Shown here one piece after another: positions 1 to 57,303 of a DNA stretch of 57,303 bases. The position numbers and the translations under genes are program-made. Source of the DNA: Candidatus Aminicenantota bacterium. GTDB lineage: Bacteria > Acidobacteriota > Aminicenantia > Aminicenantales > Aminicenantaceae. Positions within the stretch are counted from its first letter, which is position 1. The number at the start of each line of letters is the position of its first letter. The stretch is from contig DQWD01000337.1 in NCBI GenBank assembly GCA_011042725.1, forward strand, positions 1 through 57,303, read 5' to 3'. Under the pieces are notes generated by a model. The model did not search any database, had not been told where the DNA came from, and was given only the letters and a program-made list of their open reading frames with translations.

Positions 1-45
1 GAAAACTGGTGACATGGAAAACCGGTGACAGCTCACCTATTTACC
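1..45. repeat. REP-like dispersed repeat, copy A
   Basis: gaaaactggtgacatggaaaaccggtgacagctcacctatttacc; core GGTGA-cagc-TCACC hairpin. Confidence 0.75.
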
Positions 46-342
46 AGTTTTTTGTTTGGTAGAAAAAGGAATCATCGCCAAAGCGAGTGCCTGGAAAAAA
101 CCTTGCGCTTTTCCTGCCAAAAAGCTTACTCCTTCACCCATATTCTCCCTCAATCTTTTTCCTGCCTTAAAAGTCAGCTAGGAAATAAATAATCAATGGT
201 TTTCCAGTTCTGCTTAAGCCTGATGATAACAACAAGTTATCGTTTAGAATCCATCACTTTTCATATATTGTCGTTAATTAGAGTCCTGCTTTTTTAAATA
301 ACCAGAAATTGTCCACGGGGAAAACATAGAGAGGAGGAGATG

Positions 343-2526
343 TTATTTAGATGATAATCGACTTCCCCAAAAAAGAAAGAGTAAAGCCCCGGAAACAAGA
401 ATAATCAAATATTGGACCACCTTAGTCAAACCAAAAAGGGGAATGTAAAGGGAGGAAACTCCCAAAGCACCCACAAAAGAACCGAGGAGGTCAAGACCAT
501 AACTCAACCCCAAATGAGAGTGGGCATGGAGGTAGAGGCGGGTGGCGGCAATAAAAATATCTCCTCCCAGATAACCAAGAAGAAGAAAGGCTCCATAGTA
601 AATCAGGGGGCTGACGGGATGTCGAATTACTGCCCCAAGAATCACGAGGAAAATAATAAGAGAAGCTAATAAAAGCAAAAATCGGGGGAGAGGCGACCAA
701 GGTAGCTTCTGACTTACCAAGGCGCCGATGTATAAACCAAGCATGAAGCAAGAGAATAGAAGGGATAAAGCATGATAGAGGGAGCCGAACTGGGCTTGGT
801 AGGCAATAAGGAGAACTATTTCGGTGACAATAGAGATGAAGCCTAAACAGATAACTGGGAAGAGGATGAAATAAATTCTGTTTTTGACCACCAGCAAAGC
901 GAGAAAGAGTCCACTAAAGAGAAGGAGCAAGGGGAAATCAAGCAACCACCATCTTCCTCGTTGGGCCAAAAAAGAAAAAATAGTCATCTCTTGCCTCGAG
1001 AATTGTTTACCCCAGAGTAGAGCAGTAAAAAAATAGCAAATGGGGTTGGTATCGGTATTAAGACGGAAACTAGGATTTTGGAGGGCGGGGATGAGGATTT
1101 GTTGGCGCCAAGGATTAATTCGAGAAACTAAGTAACTTTTCGTCAGAAACTTTGTTGATATCGCCCATTTCTCGAGGTTCGACCTTAAAAAGGAAGGAGT
1201 AAGATTTAGCTTTCTTTCTGAAGAAATAAAAATATTTGTTTCTCCAGGGACGACCTCCACCCAAGCAAACACTGTTTTAAGGGTATTGTAAAGCGAAGAG
1301 AGGAGAAGTTGCCTCTCTTTGGAGATGTAGTTTTCCGAAGATGTTATCCGAAAAGCAAAAATACCACGGGGAGTAAGCTTTTGTTTAACCATTTGGAAGA
1401 ATTCAAGAGTGTAAAAACGATTCAGTTGGGCATTGATCGGGTCCGGAAGGTTGAGGATAATTACTTCATATTTTTTATTCACCTGGTTAAGATAGGCTCG
1501 TCCATCGGCAATTATTAGCTGAACTCGGGAAGAGTGGAGAGCTTTTTTTTCCTTTTCAGGAAGGAATTTAAGCGCCAGATCTATTAATTGGGGATCAATT
1601 TCCACGTAGTCGACTTGAGTAAATGGGTATTTGAGGGTTTCATCCAGTGTTCCTCCCAGGCCTCCTCCAATTAAGAGCATTTGGCGAGCCGTGGGGAATT
1701 GTAATAGAGGAAAGTGAATAATTTCTTCGGCTTGTTCTGGGTTGGGAAGACTAAAGTAGAGAGAATGGTTGGTGTATAAGGTTACTTGTTCTTGAGAAGC
1801 GATAAGCCCCAGTTTTCCATAGAGGCTATCTTGGCAAGCTTTCAGGGTAAAAGGCGACCAGTAAAGTTTTTCAGCTGGAAAATCAGCTAGCCAGAAGGTC
1901 GTCAGAATAGCTGTTAGACTGAGAAGAAAGCCGAGTTTCCGCGGTGATGACCAGATGATAAAAATGGCTGAACAACTTAACAAGACGATCAAGGCAAGGC
2001 TCTGCCAATTGGAAAAATAGGGAAGAATAACAAAATAGATGAGAACTCCTCCCCCAAACGAACCCAGAGCTTCCCGGAGGTAGGTTTTCTCTACTTGTCC
2101 ATTCAAATAATTGGCATTCCACACGAAGAGAATACCAAGGGGAAACCCGAGAAAAAAGCAGTAAATAAAGGAGGCGAAAATAATAGTTGCGAGACTGGCG
2201 GGTTCACCTGGCTGGAGAGAAAAGATGAACCGGGAGAAGCGAAGAAGAACAAAAACCCCCACAATTCCTCCCCCGTAAAGATAATAACCTTGGAAAAAAC
2301 GATCTATCTGGAATCGAAGGCGGGGACCGACTAAACTTCCGATACCCACCCAGAAAAGCCATGATCCCAAGCCAAAACCGAAAGTTAGTTCGTTTCCTTG
2401 AAAATAAGCGGAGAATTCTCTTAGAAAAATAACTTGAATGGAGAGAGAGAGAAATCCAAGAAGGAAGGGAGGAAGGAAAAGTTTTAATCCCAAATTCCGG
2501 GAATAGGAGTTTGACACTGGGGACAT
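343..2526 (-). CDS. Membrane protein with spermidine synthase-like (Rossmann methyltransferase-fold) domain flanked by multi-TM segments
   Basis: ORF 727 aa; many hydrophobic TM stretches; central LLIGGGLGGTLDETLKYP..VDYVEIDPQLIDLA..ADGRAYL..YEVIILNLPDP..NRFYTLEFF typical of SpeE-like domains. N-terminus overlaps the upstream gene by about 43 nt, so the true start may be further in (near 2493). Confidence 0.8.
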   Translation of the reverse strand: MSPVSNSYSRNLGLKLFLPPFLLGFLSLSIQVIFLREFSAYFQGNELTFGFGLGSWLFWVGIGSLVGPRLRFQIDRFFQGYYLYGGGIVGVFVLLRFSRFIFSLQPGEPASLATIIFASFIYCFFLGFPLGILFVWNANYLNGQVEKTYLREALGSFGGGVLIYFVILPYFSNWQSLALIVLLSCSAIFIIWSSPRKLGFLLSLTAILTTFWLADFPAEKLYWSPFTLKACQDSLYGKLGLIASQEQVTLYTNHSLYFSLPNPEQAEEIIHFPLLQFPTARQMLLIGGGLGGTLDETLKYPFTQVDYVEIDPQLIDLALKFLPEKEKKALHSSRVQLIIADGRAYLNQVNKKYEVIILNLPDPINAQLNRFYTLEFFQMVKQKLTPRGIFAFRITSSENYISKERQLLLSSLYNTLKTVFAWVEVVPGETNIFISSERKLNLTPSFLRSNLEKWAISTKFLTKSYLVSRINPWRQQILIPALQNPSFRLNTDTNPICYFFTALLWGKQFSRQEMTIFSFLAQRGRWWLLDFPLLLLFSGLFLALLVVKNRIYFILFPVICLGFISIVTEIVLLIAYQAQFGSLYHALSLLFSCFMLGLYIGALVSQKLPWSPLPRFLLLLASLIIFLVILGAVIRHPVSPLIYYGAFLLLGYLGGDIFIAATRLYLHAHSHLGLSYGLDLLGSFVGALGVSSLYIPLFGLTKVVQYLIILVSGALLFLFWGSRLSSK

Positions 2527-3605
2527 TTTCCATCTTTTAGATTAATTTTTGAAACTTCAAACCCCCATCTCTTGATCAGGAGAGTGCCACAACGGGGGCA
2601 ATAAGTGCTTTCGGCCTGATGGCCAGGAACATTGCCGATATAAACATAGTTGAGACCCTCCTCGCGGGCGATTTGATGGGCTCGTTCTAAAGTGGAAATT
2701 GGAGTGGGGGGGAGGTTTCGCAGAAGGTACATTGGATGGAAGCGAGAAAAGTGGAGAGGAACATCAGGTCCCACCTCGGCTTTTATCCAGCGAGAAAGAT
2801 TCTTTATTTCTTTGACTGAATCATTTAAAGTAGGAATAACAAGATAGACTATTTCGAGCCAAATCGGGCTGGCGGCAATTTTCTTAATCGCTTCGAGCAC
2901 TGGTTGGAGTTTACCCCGTACATATTGATCATAAAAATCCTGAGTAAAGGATTTTAGATCAACTTTAATGGCCTCAACCACGCTGATTAATTCCTCGAGA
3001 GGTTCGGGATTAATATGACCGCCGGTAACCACCACACTCTTCAGGCCAGCTCGGCGTCCTAATTTGGCTGTATCCACCATGTATTCGTAAAAAACCACTG
3101 GTTCAGTGTAGGTATAGGCGATAATCGGACAGTCGTATTTTTTGGCCGTATCGACCACCATTCGCGGAGGGAAGTCAAAGTGGTGGACTTGTTCAGGTCT
3201 TACCTGGGAGATTTCCCAATTTTGACAGAATTTACAATTGACATTACAACCGGCGGTAGCAAGGGAAAGGGTAATTTGGCCGGGATAAAAGTGGAAAAAA
3301 GGTTTTTTTTCGATGGGATCAACATGCACGGAACAAGCTTTTCCATAGACCAAAGTATAATAGGTGCCTTCAGAATTTTCTCGAACTCCACAATAGCCTC
3401 TTTCTTTGTTGCCGAGGCGACATTGGCGAGGGCAGAGCTGACACTCGATTTCTTTATCTGGCAATTTTTGGTAATAGCGAGCTTCGACTTTGGATAATTG
3501 AGGAGGTATTTCCAAAGCATCTAAATCCCGACAAATTTCAGGTAAGGCGCGAGGACCAAAGAGAGCCAAGCATGGGGTTGCTTTTAAAAATTCTCTTCTT
3601 TTCAT
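2484..3605 (-). CDS. amrS: AmmeMemoRadiSam system radical SAM enzyme (AmrS-like) with N-terminal Tat-like signal
   Basis: CxxxCxxC as CNVNCKFCQNW; N-terminal IECQLCPRQCRLGNKERGYCGVREN; MKRREFLKATPCLALFG twin-arginine-like leader; C-terminal CPRCG..CPQC zinc-ribbon-like motif. Confidence 0.85.
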   Translation of the reverse strand: MKRREFLKATPCLALFGPRALPEICRDLDALEIPPQLSKVEARYYQKLPDKEIECQLCPRQCRLGNKERGYCGVRENSEGTYYTLVYGKACSVHVDPIEKKPFFHFYPGQITLSLATAGCNVNCKFCQNWEISQVRPEQVHHFDFPPRMVVDTAKKYDCPIIAYTYTEPVVFYEYMVDTAKLGRRAGLKSVVVTGGHINPEPLEELISVVEAIKVDLKSFTQDFYDQYVRGKLQPVLEAIKKIAASPIWLEIVYLVIPTLNDSVKEIKNLSRWIKAEVGPDVPLHFSRFHPMYLLRNLPPTPISTLERAHQIAREEGLNYVYIGNVPGHQAESTYCPRCGTLLIKRWGFEVSKINLKDGKCPQCQTPIPGIWD

Positions 3606-4522
3606 CCTTCTACCTCAAGAATTTCCATGTTGGTTGAGGTGTGTCCTAAGCCTAAGGCTTCGGCGGTATGAAGATAACGAGGGGGGCGGTTTTCCTCCGC
3701 TAAGGAAGGAAGACCGGCGCGGCGGCGGAGTTGGTCGATTATCTGCCAACCTACGTGGTCAGCAGCCACCGGATCAAGGCTAAAAATAAGTTTATTCTCC
3801 CGGGAAGCCCAGCGGGGATGGTAAGAAGGCCCTCGATGGAATTGGACGAGCAGGGCATCAATAATGGTCAAGCGATGCTTGGCCTTGATGGGAGGCGTGG
3901 TGCAGAGCTCGGCCACAAAGGGATCACAGTTTTGGTCGTGATACTTGTTGGGGTTATGGATGGCTCCGAAGTAGTTTTTTAATCCGGCGGTGACTCCAGC
4001 CAGGCCATGGTCTTTCAAAATGGCGAGACTAAGGGAATGGTGAATGAATTTGGACTGGATGTGCGAAAAGAGGCTGCCGATATTGGTCGTCATAGTTAAT
4101 TTTGACTCGTAGCCAACCCCTTTGGTATCGGTCCCGAAGACTTGTATTTTGCCCCTTTGCTGGAGGCGGTAACCAGCTTTCTTAAGTTCCCGATTGGTTC
4201 TATCCCAGATGATGATTCTGCTCAAACCAGGGTGATTTTCAGCCAGAATCTGGCTCAATGTTAAAGCTACTTCCGGTCGTGTCGATAGTTTTTTGCCGGC
4301 GATGGTATTAATTTTAACTCCCACTTTGCCTGGGCGAGGAAAAATTTGCAGGAGAACTTCTTTGAGAGCGAGGTTGTCAAATAAAGAACGGAGAGACTTT
4401 ATAACGATATTTTTTAACCGGGCAATATTTATATCTCCGTTTTTGCTTAGAATTTCACCATGAGCGACAATAACTTTTGCCATCTGTAAATTAAAGTTAC
4501 TCTTCAAAGTAAGAGTTGTCAA
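3602..4522 (-). CDS. DUF362 domain-containing protein
   Basis: VGVKINTIAGKKLSTRPEVALTLSQIL..IIIWDRTNRELKKAGY..LKDHGLAGVTAGLKNYFGAIHNPNKYHDQNCDPFVAEL; 4-nt overlap with amrS. Confidence 0.75.
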   Translation of the reverse strand: MTTLTLKSNFNLQMAKVIVAHGEILSKNGDINIARLKNIVIKSLRSLFDNLALKEVLLQIFPRPGKVGVKINTIAGKKLSTRPEVALTLSQILAENHPGLSRIIIWDRTNRELKKAGYRLQQRGKIQVFGTDTKGVGYESKLTMTTNIGSLFSHIQSKFIHHSLSLAILKDHGLAGVTAGLKNYFGAIHNPNKYHDQNCDPFVAELCTTPPIKAKHRLTIIDALLVQFHRGPSYHPRWASRENKLIFSLDPVAADHVGWQIIDQLRRRAGLPSLAEENRPPRYLHTAEALGLGHTSTNMEILEVEG

Positions 4523-4714
4523 TCAGGTCTATTGGCCTAAATGTTTTTATTTATTGTTAATCAATCTTGGTTCTGGAGGGCGTTTTATTTAGAAGTGACT
4601 CTTTGGTGCTTTTTATATTGCCCCTAAGAGAGCAAATTAGCTATACTAGAAAACTAGCTACATTATAGAAATAGTTGGTAATTAGTTATGATAATTCTTA
4701 AAGGAGAGTTATAA

Positions 4715-5623
4715 ATGAGAAAAAAGCGAATCCATTTAGGATTTTTATTGGGCGCTATTCTCGGGAGTTTTATTTTTCTAGGGAAAGGAGAAGCTCTTAC
4801 CCCCCTGGAAGGTTATTTACCCCAAATTGAGGGGTGGGTGATTAAGGGGGAAGTTCTTAAATTTTCGCCGGAGAATTTGTTTGAGTACATAGATGGAGCC
4901 GCCGAGGCTTATCTTTCCTATAATTTCCAAACTCTGGTTGCCGCTGAGTATCAGAAAAAAGATAGCCAGCAAACTGTCTCGGTGGAGATATATGATATGG
5001 GATCGGTAAAAAACGCCTTTGGCATTTACAGCGCTGAAAGATACCCTGAATCTAAGTTTATCCCTCTCGGCCTTCAAGGCTATGAAGAGGAAGGTGTTTT
5101 GAATTTTTTGGTCTCTCATTTCTATGTGAAATTACTTTCTTTTGAAACTGAAAATTCTGGGGAAAACATCCTCCGGGTTATGGCCGAGGACATTGTTGAG
5201 CGAATCGGGGAGAAAGGAGATTGGCCTTTACCTTTAAAGGTCTTGCCTGTCCAGGGGAAGGTTGCTAACAGCGAGAAATTCATCCTGAAGAATTTTCTGG
5301 GGTATCATTTTCTTCACGATGGATATTTAGCTCATTATCGTTGGAATTCAATTGAGTTCGATTGTTTTATTATTGACGCCACCGATGGCCCCGAGGCTCA
5401 AAGAATGGTTGATCAATATCTTCAGCTTAAAAAGGAAGGAGGACCGAAAAAGATTGCCTCCGGAAAAGGATATCAGCTACGAGATCGTTATTACCAAAAT
5501 GTTTTCCTCGCCCGCCAGGGCAAGTTTGTCGTCGGAGTCATGAAGATTCCTGATGACCAACAAGAACTAGGATTAATTTATCTTCAAGCACTTCTTAAAA
5601 ATTGTCCTGGGTCATACCAATAG
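4715..5623 (+). CDS. Secreted conserved protein, DUF6599-like
   Basis: Signal peptide; FEYIDGAAEAYLSYNF...VEIYDMGSVKNAFGIYSAERYPE; upstream RBS aaaggag. Confidence 0.55.
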   Translation: MRKKRIHLGFLLGAILGSFIFLGKGEALTPLEGYLPQIEGWVIKGEVLKFSPENLFEYIDGAAEAYLSYNFQTLVAAEYQKKDSQQTVSVEIYDMGSVKNAFGIYSAERYPESKFIPLGLQGYEEEGVLNFLVSHFYVKLLSFETENSGENILRVMAEDIVERIGEKGDWPLPLKVLPVQGKVANSEKFILKNFLGYHFLHDGYLAHYRWNSIEFDCFIIDATDGPEAQRMVDQYLQLKKEGGPKKIASGKGYQLRDRYYQNVFLARQGKFVVGVMKIPDDQQELGLIYLQALLKNCPGSYQ

Positions 5624-5634
5624 CTATCAGTAGG

Positions 5635-5674
5635 GGTCGGGCCGTGCTATCTATTTGATAATAAATGAATTAAG
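5635..5674. repeat. Dispersed intergenic repeat, copy 1 (GGTCGGGCCGTGCYATCT + AT-rich tail)
   Basis: ggtcgggccgtgctatctatttgataataaatgaattaag; matches 18422-18457. Confidence 0.6.
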
Positions 5675-5683
5675 TAACATACA

Positions 5684-5720
5684 ACCCTTAAAATCTACCT
5701 TGTAACTAGATTTTAAGGGT
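5684..5720. terminator. Perfect 14-bp inverted repeat between convergent genes (possible bidirectional terminator)
   Basis: ACCCTTAAAATCTA ccttgtaac TAGATTTTAAGGGT read directly; between the convergent genes ending at 5623 (+) and 5827 (-). Confidence 0.5.
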
Positions 5721-5826
5721 AAAAAATCGCTTTTTAGCAGAATTAATTAGAATCAATTCTATTATATTACTTAGGAAGTCTCAAAAAGAAAGCTTTACTT
5801 CGCTGTTCTAAATTACCTCCAGAGTT

Positions 5827-6192
5827 TTACAGTAAATGTTGTTCTTGGAGGTAATTCTTGACCTGGCTGTATTCCTCATCAAGGGTAGCAATAATTTGGC
5901 TTAGTTTTTTTTCGTCTTTTACCTTGCTTGCCTGTTCAAGATCCAAGAAAAGCTTCTCCAGGGAAATTAAGCTAAGATTGCCTGAAGCTCCTTTTAAGGA
6001 ATGACTTATCTCTTGGACAGTTTGGAAGTCTTTGTTTTGCCAGGCATTTTTGATTCCTGCCACTTTAGATTCAAATTCTTCTTCATAAATAGATAAAAGT
6101 TCCCGGAGAAAGTCTTTATCTCCTCCCGTTCGCTCTAGAGCGGAATCCAAGTCAAACAATGCTTGGGGATTTTTCTGGTGGTTTTTAGCCAT
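5827..6192 (-). CDS. Hpt (histidine phosphotransfer) domain protein
   Basis: ISHSLKGASGNLSLISLEKLFLDLEQA Hpt motif; overlaps the upstream response-regulator gene by 8 nt. Confidence 0.85.
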   Translation of the reverse strand: MAKNHQKNPQALFDLDSALERTGGDKDFLRELLSIYEEEFESKVAGIKNAWQNKDFQTVQEISHSLKGASGNLSLISLEKLFLDLEQASKVKDEKKLSQIIATLDEEYSQVKNYLQEQHLL

Positions 6193-7198
6193 GAGTTACT
6201 CCTTTCAGTGAGTAAGGGCGAGAGGCGATGATAACTTGATTTCGCCCTTTTGTTTTAGCTTGGTAAAGAGCTTGGTCGCAAGTTTTGATCAAACTCTGTG
6301 GGGTTGGGTGGGAGAAAACCTCCGAAGATGTTGCTCCGCCACTTAAAGTTGGCCGCAGCACAGTTTTATCGGCTAAGCGAATTTTTAGTCTGGCTACCGA
6401 TTTTAGGAGACGCTGGCTAATATGAGTTACATCGGCTATTCCACATTTGGGCAACACGATAATCAGTTCATCACCTCCGTAACGCCCAATTTGATCATAT
6501 TTGCGAATGTTCTTTTTTAGTTGGCGGGCGATTTTTTTTAAAACAATATCGCCTGCAGGGTGACCATAGGTATCGTTAATTTTCTTAAAATGGTCAATAT
6601 CAAACATGATAACACCAACTGTTTGGTTTTCTCTTTCTCCCCGGGCTAACTCAGAGGAAATATCAATGAGAATTTGACGCCTTGTTTTAATATTGAGAAG
6701 GCTATCAGTGGTCGCTAGTTTTTCTAATTTTTTTTGATATGCCAAAAGTTGTCTTTCGAGAGATATAATTCTGATTCCAGCCTGAAGTCGAGCTTTCAAT
6801 TCCAGGGGATGGAAGGGCTTGGTGATATAATCATCTGCTCCAGCTTTGAATCCTTCAGCTAAGTCTTGAATCTTATTTCGAGCCGTGACAAGAACGATAT
6901 AAGTGTAAGTATTTCTTTGCTGATCGATGGTTCTAATTTTACGAGCTAAATCTGGTCCGCTTAAATGAGGCATCATCCAATCGAGGATGACAAGGGGAAT
7001 TCTTCGGCGCCGGAAAATTTCGAGGGCTTTTTTACCATCGGCCACTACCAAAGCTTCATATCCCCAATCTTTAAGGTTTTTAGCGATTAAGCGTTGAGTT
7101 ACAGGTTCATCTTCGGCAACGAGAATTAACCAATTCTTTAATTGAACATTAAATTTCTTCCTCGGCAAATTCTCTCTTGTTATTTTGGCTTTTTTCAT
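6185..7198 (-). CDS. Response regulator with REC and GGDEF (GGDEL variant) domains
   Basis: [73 protein letters not shown]. Confidence 0.9.
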   Translation of the reverse strand: MKKAKITRENLPRKKFNVQLKNWLILVAEDEPVTQRLIAKNLKDWGYEALVVADGKKALEIFRRRRIPLVILDWMMPHLSGPDLARKIRTIDQQRNTYTYIVLVTARNKIQDLAEGFKAGADDYITKPFHPLELKARLQAGIRIISLERQLLAYQKKLEKLATTDSLLNIKTRRQILIDISSELARGERENQTVGVIMFDIDHFKKINDTYGHPAGDIVLKKIARQLKKNIRKYDQIGRYGGDELIIVLPKCGIADVTHISQRLLKSVARLKIRLADKTVLRPTLSGGATSSEVFSHPTPQSLIKTCDQALYQAKTKGRNQVIIASRPYSLKGVTHG

Positions 7199-10100
7199 CT
7201 AATTTGGCTTTTTCTTTGACTGCATTACCCTAGAAATAACGTTTTCCAGTTCTTCCATTTTGAGAGGCTTAGCTATATAATCATCCATTCCGGCGGCTAA
7301 GCATTTTTCTCGGTCTCCTTTCAGAGCATGAGCCGTCATGGCAACGATGGGGACGTGGGATTTCGTTTTCCTTTCCTTTTCTCTTATTTTTCGAGTTGCG
7401 GTTAGACCGTCCATTTTCGGCATCTGCACATCCATAAGGATAAGGTCAAATTTTCCCTTCTCCAGAACTTTAAGTACATCCTCCCCCGAAACCACGGCCT
7501 TGACCCGGTGTCCCATTTTTGTCAAGAAATTGATCGCTACTTTCTGATTAATAATGTTATCCTCAGCCAATAAAATGGAATATTTTTCCCTGAACTCACG
7601 AATTGAATGGCGGGTAATAAGCGGCCTCTCCTCTTGAGGATATGGTTTTGTGCCGAGGGTGAGCAAAATAGCGTCCAGAAGGTCGGATTGTTTGATCGGT
7701 TTATTTAAATAAGCAGATATTCCCAATTGGCGACAAAAAGCAGCATCACCCGGCGATCCCACGGAGGTTAAAACAATCATCAGCGGGGAAGGGCTTATTT
7801 TTTCTTTAATTTTTTTAGCCAGAGTAAATCCATCCATCCGCGGCATATGCATATCCATGATGACTAAATCAAAAGGTTTTCCTCCTTGGCAAGCTAATTG
7901 CAAAAGCCGAAGAGCTTTATGAGAAGAGGCGGCTTCGGCGGCTTTCATTCGCCACGAAGTAAGCATTTCAGAGACGATTTTCCGATTGGTTTGGTTATCA
8001 TCGACGACCAGCACTCTTAAACCATCAAGATTTTCCACTGATTCGGAGAAAAGGGGCTTTCTTTTTTTGTGAGGAAGACCAAAACCAACTGTAAAGTGGA
8101 AGGTGCTTCCCTTACGGGGGATGCTTTCGACCCAGATTTTTCCTCCCATCATTTCAATAATTCTTTTACAAATAGTTAATCCAAGGCCAGTGCCGCCATA
8201 GCGACGAGTAATGGAGCTATCAGCTTGGGAGAAGGCTTTAAATATTTCTTTCTGTTGCTTAGCAGATATGCCTACTCCTGTGTCCCGGACTTGAAAGTGA
8301 AGATGGACCCAATTTTTAGTTTTTTCTATTTCTTCGACAGATACCTCTACTTCTCCGCGAGGAGTGAATTTAATGGCATTATTGACAAGATTGACAAGGA
8401 CTTGGCGGAGACGTCCGGGATCGCCGATAACATCATAATTTATATTCGGTGGAATATGACAAAGCAATTCAAGGTTCTTTTGCTGAGCGCCTAGAGCTAG
8501 CGAAGATACAGAGTTATGAATAGTATCCTGGAGATTAAAAATAGTTTGTTCAAGTTCAATTCGTTTGGCCTCAATTTTGGAAAAATCTAAGATTTCGTTA
8601 ATGAGATCCATGAGAGTTTCGGCTGATTCGCGGATTGCCATCATGTATTCGCGCTGTTCAGGAGAGAGAGAAGTGTGCAGCATTAATTGGGTCATTCCAA
8701 TTATTCCGTTCATCGGGGTTCGAATCTCATGGCTCATATTGGCTAGAAATTCGCTTTTGGCTTGGCTAGCTTCCTGAGCTTTGTGGCGGGCCTCAACAAG
8801 TTCGCTAACATCAATAAGGTTGAGAATAAATCCCTCATATTTTTCTTGGCGGAAAATAGGTTGAACCCGGAAGAGCATGCTCAGTTTTCGAAATGCTCCT
8901 TCCACAACCATCATTTCTTTTTTATGTCCTAGCTTGAAAGCGCTGGCTTCTTGCTTAATTTTTTGGGTGGCTTCTCCTTTAGGCAGTACTTGCCAGGCTG
9001 ATTTTCCGAGAAGAGAGGTCTTTTTTCGTTTGACTAGTCGACAAAAGTACTCGTTAACTTCGATGATTTTATCTTGAGAGTTGACAAAAACTACTCCTTC
9101 TTCCATTCCTGAAATCATGGCCGTTAACTTGGTCGTTTCTTTTTGCAGGGCTTCTTGGGTTTTTTTGAGCTCACTTATGTCCACGATTGATTCTAGAAGG
9201 TAATCTTTCCTTTGCATTTTGATGGGAATTACGCTTTTCAAGATGTCAATTTTTTGGCCTAGGCTGTCGGTAAGAAAAGTTTCCTCGTTATTAACTGTTT
9301 GATGAAGGTTCACCACCGGGCATTTCCGGTCTTTCTGGGTGCAGAAAAAGTCGAAACATTCCCGGCCGATGATTTTTTTCGGAGTCAATTTGAGGATTTT
9401 AACCGCCGCAGGATTAACCTCAACAATCCGGAAATTTTGGGAGTCGACAATTATTATGCCGGTGTTGAGATGGTTGAGAATTGATTTTAGACGTTGGGCG
9501 TTGTTTTTTATTTCCTCTTCAGCTAACTTTTCTTTGGTTATATCCCGGTAAATTCCATAGAGCGCGTGCAGCTGGCCGTCAATTTTAATTGGCGAGGCAA
9601 GAACAGAGACATAGATTTGGCGCCCATCTTTACGTCTCCGGCGAGCCTCGAATGAAACTTTTTTGCCTAATGCAACCTTTTTGGTTATTTCGATTGCCTT
9701 GACATGGTTATTTTCGGGGGTGATGAGGTCATCGATTTGTTGGCCAATTATTTCGGAGGAAGAATAACCGAAAATTTGCCCGAACTTTCGATTAACACGG
9801 ATGGCTCGGCCTTGGATATCCAAGAGCGCAATGCCTTCTTCGGCGTTTTTAAATAGACAATCAAGCAGAATTTTTTCCCTCTTGAGTTTTTCTTCGATTT
9901 CTTGCTGGTGACTGACATCAATCCAGGTGGTAACGTAGAATAGAAATTCATTTTGGTGGTGGACAGGAAAGGAAACAATTCTTACCCAAGAAGGATGTCC
10001 CTTTTTATCAATGAAGGGCAAAGTTATCCGAAAAGTGCCTTTTTGAAGAGCATAATTTAATTTCTTTTGGTAGTTAGCCTTTTCTTCAGGAGGCCACCAA

Positions 10101-10291
10101 GGAAAAGGAGGGGTTTGACCTAACAGTTCGTTAAGGGAAAAACCTGAAAGCCGACAAAAGGCTTGGTTAACATAGCTGACCTTCTTTTCTTTATCAAGGA
10201 TTAGGATAGGTAGTTTATTACTATCGATCAGAGAGCGCCAGATGTCTTTTTTCTCTAAGTTAGTAATAAGGCTGAAAGTATTTAGTTTCAT
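7199..10291 (-). CDS. Hybrid histidine kinase: multiple PAS domains, HisKA, HATPase_c, two REC domains
   Basis: PAS repeats; H-box [18 protein letters not shown] boxes [41 protein letters not shown].., [27 protein letters not shown]. Confidence 0.95.
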
Positions 10292-10329
10292 GGTAACTTT
10301 CTTTCCCTTGGTAATTCCTTGTTTATTCT

Positions 10330-11301
10330 TTATTTATCCTTTGTCTCTTTTTCTTTCCCTTCAACAATCACTTCTCGATTGCCCCCTTTCCTCTTGGCGT
10401 GAAGCAGGGCTTCATCAGCCACTTGAACTAAATTTATGGCTGAATAGTGGGGAAAGGATAAGGATGATGTACCGCCACAACTAATGGTCACTTTTAATAG
10501 TTTCTTTTTGGTGCCGATGGGCCTTTCAGCAATAGCGAGCCTTATCCGCCGGGCGATAAGAGGTAAGATGTCGGGAGGACAATTGGGGATAATCACCAAG
10601 AATTCATCTCCTCCATAGCGGCCAATCTTGTCATATTCCCGGACTGATTTGGTTATCCGTTGAGCGGTTTCAATGAGGACTTCATCGCCCACTAGGTGTC
10701 CCCACGTGTCATTTATTTTCTTGAACTTGTCAATGTCAATCATGATTAGGCCAGTCGGATGGTTATCGCGGCGGCCTCTTTCCACTTCTTCCAGACAAAA
10801 TTGCATGATTTTTTTTCTATTCCAAAGTTTAGTCAAGAAATCAATACTGGCCAGCCTTAACCGGGCTTCTTCCCGCTCAATGATTCTTACTGCTTTTAGA
10901 AGCCGAACCTTAAGCTCTTCAAAGTCAAAAGGCTTGGTGACATAGTCGTCGGCTCCTGCCAAAAATCCTTGGATAATATCCCTCTGCTCATCCCGCCCAG
11001 TAAGCAAAATAATATAAGTATAGTGAGCTTCTTCGTCACTCGTTTTTTCTCTGATTTTTTGACAAAGTTCGACTCCGTTCATTCCGGGCATCATCCAATC
11101 AATTATGGCGAGGTGAATATTTTCTGTCTGGATTTTCTGCCAGGCTTCATTGCCATTTCTGGCCAGTACTGGATCATATCCCCATTCTTTTAAACTGGAA
11201 GCAATTGCTCGAGAAGTAACACTGTCGTCTTCAGCCACTAAAACTTGGAGAGAAGAATTTCCAAAAGCCGGCTTTTGGTTATTGGTCTTGTAAGGTTTCA
11301 A
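10330..11301 (-). CDS. Response regulator-diguanylate cyclase (REC-GGDEF)
   Basis: [56 protein letters not shown] with RxxD I-site. Confidence 0.92.
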
Positions 11302-11738
11302 CTATATTTCCTCTGAAGGATTTCTTTGTTTGATTAATGGCCACATTAAAGCCTTGGACAATTTGTTTTTTTTTGACAACAAAGAATAAAAATCGTGATA
11401 TTTAGCAGAAATCCTAAGCCCCTTTTTAAACCAAGAAGGGCTAATAAGAAATAAACCCACTTTAGGTTTCCATCTCTTTAATAAACCCTTAAATTATTAC
11501 CAGATTGTTAACGGGTTCCCTCTCCAGGTAATGCTTTTTTTTCTTCTTTTAATTCAAATCTAGCTCTTTCTAAACAAATTAATTATATTGAAATAGTAGG
11601 AATAAATCAATAAGTTTTCTCTACCAAGTAATTCAGCTCTTAGCTGTCATTTGCTATTCATTTTTATCTTTGCAAGTTTAATCGGCTATATGACCGGATT
11701 TAGGAAAAATTCTCCTAAATAATTTAATCTCTTTTTCA

Positions 11739-11767
11739 TTGGTTATTGGTGTTTTTTAGTCTATAAT
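11739..11767 (+). promoter_or_regulatory. Candidate sigma70-type promoter of the AI-2E-like transporter gene
   Basis: TTGGTT (11739-11744), 17-nt spacer, TATAAT (11762-11767), 20 nt before the ATG. Confidence 0.4.
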
Positions 11768-11786
11768 AAACATAAAAGTTGAGAAA

Positions 11787-12827
11787 ATGGAGACCACCAG
11801 AAGTATTAACCTCTCGCTAGGAATAGTTGTTATTTTCTTAGCGGGGGTGCTCCTTCGCTTGGCGAAGCCGGTTCTTTTCCCTTTTTTTCTGGCCGTTTTT
11901 TTATCTTATATTTTAACCCCAGTGTTGAGTGGGCTGAAAAAACTTAAGGTTCCCCAATGGCTTTCCATTATTATTGTCTTAGGGGCGGCTTTTTTTATCA
12001 TTTATTTATTAGGCACTCTTTTTTACACGAGCGGGAAAAGTTTCGCCGCTGCTCTCCCGCAGTACAGTCAAAAAGTTGAGACTTTTCTCGCCAAATTGGA
12101 AACTAGATTAAGGATGGCTAAATTAAACTGGGAACTAGTGGATTGGCTAAATAAATTCAATTTAGAGCAGATTGGGAAACTGGTCTTGGCTTCTTTTGGC
12201 CCTTTTTTCTCCTTTATCTCTAATCTTTTCCTTATTTTTCTCTTTTTAGTGTTTATTCTTGCCGAAAGAGAAAGTTTTACTCGTAAAATTGCTCATGCTC
12301 TTCCTCTGGAACGGTCACAAAAGGTTCTGCGGGTTATTAATAATATCAACTTCCAGATTCAAAAATACTTGGCCATTAAAACATTGGTTAGCTTGGTGAC
12401 CGGGGTGTTAGTCACCGTCGTTTTGGTTCTTTTTAACCTTGAATTTGCCATTGTTTTTGGTTTTCTGACTTTTATCTTGAATTATATTCCTAATATTGGC
12501 TCTTTTATTGCCACTTCATTCCCCGTGGCCATGGCTGTTTTTCAGTATGACAGTCTCTGGCCTGCTTTTTGGATTTTAGTTATTCTGATAACCATTCAGA
12601 TGACGATGGGGAATTTTGTTGAACCTCGTCTGATGGGGGAAGGATTGGGATTGAGTCCTTTGGTGGTGATCCTCAGCCTTTTCTTTTGGGGTTGGTTATG
12701 GGGGATTCCCGGGATGATTTTAGCTGTGCCCATTACTGCTATCATTAAAATTGTTTGTTCTAACATTCCTTCGCTTCATTTTCTAGCTGTTGTCATGAGT
12801 AAGGGCAGTGAAGAAACCTTTAGTTAA
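11787..12827 (+). CDS. AI-2E family transporter (PerM/YdiK-like permease)
   Basis: Multi-TM; FGFLTFILNYIPNIGSFIATSFPVAMAV...MGNFVEPRLMGEGLGLSPLVVILSLFFWGWLWGIPGMILAVPI hallmark. Confidence 0.93.
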   Translation: METTRSINLSLGIVVIFLAGVLLRLAKPVLFPFFLAVFLSYILTPVLSGLKKLKVPQWLSIIIVLGAAFFIIYLLGTLFYTSGKSFAAALPQYSQKVETFLAKLETRLRMAKLNWELVDWLNKFNLEQIGKLVLASFGPFFSFISNLFLIFLFLVFILAERESFTRKIAHALPLERSQKVLRVINNINFQIQKYLAIKTLVSLVTGVLVTVVLVLFNLEFAIVFGFLTFILNYIPNIGSFIATSFPVAMAVFQYDSLWPAFWILVILITIQMTMGNFVEPRLMGEGLGLSPLVVILSLFFWGWLWGIPGMILAVPITAIIKIVCSNIPSLHFLAVVMSKGSEETFS

Positions 12828-13007
12828 AAATAAAGAGATTTGATTTAGAAATAAAAAGAAGCAATAAAGGCTAGTCAGATTTAAGTTGACTTTAAAAGTC
12901 AGTCTTTTGAAGACAAGAGCATCATCGAGTTCCAGAGTTAAACTAGGAAATTTTTCCAACCGAATTTACCAATTTTGTGACTTTAGGATCTTGGCGTTAG
13001 GATTTTT

Positions 13008-13040
13008 CTTTCCTTTCCTTTCCTTTCCTTTCCTTTCCTC
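13008..13040. repeat. Pentanucleotide (CTTTC/TTTCC)n microsatellite
   Basis: ctttcctttcctttcctttcctttcctttcctc, about six units. Confidence 0.9.
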
Positions 13041-13185
13041 ATTTAAGTTCTGAAGAAGTTCTTTTTTGAAGAGCGATATGAACATTGAAGGTATTTCATT
13101 TAAGGTAATTGCTATGACGATTAAGCCACTTGTTTTCTTCAGGTCTAAAGGTAAAGGAAGGGAAGAGTAAAGTGATCTAGTCGAT

Positions 13186-13833
13186 TTAGTCGAGGAATAG
13201 TTCTGAGGATAATTTTTTATCGATATTTTCCAGCTGGGTGATAATATATTTCAAATATTCCTTTCCTTTAAAGTTAAGACGCCGGGCGAGAAAGTTGGCC
13301 CGGGCTAAGAGCATTTCGATTACCTGCTTTTTCTCTTGGAGGGTGTAACTTTGGTAGTCATCAGGCACAATGATGTCTCTTTTATACTGGCAAGTGTCGA
13401 GAGTTTGTTGAATTTTTTCAGTCAAAGGGTCGGTTTTAGAAAAGGGCTGGTCAGTTAAAATGATTTTTTTCCCTCCCCTCTCAAGAATCTCTAGCGTTTG
13501 GGTCAAAGCCTTGATTATTTGGTGATCATCAAGGTCTAGCTGAGTTGTGGCCTGCCGGCTTATTTCTTTCTCTACTGACCAAGCAAGCCAGCTCAAACGG
13601 GGGCTTTGAGCTATTGCTTTTTCTAGCTTGTCCAATTTGGCCAGCTCTTCGACATTTTTCTTTAGGTATTTAACTTCCTGGTAATCCTCGTGTTTTTTGA
13701 AAAAGGGACAAGTGGGTGGACAGCGGCCTTCTTTTTCCCTGATTTCTCCACAACAAGGGGAGCATATCCATCCCTCAAAAAGTGGGCACTTCCGCTTCCC
13801 TTTTCTTTTCTGGCACCGCCGACAAAAATTCAT
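13186..13833 (-). CDS. Conserved hypothetical protein with N-terminal Cys-rich (zinc-binding-like) cluster
   Basis: MNFCRRCQKRKGKRKCPLFEGWICSPCCGEIREKEGRCPPTCPFF. Confidence 0.6.
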   Translation of the reverse strand: MNFCRRCQKRKGKRKCPLFEGWICSPCCGEIREKEGRCPPTCPFFKKHEDYQEVKYLKKNVEELAKLDKLEKAIAQSPRLSWLAWSVEKEISRQATTQLDLDDHQIIKALTQTLEILERGGKKIILTDQPFSKTDPLTEKIQQTLDTCQYKRDIIVPDDYQSYTLQEKKQVIEMLLARANFLARRLNFKGKEYLKYIITQLENIDKKLSSELFLD

Positions 13834-14100
13834 TTTTGAATTTGCCTTCCTTATTCTTTCCTTTCCTTATCAGTGCCCATTTATTTTCCTTAATTGCTTT
13901 TCATTTTTCAAGGGAGGAACCTTCTTAATTTTTGTAGTCTAATTTTTTTGTTAATTCCGGTGGGGAAACATCTCTAAAAACGACATGGCCTGGGGAATGG
14001 CCATTAGCTTAAATTATGAATATTGGTTGTGTAGAAAGAAATGAAGACTGATAACCTACTTATTTCTCTATTTTTTCAGGGGCTAGGAAAAAAGGTGGCC

Positions 14101-14200
14101 GGCACTATATTAGCCGGTAGTCTTGGAAATGCCCCTGGCCAAAATAAGGTGCTTGTCGCCATTTTTCCATCGGCTTTTTGGAGGCGATTACTTACGGTGG
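14101..14200. other. Diverged duplicate/relic sequence, copy 1 (pairs with 26650-26750)
   Basis: ggcactatattagccggtagtcttggaaatgcccctggccaaaataaggtgcttgtcgccatttttccatc aligns by eye with 26650 onward. Confidence 0.45.
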
Positions 14201-14389
14201 TCAAATGTCAACTAAGATGATAATAGGATGATGGTTCACAAAATGATAATCTTATTGGAAGTCTTCTCCCCTTGGCGATCTAGGCCGTTCAAAATCTCCG
14301 GAAGTAAATTGGTTGACTAGTCACGCAATTCTGCAGGGCTTAGCTCAAAAAACGGTCATGGTAAAATTGGACTTGCAGGAAAGCTTGAT

Positions 14390-14728
14390 TTAGCAGGTCA
14401 GGTGAAAGGCCCCGGCCACTAAGACCTGGTTGCTCAAGGAGTTAAATAACTTAACGGCTTCACCTGTTTTGAGGGTATAGAGCTTAATTTTTTCTTTTTG
14501 GCATCGGGCCGCTACTTCTTTAGCCACTCTCATCAAGCCAAAAAAGCCAGTTCCGACAACTAAAGCCTCAATTTGCTCGGTCCAGAGTTCCTCGAGATCA
14601 GCAAGAATTAATTTGTGCCCTGATTTTCTCCACCACGGATGGATTATTTTATGAGGAAGAATAATAAGGTCAGAAGTATAGAGTTGTCCTTGAAGATTAA
14701 GGCGACCGAAAGAATAGTGTTGGATCAT
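14390..14728 (-). CDS. Mth938/DUF498-like domain protein
   Basis: SFGRLNLQGQLYTSDLIILPHKI..WWRKSGHKL..ALVVGTGFFGLMRVAKE; overlaps the rnc 3' end by 4 nt. Confidence 0.7.
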   Translation of the reverse strand: MIQHYSFGRLNLQGQLYTSDLIILPHKIIHPWWRKSGHKLILADLEELWTEQIEALVVGTGFFGLMRVAKEVAARCQKEKIKLYTLKTGEAVKLFNSLSNQVLVAGAFHLTC

Positions 14729-15477
14729 TCTTTTCTTTTCATTAAGAAGACATCATCAGAGAGTGACTTTATTTTTTTGTCCCAGATTTTTTTCAAAGCT
14801 TTATGAGCTGCTTTTTGTTCAGCTTCTTTCTTCGCATGCCCTTTGGCTTTAGCCAAAAAGTTTGCTCCCAGTTTGACTTCCACCAAAAATAATTTCTTAT
14901 GCTCAGGACCCCGCGTCTCGATTATTTTATACGAGGGGGAGGGGAGGTGATGACGTTGTAAATATTCTTGGAGGGCAGATTTGTAATTTTCTAATTTAAA
15001 ATCGTTGACCTTGATTTTATGGAAGAATTTTTCCAATAAAGGCAGTAGAAAATTCTGGGTTGCCTCAAAACCACCATCTAGATAAATAGCGGCCACGAGG
15101 GCTTCAAAGGCTCCAGCTAGAATACTCTTTTTCTGGTAGCCCTTACTTTTCATTTCTCCTTTACCGAGGAGAATTTTTTTATCCAGGCTGATACTGCGGG
15201 CAAAAGAGGCTAAAGTGTTAGTGCTAGCCGCGGCGGCTTTAAACTTGCTTAGGTCTCCTTCATCAAGGTTTGGATAATTCGCCACTAGGTAATCAGCGAG
15301 GATAAAACCGATAATGGCATCTCCAAGAAATTCATAAACTTCGTTATTTTGATGATAATCGTTTTGGTTTTCGTAGGCATAAGAGCTATGAGTGAGCGCA
15401 GTGAGAAGGTGCTTTTTATCTAGAAAAGAATAGCCAATTTTTTTCTCCAGTCCCTTTATTCGGCGAGCTATGTTCAT
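14725..15477 (-). CDS. rnc: Ribonuclease III
   Basis: NEVYEFLGDAIIGFILADYL; ILAGAFEALVAAIYLDGG; C-terminal dsRBD YKSALQEYLQ..AKAKGHAKKEAEQKAAHKAL. Confidence 0.95.
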   Translation of the reverse strand: MNIARRIKGLEKKIGYSFLDKKHLLTALTHSSYAYENQNDYHQNNEVYEFLGDAIIGFILADYLVANYPNLDEGDLSKFKAAAASTNTLASFARSISLDKKILLGKGEMKSKGYQKKSILAGAFEALVAAIYLDGGFEATQNFLLPLLEKFFHKIKVNDFKLENYKSALQEYLQRHHLPSPSYKIIETRGPEHKKLFLVEVKLGANFLAKAKGHAKKEAEQKAAHKALKKIWDKKIKSLSDDVFLMKRKE

Positions 15478-15480
15478 TTC

Positions 15481-16773
15481 TTATTTTTTCAAGGCATTAA
15501 AAATTATTCTCCCCCCGACAATGGTCATTATGGCCATGCCTTTTACTACCCAACCATTAAAAGGACAGTTTTTACTTTTGGAAGCAAAGAAGTTGATATC
15601 AATGGTTTGTTTCTTTTGGGGTTGAATTAAAGTTAAATCAGCATCAGCCCCCACGCGAAGATGGCCCTTATTTTTAAGTCCTAAGATCCGAGCTGGATTA
15701 GTCGAAAGAAGCTCGATTAAGCGAGAAAAAGTAATGATTTTTTTCTGAACCAAGCGGTCGAGAAGAACAGGTAGAGCTGATTCCAACCCAATAATTCCGA
15801 AAGGAGCAGCATCAAATTCAGTGTCTTTTTCATCTGGAGCATGAGGGGCGTGGTCAGTAGCGATGACGTCGATGGTTCCGTCTTGCAGAGCTTGGACCAG
15901 GGCTTGGCGGTCTTCTTTGCTTCGAAGAGGAGGATTTACTTTTAAATTAGGATCATAGTCAGCGATCATTTGGTCAGTTAAGAGGAGATGATGAGGAGTA
16001 ACTTCAGCGGTCACCGGAAGATTATTTTCTTTTGCCCACCGGATAAGCTCGAGGCTTCCCCGGCAACTAATATGGGCTAGATGGACCCGGCTGCCGGTTA
16101 GGCGCGCCAGGAGAATATCTCGAGCGACCATAATTTCTTCGGCCGTTGAAGGAATGCCTTTTAAGCCAAGTTTCACTGACCACTGGCCTTCGTGCATGAC
16201 TCCGTTGGCGGCGAGCTCCAGGTCTTCACAATGGTCGATGATTAAGGTAGACAACATTTTGGAATATTCCAAAGCCCGCCGAAAAAGAAGGGAGCTGCTA
16301 ACTGGTTGACCATCATCTGAAAAAGCGATGGCTCCCGCTTCTTTTAGGTCAGCCATGTCAGTTAATTCTTTCCCCTGTGAACCGCGACTTATTGCAGCTA
16401 TAGGCAAGACATTAACTTGGTTTGCTTTCTTCGCTTGGCCCATAATGAATTCAGTAACGCCGCGGTTATCATTAACGGGGTTGGTGTTGGGCATACAAGC
16501 GATGGTGGTGAAGCCTCCTCTTGCGGCGGCTCTGGCCCCAGAAGCGATGGTCTCTTTATATTCAAACCCTGGTTCGCGAAGGTGAACATGCATGTCGATT
16601 AGCCCGGGGGTGACGATGAGGCGGGAGGCATCGATGACCTTGGTCTTGGCTGAATCGATGGTTATCTTAGCTTTTATTTCGGCTATTTGACCATCTTTAA
16701 TTAAGATATCGAGAGTCTCATCAATCCCAGCGGCGGGATCGATTACTCGCCCGTTTTTAATCAGTAGCATCAC
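15481..16773 (-). CDS. pyrC: Dihydroorotase
   Basis: [50 protein letters not shown]. Confidence 0.95.
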
Positions 16774-17695
16774 GGTCTTTTCCTCCTAGTAGAAGATAGA
16801 GAATGGCCATTCTCACGGCTACCCCATTCTCCACTTGTTTAAGAATAACTGAATGAACCGAATCAGCTAGGTCAGCTGATAATTCCACACACCGATTAAT
16901 GGGGCCGGGATGCATGATGATGGCTTCTTTTTTAGCGCGTTTGAAACGTTGAGGAGTCAGAGAAAAATGAGTAATGTATTCACGCAGAGAAGGAAAGAAA
17001 TTCTTCTTTTGTCTTTCGAGCTGGAGGCGAAGCATCATGATTGCGTCAGCTCTTTCAACTGCTTCATCTAAGTTGTAATTGATTTCCATTCCCAAGGACT
17101 TGAACTCAGGAGGAACGAGGGAAGGTGGACCACAGCCAACTACTTTTGCTCCCAATTTACGGAGAAGAATTATGTTGGACCGGGCCACTCGACTGTGCAA
17201 GAGATCACCCACGATGACTATTTTTAAGCCAGAAAAATGTTTTTTTTCTTGGCGAAGGGTGAAGGCATCTAGTAAAGCTTGGGTTGGATGTTCATGGGTG
17301 CCATCTCCAGCATTGATTACGTGAGATTTACAGAACGAACTGATGAAATGTGGGGCGCCAGAGGCTGAATGACGGACAATGAGGGCGTCAATGTTCATCG
17401 CTTCTAGATTCAAAATTGTATCTTTTAGAGATTCGCCTTTAACCACACTGCTGGCCAAAAGATTAAAGTTGAGAATGTCCGCGCTTAATCTTTTGGCGGC
17501 TAACTCAAAAGAGCTTCGGGTTCTTGTGCTTGGTTCAAAGAAAAGATTAACTATAGTTCTTCCCCGGAGAGTGGGGACCTTTTTTATTTCCCGCCGCGAG
17601 ACTTCTAGGAAGGATTCAGCCGTATCGAGGATGGTCATTATTTCTTCAGGGGTGAGTTGGTTGATTCCCAGTAAGTGTTTATGATTAAAGATCAC
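16757..17695 (-). CDS. pyrB: Aspartate carbamoyltransferase catalytic subunit
   Basis: [51 protein letters not shown]. Confidence 0.96.
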
Positions 17696-17707
17696 GATGA
17701 TTTTCTC

Positions 17708-18277
17708 CTATTCTATTTCGGTAGGCTCGGTAATTAGAACTTCGTCTACTCCATCAACTTCTTCAAGGTGAACTTGTACCCTTTCTCGCTTTGAAGTGGG
17801 CAAGAATTTTCCTACATAGTCAGCCCGGATGGGCAACTCTCGATGTCCCCGATCGATAAGAACGAGCAATTGGATGGTGCGAGCTCGCCCCAAATCGAAA
17901 AGGCTGTCCATAGCGGCCCGGATAGTCCTTCCGGTAAAAAGAACATCATCGACCAGCAGTACATCCTTGTTATCTATAGAAAAGTCGATTTCGGTTTTTT
18001 GGACCATATGTTGAGCTTCAAGCTCCAAAAAATCATCCCGATAGAGGGTGATATCAAGAACTCCAACCGGGATTTTGACCTTTTCGGCTTGAGCTATTAA
18101 CTGAGCAATCCTTTTGCCTAAGTAAATTCCACGAGTCCGAATGCCGACGATAACCAGATTTTTTAGTTCTCGGTTCCGTTCTAGAATTTCGGTAGACATT
18201 CTCTCCATAGCTCTTTTTATCTTCCGTGCATCCATTACCTTAGCTTTAATCTTTTCTTCCATACTAACTCCTTTCAT
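17708..18277 (-). CDS. pyrR: Bifunctional pyr operon regulator/uracil phosphoribosyltransferase PyrR
   Basis: IVGIRTRGIYLGKRIA; DVLLVDDVLFTGRTIRAAMDSLFDLGR; first gene of pyrR-pyrB-pyrC. Confidence 0.95.
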   Translation of the reverse strand: MKGVSMEEKIKAKVMDARKIKRAMERMSTEILERNRELKNLVIVGIRTRGIYLGKRIAQLIAQAEKVKIPVGVLDITLYRDDFLELEAQHMVQKTEIDFSIDNKDVLLVDDVLFTGRTIRAAMDSLFDLGRARTIQLLVLIDRGHRELPIRADYVGKFLPTSKRERVQVHLEEVDGVDEVLITEPTEIE

Positions 18278-18421
18278 CTGAAAGATAAGATAGGGAAGGA
18301 AGCAAGTCGGTCATTTGCTTATTCAAAATGCCTCATTAGCCTGGAAAAGTCAAGGAAGAAGCCTGAAAGTTTAGAAAGTTTGGAGAAAGCTTGTCGTTTG
18401 AGAGTTTGTTTGAGAGTTTGT

Positions 18422-18457
18422 GGTCGGGCCGTGCCATCTAAAAATAAATAAATTAAG
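18422..18457. repeat. Dispersed intergenic repeat, copy 2 (GGTCGGGCCGTGCYATCT + AT-rich tail)
   Basis: ggtcgggccgtgccatctaaaaataaataaattaag; near-identical first 18 nt at 5635-5652 (one mismatch). Confidence 0.6.
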
Positions 18458-18547
18458 CATAAATTTAGCCGCTAAAAACATCCTTGCTCGCTGTTTTTGG
18501 TCCCCGCAAGCAAATTTTATATTTATCGCCAAAAGCCAAAACGAGAA

Positions 18548-19477
18548 CTAAGCAGGGTTATGATTAAAGTAGTCTTCAGCATCTTGTCTATCTTTCCTGA
18601 TTTGAGAAGCTAGAGCTTCGGCAGTGGGAAATTGTTTTTCGTCTCTCAGTTTATGGTAGAAATGAATTTTCATTTTTTCGCCATAAAGCTTTCCTCGGAA
18701 GTTCAGGAGGTGGCATTCCACTTGGGTTTTGTCTTGGTTGAAAGTGGGGCAACAACCTACATTAGTTAGAGCAGGCCATTTTTGATCCTTCCATTCGACA
18801 ACAGTGATAAATACTCCCTTTAAAAGTAAATGATTATCGGTTTCCAAATTAGCGGTGGGAAATCCGAGTTGATTTCCTCGAGCTTGCCCCGGAATTACTA
18901 CCCCTTCAATGGAGTAAGGACGGCCTAGTAACTGGTTAGCTTTTTCAATCTTTCCTTGACCAAGAAGCTGGCGAATATAGCTGCTACTGACAATTTGGCC
19001 GTTAACATGCAAGGAAGGAATAGTTATGGGTGTAAAGCCCATTTGGGATCCCCATTTTTTTAGAGTCTCTGGAGTTCCTTGTTGTTGGTGACCAAAACGA
19101 AAATTTTCTCCAGTGACGATGATTTTGGCTTTTAAACAACCAAGGAGCACCTGAGAGAGAAAGTTTTCGGCTGAAAGGGAAGCAAATTTTTGGTTGAAAC
19201 GGACAACAATAACCCGCTTGAGGCCTGCTTCAAGTAAAGACTCAACTCTTTGGTTGAGAGTTTGGATGAGCGGGAGTGGCTTTTTGCTGAAAAAGGAATC
19301 TGGATGAGGATCAAAGGTCAGGACAAGAGGAAGATATCCAAATTCTTGGGCGTTGAGCTTGATGTGCTGAATTATTTTTTGGTGGCCAAGGTGAAGGCCA
19401 TCAAAAACACCAATTCCTACTACCGAAGACGATTCAACTTGGGGGCAATCATCAATATCATAGAGGTTTATGACCAT
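18548..19477 (-). CDS. ribF: Bifunctional riboflavin kinase/FAD synthetase
   Basis: VVGIGVFDGLHLGHQKII; VTGENFRFGHQQQG; SSSYIRQLL; GNQLGFPTANLE; GVFITVVEW. Confidence 0.95.
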   Translation of the reverse strand: MVINLYDIDDCPQVESSSVVGIGVFDGLHLGHQKIIQHIKLNAQEFGYLPLVLTFDPHPDSFFSKKPLPLIQTLNQRVESLLEAGLKRVIVVRFNQKFASLSAENFLSQVLLGCLKAKIIVTGENFRFGHQQQGTPETLKKWGSQMGFTPITIPSLHVNGQIVSSSYIRQLLGQGKIEKANQLLGRPYSIEGVVIPGQARGNQLGFPTANLETDNHLLLKGVFITVVEWKDQKWPALTNVGCCPTFNQDKTQVECHLLNFRGKLYGEKMKIHFYHKLRDEKQFPTAEALASQIRKDRQDAEDYFNHNPA

Positions 19478-19565
19478 TTGTCTTTAATTATCACCAGGAA
19501 ATTTAATTTTTTTCATTTCTCTAATTACTCATGAATTTAAATCATTAAATTTTCGGCAACCAAAA

Positions 19566-19910
19566 TTATAGCTTGATGGCCTTGACTTTTTCCAGATAGG
19601 TCAAACGTAACTGATGGAGACAATTAGATAAGAAACTCTCTTCTTCGGGTTTAAGGTTTCCTTGGGTTCGCTGGTTGAGTAAATCGAGAAGGTCAATGAG
19701 CCTCTTGGCTAACTCCAAGTTTTCGGATGGCTGCTGACTAATGGGGTCTTTAGCTTCACCAAGATTAATTAGTGCCTGGGTATAGAAAGGGAGGACCAAT
19801 GAGCTGAAGTCAAGTGGCGGAATAATTCCGGGAGAATGATTGTTTTCTGGCTTATTCCCCGGTTGCCCAGCTTGTTTCATGGCCTCTTCCTCCTGGTTGG
19901 TTTTCGACAT
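19566..19910 (-). CDS. DUF1844 domain-containing protein
   Basis: IPPLDFSSLVLPFYTQALINLGEAKDP...NLELAKRLIDLLDLLNQRTQGNL. Confidence 0.75.
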   Translation of the reverse strand: MSKTNQEEEAMKQAGQPGNKPENNHSPGIIPPLDFSSLVLPFYTQALINLGEAKDPISQQPSENLELAKRLIDLLDLLNQRTQGNLKPEEESFLSNCLHQLRLTYLEKVKAIKL

Positions 19911-19988
19911 AAGCTTGGGTTTTCGATAACTATTTAGTAAGATATTCTCTTAAAAATATAGCGAAAGCAGCACAAGATTTCAAGGAAG

Positions 19989-20792
19989 GTGAAGATGGCC
20001 AAACAAAATAATGTCGGGGCAAAATTTGTCAAGTTAGTAAATATTATTCGGAAACTTCGCGAGCCAGGTGGATGTCCTTGGGATCGAGCCCAAGATGAGC
20101 AGTCGCTGCGCAAATATTTTTTGGAAGAAGCCTATGAGGTTTTAGATGCTCTCCACCGAGGAGACAGTCAAGCCCTGAAAGAAGAATTGGGTGACCTGTT
20201 AATGGAGATTGTGTTTTTAGCCCGAGTTTTTGAAGAAAAACAAGAATTGTCCATCGGCGATGCTTTAGAAAGTATTAATGACAAAATGGTCAAGCGTCAT
20301 CCCCATGTTTTTGGGGCTAAGCGCTTGAGGAAAGCAGATGAAGTAAAGGAACAATGGTCTAGGATTAAACTCCAAGCCGCAAAAGCTAGAAAGGAGGACT
20401 CTCTTTTAGCCAGTCTGCCTCGGGTGGTCCCCGCTCTTCATGAAGCTTATGAAATTGGCCGTCGAGTAAGCCAGGTGGGTTTTGATTGGTCTTTACCTGA
20501 GGATGTCTTGGCCAAAATTGAAGAGGAATACCAAGAGTTAAAGAAGGCGATGAAAGTTAAAGATAAGGAGAAGATAGAAGAAGAAATAGGTGATTTTCTT
20601 TTCTCTATCACTAACTTGGCCCGCCATTTAGAAATTAATCCCGAGCTGGCGCTCCAAAAGACAAATCACAAGTTTAAGAAAAGATTTAATTGGGTAGAAA
20701 AAACTCTTCACCACCAGGGAAAAAATTGGGAAGACACCAATCTCCAGGAGATGGACTCTCTTTGGGACGAAGCAAAAAAGATTATTAAATAA
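19989..20792 (+). CDS. mazG: Nucleoside triphosphate pyrophosphohydrolase MazG
   Basis: LREPGGCPWDRAQDEQSLRKYFLEEAYEVLDAL..LKEELGDLLMEIVFLARV; second domain EEEYQELKKAM..EEEIGDFLFSITNLARHL. Confidence 0.95.
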   Translation: MKMAKQNNVGAKFVKLVNIIRKLREPGGCPWDRAQDEQSLRKYFLEEAYEVLDALHRGDSQALKEELGDLLMEIVFLARVFEEKQELSIGDALESINDKMVKRHPHVFGAKRLRKADEVKEQWSRIKLQAAKARKEDSLLASLPRVVPALHEAYEIGRRVSQVGFDWSLPEDVLAKIEEEYQELKKAMKVKDKEKIEEEIGDFLFSITNLARHLEINPELALQKTNHKFKKRFNWVEKTLHHQGKNWEDTNLQEMDSLWDEAKKIIK

Positions 20793-21094
20793 AAACCTTT
20801 ATGTATTAATAATCAGTGTTAGATGCTAGAAATTAATAAAGCATTTTAGGGGAAGAATTAGGCGGAGATTGAGATTTGACTCTAAAGATCTATAGAAAAA
20901 ATGCATGATGCCTTACCCAAGCATAATTCAAAACAATAGCGACTACTTAGCGTCATTAGTTTTTGGGGTTTATTATGAATTCAGAACGAAAATACTGGTG
21001 AGCGCGACTGCTTTCAACTTGTTGTTTAAGATATTACTATCTTTTGTGGTCGTCAGCCAGACCAAGATGGCTAACTCTCTTGGTGTTTGAAAAG

Positions 21095-22256
21095 TTAGGG
21101 GGAAGGGGAGGCTTGCTTCTTTTTGTCTTGTTGTTGTTTTTCTTGATATCGAAGGAGTAAGCTAGCTTTGATGAATTCGTCCAAATCACCATCAAGAACC
21201 CGATCGACATCGGAAGTTTCCACTCGGGTTCGAAGGTCTTTTACCAGGCGGTAAGGATGAAGTACATAAGAGCGAATCTGGTTACCCCAAGCAATATTTG
21301 ATTTAGCATCCTCCAGTTTTTCTAGTTTTTCCTGTTGTTTCTTTTTTTCTAATTCATAAAGGCGAGCTCGGAGGACTTTCATGGCCATGGCTTTATTTTT
21401 GTGCTGTGAGCGTTCATTTTGACACTGAACTACGATTCCCGTGGGCAAATGGGTAATCCGTACTGCTGAATCAGTAACATTGACATGCTGTCCTCCATGG
21501 CCTGAGGCCCGAAAGGTGTCAATCCTCAAGTCTTCAGGATTAATCTCAATGGCAATGTCATCCTCAATTTCGGGGTAAACAAAAACAGCGGCAAAAGATG
21601 TATGGCGACGCCGGTTGGCATCGAAAGGAGAAATCCTGACCAGCCGGTGCACTCCTGATTCTTGACTTAAAATCCCATAGGCGTGGCTTCCTTCAATTCG
21701 GATCGTGGCACTTTTTAGCCCCGCTTCCTCCCCAGGCAGAATATCTAGAATTTCGGTTTTGAAACCTCGGCGCTCGGCATAGCGAAGATACATTCTCAAT
21801 AGCATTTGGGCCCAATCTTGTGATTCAGTCCCTCCTGCTCCAGGGTGAATAGTGAGGATGGCATGGCGGTCATCATCATTATCGATGAAAAGGGTCTCCA
21901 TTTCGAGGTCAGCAAGAAGTTTCTCAAAAGCTTCGAGGCTCGAAGCTAATTCTTGTTCCACCGCTTCTCCTTCCTTTTTTAATTCAAGGAGAACTTCTAT
22001 TTCCTCTTTTTTTTCTTCGACGGCGGTGATTTTTTGGATGGTTTCTTCTAATTGCTTTTTTTCCCGCTGGAGATGCTGGGTGTGGATATGATTAGACCAA
22101 ACTTCTGGTTGGGCCAACTCTTGGTTGATTTTCTCTAAGTGTTTTTGTTTACCGACGAGGTCAAAGAAAACCTCGTAATTCTTCAAATCGGGTTAAAGCT
22201 GCTTCAATCTTTTGTTGAAGTTCAAGGCTCAAAGGCAAGGATTTTTTTTCATTCAT
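21095..22256 (-). CDS. prfB: Peptide chain release factor 2, expressed via programmed +1 frameshift
   Basis: Zero frame ATG at 22256: [31 protein letters not shown] then CTT-TGA-C at 22166-22160; +1 frame [22 protein letters not shown]...[16 protein letters not shown]...[25 protein letters not shown] (GGQ). The ORF track starts at an in-frame TTG within the frameshift region. Confidence 0.95.
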
Positions 22257-23773
22257 TTCGATTTCCGTCGTGTGCTTAGGATAAAAAAAGCGCCGATGAT
22301 TGTCAAGCTGAGAAGGGGAAGAAGGTCACCAGTTCGGGTATAAAAGGTTTGACCTTCTAGAGGAAATATTTCGCCAGTTAGAACTTGCTCCGTCATTATT
22401 TGACTACGCGCGCAAGTTCGGCCATAGGGATCCACAATTCCGGAAATTCCCGTCGTGGCTGCCCGCAGGAGATAGCGCCTATTCTCGACTGCCCGAAAAA
22501 TAGAGATGGCAAAATGTTGAAAAGGGGCTGAGCTAGTTCCGTACCACCCGTCGTTGGTGATGGTGGCCAGAAAATTGGCTCCCTGGTGAATAAATTTACG
22601 CACCAGGGCTGGAAAGATGATTTCATAACAGATAGGGGTTCCGAAAAAATAATTATTATAATTATGGAGTTTAATTTTCCGTCCAGGAGTTATGTCGCCA
22701 ATGGCATGAGTAACTTTTTTCAGAAAAGAGAAGACCTGGGGGTAGGGAGTGTATTCGCCAAAGGGTACGAGGTGTATTTTGTAATAAGTGCTCCAGTTCC
22801 CATCAGGATGAAGACAGAGAGAAGTATTGTAAAAATTAGTTCCTTCGGGGGTCTTTTCTTGTTCATTTGTTCCAAGCAGAAGAGATACCTGATTTTCTTT
22901 TGCCAATTGAGAGAGTTTAGCTTTGAAGGAGGGATAAGGACCGTGATCGCAACTAAAACATAAGGGAACACTGAATTCAGGCCAAATAATCAATCTTGCT
23001 CCTTGGTCAATAGCCTGCTGGGTTAATTGAAGATGCCGTTGGAATAACTCCTCAATTGTTGGCAACGGGACACGTTCCCAGTAAATGTCAGAAGAAACAT
23101 TGCCTTGGATAATTCCCACTTTTAGGGGACTAGAAAGTGAAGGCCCTTTTCTAATTTGCCAGTAGCCCCAAACATGGACAAGCAGAATTACAGCTAGGGC
23201 AATGAAAAATGGTTTCCGTTTTCGAAATTGAAGAGAATAAAGAAAAGCACTTTGAAAAAAGATGATGAAAAAACTCAAGCCATAGACGCCGGTAATCGAG
23301 GCCAGCTGGATGAAGTAAATATTTTGATATTGCGCATAACCGATGATGCCCCACGGAAACCCGGTTAGAAAATGGGTTAAAATAAATTCCAAACCAACCC
23401 AGTAAAAGGGTAAGAGAAAAAAGGCTAAACGAGGAAAGGAAGTGGCTGTTTTGGCCCCTAGATAAGCAAAAAGTCCCCAGTACAGGGCCAAATAGAGCAC
23501 AAAAATTAGATAAATCAATAAAGAAAGCCCAAAGGAAAGTTGGCCGTAATGAGCAGGGACATAAGGGATCCAGTAGATAAGCAAAGCATTAAACCCTATC
23601 CCTCCGAATAAACCAAGAACAAAAGCCCGCCGGGGAGGACGATGGGTAGTGTAATAAAGCAGTGGTAAAAGGGCAATCCAGATGAAAAAAGTGAGGCTAA
23701 ATTTGGGGAAAGCTAAAGCGACTAATCCTCCCCCGAGGATGGAAATTAAAAATGCACCTCCTTTTTTAGCCAT
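22253..23773 (-). CDS. lnt: Apolipoprotein N-acyltransferase
   Basis: N-terminal TM helices; LIIWPEFSVPLCF; VPFGEYTPYP; GTPICYEIIFPALVRKFIHQGANFLATITNDGWYGTSSAPFQH; stop overlaps the prfB start as ATGA. Confidence 0.95.
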   Translation of the reverse strand: MAKKGGAFLISILGGGLVALAFPKFSLTFFIWIALLPLLYYTTHRPPRRAFVLGLFGGIGFNALLIYWIPYVPAHYGQLSFGLSLLIYLIFVLYLALYWGLFAYLGAKTATSFPRLAFFLLPFYWVGLEFILTHFLTGFPWGIIGYAQYQNIYFIQLASITGVYGLSFFIIFFQSAFLYSLQFRKRKPFFIALAVILLVHVWGYWQIRKGPSLSSPLKVGIIQGNVSSDIYWERVPLPTIEELFQRHLQLTQQAIDQGARLIIWPEFSVPLCFSCDHGPYPSFKAKLSQLAKENQVSLLLGTNEQEKTPEGTNFYNTSLCLHPDGNWSTYYKIHLVPFGEYTPYPQVFSFLKKVTHAIGDITPGRKIKLHNYNNYFFGTPICYEIIFPALVRKFIHQGANFLATITNDGWYGTSSAPFQHFAISIFRAVENRRYLLRAATTGISGIVDPYGRTCARSQIMTEQVLTGEIFPLEGQTFYTRTGDLLPLLSLTIIGAFFILSTRRKSK

Positions 23774-23797
23774 CTCCTTTAAGAAGAGAGAAAAAAC

Positions 23798-24418
23798 TCA
23801 GTCTCGGACGATGAAATAATCAGTTTGTTTTTTACCTTCAGCTTGAGCCAATTTGGTTTTTACTTGGTTAGCTTCTTCTCGGGTCGAGTACCCCCCAACT
23901 CGGACTCGATAAAGAGGCCGCCGTTCAGTGGGTAAAGGATTAATAATCACCACCGGATAACCTTGGGCTTTTAATTTTTCGGCTATAATTCGTGCTGAGT
24001 TGCGGTTGGAATAAGCACCGACCTGGATGTAATATCTTGCTTTTGAGGAAACTGGAGAAGCAGATTGCCGGCGGGACGGAGTTACTGGAGTTTTTTTTGA
24101 AGATGTCTTGGTCGTTATTTTTTCGCTAACTGTTTCTTGTTTTGGCGAGGTAGTTAGGGTTTTGGGAGGAGTAGTTTTCTCTTTTTTCTCGGGGGAACTC
24201 TTGGTAGACGCCTGTTCAGGGATGTGGACAGCAGGAGGGGTTATTTCTTGGGTCGGCACACTCGCTTCGGCCAACTGTTGGGCTTGGAGAGTGGCCTGCT
24301 TCTTGCCCACCGAAACTCCTAGAAGAAAAATGATTACTCCCAACGCCAAGATAGCGATAAAGATTAAAGCTAGCTGGGTACTAGTTAACTGTAATTCCCG
24401 GTAGTCTTTAGCGCTCAT
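23798..24418 (-). CDS. SPOR domain-containing membrane protein
   Basis: Single N-terminal TM, low-complexity linker, C-terminal YYIQVGAYSNRNSARIIAEKLKAQGYPVVI..YRVRVGGYSTREEANQVKTKL. Confidence 0.9.
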   Translation of the reverse strand: MSAKDYRELQLTSTQLALIFIAILALGVIIFLLGVSVGKKQATLQAQQLAEASVPTQEITPPAVHIPEQASTKSSPEKKEKTTPPKTLTTSPKQETVSEKITTKTSSKKTPVTPSRRQSASPVSSKARYYIQVGAYSNRNSARIIAEKLKAQGYPVVIINPLPTERRPLYRVRVGGYSTREEANQVKTKLAQAEGKKQTDYFIVRD

Positions 24419-24421
24419 TTT

Positions 24422-25225
24422 TTATTCTGGTTTTTTTTCTGTTTTCTCGTTTTCTTTTTGTTGGCGATAGCCATACTCAAAAGCTTTCAACATCTCAAGG
24501 GGTACGGGAAAGATGATTGTCGAGTTCTTTTCGGTGGCGATTTCTGTTAAGGTTCCCAAGAATCGTAACTGGAGAGCTTGGGGATTAGAGGAGATAATTT
24601 CCGAGGCTTTAAGGAGTTTGTTAGCAGCTTGGAATTCTCCTTCAGCATGGATGACCTTGGCTCTTCTTTCGCGCTCTGCTTCGGCTTGTTTGGCGATGGC
24701 TCGGACCATGTTCTCGGGCAGGTCAACGTGTTTCATTTCTACAAGTTGCACTTTTATCCCCAAGGGATCAGTGTGCATGTCAATTATTTCCTGTAATTGA
24801 GAATTTAATTTTTCCCGCTCGCTTAAAAGATCATCCAGCTCAACTTCTCCCAGCACACTTCGCAACGTCGTTTGAGCAAGCTGCGAAGTAGCGAAGAGGT
24901 AATCTTGAACTTCCAGCACTGCTTTCTGGGGATCCATTACTCGGAAATAAACCACGGCATTGACTTTCACCGAGACATTATCTTTGGTGATGACATCTTG
25001 GGGGGGAATATCCATGACCACAATCCGTAAGCTCACGCGAACCATTCGATCGATAGGAGGAAAAACCAGAATTAAACCGGGGCCTTTTGGTTTTGGTAAC
25101 ACCCGGCCTAAGCGAAAAATAACGCCTCGTTCATATTCACGAAGAATTTTAATCGCATTGAGGATATAGAGAACCACCAAGGCGATTACGATTATCGGAA
25201 ATGTTATCATTTCCACCTCCTCCAA
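24422..25225 (-). CDS. Slipin/stomatin-like SPFH domain protein
   Basis: [69 protein letters not shown]. Confidence 0.93.
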
Positions 25226-25252
25226 AATATTCTGTCTAAAATATGGTTAACT

Positions 25253-26590
25253 TTAGACCTTGCTCACTTTTATTTTTAGACCATCAAGAATTTTGATGAC
25301 CCGAACCTTGGAACCTTTGGGGACGTTCTCTTCAGCTTCGGCTTTCCACAGTTCTCCATGAACAAACACTTTTCCTTCCGGAGTTAGGTCGGTCTGGGCG
25401 ATCCCGATTTCTCCGATTAATCCTTCTTTGCCCGTAACAGCGCGGCGACTGTGGGCTCTTACCACGAGAGTTATTAGAAAGATAAAAATCAAAGATAAAC
25501 CGATGGCGACCGGGATAATAAAATTAAGGCTGGGTCGAAGCTCTGGAATGGGACTGTCGATGAGCATGATTGATCCTAAGACCATGGCCATGATACCTCC
25601 GATGGAAAGAATACCGTAACTCTGAACTTTTATCTCCAGGATGAATAAACCAATGGCCAATAAGATTAGGAGAAGTCCAACATAGTTAATGGGGAGGATT
25701 TGGAAGGCAAAAATAGCCAGCAACAGGCATATTCCTCCCATCACTCCCGGAAGAATAGCTCCCGGATTGGAAAATTCAAAATAAAGGCCAAGCAGGCCAA
25801 GCATCAGTAAGATGTAGGCCAGATTAGGATTGGAAATGGTTAATAAAAACTTTTGGCGAGCAGTCATCGGTATTTCGACCACTGTCTCGTCTTCGAGATG
25901 GAGTTGGATTTCTTCTCCGGTAAACCGTTTGATTTTCTTATTGTTGAGGAATTTAATTATTTCATCCTCGGTAGAGGCGACTAAGTCAATTAACTCTCCC
26001 TTGAGAGCCTCGCTTTCGGTGTAAGAGCGGCTTAATTTAACCGCTGCCTCGGCCATTTGGATATTACGGTTTCTTTTCTCGGCAATGGTTCGGATGTAAG
26101 CCGCGGCATCTTCAGTGACTTTTTCGGCCATCGTCTCATCCATCTGTTGTCCGGTTATAGATACTCCGACGGGATGAGCTGCTCCGGTGCTGGTCCCCGG
26201 AGCCATCGCAAACACATCACAGGCCAAGCAGATGAAAAAGCCTGCCGAAGCAGCTCGCGCCCCATTAGGGCTGACATAAGCTGCCACTGGCGTTTTGGAG
26301 CCGAGAATTTTCTCAATAATCTCCCGCATCGAGGTATCAAGTCCACCAGGAGTATTGATGGTTATCAGGAGAAGCGAGGCGTTTTCCCTGTCGGCTTGAT
26401 CGATGGCTTCCTGAATATATTCCGAGGTGACGGGATGAATAGGGGCGTTGATAGTGATTTTGAAAATCTTAGATTGGAGCGGAAGGGCAAGGCTAAAAAC
26501 CACAAAAAGGAAAATTAACCCTCTGAATTTACTCACAAGTTTATTATATGGCGCTCTATTCCTTAAAGTCAACAACTGATGAAGCGCCAA
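25253..26590 (-). CDS. NfeD family long-form protein (ClpP-class serine protease domain + TM + OB-fold)
   Basis: LLITINTPGGLDTSMREIIEKILGSKTPVAAYVSPNGARAASAGFFI; C-terminal GEIGIAQTDLTPEGKVFVHGELWKAEAEENVPKGSKVRVI; adjacent to the SPFH gene. Confidence 0.92.
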   Translation of the reverse strand: MALHQLLTLRNRAPYNKLVSKFRGLIFLFVVFSLALPLQSKIFKITINAPIHPVTSEYIQEAIDQADRENASLLLITINTPGGLDTSMREIIEKILGSKTPVAAYVSPNGARAASAGFFICLACDVFAMAPGTSTGAAHPVGVSITGQQMDETMAEKVTEDAAAYIRTIAEKRNRNIQMAEAAVKLSRSYTESEALKGELIDLVASTEDEIIKFLNNKKIKRFTGEEIQLHLEDETVVEIPMTARQKFLLTISNPNLAYILLMLGLLGLYFEFSNPGAILPGVMGGICLLLAIFAFQILPINYVGLLLILLAIGLFILEIKVQSYGILSIGGIMAMVLGSIMLIDSPIPELRPSLNFIIPVAIGLSLIFIFLITLVVRAHSRRAVTGKEGLIGEIGIAQTDLTPEGKVFVHGELWKAEAEENVPKGSKVRVIKILDGLKIKVSKV

Positions 26591-26649
26591 AATCGTGATT
26601 GCCAGGAGAATTTTTTCTCCTCAAATTAGAGAAGGAAATCGATGATCGG

Positions 26650-26750
26650 GGCAATTTTTGCCGGTTGCCTTGTTATTGCTCCCAGCCAAAATAAGGGGCG
26701 AGTCAGCCTTTTTCTATCAAGGTTGGCAGAAACGCTTTGCTCTTCCTCTT
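26650..26750. other. Diverged duplicate/relic sequence, copy 2 (pairs with 14101-14200)
   Basis: ggcaatttttgccggttgccttgttattgctcccagccaaaataaggggcgagtcagcctttttctatc. Confidence 0.45.
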
Positions 26751-26973
26751 TACAGCAGACATCCCCCTGTTTTAATGGTAGTTTCTCCGGGGGAGAAAAT
26801 TTAATTACTTCTCAGCTCACCTCCTGGTTTAACTTTTTTTTGCTTCGGGGCAAGGTGAGTATCGAGACTATTTAACCCTGAAAAAAGAAATGCTGCTCTT
26901 CCCAATGATAAGCTTGACTTTTGATTTTGAATAACTTAAATATAGTTTAAGATTTATCGGGAAGGAGACGCAG

Positions 26974-27240
26974 ATGATCAAAAACGACATCGTTCAGGCG
27001 ATTGAAAAGAAAACGGGCTATTCCCGGGTCAAAACTTTAGAAATGGTGGAATTAATCTTAGGAATGATGAAAGAGGCCTTGGCCAATAATGAGAAAATTG
27101 AGATTAGAGGATTTGCTAGTTTTAAAGTGGTGCCTAAGAAAAGTGGATTTGGCCGTGATATAAGAAGAAAAAAGCAGATTAAAATAAAAGGGGGCCAAAG
27201 AATTAAATTCCGCCCCGGTCAAGATTTAAAAAAGTTGTGA
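26974..27240 (+). CDS. HU/IHF family DNA-binding protein
   Basis: MIKNDIVQAIEKKTGYSRVKTLEMVELILGMMKEALANNEKIEIRGFASFKVVPKKSGFGRDI; RBS gaaggag. Confidence 0.93.
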   Translation: MIKNDIVQAIEKKTGYSRVKTLEMVELILGMMKEALANNEKIEIRGFASFKVVPKKSGFGRDIRRKKQIKIKGGQRIKFRPGQDLKKL

Positions 27241-27325
27241 ATAATTCGTTAAAAAATTATCATTTCTGTTGAATAAATTCTCCCCAAGTTACTAGATAGT
27301 TAGAATTTATTTTAAGGATAGGACC

Positions 27326-28285
27326 ATGAGTCGTTACAAAATAAAGCCTCTCCTTCCCCGAAAGTTTAAATCACTACCGATTGAAGAGCGGCCGAGTAAA
27401 GTTTCCCAGCAAGATTTTGCCCAGGTTTTTCCTGGTCATCCAGGAGTTTCTTCCTTCCTGAACTCCATTCCCAATATTTTGGCCGGTCGTGATTTTAAGG
27501 AATTGATTAAGTCTCTTCGGTTTGCTTTTCGGAAGAAGAAACCAATTATTTTTGGTTGTGGTGCCCATGTTATTAAGGTAGGGCTTAATCCACTACTAAT
27601 TAATCTAATGGAAAGAGGATGGTTAACAGCTTTGGTTTTAAATGGAGCCGGAATTATCCATGATTTTGAATTAGCCCTGGTGGGAAAGACATCAGAGGAC
27701 GTAGAGACCCAGATAAAAAAAGGAGAATTTGGCACCGCTGAAGAAACTGGCGCTTTTCTTAATCAGGCCATAAAGGAAGGGGCAGTCGATAAGCTTGGTT
27801 TGGGAGAAGCCATAGGTCGGGCTTTGGCTCGCTTTGATCTTCCTTTCAAGGAAAATAGCCTTCTTTACCACGCCTATCGGCTGAACATCCCGGTCACCGT
27901 TCATGTGTCTTTGGGGAGCGATATTATTCATTTCCATCCCCAGGTAGATGGGGCGGCTACTGGACAAACTTCTCTTCGAGATTTTTTTCTTTTGGCCGCA
28001 TTGATCGCCAAGCTGGAAGGGGGGGGAGTTTATCTCAACATTGGTTCGGCCGTTGTTCTTCCCGAAGTTTTTCTTAAAGCCGTGGCTTATGTTCGCAATC
28101 AAGGATATTCACTCGAAAAATTTGTGACAGCGGTCTTTGATTTTAAGCTTCATTATCGACCTTTGGAAAATGTTGTGCGGCGTCCTTTGGGTCGAGAGAG
28201 TAAAGGTTATTACTTTATCGGTCACCACGAAATAATGATTCCTCTTTTAGCGGCAGCTTTACTTTCTTCGAAGGAGGAGGAATAA
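27326..28285 (+). CDS. Conserved protein, tentatively related to deoxyhypusine synthase-like family
   Basis: ALVLNGAGIIHDFELALVGKTSEDV; LGSDIIHFHPQVDGAATGQTSLRDF; GVYLNIGSAVVLPEVFLKAVAYVRN. Family assignment from memory of motif style only. Confidence 0.45.
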   Translation: MSRYKIKPLLPRKFKSLPIEERPSKVSQQDFAQVFPGHPGVSSFLNSIPNILAGRDFKELIKSLRFAFRKKKPIIFGCGAHVIKVGLNPLLINLMERGWLTALVLNGAGIIHDFELALVGKTSEDVETQIKKGEFGTAEETGAFLNQAIKEGAVDKLGLGEAIGRALARFDLPFKENSLLYHAYRLNIPVTVHVSLGSDIIHFHPQVDGAATGQTSLRDFFLLAALIAKLEGGGVYLNIGSAVVLPEVFLKAVAYVRNQGYSLEKFVTAVFDFKLHYRPLENVVRRPLGRESKGYYFIGHHEIMIPLLAAALLSSKEEE

Positions 28286-28286
28286 A

Positions 28287-28931
28287 CTATTGCTTTTTCT
28301 TTTTTATGGCTAGCTCGGCGTGCTTGAGTTCGTAGTCATAAAGAAGTTGTCGATAAACGCGGACGGTGTTATCGATTGTTTGAAGTAGGGAACCCGACGT
28401 ATCGATGATGTAGTCAGCATACTGGATTTTATCCTGGCTGGGCATTTGGGAGTTGATTTTTTGTTGAGCTTGGATTTTATTGATATGGTCTCGCTCCATC
28501 AAACGTTTTAATTGGATCTCCAGGGGGCAGTGGGTGATGACAATCTTATCGTAGAACCGATAGTAGCCGGCTTCGATGGTTAAAGCCGCCTCGGAAATGA
28601 AGATTTTATAATGACCTTGCTCTTCTAATTGGACAATTAATTTTTTTTTCTCTTCCCAGACGAGAGGATGGATGAGTTGATTTAAGAAAGCTCTTTTTTG
28701 AGGGTCAGCGAAAACTATTTTTCCTAGTTGTTGACGATTGATTTCCTGGTTATCTTGGAGAATAACTGGTCCAAAATAGTCAACGATCTTGGTCCAGACT
28801 GGAGAATAGGGCTTCATCAATTGGTGGGCTTCTTGATCAGCCCGATGAATATAACAACCTAAATCTTGAAGAATCGTAGCTGCCACTGATTTGCCAGTGG
28901 CGATTCCTCCAGTAAGAGCAACGATTAACAC
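28287..28931 (-). CDS. coaE: Dephospho-CoA kinase
   Basis: MLIVALTGGIATGKSVAATIL..DLGCYIHRADQEAHQL..IVFADPQKRAFLNQLIHPLVW. Confidence 0.95.
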   Translation of the reverse strand: MLIVALTGGIATGKSVAATILQDLGCYIHRADQEAHQLMKPYSPVWTKIVDYFGPVILQDNQEINRQQLGKIVFADPQKRAFLNQLIHPLVWEEKKKLIVQLEEQGHYKIFISEAALTIEAGYYRFYDKIVITHCPLEIQLKRLMERDHINKIQAQQKINSQMPSQDKIQYADYIIDTSGSLLQTIDNTVRVYRQLLYDYELKHAELAIKKKKQ

Positions 28932-29009
28932 TTGTCTCTAATCACTTTTCCTTAATATTACTCCCCATAAGATTACTTGGGGCTTTCTTATTCCCTAGGG
29001 GAGGAGATA

Positions 29010-29408
29010 TCAGTCGGAAGTAACAAATTGGTATTCTTCTTCAAAATGAAGAGCAATCCCCTGAGCCTTATCTTTATTTTCTCTTTTTTCCAGGCGGACT
29101 ACCCGGCCCTGGAGCTGGAGTTGGATTTTTTGTCCTTCGGTTAATTTGGGGGGTAAGTCAATGACCAGTTCAAGCGGCGTCCCAATAGTTAGTACAGCAT
29201 CAAGACCAAAATAGGCTCCGGTGGAACTTATGTTTTCTAAAACCGTAATTTCTTCGAATGGTTGACCATTAGGCTGAGTTCCTTTAACTAGAACTTGAAG
29301 AGGTAATTCTAGTCGCCATTCCCGGCGACGGTCGAGATGGAGATAAGTGCCTTCATTCTCCTCAGTAATTAATTCCGAAGGAAGGGATGTTTTTTTTGTG
29401 TCTTTCAT
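29010..29408 (-). CDS. PilZ domain protein
   Basis: RRREWRLELPLQVLVKG...ITVLENISSTGAYFGLD: RxxxR-like and NxSxxG motifs. Confidence 0.75.
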   Translation of the reverse strand: MKDTKKTSLPSELITEENEGTYLHLDRRREWRLELPLQVLVKGTQPNGQPFEEITVLENISSTGAYFGLDAVLTIGTPLELVIDLPPKLTEGQKIQLQLQGRVVRLEKRENKDKAQGIALHFEEEYQFVTSD

Positions 29409-29426
29409 TTGAGTTTCTCCCTCAAG

Positions 29427-30122
29427 TTAAAAAAGAGCTGAGTTAATGGCATAGAGGGCCAGTTGCAGGCGACTGTGGGTGTTGAGTTTAGTATAGATAC
29501 TTTTAATGTGAGAACGAACCGTGTTTTTACTGATAAATAGGGCTTGGGCGATTTCTTCGTTGCTTTTCCCTTGACCGATGAGTCGAAGCACCTGAAATTC
29601 AGTCGGTGTGAGTTGATCCAGAGATTTTTCCTTGAGGTCTTTACCCACCACCGAGATGATCCGGTCCATTATATTCGACATTTTATCCCGGGGGAGCCAG
29701 ATTTCTCCTCGATGGACCACTTGGATAGCTTCGGACAATTGCGTGGATTGATCATTGATGTCGAAATATCCCCTCATTCCCGCGTTCATCAGCCCGACAA
29801 TTTCTTCATGGGAAGGGATTGTGCCCAAGAGAAGTAATTGTGGTCGCTTGCCTTCTCCAAGAGCATCCCGGATGGCTTTGCAGATCTCGCGCAAATTAGG
29901 CACGGGTTCAGTATTCGAGAATAAGACAACATCAGGCTGATTTTGCCGAATTGTCTCTAAGAGAGAATCAATGGTTGTTTTTTCAATCCCGATTACCTCT
30001 ATTTTTTTAGCCATCTCGATAGAGTTAATGATCCCGGCCAGAATTAAGTCGGAAGGGCAATAAATTAAAAGTTTAATTTCCTCTTTCTTTTTTTTGGCAG
30101 ATGGTTTTTCTGGAGAGGACAT
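29427..30122 (-). CDS. LuxR/NarL-type regulator with degenerate receiver-like domain
   Basis: C-terminal LTPTEFQVLRLIGQGKSNEEIAQALFISKNTVRSHIKSIYTKLNTHSRLQLALYA; the N-terminal REC-like fold lacks the usual acidic pair and phosphoacceptor Asp. Confidence 0.85.
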   Translation of the reverse strand: MSSPEKPSAKKKKEEIKLLIYCPSDLILAGIINSIEMAKKIEVIGIEKTTIDSLLETIRQNQPDVVLFSNTEPVPNLREICKAIRDALGEGKRPQLLLLGTIPSHEEIVGLMNAGMRGYFDINDQSTQLSEAIQVVHRGEIWLPRDKMSNIMDRIISVVGKDLKEKSLDQLTPTEFQVLRLIGQGKSNEEIAQALFISKNTVRSHIKSIYTKLNTHSRLQLALYAINSALF

Positions 30123-30229
30123 TGGTTACCTTTCCTTATAAAATTAGGGTCAAAAGAAGCGAAAAATCCATTAAAAATTTCTTATCCTTTACTTATTGAT
30201 TAAATCATACTTAATTAAAATTAAGCTTG

Positions 30230-30622
30230 TCAAGTAAAGGAAGAAGGGAGAGGTTGGATGGTGTAGCGGGAGGATAATTTTAAAAAAACAGTTTGCCTGT
30301 TTGCCTTTTGACCATTGCTGGCTGCCAGAAGGCGATTTACTTCTCCTTTTAATTCCATTTTTAGTTTGGTCTGAAGAAGGATGGTTTGAGGGATTTCCAT
30401 CTCCAGCCATAGAGTTGTTCCCAGGACAACGGGCTGAGAAAGGTTGAAAGAGGCTGTTTCTGAACTCAGGGTAAAGATAACCGTTTTTTCTTGGAACTCT
30501 TCCCCGTAGGCGTTTTTCCCCTTAACCAAAGCGGGAAGAGAGAGCTCAAAAATTCGCTCTCTCTTCCTAACTTTGGAGACGCCTTGGATGAAAGGGGAGG
30601 CTGAATTCTTTTGATTCCGCAT
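30230..30622 (-). CDS. Degenerate PilZ-like protein
   Basis: RKRERIFELSLPALVKGKNAYGEEFQEKTVIFTLSSETASFNL, aligned by eye to the 29010-29408 product. Confidence 0.5.
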   Translation of the reverse strand: MRNQKNSASPFIQGVSKVRKRERIFELSLPALVKGKNAYGEEFQEKTVIFTLSSETASFNLSQPVVLGTTLWLEMEIPQTILLQTKLKMELKGEVNRLLAASNGQKANRQTVFLKLSSRYTIQPLPSSFT

Positions 30623-31020
30623 TTTTTCTGAAGAAAATATTTTGTCTCAAAGGCACTAGAGATGACAATTACTCTAGCGGATGATTTGAGGGGTGAATTT
30701 TGAGCTTCTTTTCTCATCTTAGGTGATTAGTTAACTAAAAACGGAGAAGAGATTCTTTTTTTCTCGCGATATTCCCCTGGTTCCACTTAGCTGCCTTCTT
30801 TTTGCTTTTCTACTTTAAACGACGGCCTGGAAAGGAATTAATTCTCAGTGATGATTTATTTAATCGGTGATAAAGGGGTTAAATAAAAGAGGAAACGGCT
30901 GGCTTAAATTGATTAAATTGAAAAGAAAGCTTTCAAGAAATAAAGGATAATCGTAATTAAGCCGCTTGAATATCAAAGGAAAGCTCAGCTTTTTTAAGAA
31001 AATCACTATCTTTCCCTGAT

Positions 31021-31464
31021 TTAAGATGGGGCATCATCTTTTTCTGGAGCAATGATGTATTTACTTCGAAATCTAGTGGAGATTCTTTTCTCTTCTGTTT
31101 TTTCCCGATTGTTTTCGATGAAAATTACTTCCCCTTTCAGGATTAATTTTAGTGGTTGGTTATCGGTTAATTTAGGGGGTAGGTCAATACTTAATCGGAG
31201 GGTTTCTCCTAAAGTTACCGGTGTTTTAAGAAAAAATGAAGAGCCATAGTGGCTGATATAGGTGAGGGAGGTTTGCTCTTTAAAATTATTTCCTAAGATG
31301 TCTTTCCCCTCCACTTCCAGAGGGAGAGGCAGGTGAAATCCATCGGTTACCTCCGGGCGGACAATTTTCGCTGATGAGGGCTTTTTGTTTTTGTAATTTT
31401 TCATGAAGCCGTCCTTTTCCAAATTAGCGATTCTAAAATGACATAAAGTCTTTCTCATCGTCAA
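31021..31464 (-). CDS. Degenerate PilZ-like protein
   Basis: FHLPLPLEVEGKDILGNNFKEQTSLTYISHYGSSFFLKTPVTLGETLRLSIDLPPKLTDNQPLKLILKGEV, clearly paralogous to the 29010-29408 product. Confidence 0.55.
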   Translation of the reverse strand: MTMRKTLCHFRIANLEKDGFMKNYKNKKPSSAKIVRPEVTDGFHLPLPLEVEGKDILGNNFKEQTSLTYISHYGSSFFLKTPVTLGETLRLSIDLPPKLTDNQPLKLILKGEVIFIENNREKTEEKRISTRFRSKYIIAPEKDDAPS

Positions 31465-31610
31465 TCACCTTTATAGAGGAAATTTACCATCATAAAGGGT
31501 GAAAAAAGAGACTCAGCATCGCTTAACCGATAGTTTTTTAGGCGGCTAACTTGCTTGTTTCCCTGAAAAAAGAAGGCTTTTATTGACAAAGAAGGAGGGC
31601 AAAAGATAGA

Positions 31611-33092
31611 ATGACGGAGAAAAAAGGAGGAAAAGAGTTGGTCAAAGAAGAAGGTTTTGTCAAACAGATTACGCCCAAAAGCGAAGATTTTTCCCGTTGG
31701 TATGTAGAATTGATCCGGCGGGCTGAGTTGGCTGATTACGCTCCTCTTAAAGGCATGATGGTTATTCGCCCCTATGGATATTCTATCTGGGAGAATATTC
31801 AACGTTTGCTTGACCAGCGGATTAAAGCCAGTGGCCATCAAAATGCCTATTTTCCTCTTTTTATTCCTGAATCTTTCTTAAAAAAAGAAACCGAGCATTT
31901 GCAAGGATTTTCACCCGAAGTAGCTTGGGTAACTCAAGGTGGCCAGGAAGAACTAGAGGAGAGATTAGCGGTGAGGCCAACTTCCGAGGCAATTATTGGC
32001 TATATGTATTCGAAGTGGATTCGCTCCTGGCGAGATTTGCCTGTGTTAATCAACCAGTGGGCTAATATTGTTCGTTGGGAGAAGGTGACTCGTCCTTTTT
32101 TGCGAACCACCGAGTTTTTATGGCAAGAAGGCCACACCGCCCATGAGACAAGAGAGGAAGCTGAGGAAGAAACAAGGTTGATCCTCGAGATGTACCGCGA
32201 GTTTGTTGAAACTGAATTGGCTATTCCCGTTATCGCTGGCCGCAAAACAGAAAGAGAAAAATTTGCGGGGGCAATGGAAACATATTCTATCGAAGGCCTT
32301 ATGAGCGATGGACGAGCCCTCCAGATGGGAACATCTCATAATTTAGGCCAACATTTTTCCCGGGTCTTTAATATCCGCTTTGAGGATCGCCAACAACAAC
32401 TCCAGTATGTCTGGCAGACATCGTGGGGGGTTTCTACGCGTTTGGTGGGAGCCTTGGTGATGACCCACGGTGATGATTCAGGTTTGAAATTCCCCCCGCA
32501 GGTTGCTCCCATTCAAGTGGTTATCGTGCCTATTTCCCTGGGAAATTGGAAAGAAAAAGTGCTTCCTCAAGCCCAAAAGATATCCTCTCTTTTGAGAGAA
32601 CAGGAAATGCGGGTTTACCTGGATGCTCGTGAAGAATTTACCCCCGGCTGGAAATTTTCAGAGTGGGAGATGAGAGGGGTTCCCCTTCGTTTGGAAATTG
32701 GGCCTCGAGATGTGCAGAATAACCAAGTGGTGCTGGTGCGTCGAGATAACCGGGAGAAGATAACTGTTCCTCTTTCGGAAGTGGTGGCCAAGGTTCACCA
32801 AGTTTTGACAGAAATTCAAAAGAATTTATTTCATTTGGCCGGGCAATTTCAACAGGAAAATACATGCCAGACAGAAGACTATCAGGAGTTTAAGGAAATC
32901 ATTGAAACCAAGAGAGGTTTTCTTAAAGCTTACTGGTGCGGGCAAACCACTTGCGAAGAAAAGATCAAGGAGGAAACTCAGGCCACCATCCGAGTTATTC
33001 CCTTTGGCCAACCAGAAGGCGTAGCCACGCATAAGTGTTTGAGGTGCGGGGCTAAAGCCCAGTGGTTGGTCTATTTTGCCAAGGCCTATTGA
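31611..33092 (+). CDS. proS: Proline--tRNA ligase (short, archaeal/eukaryote-like ProS type)
   Basis: YAPLKGMMVIRPYGYSIWENIQRLLDQRIKASGHQNAYFPLFIPESFL; LRTTEFLWQEGHTAH; LQMGTSHNLGQHFSRVF; C-terminal zinc-binding-like Cys set. Confidence 0.95.
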   Translation: MTEKKGGKELVKEEGFVKQITPKSEDFSRWYVELIRRAELADYAPLKGMMVIRPYGYSIWENIQRLLDQRIKASGHQNAYFPLFIPESFLKKETEHLQGFSPEVAWVTQGGQEELEERLAVRPTSEAIIGYMYSKWIRSWRDLPVLINQWANIVRWEKVTRPFLRTTEFLWQEGHTAHETREEAEEETRLILEMYREFVETELAIPVIAGRKTEREKFAGAMETYSIEGLMSDGRALQMGTSHNLGQHFSRVFNIRFEDRQQQLQYVWQTSWGVSTRLVGALVMTHGDDSGLKFPPQVAPIQVVIVPISLGNWKEKVLPQAQKISSLLREQEMRVYLDAREEFTPGWKFSEWEMRGVPLRLEIGPRDVQNNQVVLVRRDNREKITVPLSEVVAKVHQVLTEIQKNLFHLAGQFQQENTCQTEDYQEFKEIIETKRGFLKAYWCGQTTCEEKIKEETQATIRVIPFGQPEGVATHKCLRCGAKAQWLVYFAKAY

Positions 33093-33099
33093 TCACGGC

Positions 33100-33735
33100 A
33101 TGGATAAAAAGGACTGGTCTAAACGGTGCCAGGCGATGGTGGATAATCAATTGCGGGCACGGGGGATCAAAGACGAAAACGTGCTCCAAGCCATGGCCAA
33201 GGTTCCTCGCCATTTGTTTGTACCTTCCACGATGATCGATTTTGCTTACAGTGATGAACCTTTACCTATTGGAGAGGGCCAAACTATTTCCCAACCTTAC
33301 ATTGTGGCTTACATGACTGAAAATATTCACCCTCAAAAATGGAAAAGAGCACTGGAAATTGGCACGGGCTCAGGTTATCAAACAGCAATCTTGGCTGAGC
33401 TGGTTAAAGAGGTTTACACGGTGGAACTAATTCCTTCGTTGGCGGAAAAAGCCCAAGAAATACTGGCCAAGCTTGGCTATCAGAATATTCATTATCGAGT
33501 AGGGGACGGAACGCAGGGTTGGCCTGAAGAGGCTCCTTTTGATGCTATCCTGGTCACCGCGGCTCCGGCTAAAATTCCTTTTGCCCTTGAGGATCAACTG
33601 GCTGAAAAGGGAAGAATGATTATCCCTGTTGGGGAGATGTTCCAAGATCTTTACCTCGTGTTGCGCCAAAAAAATAAAATTATTAGAAAAAAGCTAATTC
33701 CCGTGCGCTTTGTTCCCTTGGTTTCTCTTCATTGA
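33100..33735 (+). CDS. pcm: Protein-L-isoaspartate O-methyltransferase
   Basis: MVDNQLRARGIKDENVLQAMAKVPRHLFVP; GEGQTISQPYIVAYMTE; ALEIGTGSGYQTAILAEL. The track start at 33076 is a TTG; ATG at 33100 preferred. Confidence 0.93.
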   Translation: MDKKDWSKRCQAMVDNQLRARGIKDENVLQAMAKVPRHLFVPSTMIDFAYSDEPLPIGEGQTISQPYIVAYMTENIHPQKWKRALEIGTGSGYQTAILAELVKEVYTVELIPSLAEKAQEILAKLGYQNIHYRVGDGTQGWPEEAPFDAILVTAAPAKIPFALEDQLAEKGRMIIPVGEMFQDLYLVLRQKNKIIRKKLIPVRFVPLVSLH

Positions 33736-33846
33736 AACTTTTTTACTCTGGGCTTTGCTTTTGATTTGACTTTGGCCTGAGTGAAGATTAATCTAGGAGT
33801 GAAAATTAATCTAAAAAAGGAAAAAATAAATTAATCCGAAGCAAAA

Positions 33847-34389
33847 ATGACTGTTTTAAGGGAATATTTCTCCAAATCCAAAAATAAGAAAACTTTTTAT
33901 AGCTTTTCCACACGACGGGTTGTCGGCTGGATTGGGTTGATATTCTGGTTATTGGGGGGGCTGAATGCTTCCTTTGGGGCCCCTCAAGAAAGGAAAATAA
34001 AATTTATCCCTGTTTTTCTTCCCCAGGGCCAGAAAATAATCGCGGAATTGGCGGTTACTCCCGAGGAAAGACAAAAAGGTCTTATGTTTCGCGAAGAATT
34101 AGCGGCCGAGGAGGGAATGTTGTTCCTCTTTGAAGAAGAGGGAATTTATTCTTTTTGGATGAAAAACATGAAATTCCCGATTGACATTATCTGGTTGGAT
34201 AAAGACAAAAGAATTGTCCATATCGAAGAAAATGTTCCTCCCTGCCCAGTTGAACCATGTCCTTCTTACAGTCCGTCTCGCCCGGCTTGCTATGTTTTGG
34301 AGTTGAAGGCCGGCAGTAGTCAAAATTACTCGTTGAAAATTTATGATCAACTTGAGTTTGTAATCCCGCCTCTTAAGAAGAGTTTTTGA
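33847..34389 (+). CDS. DUF192 family protein
   Basis: ELAVTPEERQKGLMFREELAAEEGMLFLFEEEGIYSFWMKNMKFPIDIIWLD..VPPCPVEPCPSY. Confidence 0.9.
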   Translation: MTVLREYFSKSKNKKTFYSFSTRRVVGWIGLIFWLLGGLNASFGAPQERKIKFIPVFLPQGQKIIAELAVTPEERQKGLMFREELAAEEGMLFLFEEEGIYSFWMKNMKFPIDIIWLDKDKRIVHIEENVPPCPVEPCPSYSPSRPACYVLELKAGSSQNYSLKIYDQLEFVIPPLKKSF

Positions 34390-35509
34390 GAAGGTTAGTT
34401 AATTCTTGAGCGGCGAGGCTAGAGGTAGGGTAATTTCCTAAAATTTCTTTCATTTTTTGAAAGGAGCGGATCATCTGCTCTCTTCTTTCTTGATTTTCGA
34501 GGATTTCTTGGCTTAAAAGAAAAAGGTTCTCCGCTGTAAAATTATGTTGGATTAATTCGGGAATTACTCTCTGTTCCAAAAGTATATTGACAATACTATA
34601 GTTTTTTACATAGACAAATTTTTTACCTAGGTAATAGGTAAAGGGGGAAATCCGGTAAAAAGCAATTAGCGGTTTTTCCAATAAAGCAGCTTCAAGATTA
34701 GAGATACCGCAGGAGGCCAGAATTAAATCACTGTAAGCCATGGCTTCATATTTGTCTTCTTTTAATATTTTTAGTTCGGGAAAGGGATAGGGGAGATAGC
34801 GATCAATTTCGGAAGAAGTAAGATTTTCGGATTGACAAAGAAGAAATTCGACAGGAAGAGAACTTCGTAAAAGATGCAGGGTTTCCGTGAGCTGAGGGAG
34901 ATGATTTTTCAGCTCCGATGGCCGGCTGCCGGGAAGGAGAGCAATAATTTTTTTTCGGTGATCAAGGTTATATTTTCTTAAGAATTCTTCCCGGGAGAGA
35001 GAAAGCTTAATTTCTTCTTGGAGGGGGTGGCCAATATAAGCGGCTGGGATTTTAGCTTCTTCATAAATCTTTTGCTCGAAAGGAAAGATGAGTAGCATTT
35101 TGGTTACCGATTTTTTGATTGTTTTGAGGCGATTTTTTCGCCAAGCCCAGACAGTAGGGCTGACGTAATAAAGAACAGGAACGCCTTTGCGCCGAAGAAA
35201 ACGACCTAATCGCAGATGGAAATCAGGAGAGTCAATTAGAACAGCCGCTTGGGGTTGGCGGCGGGTTATTTCTTTTTTTAACCAGGAATATAGTTTAAGG
35301 ATACGGGGAAAATGGCTGATTATCTCAAAAACTCCGATGAGGTTTAATTCTCGAAGCGAGGCCAAGGGTTCCAACCCGGCGGCCAACATTTTTTCTCCAC
35401 CAAGGCCAAAAAACTTAGCTTGTGAATTGAGGCGTTTAAATTCACGAATCAAGGCCGCGCCATATTTTTCGCCAGAAGTCTCCCCAGCGGAGATGAAGAT
35501 CTTGGTCAT
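34373..35509 (-). CDS. lpxB: Lipid-A-disaccharide synthase
   Basis: MTKIFISAGETSGEKYGAALI; AVLIDSPDFHLRLGRFLRRKGVPVLYYVSPTVWAWR; IALLPGSRPSELKNHLPQL. Start at ATG 35509 (ATGA overlap with the upstream stop) rather than the track start at 35584. Confidence 0.94.
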   Translation of the reverse strand: MTKIFISAGETSGEKYGAALIREFKRLNSQAKFFGLGGEKMLAAGLEPLASLRELNLIGVFEIISHFPRILKLYSWLKKEITRRQPQAAVLIDSPDFHLRLGRFLRRKGVPVLYYVSPTVWAWRKNRLKTIKKSVTKMLLIFPFEQKIYEEAKIPAAYIGHPLQEEIKLSLSREEFLRKYNLDHRKKIIALLPGSRPSELKNHLPQLTETLHLLRSSLPVEFLLCQSENLTSSEIDRYLPYPFPELKILKEDKYEAMAYSDLILASCGISNLEAALLEKPLIAFYRISPFTYYLGKKFVYVKNYSIVNILLEQRVIPELIQHNFTAENLFLLSQEILENQERREQMIRSFQKMKEILGNYPTSSLAAQELTNLLKNSS

Positions 35510-36162
35510 TCTTGCCTTTTTTCCTGGCCAAAATAGACGATTTCCGGCATCTTTTGGGGATCTTGCCCGTAGAAAAAGAGCCATTGGTTATAGTATTTTT
35601 GCTGATAGTAAATTTTTATTGATTTTCGTGGTGAAGAGCTGACTACTCCGATGATTTGAGGATTATCTACTTTGGCGACCAGAGCAGCTGGAACGATGAG
35701 TACTTTCTGGAAAGAAATTTGCTGACTGGTCGGTGAAGGAGTTGTTTGGCCAGGTCGGCCACGCCGGGGGGAAGAAGGAGCCGGTCTACCTCGACCACCA
35801 CCTGCCGGAGAAGGGGGAATGAGAATTAAGTCCCATTCTCCATTGGCGGCCATCGGATCTGGGTAGAGACGGCGAAGGCACTTTTTTTCCAGTAGTTCAT
35901 CGAGAGACCGAGGGAAGGCACCAGGGTATTGTTGTTGGAAGAGGCGAATAGCTTCCACATATTGTCGTCCCCGGAAAATGAGTTCTTCTTCTTTTTCTCT
36001 CTGAAGTTGGGTTTCCCAGACAGGAACAGCAATGAGTAGGCCGAGGCTCAGAATGAAAATAACAAACATCAGAAGAAGAAGAGTATACCCAGTTTGTTTT
36101 TTCGGGGCGGGAAAGGAAAAGGAAGAGCCTTCTCCTTCACCAAGTATTGTAGGGAGATCCAT
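35506..36162 (-). CDS. Pseudopilin-like (type II secretion/type IV pilus) protein, atypical N-terminus
   Basis: QTGYTLLLLMFVIFILSLGLLIAVPVWETQLQREKEEELIFRGRQYVEAIRLFQQQYPGAFPRSLDELL; low-complexity Pro/Gly/Arg insert. Confidence 0.75.
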   Translation of the reverse strand: MDLPTILGEGEGSSFSFPAPKKQTGYTLLLLMFVIFILSLGLLIAVPVWETQLQREKEEELIFRGRQYVEAIRLFQQQYPGAFPRSLDELLEKKCLRRLYPDPMAANGEWDLILIPPSPAGGGRGRPAPSSPRRGRPGQTTPSPTSQQISFQKVLIVPAALVAKVDNPQIIGVVSSSPRKSIKIYYQQKYYNQWLFFYGQDPQKMPEIVYFGQEKRQE

Positions 36163-36544
36163 CGAGTCCTATCTCCTTTGAACCAGACTGAACATCAATC
36201 ACTCCGGGTTGAAGGCCGGCTTGAATCAGTTCTTCGGTAAACTCTTCCCGAATTTCAACCCAGGTATCTTGGGATTTGGTTATCGGATCAAGGGGAATCG
36301 AACGAAGATAGCCTTCTTCCACTAAGGCTTGAAGGGAGGGGGGATATTGGCCTTTGTCCAGGTGATACTGGTTGATGAGTTTGCGAAGAATGAAAAGGTT
36401 TTCTTTAAGCACTGCTTCGCGAGCTCGTTTAGCTGCGGTTTGATATTGCGGAATGGCCAAGCCAAGGAGAATTCCGATGATGGCCAGAACAATGATTAAT
36501 TCAATAAGGGTAAATCCTGACCGTGGAGAGTCCATTTTTTTCAC
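36137..36544 (-). CDS. Type II secretion/type IV pilus pseudopilin (GspG-like)
   Basis: SGFTLIELIIVLAIIGILLGLAIPQYQTAAKRAREAVLKENLFILRKLINQYHLDKGQYPPSLQALVEEGYL. Confidence 0.88.
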   Translation of the reverse strand: MKKMDSPRSGFTLIELIIVLAIIGILLGLAIPQYQTAAKRAREAVLKENLFILRKLINQYHLDKGQYPPSLQALVEEGYLRSIPLDPITKSQDTWVEIREEFTEELIQAGLQPGVIDVQSGSKEIGLDGSPYNTW

Positions 36545-37023
36545 CAGTCCCTGTATTTAGTTCCATCCAGAGCTGTGGCCTGGCTCTTGGTATAAACATC
36601 ATAAACATTTTCTCCTCCCCAAACATCGGAGTCAGGGTCATCTTGGTAAGATCTCAGCCCCCAATCATAAGAATTAGTCATCGGGTCTTTAGGAATCCGT
36701 CGTAAAAAACGAACTATCCTTTCCACACGATTGCCTTGGATGGTTTCTTCGATTTCGACTCCATTAACTAGGGTTTCCAGATCGGGAGGATAACCATATG
36801 TATCTTCGTCAAATTCAAACTTTTTTTCATCGGCTAATTGTTTGTAGGCGTCAATAGCTTCGCGGAGGATTCGTAAGTTGCGTCTAAGTTCAATCTCTTT
36901 TTCCCTTTTGATGGCCACTTGGGCGAGAGGAATGGCTACTCCGGCCAGAATAGCCAGAATAGTTAGGGTCACCAGCATTTCGATGAGGGTAAAACCTTGT
37001 TGTCGGGAGAAGACAACTTTCAT
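36541..37023 (-). CDS. Type II secretion/type IV pilus pseudopilin (GspG-like)
   Basis: QGFTLIEMLVTLTILAILAGVAIPLAQVAIKREKEIELRRNLRILREAIDAYK..YPPDLETLV..IPKDPMTNSYDWGL. Confidence 0.88.
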   Translation of the reverse strand: MKVVFSRQQGFTLIEMLVTLTILAILAGVAIPLAQVAIKREKEIELRRNLRILREAIDAYKQLADEKKFEFDEDTYGYPPDLETLVNGVEIEETIQGNRVERIVRFLRRIPKDPMTNSYDWGLRSYQDDPDSDVWGGENVYDVYTKSQATALDGTKYRDW

Positions 37024-37045
37024 TTCTAGTTGTTGATATTTTGGT

Positions 37046-39205
37046 TTAAAACCATTTTTTTGAAGAATGGCTTTTGGAGGACTCCCTTCGTTGATAACTT
37101 CTTCCTCGATCGAAGGATCGGGGAGGAGATGGCTCCAGAACCTTCTTGCTTAATTTTATTTTGTGATCATCATCGATGGCAAGAACTTTAACTTTAACTG
37201 TATCACCAATCTTGAATACATCGCGAGCGCTTCGAACTCGACGATGGGAAATTTCAGAAACATGGAGAAGGCCCACGATGTTAGGTAGTATTTCAACAAA
37301 GGCCCCGTAATCTTCGATCCGGACCACTTTCCCGGTGTAGATTTTTCCTACCTCCGCTTCGACGGTAATTTCACGAATCATCTGGCGCGCTTTTTCGGCG
37401 GCTTCGGTATTTTCAGCGGCGATGATTATTTTGCCTGTTTCTTCAATATCGATTTTGGCATTGGTCGCCGCGAGAATCTTCTTGATGTGTTTTCCCGAAG
37501 GGCCGATAACATCAGGAACTTTTTCAGGGTTAATGAAGAGGGTAATAATGCAAGGAGCATAAGGAGAAATATTGGGGCGAGGAGCAGGAAGGACGGCCTG
37601 CATTTTGTCGAGGACCTCCAGGCGGGCTTCTTTTGCTTGGCGAAGACCTTGGCGGAAAATATCTAGAGAAATCCCCGGAATTTTGAGATCCATCTGAATG
37701 GCCGTGACCCCTTTTTTAGTACCGGCTGTTTTTAGATCCATGTCGCCAAAGTGATCTTCCAAGCCAGCTATATCAGTCAGTAAAGAATATTTTTCTCCCT
37801 CCTTCACCAAGCCGATGGCGATACCGGCCACGATCATCGACAGAGGTACTCCGGCATCCATTAGAGCGAGAACTCCTCCGCAAACCGTGGCCATCGAAGA
37901 AGAGCCGTTGGATTCCAATATATCGGACACAATCCGGATGGTATAAGGAAAATCTTCCTCGGGGGGAATCGAGGGAAGGATTGCCTTTTCAGCCAGAGCT
38001 CCATGACCAATCTCTCTTCTTCCGGGAGCACGGAGGAAGCTGACCTCCCCGACGCTGAAAGGTGGAAAATTATAATGAAGCATAAACCGTTTGGCATCAC
38101 CTTCGCTTAGTCCATTGAGACGTTGGACATCTTCAAAAGTGCCCAAGGTTACTGTTGCTAAGCATTGGGTCTCACCTCTGGTAAAGAGAGCAGAACCATG
38201 AGTTCGCGGTAACAAACCGATTTCAATCGAAATGGGCCTTATGTCAGTCAAGGAGCGTCCGTCAACCCGTTTTTTCTCTTCCAAAATTAAGCGGCGGACC
38301 AGATTTTTTTCAATTTGATAAAAGATTTCTCTTGTTTCCTGAATATTTTCTTCGTCTTCAGCAGGGATTTCAGCTAAAAGGCCTTCTAAGATTTGTTTTA
38401 TTTTTTCCTCTTTAGCCTTCTTGCCTTGAACTTGAATAGCTTCTTTTAGTTGATCGAGAACTTTTTGTTCGATTTCTTGGTATTTTTGAGAATTAACTTG
38501 GGGGGGTGAAAATTCCCTTTTCGAGATATTGAGTTGAGCATAGAGCTCAGCTTGAGCCTGAATTATTTTCTTAATTTCTTTTTCTGCTAATTCAACACCT
38601 TGGACGATGATTTCTTCTTCTAGTTCTTTGGCCCCGGTTTCAATCATGATAATTCCCTGATCACTGCCGACAACAACCATATTTAACAAGCTTTCTTCCA
38701 GCTGAGAGACCGTGGGGTTAATGATGTATTCATTATTTAAATAACCAATTTTGACTGCTCCCAGGGGAGTGGTGAAAGGGATGTCAGAAAAGAGCAGCGC
38801 GGTTGAGGCTCCGATTATGCCTAGAGTATCGGGCTCATTTTGCATGTCGGCGGAGAGAAGAAGAGCAACAATTTGGGTGTCGTTGAAGTAGCCCTCCGGA
38901 AAAAGCGGCCTGATAGGCCGGTCAATCATGCGGCTAACTAAAACTTCTCTTTCCGAAGGTTTGCCTTCTCTTTTGAAAAACCCACCCGGGAATTTGCCCG
39001 CGGCATAAGTGTTTTCCCGGTAATCAACAATTAGGGGTAGGAAAGGCCGAGGCTCTTTAATATCCTTTTTGGAAGTAGCGGAAATAAACATGATGGTGTC
39101 GCCATAGCGGATTAAAACTGAGCCATCCGCTTGGCGTCCCATGCGTCCTGTTTCTATTGATAGCGACCTTCCTCCAATTTCTAGATTTATAGTATTTTCA
39201 GACAT
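37046..39205 (-). CDS. pnp: Polyribonucleotide nucleotidyltransferase
   Basis: KFPGGFFKREGKPSEREVLVSRMIDRPIRPLFPEGY; HYNFPPFSVGE; C-terminal KH (VIGPSGKHIKKI) and S1 (GKVVRIEDYGAFVEILPNIVGLLHVSEIS). Confidence 0.97.
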   Translation of the reverse strand: MSENTINLEIGGRSLSIETGRMGRQADGSVLIRYGDTIMFISATSKKDIKEPRPFLPLIVDYRENTYAAGKFPGGFFKREGKPSEREVLVSRMIDRPIRPLFPEGYFNDTQIVALLLSADMQNEPDTLGIIGASTALLFSDIPFTTPLGAVKIGYLNNEYIINPTVSQLEESLLNMVVVGSDQGIIMIETGAKELEEEIIVQGVELAEKEIKKIIQAQAELYAQLNISKREFSPPQVNSQKYQEIEQKVLDQLKEAIQVQGKKAKEEKIKQILEGLLAEIPAEDEENIQETREIFYQIEKNLVRRLILEEKKRVDGRSLTDIRPISIEIGLLPRTHGSALFTRGETQCLATVTLGTFEDVQRLNGLSEGDAKRFMLHYNFPPFSVGEVSFLRAPGRREIGHGALAEKAILPSIPPEEDFPYTIRIVSDILESNGSSSMATVCGGVLALMDAGVPLSMIVAGIAIGLVKEGEKYSLLTDIAGLEDHFGDMDLKTAGTKKGVTAIQMDLKIPGISLDIFRQGLRQAKEARLEVLDKMQAVLPAPRPNISPYAPCIITLFINPEKVPDVIGPSGKHIKKILAATNAKIDIEETGKIIIAAENTEAAEKARQMIREITVEAEVGKIYTGKVVRIEDYGAFVEILPNIVGLLHVSEISHRRVRSARDVFKIGDTVKVKVLAIDDDHKIKLSKKVLEPSPPRSFDRGRSYQRRESSKSHSSKKWF

Positions 39206-39229
39206 TTATGTTTTCCTGACGTTTTCTGG

Positions 39230-39496
39230 CTATTTTCTGAGATTTAGACTTTTGATCAGCTTTTCGTAGCGGCTGGGGTCTTTCTTTTTTAGATAAGCCA
39301 GTAATCTTTTGCGTTGACCAACCAGCTTCATTAAGCCCGTCCGGGAGTGAAAATCCTTTTTGTGGCGGGCAAAATGTTGGGATAGATAATTGATTCGGTG
39401 AGTTAAGAGGGCAACCTGAACTTCAGGTGAGCCAGTATCTTTAGGATTAGTTCGAAATTCTTCAATTATCTTCGTTCTTTCATCTTTGCTAAGCAC
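39230..39496 (-). CDS. rpsO: 30S ribosomal protein S15
   Basis: [69 protein letters not shown]; upstream of pnp. Confidence 0.97.
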
Positions 39497-39608
39497 TTTT
39501 TGTTCTCCTTCAGAATTAAATTATACTTCTTCTTTTTTTCTCTAATAGCTTACCAGAAACTTAATTCCTTGTAAATTCTTTTTCCTGAATTGTTTCCTAA
39601 AGCATGAT

Positions 39609-39650
39609 GAAAAAACTGGTGAAAAACTGGTGACAGCTCACATATTTACC
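39609..39650. repeat. REP-like dispersed repeat, copy B
   Basis: gaaaaaactggtgaaaaactggtgacagctcacatatttacc. Confidence 0.75.
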
Positions 39651-39810
39651 TAATTTTTTATCGAGTTATCGAGAATGATCCAGGCCGAAATGAAGTGTCA
39701 GTCATCATTTTCACCTCGCGCTTTTGGAGATGCTTAGGCTCCCCGGGAAGTAATTGAACTGGTTGGAGGCTTGTGCTAGAGTCAAAGATGACTTTAAAGG
39801 CTAGAAAATC

Positions 39811-40365
39811 ATGCCCAGTTATTTACTTTTAATTTTTAATCTTATCCTTCTGGCTGTCAGTTGGGTTATGCTCATTTATGCTTACCCCCGTTTGCCTTCA
39901 TTTATTCCCCTCTGGCTAAATTTTAGCGGTTCCCCTTTCCTGTATTCCAAGTCATTGTTGATTTTTCTTTATCCCCTGGGAGAAACAATTTTTAATTTAC
40001 TATTTATTAAATTGGCGCGCTTGAGAATTAGATGGCCTCAACCAAAAAAGGCAGTTAAAGGGCTCCCGGCGACTTCAGCTAGTTCTCGCTCTCGGTTAAG
40101 ACAAGAGTTTACCCTTCTGGCCTTAATTTTTTTCAACTTAATTTTTATCCACGTGGAACGAAGCTTGATCCTTGTGGCTCATCAAGTAGAAAAAGGGGTC
40201 AATTCTTTCTACTTTTTGATGTTATTCTTAATCTTAATTATGCTTATCCCTTATTACCGTATCCGCGAATTGATGGAAAAAAAGCAAAGCCAGAGCAGGC
40301 CCCGCGTTTCGCCCAAGAATCAAAAAGGAAAAAAGTTGAAAAAAAAGAACCAAGAAAATAGTTAA
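39811..40365 (+). CDS. Hypothetical membrane protein (DUF1648-like N-terminus, tentative)
   Basis: Multiple TM segments; YAYPRLPSFIPLWLNFSGSP; basic C-terminal tail. Confidence 0.5.
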   Translation: MPSYLLLIFNLILLAVSWVMLIYAYPRLPSFIPLWLNFSGSPFLYSKSLLIFLYPLGETIFNLLFIKLARLRIRWPQPKKAVKGLPATSASSRSRLRQEFTLLALIFFNLIFIHVERSLILVAHQVEKGVNSFYFLMLFLILIMLIPYYRIRELMEKKQSQSRPRVSPKNQKGKKLKKKNQENS

Positions 40366-40425
40366 TAAAACTTTAATTACTAATAATCTAACTTTAACAA
40401 AATGGGTTTAGGTTGAGGCTATAGA

Positions 40426-40701
40426 TTATTTTTTGGATGATTGTTGATTCTGGAGAAGGTAAGCCTTCCTTTGAAGGAGGTGTTTAGCGTAGAGCGAATC
40501 TAATCCTCCCTGCGTTTCCTGGACATGCTTGAGTTGCTCTTCAACCTCGGCCAGGGTCATTCGATTGATTTTCTTTTTTTTGGGGGGAGCGTCATCCTTA
40601 GTTTCTTGTTTAGCCTCTTCTGGAGATTGGGGCTTAGTTTTAGATTCTTCAGGAGAGCTTTTTTCTTCAGCCATTTGGTTTCCTTCCTTATCCAATTTCA
40701 A
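40426..40701 (-). CDS. Small charged hypothetical protein
   Basis: 91-aa ORF with Lys/Glu/Pro-rich N-terminus then MTLAEVEEQLKHVQETQGGLDSLYAKHLLQRKAYL. Confidence 0.5.
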   Translation of the reverse strand: MKLDKEGNQMAEEKSSPEESKTKPQSPEEAKQETKDDAPPKKKKINRMTLAEVEEQLKHVQETQGGLDSLYAKHLLQRKAYLLQNQQSSKK

Positions 40702-40905
40702 TGGTAATTATTTTTAGAAAAGAAGAATACACAATTTGGCTTAAAATATCAATCTTTTTCCCAGGCTCAAAAAATCTCCAAAATGAGGATGAGCCAAAGG
40801 CTGTTACCCAGGCTAAAACGGCAGGAAAATTTTTCTCTATTGGTCAAAATGGAGGTTGAGAATTAAGTCAGTGGTTGCCTTTTACCAATCAAGTTTAGTA
40901 TAGTC

Positions 40906-42258
40906 TTGCTCAGAATGTATATTTTATATACTTGGCTACTAGCTTTCGCTCTTTTGATTTTCTATATTCCCTATTATTTTTTTCATTATCGAGTGCGACG
41001 GCGGCAAAAACTTTACCTTAAAGACAGGCTTGGTCTAAATTTGAAAAGCCTTTCTCCCCCTGATTCTCAACGACCTGTTTTGTGGTTTCACGCTGTTTCT
41101 GTTGGAGAAAGCCTATCTCTTCAGGGATTGATAAGGGCTCTTCGAAAAAAACACCCCGAATATGAGCTTAACCTCTCGTGTTTAACAAGTTCAGGAATGG
41201 AAGTAGCCAGCTCCAAGCTCAAGCAGGTTGACCGTCTCTTTTTTATTCCCTTTGATTTTGGTTTTATCCATAAGAAATACTTTGACTATCTCCACCCGGA
41301 TTTGTTAGTACTGGTGGAATCAGAGTATTGGCCCAATTTATTGAGGGCGGCTCGACGAAGAGGATGTCCGATCTTGGTGATTAATGCCCGAATGACAGAA
41401 AAAGTCTTTCGGCGTTACCGGCGCCTTAAGTTTTTGACTTCCCGATTGTTGAATCAAGTCGATAAGTTCTTAGTTCCTTCGGAAAAAGAGAAGCAAAGAC
41501 TTAGGCTTTTGGGGGTGGGAGAGGATAAAATAATGATCTCTGGTAATATGAAATGTGATCTTGAGCTTCCTTCCGTCACCGAAGAAGAGCGCCAACAACT
41601 GAGACGGAAATTTGGGTTTGAACGGCTGATTTTTTCCCGCCCGGTCCAAGTTTTTATGGCCGGGAGTATCCACCAAGGTGAGGAGGAAAAAATTCTCCGG
41701 GCCTTTAGCTTGGTTCGGAAAGAAAAAAGGCCGTATCTTCTAGTCATTGCGCCTCGTCATCTTGACTGGGTGGAGGAGATTGTTCGACTTGCTCATCAAT
41801 ACGGTTTTAAATGCCAAAGGCGGACTAAGCTTGTTGAAAATGATCTGGATGAAAGAACAAAAGCCCAGAAAGTAGCTTCTCCGCCTGACTGGGATGTCTT
41901 GGTTTTGGACACAATTGGCGAGTTGGCTACCTGGTATGCTCTGGCCGATGTGGTTTTAATTGGCGGTAGCTTGATTCCTTGGGGTGGCCATAATCTTTTG
42001 GAACCTGCTTTTTACGGCCGGCCAATTTATTTCGGGCCTTATATGCATAATTTTCAGGAGTTGAGCGATAAATTCAGGCACTCAGGCGGGGCTCAAATGG
42101 TTCAAGATGAAAAAGAACTAGCACGAATTCTCGTCCAAACCACGGAAGAGGAATTTCGCCAAAAAGGGAAAAAGGCTCAATTAACCCTTCGGGAACTCCA
42201 AGGGGCTACCGCGATAATTATCAGTGAAATTGAAAAACTTATTGACAAAAATGGTTAA
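40906..42258 (+). CDS. waaA: 3-deoxy-D-manno-octulosonic acid transferase
   Basis: LWFHAVSVGESLSLQGLIRALRKKHPEYELNLSCLTSSGMEVA; LVLVESEYWPNLLRAARRRGCPILVINARMTEK; IGGSLIPWGGHNLLEPAFYGRPIYFGPYMHNF. Confidence 0.95.
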   Translation: MLRMYILYTWLLAFALLIFYIPYYFFHYRVRRRQKLYLKDRLGLNLKSLSPPDSQRPVLWFHAVSVGESLSLQGLIRALRKKHPEYELNLSCLTSSGMEVASSKLKQVDRLFFIPFDFGFIHKKYFDYLHPDLLVLVESEYWPNLLRAARRRGCPILVINARMTEKVFRRYRRLKFLTSRLLNQVDKFLVPSEKEKQRLRLLGVGEDKIMISGNMKCDLELPSVTEEERQQLRRKFGFERLIFSRPVQVFMAGSIHQGEEEKILRAFSLVRKEKRPYLLVIAPRHLDWVEEIVRLAHQYGFKCQRRTKLVENDLDERTKAQKVASPPDWDVLVLDTIGELATWYALADVVLIGGSLIPWGGHNLLEPAFYGRPIYFGPYMHNFQELSDKFRHSGGAQMVQDEKELARILVQTTEEEFRQKGKKAQLTLRELQGATAIIISEIEKLIDKNG

Positions 42259-43078
42259 AAAATTAAGTTTAGGGTGGGGATTAGTATTCTGTTTGCTAAT
42301 GAATTATAGCCTTGCGCAAGAAAATAATCCTAATAACAGGGAAAGTTACCGCTTAAATAAAGATTTTTTAACCCGGACCGCTAAAGATTTGGGAGCGATT
42401 AGTTCAGCCCCATTTTCATGGGAAAAATCAGATTGGTTGAAATTTGCTTTTATTACCAGCGCGGGGGTAATTGTTTATTTTGTGGATAAACCTCTTCATG
42501 ATTGGGTTGAGGAGAATAAAACCGAAAGTTCTACCGATATTTCTAACTTTGTTTCCTATTTTGGGCACGGAGGAGTAATTGTTGCCGGGGCAGGAACTGG
42601 CTATTTGGTCGGGGAGTTAACCCACAGCGCCGAATGGAGAAAAACAGCGCTGCTGTCGCTGGAAAGTTGGGGCGCCTCGGGACTTTTGGTAACTTTGATG
42701 AAATTTCTTATTGGCCGGGAACGACCTTATGTCGAACATAAGGCCAATAGTTTCCATCCCTTCGCCTTCAAATCGGCTTACCGTTCTTTTCCTTCCGGCC
42801 ACGCCACTTCCGCCTTCGCCGTAGCAGCGGTTGTTGCCGAGCAAGTGGAAAGTAAAGTTGTGGATGGGATGGTTTACACCTTGGCCTCGTTGGTGTCCCT
42901 TTCGCGGGTTCATGACGGCGAACATTGGATGTCTGATGTTCTAATTGGCAGTGCTTTAGGTTACCTTGTAGGAAAGAAAATTTGCCGGTTACATTCTAAA
43001 ACTTCCCCTTCGCCTCTTGCTTTTAAAGTGAAATTTACTTGCCAGGGGGCGTCTTTCACCTGTCAATACTTTTTCTAG
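42251..43078 (+). CDS. PAP2 family phosphatase
   Basis: KFLIGRERPY; SFPSGHATSAFAVAAV; SRVHDGEHWMSDVLIGSALG. ATG at 42251 overlaps the waaA stop; the track start at 42224 is an alternative. Confidence 0.9.
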   Translation: MVKKLSLGWGLVFCLLMNYSLAQENNPNNRESYRLNKDFLTRTAKDLGAISSAPFSWEKSDWLKFAFITSAGVIVYFVDKPLHDWVEENKTESSTDISNFVSYFGHGGVIVAGAGTGYLVGELTHSAEWRKTALLSLESWGASGLLVTLMKFLIGRERPYVEHKANSFHPFAFKSAYRSFPSGHATSAFAVAAVVAEQVESKVVDGMVYTLASLVSLSRVHDGEHWMSDVLIGSALGYLVGKKICRLHSKTSPSPLAFKVKFTCQGASFTCQYFF

Positions 43079-43153
43079 GGTCAGGAGAAGGCTAACAGAG
43101 GAAAAGTGAAATTAAAAATAGAGAAAAATAACAGACTTAAAAAGGAGAAAAAA

Positions 43154-44839
43154 ATGAGTCAAATAACCAGGCGGGAATTTTTGAAGAAAACTTCGGTATT
43201 GGCTCTGGCTTCGGGGAGTGGCTTTTTATTGAAAGGATGCACGAAGGGTAAGGATTTTGACTGGGTGATAAAAGGGGGCCGGGTAATTGATGGTTCAGGT
43301 TCGCCTCCCCGGGAAACTGATGTGGGGATCAAAGATGGTCTAATTGTGGAAATAGGGCCAATTTCTGCACGTCGGGCGAGGATGGTTTGTGAAGCCCGGG
43401 AAATGTTCGTCTGCCCAGGTTTTATTGACGTCCACGATCATACCGATGTTCAACTTTTAGTTGATCCTAAAGGAGAAAGTGCCGTTCACCAGGGGATAAC
43501 TACGCTGATGAGTGGTAATTGTGGTTACTCACCCTTTCCCATTGCCGATGAAATTTATGAGGAATTTAAATTAGATCTTAAGGAGCAGTACGGCTTGGAT
43601 CTTGATTGGCGAGATATCAGCGGCTTTTTGCAATGCTTGGAGAAGCAAGGTTTGGCTTTAAATTATGCCACCCTTGTTGGTCATGGCTCTATCAGGGGAG
43701 CAGCCATGGGTTTTGATGATCGAGAACCAACTGCTGAAGAATTAGCGAGGATGAAAGTAATGGTGGAAGAGGCGATGAAAAACGGAGCTTTTGGTCTTTC
43801 TAGTGGCTTAGAATATACCCCTGGGAGTTATGCGAAAACCGGCGAATTGATCGAATTATGTCGAGTGGTGACCCAACTAAGTGGAGTTTATGCCACCCAT
43901 ATGCGCGATGAAAGTGATTACCTTCTTGAAGCCCTCGATGAAAGTTTTCAAATAGCTCGTGTCAGTGGCGTTAGTATTCAAATATCTCATTTAAAGGTTG
44001 CCTATCCTAGTAATTGGTCTAAAATAGATGAAGCCTTGGCTCGTCTTGATCAAGCTGCAGAAGAAGGGATTAATGTTTTTGCCGATCGGTATCCTTATTT
44101 GGCGGCATCAACTGGACTAGGTAGTATTTTTCCTATTTGGGCGATGGAAGGCACAACCAAAGATTTCCTCCGTCGTCTCCAGGATAAGAGCCTAGAACAG
44201 AAATTTCGGGATTATCTGGCCAATGAAGAGAAAAGTCTTGGCTCTTGGGATAAAGTGCTTGTTGCCTCGGTGGTTAGCGAGAAGAATAGAAATTTTGAAG
44301 GGATGAGCATTCTTGAGTGTTGCCGACGAACTGGGAAAGACGCCTTTGAGTTCATCCGGGATTTGTTAGTTGAAGAGAGGAATCGCGTGGGCATGATCAT
44401 CTTCATGATGAAAGAGGAGAATTTAAAGAAAATCTTGGCTCATCCTTTGGTTGGAGTAGGTTGTGATGGAGGAGCTATTTCTCCCGAGGGTGTTCTTGGC
44501 AAGGGAAAACCTCATCCCCGCCACTATGGAACTTTTCCTCGGGTCCTAGGAAAATATATTCGCGAAGAAAAAATTCTTCCCTGGGAAGAAATGATCTCCA
44601 AGATGACCTATCGAGCCGCGGTAAAGTTCGGATTATCAAAGAGAGGGCTTTTAAAACCAGGATACCAGGCTGATGTTGTGGTTTTCAATCCGGAAACAGT
44701 CATTGATCGGGCGACTTGGACCAATCCTCATCAATTTCCCCAAGGAATCATCCATGTATTTGTCAATGGTATGAAGGTCATCGAGGAGGAGAAGCATACA
44801 GGACGCCTGCCTGGGTATGTGCTTCGAAAAAGAGTCTGA
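43154..44839 (+). CDS. N-acyl-D-amino-acid deacylase/amidohydrolase family lipoprotein with Tat-like signal
   Basis: MSQITRREFLKKTSVLALASGSGFLLKGCTKG (Tat + lipobox); VIDGSGSPPRETDVGIKDGLIVEIG; FIDVHDHTDVQLLVDP; GNCGYSPFPI; RDESDYLLEALDE. Confidence 0.9.
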   Translation: MSQITRREFLKKTSVLALASGSGFLLKGCTKGKDFDWVIKGGRVIDGSGSPPRETDVGIKDGLIVEIGPISARRARMVCEAREMFVCPGFIDVHDHTDVQLLVDPKGESAVHQGITTLMSGNCGYSPFPIADEIYEEFKLDLKEQYGLDLDWRDISGFLQCLEKQGLALNYATLVGHGSIRGAAMGFDDREPTAEELARMKVMVEEAMKNGAFGLSSGLEYTPGSYAKTGELIELCRVVTQLSGVYATHMRDESDYLLEALDESFQIARVSGVSIQISHLKVAYPSNWSKIDEALARLDQAAEEGINVFADRYPYLAASTGLGSIFPIWAMEGTTKDFLRRLQDKSLEQKFRDYLANEEKSLGSWDKVLVASVVSEKNRNFEGMSILECCRRTGKDAFEFIRDLLVEERNRVGMIIFMMKEENLKKILAHPLVGVGCDGGAISPEGVLGKGKPHPRHYGTFPRVLGKYIREEKILPWEEMISKMTYRAAVKFGLSKRGLLKPGYQADVVVFNPETVIDRATWTNPHQFPQGIIHVFVNGMKVIEEEKHTGRLPGYVLRKRV

Positions 44840-44861
44840 AAAAATTTGAAGTATAGAGACC

Positions 44862-45791
44862 ATGAGATTTAAGTTCTATTGGTTGTTGAAAACCCTAGTT
44901 TTTGTCTCCTGGATTTGCTTATTTAACATTGCCTCCTCTGGCCTTAATTTAATTTGGTCAATTCCCGAACCGCGGCCGCAAACTTCGACTGAGAAACCTG
45001 CAATTGAACTCGATTATCGTTCCCTAAAGCCCGGGGAAGTAATCAAGGTCAGTGTTCCTCAAGGCGAGCATCTTCGCCAAGTCGAGTTGAGGTTCGAGAA
45101 GCAAAAGTACAGACTTTATTTCGACCAAACCACCCAAACTTGGTTGGGATTCGTTGGCCTTGATTTTCAATTACCGCCAGGCCAATACTCTTTGGAAGCC
45201 ATCATGGTGGACATTCAAGGGAATGTGAGTAAGGTGCAGATTCCCCTGCTCGTTCAAATCAAAAAATTCCCTACTAAGAAACTTTGGGTGGAGCCTCGTT
45301 ATGTTACTCCTCCCCCTGAGGTAACCGAGAGAATAAGAAGAGAGTCAGCTCTTTTACGCAGTATTTTTTCTCTAGAAACTCCCTCCTGGTTCGGCGAAGG
45401 AAAGTTTATCCTTCCTACCCAAGGCAAGATCAATTTTAATTTTGGAGAAAGAAGAATTTATAACAACCAGCCTCGTTCATCTCATTCCGGAATAGATATT
45501 GCTGCGGTTACTGGTACTCCCGTCCTGGCCAGCAATTCGGGCCGGATAGTGCTGGCTTCAGAGCTATATTTTGCCGGAAAAACCGTCATCATTGATCATG
45601 GCCTGGGGCTTTACACTTTTTATGCTCATCTCTCCCAAATCAAAGTAAAACGAGATGACAAGGTGGTAAAGGGAGAGGTTATTGGCTTGGTGGGAGCTAC
45701 TGGTCGAGTAACAGGACCTCATCTTCATTGGAGTGTGCGTCTAAAGGGAAGCCGGGTTGATCCTCTCTCGCTGTTGGCTTTATCGGACTAA
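44862..45791 (+). CDS. M23 family metallopeptidase (LytM-like)
   Basis: SSHSGIDIAAVTGTPVLASNSGRIVLASELYFAGKTVIIDHGLGLYTFYAHLSQIKVKRDDKVVKGEVIGLVGATGRVTGPHLHWSVRLKG. Confidence 0.94.
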   Translation: MRFKFYWLLKTLVFVSWICLFNIASSGLNLIWSIPEPRPQTSTEKPAIELDYRSLKPGEVIKVSVPQGEHLRQVELRFEKQKYRLYFDQTTQTWLGFVGLDFQLPPGQYSLEAIMVDIQGNVSKVQIPLLVQIKKFPTKKLWVEPRYVTPPPEVTERIRRESALLRSIFSLETPSWFGEGKFILPTQGKINFNFGERRIYNNQPRSSHSGIDIAAVTGTPVLASNSGRIVLASELYFAGKTVIIDHGLGLYTFYAHLSQIKVKRDDKVVKGEVIGLVGATGRVTGPHLHWSVRLKGSRVDPLSLLALSD

Positions 45792-45856
45792 AAAGATAGA
45801 TAAAAAAAATTTTAACTAAACGTCTAGGGAATAGGGGCCAACTTCGGTTCGCGGAG

Positions 45857-45886
45857 TTGACAGTTTTCGTTCTTTTCCGGTAGGAT
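45857..45886 (+). promoter_or_regulatory. Candidate promoter upstream of permuted iPGM gene
   Basis: TTGACA (45857-45862), 18-nt spacer, TAGGAT (45881-45886); weak -10. Confidence 0.25.
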
Positions 45887-45968
45887 GGCATCCTTAACAA
45901 AAAAATAATTATAGTTGGGGAATAATAATTTAGTTAAAAAGAAACTTCCCCGCTCTTTGAGGTAGGAG

Positions 45969-47597
45969 ATGGTCAAAAATTCAATGAGTAAAAAAAGCCA
46001 AGTTCAAAGCGCCTTTGTTCAGGCAATTAGAGAAGCTTATGGCCAGGGTCAAGAGGATGAAGCCTTGGAACCATTGGTGGCGGTCGATGAGCAAGGTCGT
46101 CCCTTGGGCCGCGTGCAGAAGGGAGATGTGGTGATTTTCTATGATTTAAGAGGCGAAAGAGAGATTGAATTGACCCAAGCCTTGACTGATGAAGAATTCC
46201 ATTATTTCCCTGTCGAGTCATTGGATCTAAGCATGGTCACTATGATTGAATATGCTTCCCGGTTAAAAGTTAAAGTGGCGTTTCCTCCCGAAGGTCCTGT
46301 CAACAATACTCTTACTGAGGTTTTATCTCGGGCCGGGAAGAGAGTTCTCAAAATCTCCGAGTCCGAGAAAGCTATTCATCTTGGTTATTTTATGAATGGG
46401 AAACAAGAGGTAATCTTTCCGGGAGAAAAAAGAAAAATTATTCCCTCACCTCAGGGTATCGCCAATTATGCGAAAGTTCCGCAAATGAGTGCTGCTCAGG
46501 TCACCGAAGCCATCATCGAGTCACTAGAAGAAGACCATGACTTAGTCATTGCTAATTATGCCAATGTGGATGTTGTCGGCCATATCGAGGATGAGCAAGC
46601 GGTGCTGGAGGCAGTGGAGGTTGTCGATAAAGAATTGGGGCGAGTGGTCAAAGCTTGCCAGGATAAGCACATCACGTTGGTGGTCACTGCCGACCACGGT
46701 ACTGTTGAAGAATGGTATTATCCCGATGGAACCATCGATACTGGACACACCCGCAATCCTGTTCCGTTTGTTTTGGCTGATTTTTCTCTTTCTTCTGGTT
46801 CGGAAAATGAGTTGAAACTTCGGTCCCAAGGAGAGTTGATCGATGTCGCCCCGACTATTTTAAACCTCCTGGGAGTAGACACCCCCCAGGAAATGACAGG
46901 TCAAGATTTGCTCGAGATTGGCGAACTAATTTCCTCATCTCGGTCAAAAATTCTCCTTCTTATCTTGGATGGTTGGGGCTTGAGAAAGGAAAAATGGGGC
47001 AATATGATTGCTCGAGCTAGGACTCCTAATTTTGAGAGTCTATGGGCTAATTATCCTCATTCTTTACTTGCAGCTTCGGGAGAAGCAGTGGGCATGCCGC
47101 CCGGAACAGTAGGTAATTCTGAGTCAGGTCATCTTCATTTAGGGGCGGGCCGCCGGATACTTCTTGACCGGGTGCGGATTGATAAGGCTATTCAGCAGGG
47201 AACCTTTTTCCAGAACGAAGCTTTTCTTTGGGCTCTAGACAAAGCCCAGAAGAGGGGAAGGGCCCTTCATCTTTTAGGCATTGTCTCTCATTATAGTTCT
47301 CATGGAACGATTGACCATCTTTTCGCTCTTCTCCGCCTGGCTCGCCAGCATAATGTTTCTCAAGTTTATATTCATTGTTTGATCGGACGCCGGGGAGAAA
47401 AACCCGAAAGTGGGGCCATCTACGTGCATAAAGTTGAGGAGATGGCTCGCTCTTTAGGGATTGGACAAGTAGTGACGGTCATCGGTCGTTTCTGGGCTCT
47501 GGACCGGGAGGAAAACTGGGATCGAGTGGAAAAAACCTATCGAGCTTTAGTTTACGGAGAAGGAACTCCAGTTAAGCAAGATAACCGGCGGCAATAA
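45969..47597 (+). CDS. gpmI: Circularly permuted 2,3-bisphosphoglycerate-independent phosphoglycerate mutase
   Basis: N-terminal part AIREAYGQGQEDEALEPLV..GDVVIFYDLRGERE..AFPPEGPVNNTLTEVLS..SESEKAIHLGYFMNG..PSPQGIANY..NYANVDVVGH..TADHGTVEE..HTRNPVPF..PTILNLLGVDTPQEMTG, followed in the same ORF by ILLLILDGWGL..GMPPGTVGNSESGHLHLGAGR..IDHLFALLRLA..GRFWALDREENWDRVEKTYRALVYGEG. Order is C-terminal block then N-terminal block of canonical GpmI. Confidence 0.92.
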   Translation: MVKNSMSKKSQVQSAFVQAIREAYGQGQEDEALEPLVAVDEQGRPLGRVQKGDVVIFYDLRGEREIELTQALTDEEFHYFPVESLDLSMVTMIEYASRLKVKVAFPPEGPVNNTLTEVLSRAGKRVLKISESEKAIHLGYFMNGKQEVIFPGEKRKIIPSPQGIANYAKVPQMSAAQVTEAIIESLEEDHDLVIANYANVDVVGHIEDEQAVLEAVEVVDKELGRVVKACQDKHITLVVTADHGTVEEWYYPDGTIDTGHTRNPVPFVLADFSLSSGSENELKLRSQGELIDVAPTILNLLGVDTPQEMTGQDLLEIGELISSSRSKILLLILDGWGLRKEKWGNMIARARTPNFESLWANYPHSLLAASGEAVGMPPGTVGNSESGHLHLGAGRRILLDRVRIDKAIQQGTFFQNEAFLWALDKAQKRGRALHLLGIVSHYSSHGTIDHLFALLRLARQHNVSQVYIHCLIGRRGEKPESGAIYVHKVEEMARSLGIGQVVTVIGRFWALDREENWDRVEKTYRALVYGEGTPVKQDNRRQ

Positions 47598-47655
47598 GTC
47601 CTTTTGAAAATGAACATTTTGGGAGAATTAATCGTATTTAAAACAAGGGATAACA

Positions 47656-48579
47656 GTGACTCCAGCCGCTAAGATCTTAGACCTCCAAAGAATTGGTTAT
47701 AATTATGGGCAGATTAAAGCTCTTTCCGGAGTAAGTATCACAGTGGAGAAGGGCCCGGTCGGGCTTCTCGGGCCTAACGGAGCCGGCAAAAGTACCCTTT
47801 TGCGCTTACTGTTGGGTTTTTTAACTATCCAAGAAGGACAAGGAAAAGTTATGGGCTATGATGTCGCTCGAGAGAAGACTCGAGTGCGGCAAATTGTTGG
47901 TTATATGCCGGAAGATGAAAGCTATGTTCCCGGTATTGATGGAGTCACCTTGACAGCTTTGTTAGGTGAGCTATCGGGAATGCCTCGTCAAGAAGCGATG
48001 AAAAGGGCTCATGATGTGCTCTTTTATGTCGGCTTGGAGGAGAGTCGTTATCGTCGGGTGGAAAGTTATTCTAAAGGTATGCGCCAGAGATTGAAGTTAG
48101 CCCAGGCTTTGGTTCATGATCCCCAATTAATCCTCTTAGATGAACCAACTTCTGGTCTTGACCCTCAGGGAAGGGAAGAGATACTGGAGTTGATCACAGA
48201 TATTTCTAACCATGGCGTTCAGGTTTTAGTTTCTTCCCATATTCTTCCTGATATTGAAGAAACGTGCCAAGAGGTAATTATTCTCAATCAAGGTCAAGTG
48301 GCGGCCCAAGGAAATCTTCAAGAATTAAAAAAGCTAAATTATAACCTTTACGAGCTGAAGGTGGCGGGAGAAGCGGCTCCATTTTTGGCAAAGTTGCAAG
48401 AGCGGGGCTGTCGTTGGGAACAAGAAGAGGATTTGTGGAAGTTGTATCTTCCCCGGGAATTGTCGCCGCGAGTAATTTTTGAGTTGGCCGTGGAAGAGAA
48501 AGTTCAAGTTCGTCATCTAGTCAAAAGTCAATCCCGGCTGGAAGATTTATTTGCTCAAGTAGTCGGGGAGGAAGAATGA
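47656..48579 (+). CDS. ABC transporter ATP-binding protein
   Basis: LLGPNGAGKSTLLRLLLG; YSKGMRQRLKLAQALVHDPQLILLDEPTSGLDP; GTG start. Confidence 0.95.
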   Translation: MTPAAKILDLQRIGYNYGQIKALSGVSITVEKGPVGLLGPNGAGKSTLLRLLLGFLTIQEGQGKVMGYDVAREKTRVRQIVGYMPEDESYVPGIDGVTLTALLGELSGMPRQEAMKRAHDVLFYVGLEESRYRRVESYSKGMRQRLKLAQALVHDPQLILLDEPTSGLDPQGREEILELITDISNHGVQVLVSSHILPDIEETCQEVIILNQGQVAAQGNLQELKKLNYNLYELKVAGEAAPFLAKLQERGCRWEQEEDLWKLYLPRELSPRVIFELAVEEKVQVRHLVKSQSRLEDLFAQVVGEEE

Positions 48580-49448
48580 GTATCAGAAAAAAGGGTTATA
48601 GCCACTGGGAAGGGCAACTCAAAGAGTCAGCTTTTGTTGCCTGGTTTCCTCTTACTCGATTAGGAATAAAACTAGCTTTCCAAAAGAGGTTTTTTAAACT
48701 TTTCTTTTTCTCGGCCTTTCTTCCCGCCTTAATTTTTCTAGCGGGAATCTATGTTTCGGAGCGGATGGAGGATTTTCGGTTTATGATTCAAGGCCAACCT
48801 TCCTTCCTCCAGATAACTCCTAATTATTTTAAAGCCTATTTTACTAACTCCTTTTTTCTTTTTTTACTAGTGTTGATGATGATTTTTGTGGGTTCGGGAT
48901 TAATTGCCGACGATTTAAAATTTAAAGCTTTACAACTTTATTTTGCTCGTCCCTTGCGCAAGGTCGATTATTTGCTGGGGAAGATGGCCACCTTAGGTTT
49001 TTTTCTCCTTCTTCTCAGTCTAATTCCGGGCTGGATTTTTGTGTTATTTAAACTCGTCTTTGCCGGCAACTTTGCCTTCCTGCGTTCTTATCCCTGGCTA
49101 CCGTTAGCGGTAGTTGCTTATTCCTTAATTTTAACTTTATTTTTTGCTATTTATACTTTGACTCTTTCGGCTCTCAGTAGCAATAGTCGACATGTGGCCT
49201 TGATGATCTTCGGGATTTATTTGGCTTCGGATATCATTTTCGGTATTTTTTATCAAAACTTTCATCATCCCTACCTGGCTCTTCTTTCGCTGAAATTGAA
49301 TCTTCAGCAAGTGGGAGCAGCGCTTTTTGGAGAGAAACTCTTTTATCCTGTTCCTTGGGGATGGTCGCTTTTACTTCTTATTATGTTGATGGGGTTGGGC
49401 TTAGCTATTCTTAACCGGCGAATCAGAAGCGTTGAGGTGGTTAAATGA
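48576..49448 (+). CDS. ABC transporter permease (ABC-2 type)
   Basis: Multi-TM; FVGSGLIADDLKFKALQLYFARPLRKVDYLLGKMATLGFFLLLLSLIPGW; overlaps flanking ATPase genes by 4 nt. Confidence 0.9.
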   Translation: MSIRKKGYSHWEGQLKESAFVAWFPLTRLGIKLAFQKRFFKLFFFSAFLPALIFLAGIYVSERMEDFRFMIQGQPSFLQITPNYFKAYFTNSFFLFLLVLMMIFVGSGLIADDLKFKALQLYFARPLRKVDYLLGKMATLGFFLLLLSLIPGWIFVLFKLVFAGNFAFLRSYPWLPLAVVAYSLILTLFFAIYTLTLSALSSNSRHVALMIFGIYLASDIIFGIFYQNFHHPYLALLSLKLNLQQVGAALFGEKLFYPVPWGWSLLLLIMLMGLGLAILNRRIRSVEVVK

Positions 49449-50374
49449 ACCCGGTCGTTGAGACAAAAAATTTATCCAAATATTATGGCAATGTGCTGGG
49501 ATTGAGTGATGTCTCGGTAGAAATTCATCCAGGAGTAGTTGGCCTTCTTGGTCCCAATGGGGCGGGGAAATCAACCTTTTTAAAGTTGATCACCGGGCAA
49601 TTGAAACCTAGCTTGGGACAAGTTTATGTGTTTGGCCAGAAGATTTGGAATAACCCTCAACTCTTTGCTGATATCGGTTATTGCCCAGAGACAGATGCTT
49701 TTTTTGAGGATTTATCGGGTTGGCAATTTCTAACCTGGATGCTCCAACTCCATCACTTTTCGGCTTGCCAGGCCAAAGAGAAGGCAAACGAAATCCTTGG
49801 TTTTCTTCATCTTGCCGAGGACAAAGACCGTCTCATTCGTTCCTACAGCCGGGGAATGAGGCAACGGCTAAAAATAGCCCAAGCCATCGCTCATGACCCC
49901 CAACTAATTATTCTTGATGAGCCTTTGAATGGATTGGATCCTTTGGGAAGAAGGAAGGTGATTAAATATATCCGCAAGATGGGTGAAGAAGGCCGAACGG
50001 TAATTGTCTCTAGCCATGTCCTCCCTGAAATTGAAGCCATGACTAAAAAGATAATCCTCATTCATCAAGGGAAAATATTTGCCTCGGGAAATATTCACTA
50101 TATTCGGGAGTTAATCGATTCCCATCCTCATATCATTTCCATTAAATGCAACCAAGTTCGGGATTTGGCCGCAGCCTTGATCAAAGCCGAAGAAGTAATT
50201 AAGGTCTTTTTTACTCCCGATCCCCAAGAAGTTCAGATTGAGACCCGCCAGCGCGATGTTTTTTTTGATCGTCTGCAGAAGCTTATTCTTGAACTTGATT
50301 TAAATGTGGAGGCCATCACTTCCCCTGATGACAATCTCCAGGCGGTGTTTGACTATTTAATTGGAGAAAAATAA
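49445..50374 (+). CDS. ABC transporter ATP-binding protein
   Basis: LLGPNGAGKSTFLKLITGQ; YSRGMRQRLKIAQAIAHDPQLIILDEPLNGLDP. Confidence 0.95.
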   Translation: MNPVVETKNLSKYYGNVLGLSDVSVEIHPGVVGLLGPNGAGKSTFLKLITGQLKPSLGQVYVFGQKIWNNPQLFADIGYCPETDAFFEDLSGWQFLTWMLQLHHFSACQAKEKANEILGFLHLAEDKDRLIRSYSRGMRQRLKIAQAIAHDPQLIILDEPLNGLDPLGRRKVIKYIRKMGEEGRTVIVSSHVLPEIEAMTKKIILIHQGKIFASGNIHYIRELIDSHPHIISIKCNQVRDLAAALIKAEEVIKVFFTPDPQEVQIETRQRDVFFDRLQKLILELDLNVEAITSPDDNLQAVFDYLIGEK

Positions 50375-51195
50375 TGAGTTCCCTGGCCCATTTGGAAAAG
50401 AAAAAAACCTTATTTTTCCCTAGTGTTCGTGATATTTTTAAATTTTACTTTTTCCTTGGTTTAAATTCTCGCCGCTCGCGATTGTTTTTACTCAGTAGTA
50501 TAGTGCCGATTGTGATTGCGGCTATCTTTAAAGGATCCCAGATTCTTTACGGTCAACCCCGCTTTTCGGGCTTATTTATCTATTCCAACATGATCATGAT
50601 GTTTTTTCTGCACTTTTTAATCCTGATCATGACCCTTTTTTTTGGCAGTTCAGTGTGCCGGGAAGAAGTGGACGGGTCAACTTTACCTTATCTGGTTACG
50701 CGACCTCTGCATAAAATGGCTTTTATTGTCGGAAAATATGCCGCCTCTACTTTGCTTGTCGGCTTGACGGTGATCTTTAGCTTGGCGATTTGTTTTCTTA
50801 TCCTTAATCTTACCCAGCTGGGAGAGGGGGGTATCTATAAAGTCTTAGCCCGGGATGCCGGAGTGCTCTTCTTAGGGGTCATGAGTTATATGGCCCTTTT
50901 TACTTTTTTGGGCATCATCTTGAAAAAAGCCATTTTCTTTGGTTTGCTCTTTAGTTTTGGCTGGGAGAATATCATCCAGTATTTCCCTGGTCAGACCCAG
51001 CGATTTGCTGTTGTTCATTACCTCAAATCTCTTTTGCCCGCCATGACCCAGGAAGGGTTTCCTTTTCTACTGTTTCGTTTGGAGCCAACTCCACTGGCTC
51101 AGTCGATACTTACCTTGCTGGGAATAGTTATATTCTTTTTAGGACTAAGTTGTGCCCTTTATGCTTGGAAAGAGTTTATCATTGATTCAAAATAA
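50374..51195 (+). CDS. ABC transporter permease (ABC-2 type)
   Basis: Multi-TM; FFGSSVCREEVDGSTLPYLVTRPLHKMAFIVGKYAASTLLVG; adjacent to ATPase. Confidence 0.9.
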   Translation: MSSLAHLEKKKTLFFPSVRDIFKFYFFLGLNSRRSRLFLLSSIVPIVIAAIFKGSQILYGQPRFSGLFIYSNMIMMFFLHFLILIMTLFFGSSVCREEVDGSTLPYLVTRPLHKMAFIVGKYAASTLLVGLTVIFSLAICFLILNLTQLGEGGIYKVLARDAGVLFLGVMSYMALFTFLGIILKKAIFFGLLFSFGWENIIQYFPGQTQRFAVVHYLKSLLPAMTQEGFPFLLFRLEPTPLAQSILTLLGIVIFFLGLSCALYAWKEFIIDSK

Positions 51196-51240
51196 AAAAA
51201 ACTGGTGAAAACTGGTGACAGTTCACCTATTTACCTAACT
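51196..51240. repeat. REP-like dispersed repeat, copy C
   Basis: aaaaaactggtgaaaactggtgacagttcacctatttacctaact, immediately after the permease stop codon. Confidence 0.75.
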
Positions 51241-51249
51241 TTTCTAAAA

Positions 51250-51289
51250 ACAAACTGGAAAATTAGTGATAGCTCACCTATTTGCCTAT
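51250..51289. repeat. REP-like dispersed repeat, copy D (diverged)
   Basis: aaactggaaaattagtgatagctcacctatttgccta. Confidence 0.6.
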
Positions 51290-51349
51290 TTTTTCCAGAG
51301 AAAAAATAAAAACGCGAGCCTCAAAAACAAAAAAATAAGGACTTTTTAC

Positions 51350-51453
51350 ATTATTTATCTATTCCAATATGATCATGTACGATCATGATGTTTTTTCTGC
51401 CCTTTTTGATCGTGCTCATGACCCTTTTTTTGGACAGTTCAGTTGACCGGAAA
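51350..51453 (+). pseudogene. Relic fragment duplicated from the ABC permease gene (matches about 50571-50673)
   Basis: ttatttatctattccaatatgatcatg..gatcatgatgttttttctgccctttttgatcgtgctcatgaccctttttttggacagttcagttgaccgg vs gene ttatttatctattccaacatgatcatgatgttttttctgcactttttaatcctgatcatgaccc..ttggcagttcagtgtgccgg. Confidence 0.85.
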
Positions 51454-51563
51454 AAGAACTAATTTTAAATCAATTTGATTATTATTCTTTCTTGTAAATA
51501 GAAACCTGCTCAAACAGCCTAACTTGGACGTTAAATTTAACTATTTATAGCTGATTTCGAGTT

Positions 51564-52559
51564 TTACTTTTCTTCTGTTTCTTTTTTTGATTCGGCCTCT
51601 AAGCGCTGAATAAGATCTTCGGTGATTTGGACAGAGATGATCACTTTATCAGGTTCAGGAGTGATTTGAATGTTATTCAGTAGTTCACCAAAGACTGGTT
51701 TTTGAGCAGTCGCCATAGCTCCCATTGACTTTAATCCATTGATGAAATCAGCTAATTGCTTAACTTTCTGCTCGTCATCGCTGAATAGTTTTATTTCGCC
51801 GGCATAGGCTTGATTAGCATAGTCAAAAGAAATAGTTCCGGCCTTAATCGTTTTAAGATTAGCTAGCATCGGGTTCTGACCAGCGGCTTGGTCCATAGTT
51901 TTAGCCGGGAAGAATCCAACTCCCCAGAAGAGAGCCTCTTGGTTAACATCCCCTAGCAAGTTCGTCAGGTTTTCGCTGGTTTTGCAACTAGGCTTTTTAC
52001 CTTGCGCGACATCGATAACACCCTGGACTCCTACTTTAGTACCGACGATGATATTTGAGTCATCGAGAAAAGCAAAGCATCCGGGTTCTTTCTCATCTTT
52101 GGGCTGTCCAGTATAGAGAGTGACTCCGTTATAATCTTCTTCCTGAATTTCCACCCCTTCTTCTTGGGTTGCTTGAGCCTTGATAAAACCAAGTACTTTT
52201 TCCTTGTCATATTTTAGATTAATAACCGCAGCTGCGTTTTGTTTTTCTCCTTCGGGAGCACTTAATATTGCTCCGCAAGCATAGAACACATCTTTTTGAG
52301 GATCGATACCTACTTGTTGAATGAATTCTTGGTATTTCTGGTAATTCTCATCTTTTTGGATAGCTTGATTGACAGCTTCCAGCTTCATCAATTTCTCTAG
52401 ATTAGCAAAGAAGACAGCTTGACTTTCTTGAGGAAAAAGGTTGAGCATGTCCGCCGGTTTGGCTTCGCCAGCTACCGGCACAGCTTCTTTTTTCTTACAA
52501 GAAGACAAGCTGAAAACAAGAAGAGGTACAATTAATGCTAAAACTAATCCTTTTTTCAT
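51564..52559 (-). CDS. Putative lipoprotein of unknown function
   Basis: MKKGLVLALIVPLLVFSLSSCKKKEA lipobox; LNLFPQESQAVFFANLEKLMKLEAV. Confidence 0.7.
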   Translation of the reverse strand: MKKGLVLALIVPLLVFSLSSCKKKEAVPVAGEAKPADMLNLFPQESQAVFFANLEKLMKLEAVNQAIQKDENYQKYQEFIQQVGIDPQKDVFYACGAILSAPEGEKQNAAAVINLKYDKEKVLGFIKAQATQEEGVEIQEEDYNGVTLYTGQPKDEKEPGCFAFLDDSNIIVGTKVGVQGVIDVAQGKKPSCKTSENLTNLLGDVNQEALFWGVGFFPAKTMDQAAGQNPMLANLKTIKAGTISFDYANQAYAGEIKLFSDDEQKVKQLADFINGLKSMGAMATAQKPVFGELLNNIQITPEPDKVIISVQITEDLIQRLEAESKKETEEK

Positions 52560-52816
52560 CTACTTTTCCCTCCAAATCAAATTTGATTTGACTATATCAG
52601 AAAGAGTGAACAAAAGCAATTAATATATGTTGATAAATGCTAGAACCAATGATTATAGAGCCAATGATTATATTTGGTTGAGATTAGAGGATAAAAAAGA
52701 TAAACTTACTTTTCTGTTGACCTATTTTTCACGGTTAGATTGATGGCCATTATTGTTTCAATTATTGATTGAGGTGGCCAATTATTTTCTAAGTTAGGAT
52801 AAGTAAGGAGGAAGGA

Positions 52817-54124
52817 ATGGTTAAAAAATTGGTCGTTTTGTTCATGGTGAGTTTATTTTTTGGTGGGGCATTAGTTTCTGCCCTGCCTGCTAGGCCAATT
52901 CACATCTTGAGTTTGCGGGACAGAGCCGAGGTAGTTAATACTTGGTTAGAGGTACGCTTAGAGACAATTCTGCCAGAGGTCATGAAAAGAGAAGGAATTG
53001 ACATGTGGTTGGTCATCTGCCGCGAGTACAATGAAGACCCGGTTTTTCTTACTCTAGTGCCAGCTGATTATTTTTCAGCCCGACGGTTAACCATGCTGGT
53101 TTTCTATCTCCACGATGATCACCTGGAGAAATTGGCTGTTAGCCGCTATCCAATTGGAAAGCTTTATCGGTCTGTGTGGCAGCCGACAAAGATGGATCAA
53201 TGGAGTTGTTTGGCCCAGGTTATTAAAGAAAGAAACCCGCAACGCATCGGAATTAATGTCGGCCCAGATTTTGCTTTTGGCGATGGTTTGTCAGCTTACT
53301 TAAAAGAAAAACTGGAAAAAGCTTTAGGTCCTGAGCTGGCTTCCAGGTTAGTTTCAGCCGAAAAAGTGGCCGTGGGTTGGCTAGAAAAGAGATTGCCGGA
53401 AGAAATCGAGGTTTATCATCATCTAGTTCATATTGCCCATGAAATCATTGCTGAAGCCTTTTCGGCTCAAGTCATTACTCCCGGGGTAACCACCGCCACG
53501 GATGTAGTTTGGTGGATGAGAGAGAAAATCAAAGAGTTGAAACTAGATACCTGGTTTCAACCTTCGGTCTCTATCCAACGGGCGCCGAGTAGTTCTTATC
53601 AGGGCCTAGTAATCCACCAGGGGGACCTTCTTCATTGTGATATTGGCATTACTTACTTGCGCTTAAATTCTGATACCCAGGAGCATGCCTATGTGCTTCG
53701 TCCCGGAGAAATCGATGCGCCGGAAGGGTTGAAGAAGGCTCTAGCAGTGGGGAATCGCTTGCAAGATATTTTAATCGCTGAATTTCAGGCAGGGCGCACC
53801 GGGAATGAAGTTCTCCGGCTAGCTCTCCAAAAGGCTAAAGCTGAGGGTATCGAAGCCAGTATATATTCTCACCCCCTTGGCTTTCATGGTCATGCTGCGG
53901 GTCCAACCATCGGACTTTGGGATCACCAGGAAGGAGTTCCGGGGCCAGGGGATTATCCTCTCTATCTTGACACCTGTTATTCCATCGAGCTTAATGTTCA
54001 AGTTCCCATGCCAGAGTGGGGAGGTAAAAAAGTAAGAATAGCCCTGGAGCAAGATGCCGTCTTTACCGGCGAGGGAGTAACATTTCTGGATGGTCGCCAG
54101 ACATCATTTCATTTAATCCGCTAG
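52817..54124 (+). CDS. M24 family metallopeptidase (Xaa-Pro aminopeptidase-like), secreted
   Basis: Signal peptide; LLHCDIGITYLRLNSDTQEHAYVL; HPLGFHGHAAGPTIGLWDHQEG; YSIELNVQVPMPEWGGKKVRIALEQDAVFTGEGV. Confidence 0.9.
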   Translation: MVKKLVVLFMVSLFFGGALVSALPARPIHILSLRDRAEVVNTWLEVRLETILPEVMKREGIDMWLVICREYNEDPVFLTLVPADYFSARRLTMLVFYLHDDHLEKLAVSRYPIGKLYRSVWQPTKMDQWSCLAQVIKERNPQRIGINVGPDFAFGDGLSAYLKEKLEKALGPELASRLVSAEKVAVGWLEKRLPEEIEVYHHLVHIAHEIIAEAFSAQVITPGVTTATDVVWWMREKIKELKLDTWFQPSVSIQRAPSSSYQGLVIHQGDLLHCDIGITYLRLNSDTQEHAYVLRPGEIDAPEGLKKALAVGNRLQDILIAEFQAGRTGNEVLRLALQKAKAEGIEASIYSHPLGFHGHAAGPTIGLWDHQEGVPGPGDYPLYLDTCYSIELNVQVPMPEWGGKKVRIALEQDAVFTGEGVTFLDGRQTSFHLIR

Positions 54125-54222
54125 TTCCGCTAATTCCTTATGGCCGTTCGTTCAGCCAAGCATTCCTTGATTAAAATTAGAACCACCCCCAGAGCATCCT
54201 GAAGAGAAATATTTTGGTTTCT

Positions 54223-55188
54223 TTAAACAGAGGAAGATAAGCGTCTATAAAATTTTAACTGACTGGCGTAGAACCAACAGCGAAACCAAATAAAGCCAAA
54301 AATAAAGAATTGATTAATAAGGAAAGCTAAAATGATCAGTAGCGGAGTATTCTCAGGAAGCCATTCGAGCCAACTCCCCATTAAGAGGGAAAAAATAACC
54401 AGAGAAGTGAAAATCAAATAATATAATCCTAAAGCTGAACCCAGGTTAGCCACCACTCTTTTCCAGGAAATAATGATGGCTTTGAGAGGATTTTTTTCAT
54501 TAAGGGAAACCAGATGAAGGCGCGCATAATCAAAAAGCATTTGGAAGAAAAAGAGGAGAAAAAAGAGAATCACCTTAGTGACCAAACCCACATAGAAAGC
54601 TGGCCTTTCCGAAAGAGCAGTCTGGGATAAATAGTCAACAAACCAGCGGAAAAGGCGGCCTAGTCCTTGGTAAAGGACGAAGAAAATGGCTCCCGAAATA
54701 AGCATTATTCCCAGCAGGCGCAAGAAAAAAACTGCGGCTTGTTGAAAGAAAAATCCAGCTTTAAAAGGCGATTTTCCGGAGGCATAGGTGGCGATAATTC
54801 CCCCGGAAATAAAGGTTTGCAGAAGAAGATAAACCAGAAAAACAAGGATTAAAGAGAAGGGAAAAGAGAGTAGCCTTTGATCCAGAGAGACTAAAGCCTC
54901 CAGGTTGTTCAGCAAGGCTCCCTTAGGAGATAAGGTCGTTACCTCGACTGTTTTTTCCAGGCCTTGAGCTTCATCATGGAATTCTTGCCACCAGAGATAG
55001 TCAAAATCACGGACAATATTTTCGGAAGCGATACTAGAACCGAGATGATTTTTAAATGAATGGGCAAGGGGGGCAGCTAGGATAAGGCCCAAGATAAGAT
55101 TGAAGACAAAAGCAATCACCACCACAGAAAAAAAGCGTCGGGTTGTTTGCCAACCATGAAGATAATCTTGAATTATTTTAATGCCCAT
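54223..55188 (-). CDS. Hypothetical multi-TM membrane protein
   Basis: 321-aa ORF with about six hydrophobic segments; no family recognised. Confidence 0.6.
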   Translation of the reverse strand: MGIKIIQDYLHGWQTTRRFFSVVVIAFVFNLILGLILAAPLAHSFKNHLGSSIASENIVRDFDYLWWQEFHDEAQGLEKTVEVTTLSPKGALLNNLEALVSLDQRLLSFPFSLILVFLVYLLLQTFISGGIIATYASGKSPFKAGFFFQQAAVFFLRLLGIMLISGAIFFVLYQGLGRLFRWFVDYLSQTALSERPAFYVGLVTKVILFFLLFFFQMLFDYARLHLVSLNEKNPLKAIIISWKRVVANLGSALGLYYLIFTSLVIFSLLMGSWLEWLPENTPLLIILAFLINQFFIFGFIWFRCWFYASQLKFYRRLSSSV

Positions 55189-55199
55189 TTTATCCTCCC

Positions 55200-57188
55200 T
55201 TAACTGCCAGGAAAACGCCAGAGTTCGAAAGCATTCTGAAGCCAGAACAGCCAGCGGGATGTTAGCTTAAGCCATCCCCAGGGGGAAGGTTGGTTGACCA
55301 CCGAGTTGTTCCGTCGGTTAAGGTCAATTACCCAGGTAAAATCCGGATCGACGATGGCTTTAACCGCCGGAACTGAGCGTTGATAGACGAACTTTCGCCA
55401 TAAAGCTTGGCCATCCCATTTTTCTCGCTGAGTAGTGCCATCTTGAAATTCAATTAAAATGTCTACTGGAGCCTTAATTTCGCCTAAGCGGCGGACCAAT
55501 ACTTCAACTAAATAGTTGGTTTGGGTGTATTCTTTTTCGGCTAAAGTTTGGAGTTGTTGGTCAAATTTGCCCTGTGGAGAGGGAAGGCGGTGGTTAACCA
55601 AGGCCGCCACTGCGTAATCAAGAAATCCTTCTTGATAGATGAGTTGATGCAGAATATTGACTGCTTCTTTCCCTCCAAACTCCTCAACTGTGTTTAAAAA
55701 ATCTTGAGGTTGAGGATGTTTAAACCAGTGTCTCGTTGAATAAGTTTTCATCATTGCCCAGAATTTTTCTTCGCCCATGAATCTTTTCAGGCTTCTCAAC
55801 ATCAACTCTCCCTTGCTATAAGAGTTAGCGCCGTAACTCTCCCAATTCATAAACTGCCAGGCATAGGTTTGAAGAAGATCCATTTTGGCTGTTAGGCGGT
55901 GGGAAGAAATTTCCTGGGCTTCGATGGGGATGGCAATTTTCTTAAAAAGCACCGGCACTCCAAAATAACGTTGGGTAAAATAGGGGGGACCGTAAGCAGC
56001 ATAGTAAACTTGAGTATCGAGAAAGGAGGTGAATCCTTCGTCCATCCAGGGATTCTCGAATTCGTTGCTTCCCACCAGGCCATAAAAATAACCGTGGCCG
56101 AACTCGTGAATGGTAACCTCCTCGGGATCACCACTTCCTGGAGGATCAAGAAAATGGGCTCCAGCAGTGAAAAATGTTGGGTATTCCATCCCTCCGGATT
56201 TACTGTTGAAGGCCGGGTCAACACAGGTGATGGTGGAATAGGGATACTCCCCAAACCATTGACTACAGTATTTCAGAGCATTTTTCACGGCCAGTAAGTA
56301 ACGGTCCTTAAGATGACGGTGGTAAGGCTGAAGGAGGAGGGTAATTACTGTTTCTTTGCCTGTGTCGTGGCGGTATTTCTCCTTGAATTCCAAGAAGTGA
56401 GGACTGGCGGTCCAAGCAAAATCGTGAACACTATGTTGAACGAAAAGATGGGTAGAGGTGCCATCACCATTATCCTTGCTTGACTTTAGTTCTCCGGTGG
56501 CTCCAATGATGAAAGAGGAAGGAAGGGTGATTTTTACTTGGTAAGTCCCGTAGTCAGCGTAATATTCGCTATTGGCGTGATATTGATGGCAATTCCAACC
56601 GTCCTCCTCCAAGACTCCAATCTTGGGGAACCATTGGGCGATGAAAAAATAATCTTTCCATGCTCCTGTTCTCGAAATAGGGCGGGGTATTTTAGCCGTG
56701 AAATTAATGGCTAGCTTGATTGTCTCTCCGGCTTTAAGTGGGCGCGGAAGGGGAACCGAGAAAACAGTTTGATCAAAGGGGTTGGGGTTATCAGGATGGC
56801 GGAACTCGATTTTATTAGTCAAGTCAGCCGCAATAAAATTATCTGCAGGGATTATTTTTATAGAATCAATTTGGCAGTATCCCCAGTCTTCTTCCTGAAA
56901 ATCGGCGGTGGGATTGCCGCCTTCCCACCATTCTTCCCAAAGGTAGGTAGACCGATTATTCTGAAAGGCATTCCAGTAAAGATGAAACCAAAGCTCCGCA
57001 GTAGCTTGATTGGTGGGATTGGTCCAAGTTAAGATTTCCTGCCCCTCGATTATTTTTCTTTCGGGATGAAGGCGAACATCCATGTCATAATTGGCTATCT
57101 GAGGACAAAAAACCTCTTCTTGGGCGAGAAGAGGGAGAAGAGTAATAAACAAGAGGAAAAAGCAAAGGTGAAGACGGAAGCGTGACAA
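55200..57188 (-). CDS. M1 family metallopeptidase, secreted
   Basis: VTIHEFGHGYFYGLVGSNEFENPWMDEGFTSFLD (HExxH-x18-E); GGMEYPTFF; signal peptide. Confidence 0.94.
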   Translation of the reverse strand: MSRFRLHLCFFLLFITLLPLLAQEEVFCPQIANYDMDVRLHPERKIIEGQEILTWTNPTNQATAELWFHLYWNAFQNNRSTYLWEEWWEGGNPTADFQEEDWGYCQIDSIKIIPADNFIAADLTNKIEFRHPDNPNPFDQTVFSVPLPRPLKAGETIKLAINFTAKIPRPISRTGAWKDYFFIAQWFPKIGVLEEDGWNCHQYHANSEYYADYGTYQVKITLPSSFIIGATGELKSSKDNGDGTSTHLFVQHSVHDFAWTASPHFLEFKEKYRHDTGKETVITLLLQPYHRHLKDRYLLAVKNALKYCSQWFGEYPYSTITCVDPAFNSKSGGMEYPTFFTAGAHFLDPPGSGDPEEVTIHEFGHGYFYGLVGSNEFENPWMDEGFTSFLDTQVYYAAYGPPYFTQRYFGVPVLFKKIAIPIEAQEISSHRLTAKMDLLQTYAWQFMNWESYGANSYSKGELMLRSLKRFMGEEKFWAMMKTYSTRHWFKHPQPQDFLNTVEEFGGKEAVNILHQLIYQEGFLDYAVAALVNHRLPSPQGKFDQQLQTLAEKEYTQTNYLVEVLVRRLGEIKAPVDILIEFQDGTTQREKWDGQALWRKFVYQRSVPAVKAIVDPDFTWVIDLNRRNNSVVNQPSPWGWLKLTSRWLFWLQNAFELWRFPGS

Positions 57189-57303
57189 TTTTACCTCCTC
57201 TTAACCAATTTTGTCTAATCATAATGGAGATAAAGGGTAACATCAAGTTATTTTAGATGTTCACCACCAATAGGGCTAAGTGGGGACGTTCCAAATTGAG
57301 AAA

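Follow-up and report, generated by a model that had tools for sequence, protein, structure and literature searches.

Among described proteins, the closest relatives of the protein reported here are the cofactor-independent phosphoglycerate mutases of the GpmI type (iPGM; family model TIGR01307), represented by 1EJJ from B. stearothermophilus and 4NWX from S. aureus. Their canonical chain runs collinearly from an N-terminal part of the phosphatase domain through the transferase domain to a C-terminal part of the phosphatase domain. Residues 153–154, together with H123, R185, R191 and two further arginines, are named in the legend to Fig. 4 of PMC5382265 among the phosphoglycerate-binding residues for superposing the 2-PG complex 4NWX of the S. 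aureus enzyme. Other relatives are further removed. The archaeal-type iPGM (apgM, TIGR00306) belongs to the same superfamily and gives a weak core match to our protein (42.5 bits, far under the curated cut-off of 320), but apgM has ~400 residues, is of canonical order and is encoded by a separate gene in most genomes that carry the permuted gene. Phosphopentomutase, sulfatases and the phosphonoformyl transferase PhpG, all of the alkaline phosphatase superfamily, match weakly and in the metalloenzyme core only; the protein scores far under these families' cut-offs, and its inserted transferase domain of iPGM type is left unmatched.

In the window, by which we mean the whole 57,303-nucleotide stretch of Candidatus Aminicenantota DNA that was analysed, one gene encodes a protein with ~40% identity to 1EJJ in a structural alignment, which shares with GpmI the catalytic serine, the metal ligands, most phosphoglycerate ligands and the predicted fold. 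Unlike GpmI, its chain order is reversed and its termini lie inside the transferase domain; furthermore, the permuted protein has replacements for Asp154 and for both the DGRD and the DGGVHSH loop, and it coexists with another phosphoglycerate mutase (PGM). Scanning the window for Rfam families and tRNAs gave no hits. The features of the gene are as follows, with residues of the iPGM parts numbered here and below as in 1EJJ:

45969..47597, plus strand: whole ORF, circularly permuted iPGM-like protein of 542 residues in a single frame, with family and structure matches and homologues of the same order
46020..46913, plus strand: canonical C-terminal part (1EJJ 218–509), first in the chain, from the PDB alignment
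46914..46937, plus strand: linker that bridges the old termini, canonical C to canonical N, with 8 residues separating the aligned parts
46938..47570, plus strand: canonical N-terminal part (1EJJ 2–212), second in the chain, from the PDB alignment
47289..47309, plus strand: remodelled loop HYSSHGT, residues 441–447 of the protein (canonical DGGVHSH), with H445 (= H123) retained
47385..47399, plus strand: remodelled substrate loop GRRGE, residues 473–477 of the protein (canonical DGRDT), with G476 in place of Asp154

The ORF starts with ATG and comprises 542 codons with no internal stop. In phmmer searches against the PDB, query residues 18–315 align with 1EJJ residues 218–509 (206 bits) and query residues 324–534 with 1EJJ residues 2–212 (215 bits), so that the two halves appear in reverse. 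The match to the NCBIfam model TIGR01307 reaches 496.5 bits, against a cut-off of 330.65, and falls into two out-of-order stretches, the best of which pairs query residues 8–315 with model positions 205–504. The Pfam model iPGM_N (PF06415) is itself split, with positions 130–216 at 45996–46256 and positions 1–132 downstream at 47178–47576. The halves are thus reversed in all hits and the protein departs from the collinear canonical order; the cut lies at about iPGM residue 212/218, after VYGEG, within the transferase domain. Because of the TIGR01307, PF06415 and phmmer scores, chance can be excluded. There is practically no doubt that this ORF encodes a naturally circularly permuted iPGM-like protein. 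An earlier sequence-only reading of this DNA had placed the C-terminal half before the N-terminal half in one 542-residue ORF, with the cut after VYGEG inside the transferase domain; both statements are borne out, and the search with family models that it proposed recovered the out-of-order matches to TIGR01307 and PF06415.

The alignment also places the catalytic residues. In the first part, R61, R64, K134, D201, H205, D242, H243 and H260 of the window protein correspond to R261, R264, K336, D403, H407, D444, H445 and H462 of 1EJJ; in the second part, D334, the nucleophile S384, H445, R475, R507 and R513 correspond to D12, S62, H123, R153, R185 and R191. An AlphaFold model built from the 47-sequence alignment A1 is iPGM-like (mean pLDDT 92.2, pTM 0.87). 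The joining linker has a pLDDT of ~82 and block 471–480, the substrate loop region, one of 67; the new termini are modelled with low confidence and are probably disordered. Foldseek against the PDB gave 22 matches with E ≤ 0.001, all of them iPGMs, with the best local fit to S. aureus iPGM (2.0 Å over 270 columns). These alignments span only ~230–330 columns, about half the chain, as is to be expected when a sequential aligner meets a permuted one. The two-domain fold of iPGM is thus predicted to be kept, as had been supposed from the sequence, and among the solved iPGM sequences found none is permuted relative to the rest.

The same order recurs widely. A protein search returned eight loci, all in this order and with 54–77% identity (five from Aminicenantes, one from Ardenticatenales, two labelled Deltaproteobacteria). 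Altogether, reversed halves are present in more than 75 genomes from the window's class, another class of the same phylum, the class holding the Ardenticatenales locus L008 (hereafter the Anaerolineae-type class) and a deltaproteobacterial group, so that homologues of the kind the sequence-only reading wished to see are found in many independent genomes. In the window's class, both halves lie reversed on one contig in 54 of 143 genomes, five more hold fragments, and canonical iPGM occurs in about ten of the 143. The second class of the phylum has three permuted cases, the Anaerolineae-type class ~17 among 199 genomes (~22 canonical), and the small class of L009 six in eight genomes. Wider phylum samples added G497, G754, G690 and G764, as well as G729, whose copy is split across contigs. 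One genome, G196, seemingly holds two permuted genes, on contigs C221 (locus L055) and C445. Linker length and sequence vary across the family.

Misassembly, a frameshift or two fused genes could mimic a permuted order, and the window's assembly is indeed fragmented (365 contigs). Against this stand the single open frame in the window and the shared order, cut and linker position in dozens of independent assemblies, including the single-contig assemblies G158 and G159. With the same order in many independently assembled genomes, we rejected an assembly artefact or sequencing error, and a false order of any of these kinds is scarcely conceivable.

For phylogenetic analysis, the halves of 34 permuted sequences were restored to canonical order, for alignment only, and combined with 57 canonical sequences; a root was not inferred. 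A single branch divides the permuted from the canonical sequences (ultrafast bootstrap 100, SH-aLRT 99, 200 of 200 bootstrap trees). The permuted proteins form one clade and a single origin therefore suffices; as far as the data tell, they would share one origin. The deepest permuted sequences, L130 (G328) and L131 (G426), have ~42% identity to the window protein. Their motifs are DGRS and DHGN, in place of the GRRG and, in most cases, DHGT of the other permuted sequences. Since these motifs are intermediate, the permutation probably predates some of the loop remodelling. A canonical-order relative with a GRRGE loop, which would help to order the events, was not among 86 canonical sequences. 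The suggested route of tandem duplication followed by trimming is plausible, but the intermediate was not found.

Conservation within the clade divides the active site into a kept and a rebuilt portion. The metal ligands and the nucleophile (D12, S62, D403, H407, D444, H445, H462) do not vary in any of the 48 distinct permuted sequences, and the substrate residues H123, R153, R185, R191, R261, R264 and K336 are equally constant there. From the phosphoglycerate-binding set, which further includes D154, all members but D154 are thus retained. Asp154 is present in all 86 canonical sequences (58 and 28 further) and in none of the 48 permuted ones, which have Gly (46) or Ser (2). Around it, DGRD has become GRRG(E); DGGVHSH has become xxSSHG(T/S), and positions V122, D151, G152, T155 and N447 likewise differ between the two forms. 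Glu occupies position 155 in 46 of the 48 permuted sequences; in the two basal ones, neither 154 nor 155 is acidic.

Genome content sets the permuted form apart as well. An archaeal-type PGM scores above its cut-off in 53 of 56 distinct permuted-gene genomes searched, the three without a full copy being G343, where the gene is split, a 1.5-Mb assembly and the window's own 89%-complete assembly, in which none was found although two genus mates have one. The corresponding counts are 1 of 36 for genomes with canonical iPGM (one more lies just under the cut-off) and 39 of 50 for genomes without any iPGM. Within the Anaerolineae-type class alone, 14 of 15 permuted genomes vs 0 of 16 canonical ones have the archaeal-type PGM (Fisher p = 6e-8). 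In the window's class, too, it is missing from G129 and G282, which have canonical iPGM. dPGM was above cut-off in none of 80 genomes searched and in 1 of 15 genomes of another set (G154). Both G690 and G764 hold a permuted gene (GRRGE) plus a canonical iPGM gene (DGRD). The permuted protein was rejected as the host's sole PGM for nearly all carriers, as the archaeal-type PGM is present. From these counts, canonical iPGM looks like an alternative to the archaeal-type PGM and the permuted form like an addition, which suggests that the role of the permuted protein differs from that of canonical iPGM. Co-occurrence is no proof of a new function, since many bacteria have redundant PGMs (PMC2964296); besides, genomes from the same clade do not count as independent samples.

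The gene lies in a block (40906–51195 of the window) that is conserved across Aminicenantales and comprises genes for a Kdo-transferase-like protein, PAP2, an amidohydrolase, an M23 peptidase, the permuted iPGM and two ABC ATPases with permeases (an ABC exporter). This neighbourhood is conserved only within Aminicenantales; the gene contexts hold no partner common to all groups and indicate no substrate. In E. coli, too, gpmM adjoins an M23-family gene, envC; the likeness to the window block may be coincidence. In the Anaerolineae-type loci L132 (G290) and L133 (G361), the permuted gene is flanked immediately upstream by HAD hydrolases and immediately downstream by a second gene for an archaeal-type PGM; in L134 (G294), L135 (G389) and L142 (G461), also Anaerolineae-type, a His_Phos_1 histidine-phosphatase gene follows directly downstream on the same strand.

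The gene product is a naturally permuted protein of the alkaline phosphatase superfamily, within its iPGM branch. The short linker connects the two native termini, which both belong to the phosphatase domain, and the new termini open the transferase domain after VYGEG. The fold is predicted to be kept; judging from conservation, the protein would hold two metal sites, form a phosphoserine intermediate on its serine nucleophile and retain most phosphoglycerate-binding arginines. Part of the substrate pocket is remodelled in the permuted clade, with loss of Asp154, and the hosts own another PGM. The most likely mechanism would be a phosphoserine-mediated phosphoryl transfer of the Mn2+ type on a phosphoglycerate-like small phospho-acid, in an activity that we propose to be specialised rather than housekeeping. 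We are reasonably confident of this explanation as a whole, that is, of a permuted iPGM performing phosphoserine chemistry on a phosphoglycerate-like substrate, outside housekeeping metabolism and beside another PGM. That the protein has become specialised away from glycolytic PGM is, taken by itself, a point we hold with moderate confidence.

The main competing explanation is an ordinary, active glycolytic PGM with a permuted chain, for which the archaeal-type PGM would be redundant and Glu155 or another group would replace Asp154. All metal ligands, the nucleophile and the seven substrate residues from H123 to K336 are invariant, the TIGR01307 score exceeds the curated cut-off, redundancy of PGMs is common in bacteria as noted above, and Glu155 could stand in for Asp154 through a loop shift. 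Yet Asp154 is gone from every permuted sequence with the surrounding loop rebuilt, and the two basal sequences offer no acidic residue at either position. Moreover, canonical iPGM and archaeal-type PGM are nearly mutually exclusive in the same taxa, a rule that the permuted form breaks, and two genomes retain both iPGM forms. We thus consider an ordinary glycolytic enzyme unlikely, though to be taken seriously. Of the initial identification as a phosphoglycerate mutase, the iPGM family and the predicted fold stand, but PGM function is doubtful given the family-wide loss of Asp154 and the other PGM alongside. A protein that is no longer catalytic and has a regulatory or scaffolding role instead would fit the absence of one substrate-binding residue throughout the family; however, such a protein would have no need of a complete nucleophile and metal set that is invariant over several bacterial groups, which makes this very improbable.

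In summary, the data describe a new iPGM subfamily with a circularly permuted chain, which has probably specialised in a task outside housekeeping glycolysis. We found no description of a permuted iPGM in the literature searched, in keeping with the sequence-only reading, which knew of none; as far as that literature shows, the subfamily is previously undescribed. We lean slightly towards a history in which a central glycolytic enzyme was permuted once, long ago, the permuted form became fixed and came to be distributed over several bacterial groups, and it took on a new, non-glycolytic phosphoryl transfer, the family's members still scoring as ordinary PGM under current family models. It is unusual for a natural permutation to open a domain inserted in a core metabolic enzyme; this one is of old date, occurs widely and had escaped notice in the searched literature. 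Since the permuted protein scores above the curated cut-off for glycolytic iPGM, these genes may be assigned, in metabolic reconstructions of Aminicenantes and Anaerolineae, an activity that they may lack. With this family one can ask directly whether permutation and a shift in substrate went together within the alkaline phosphatase superfamily.
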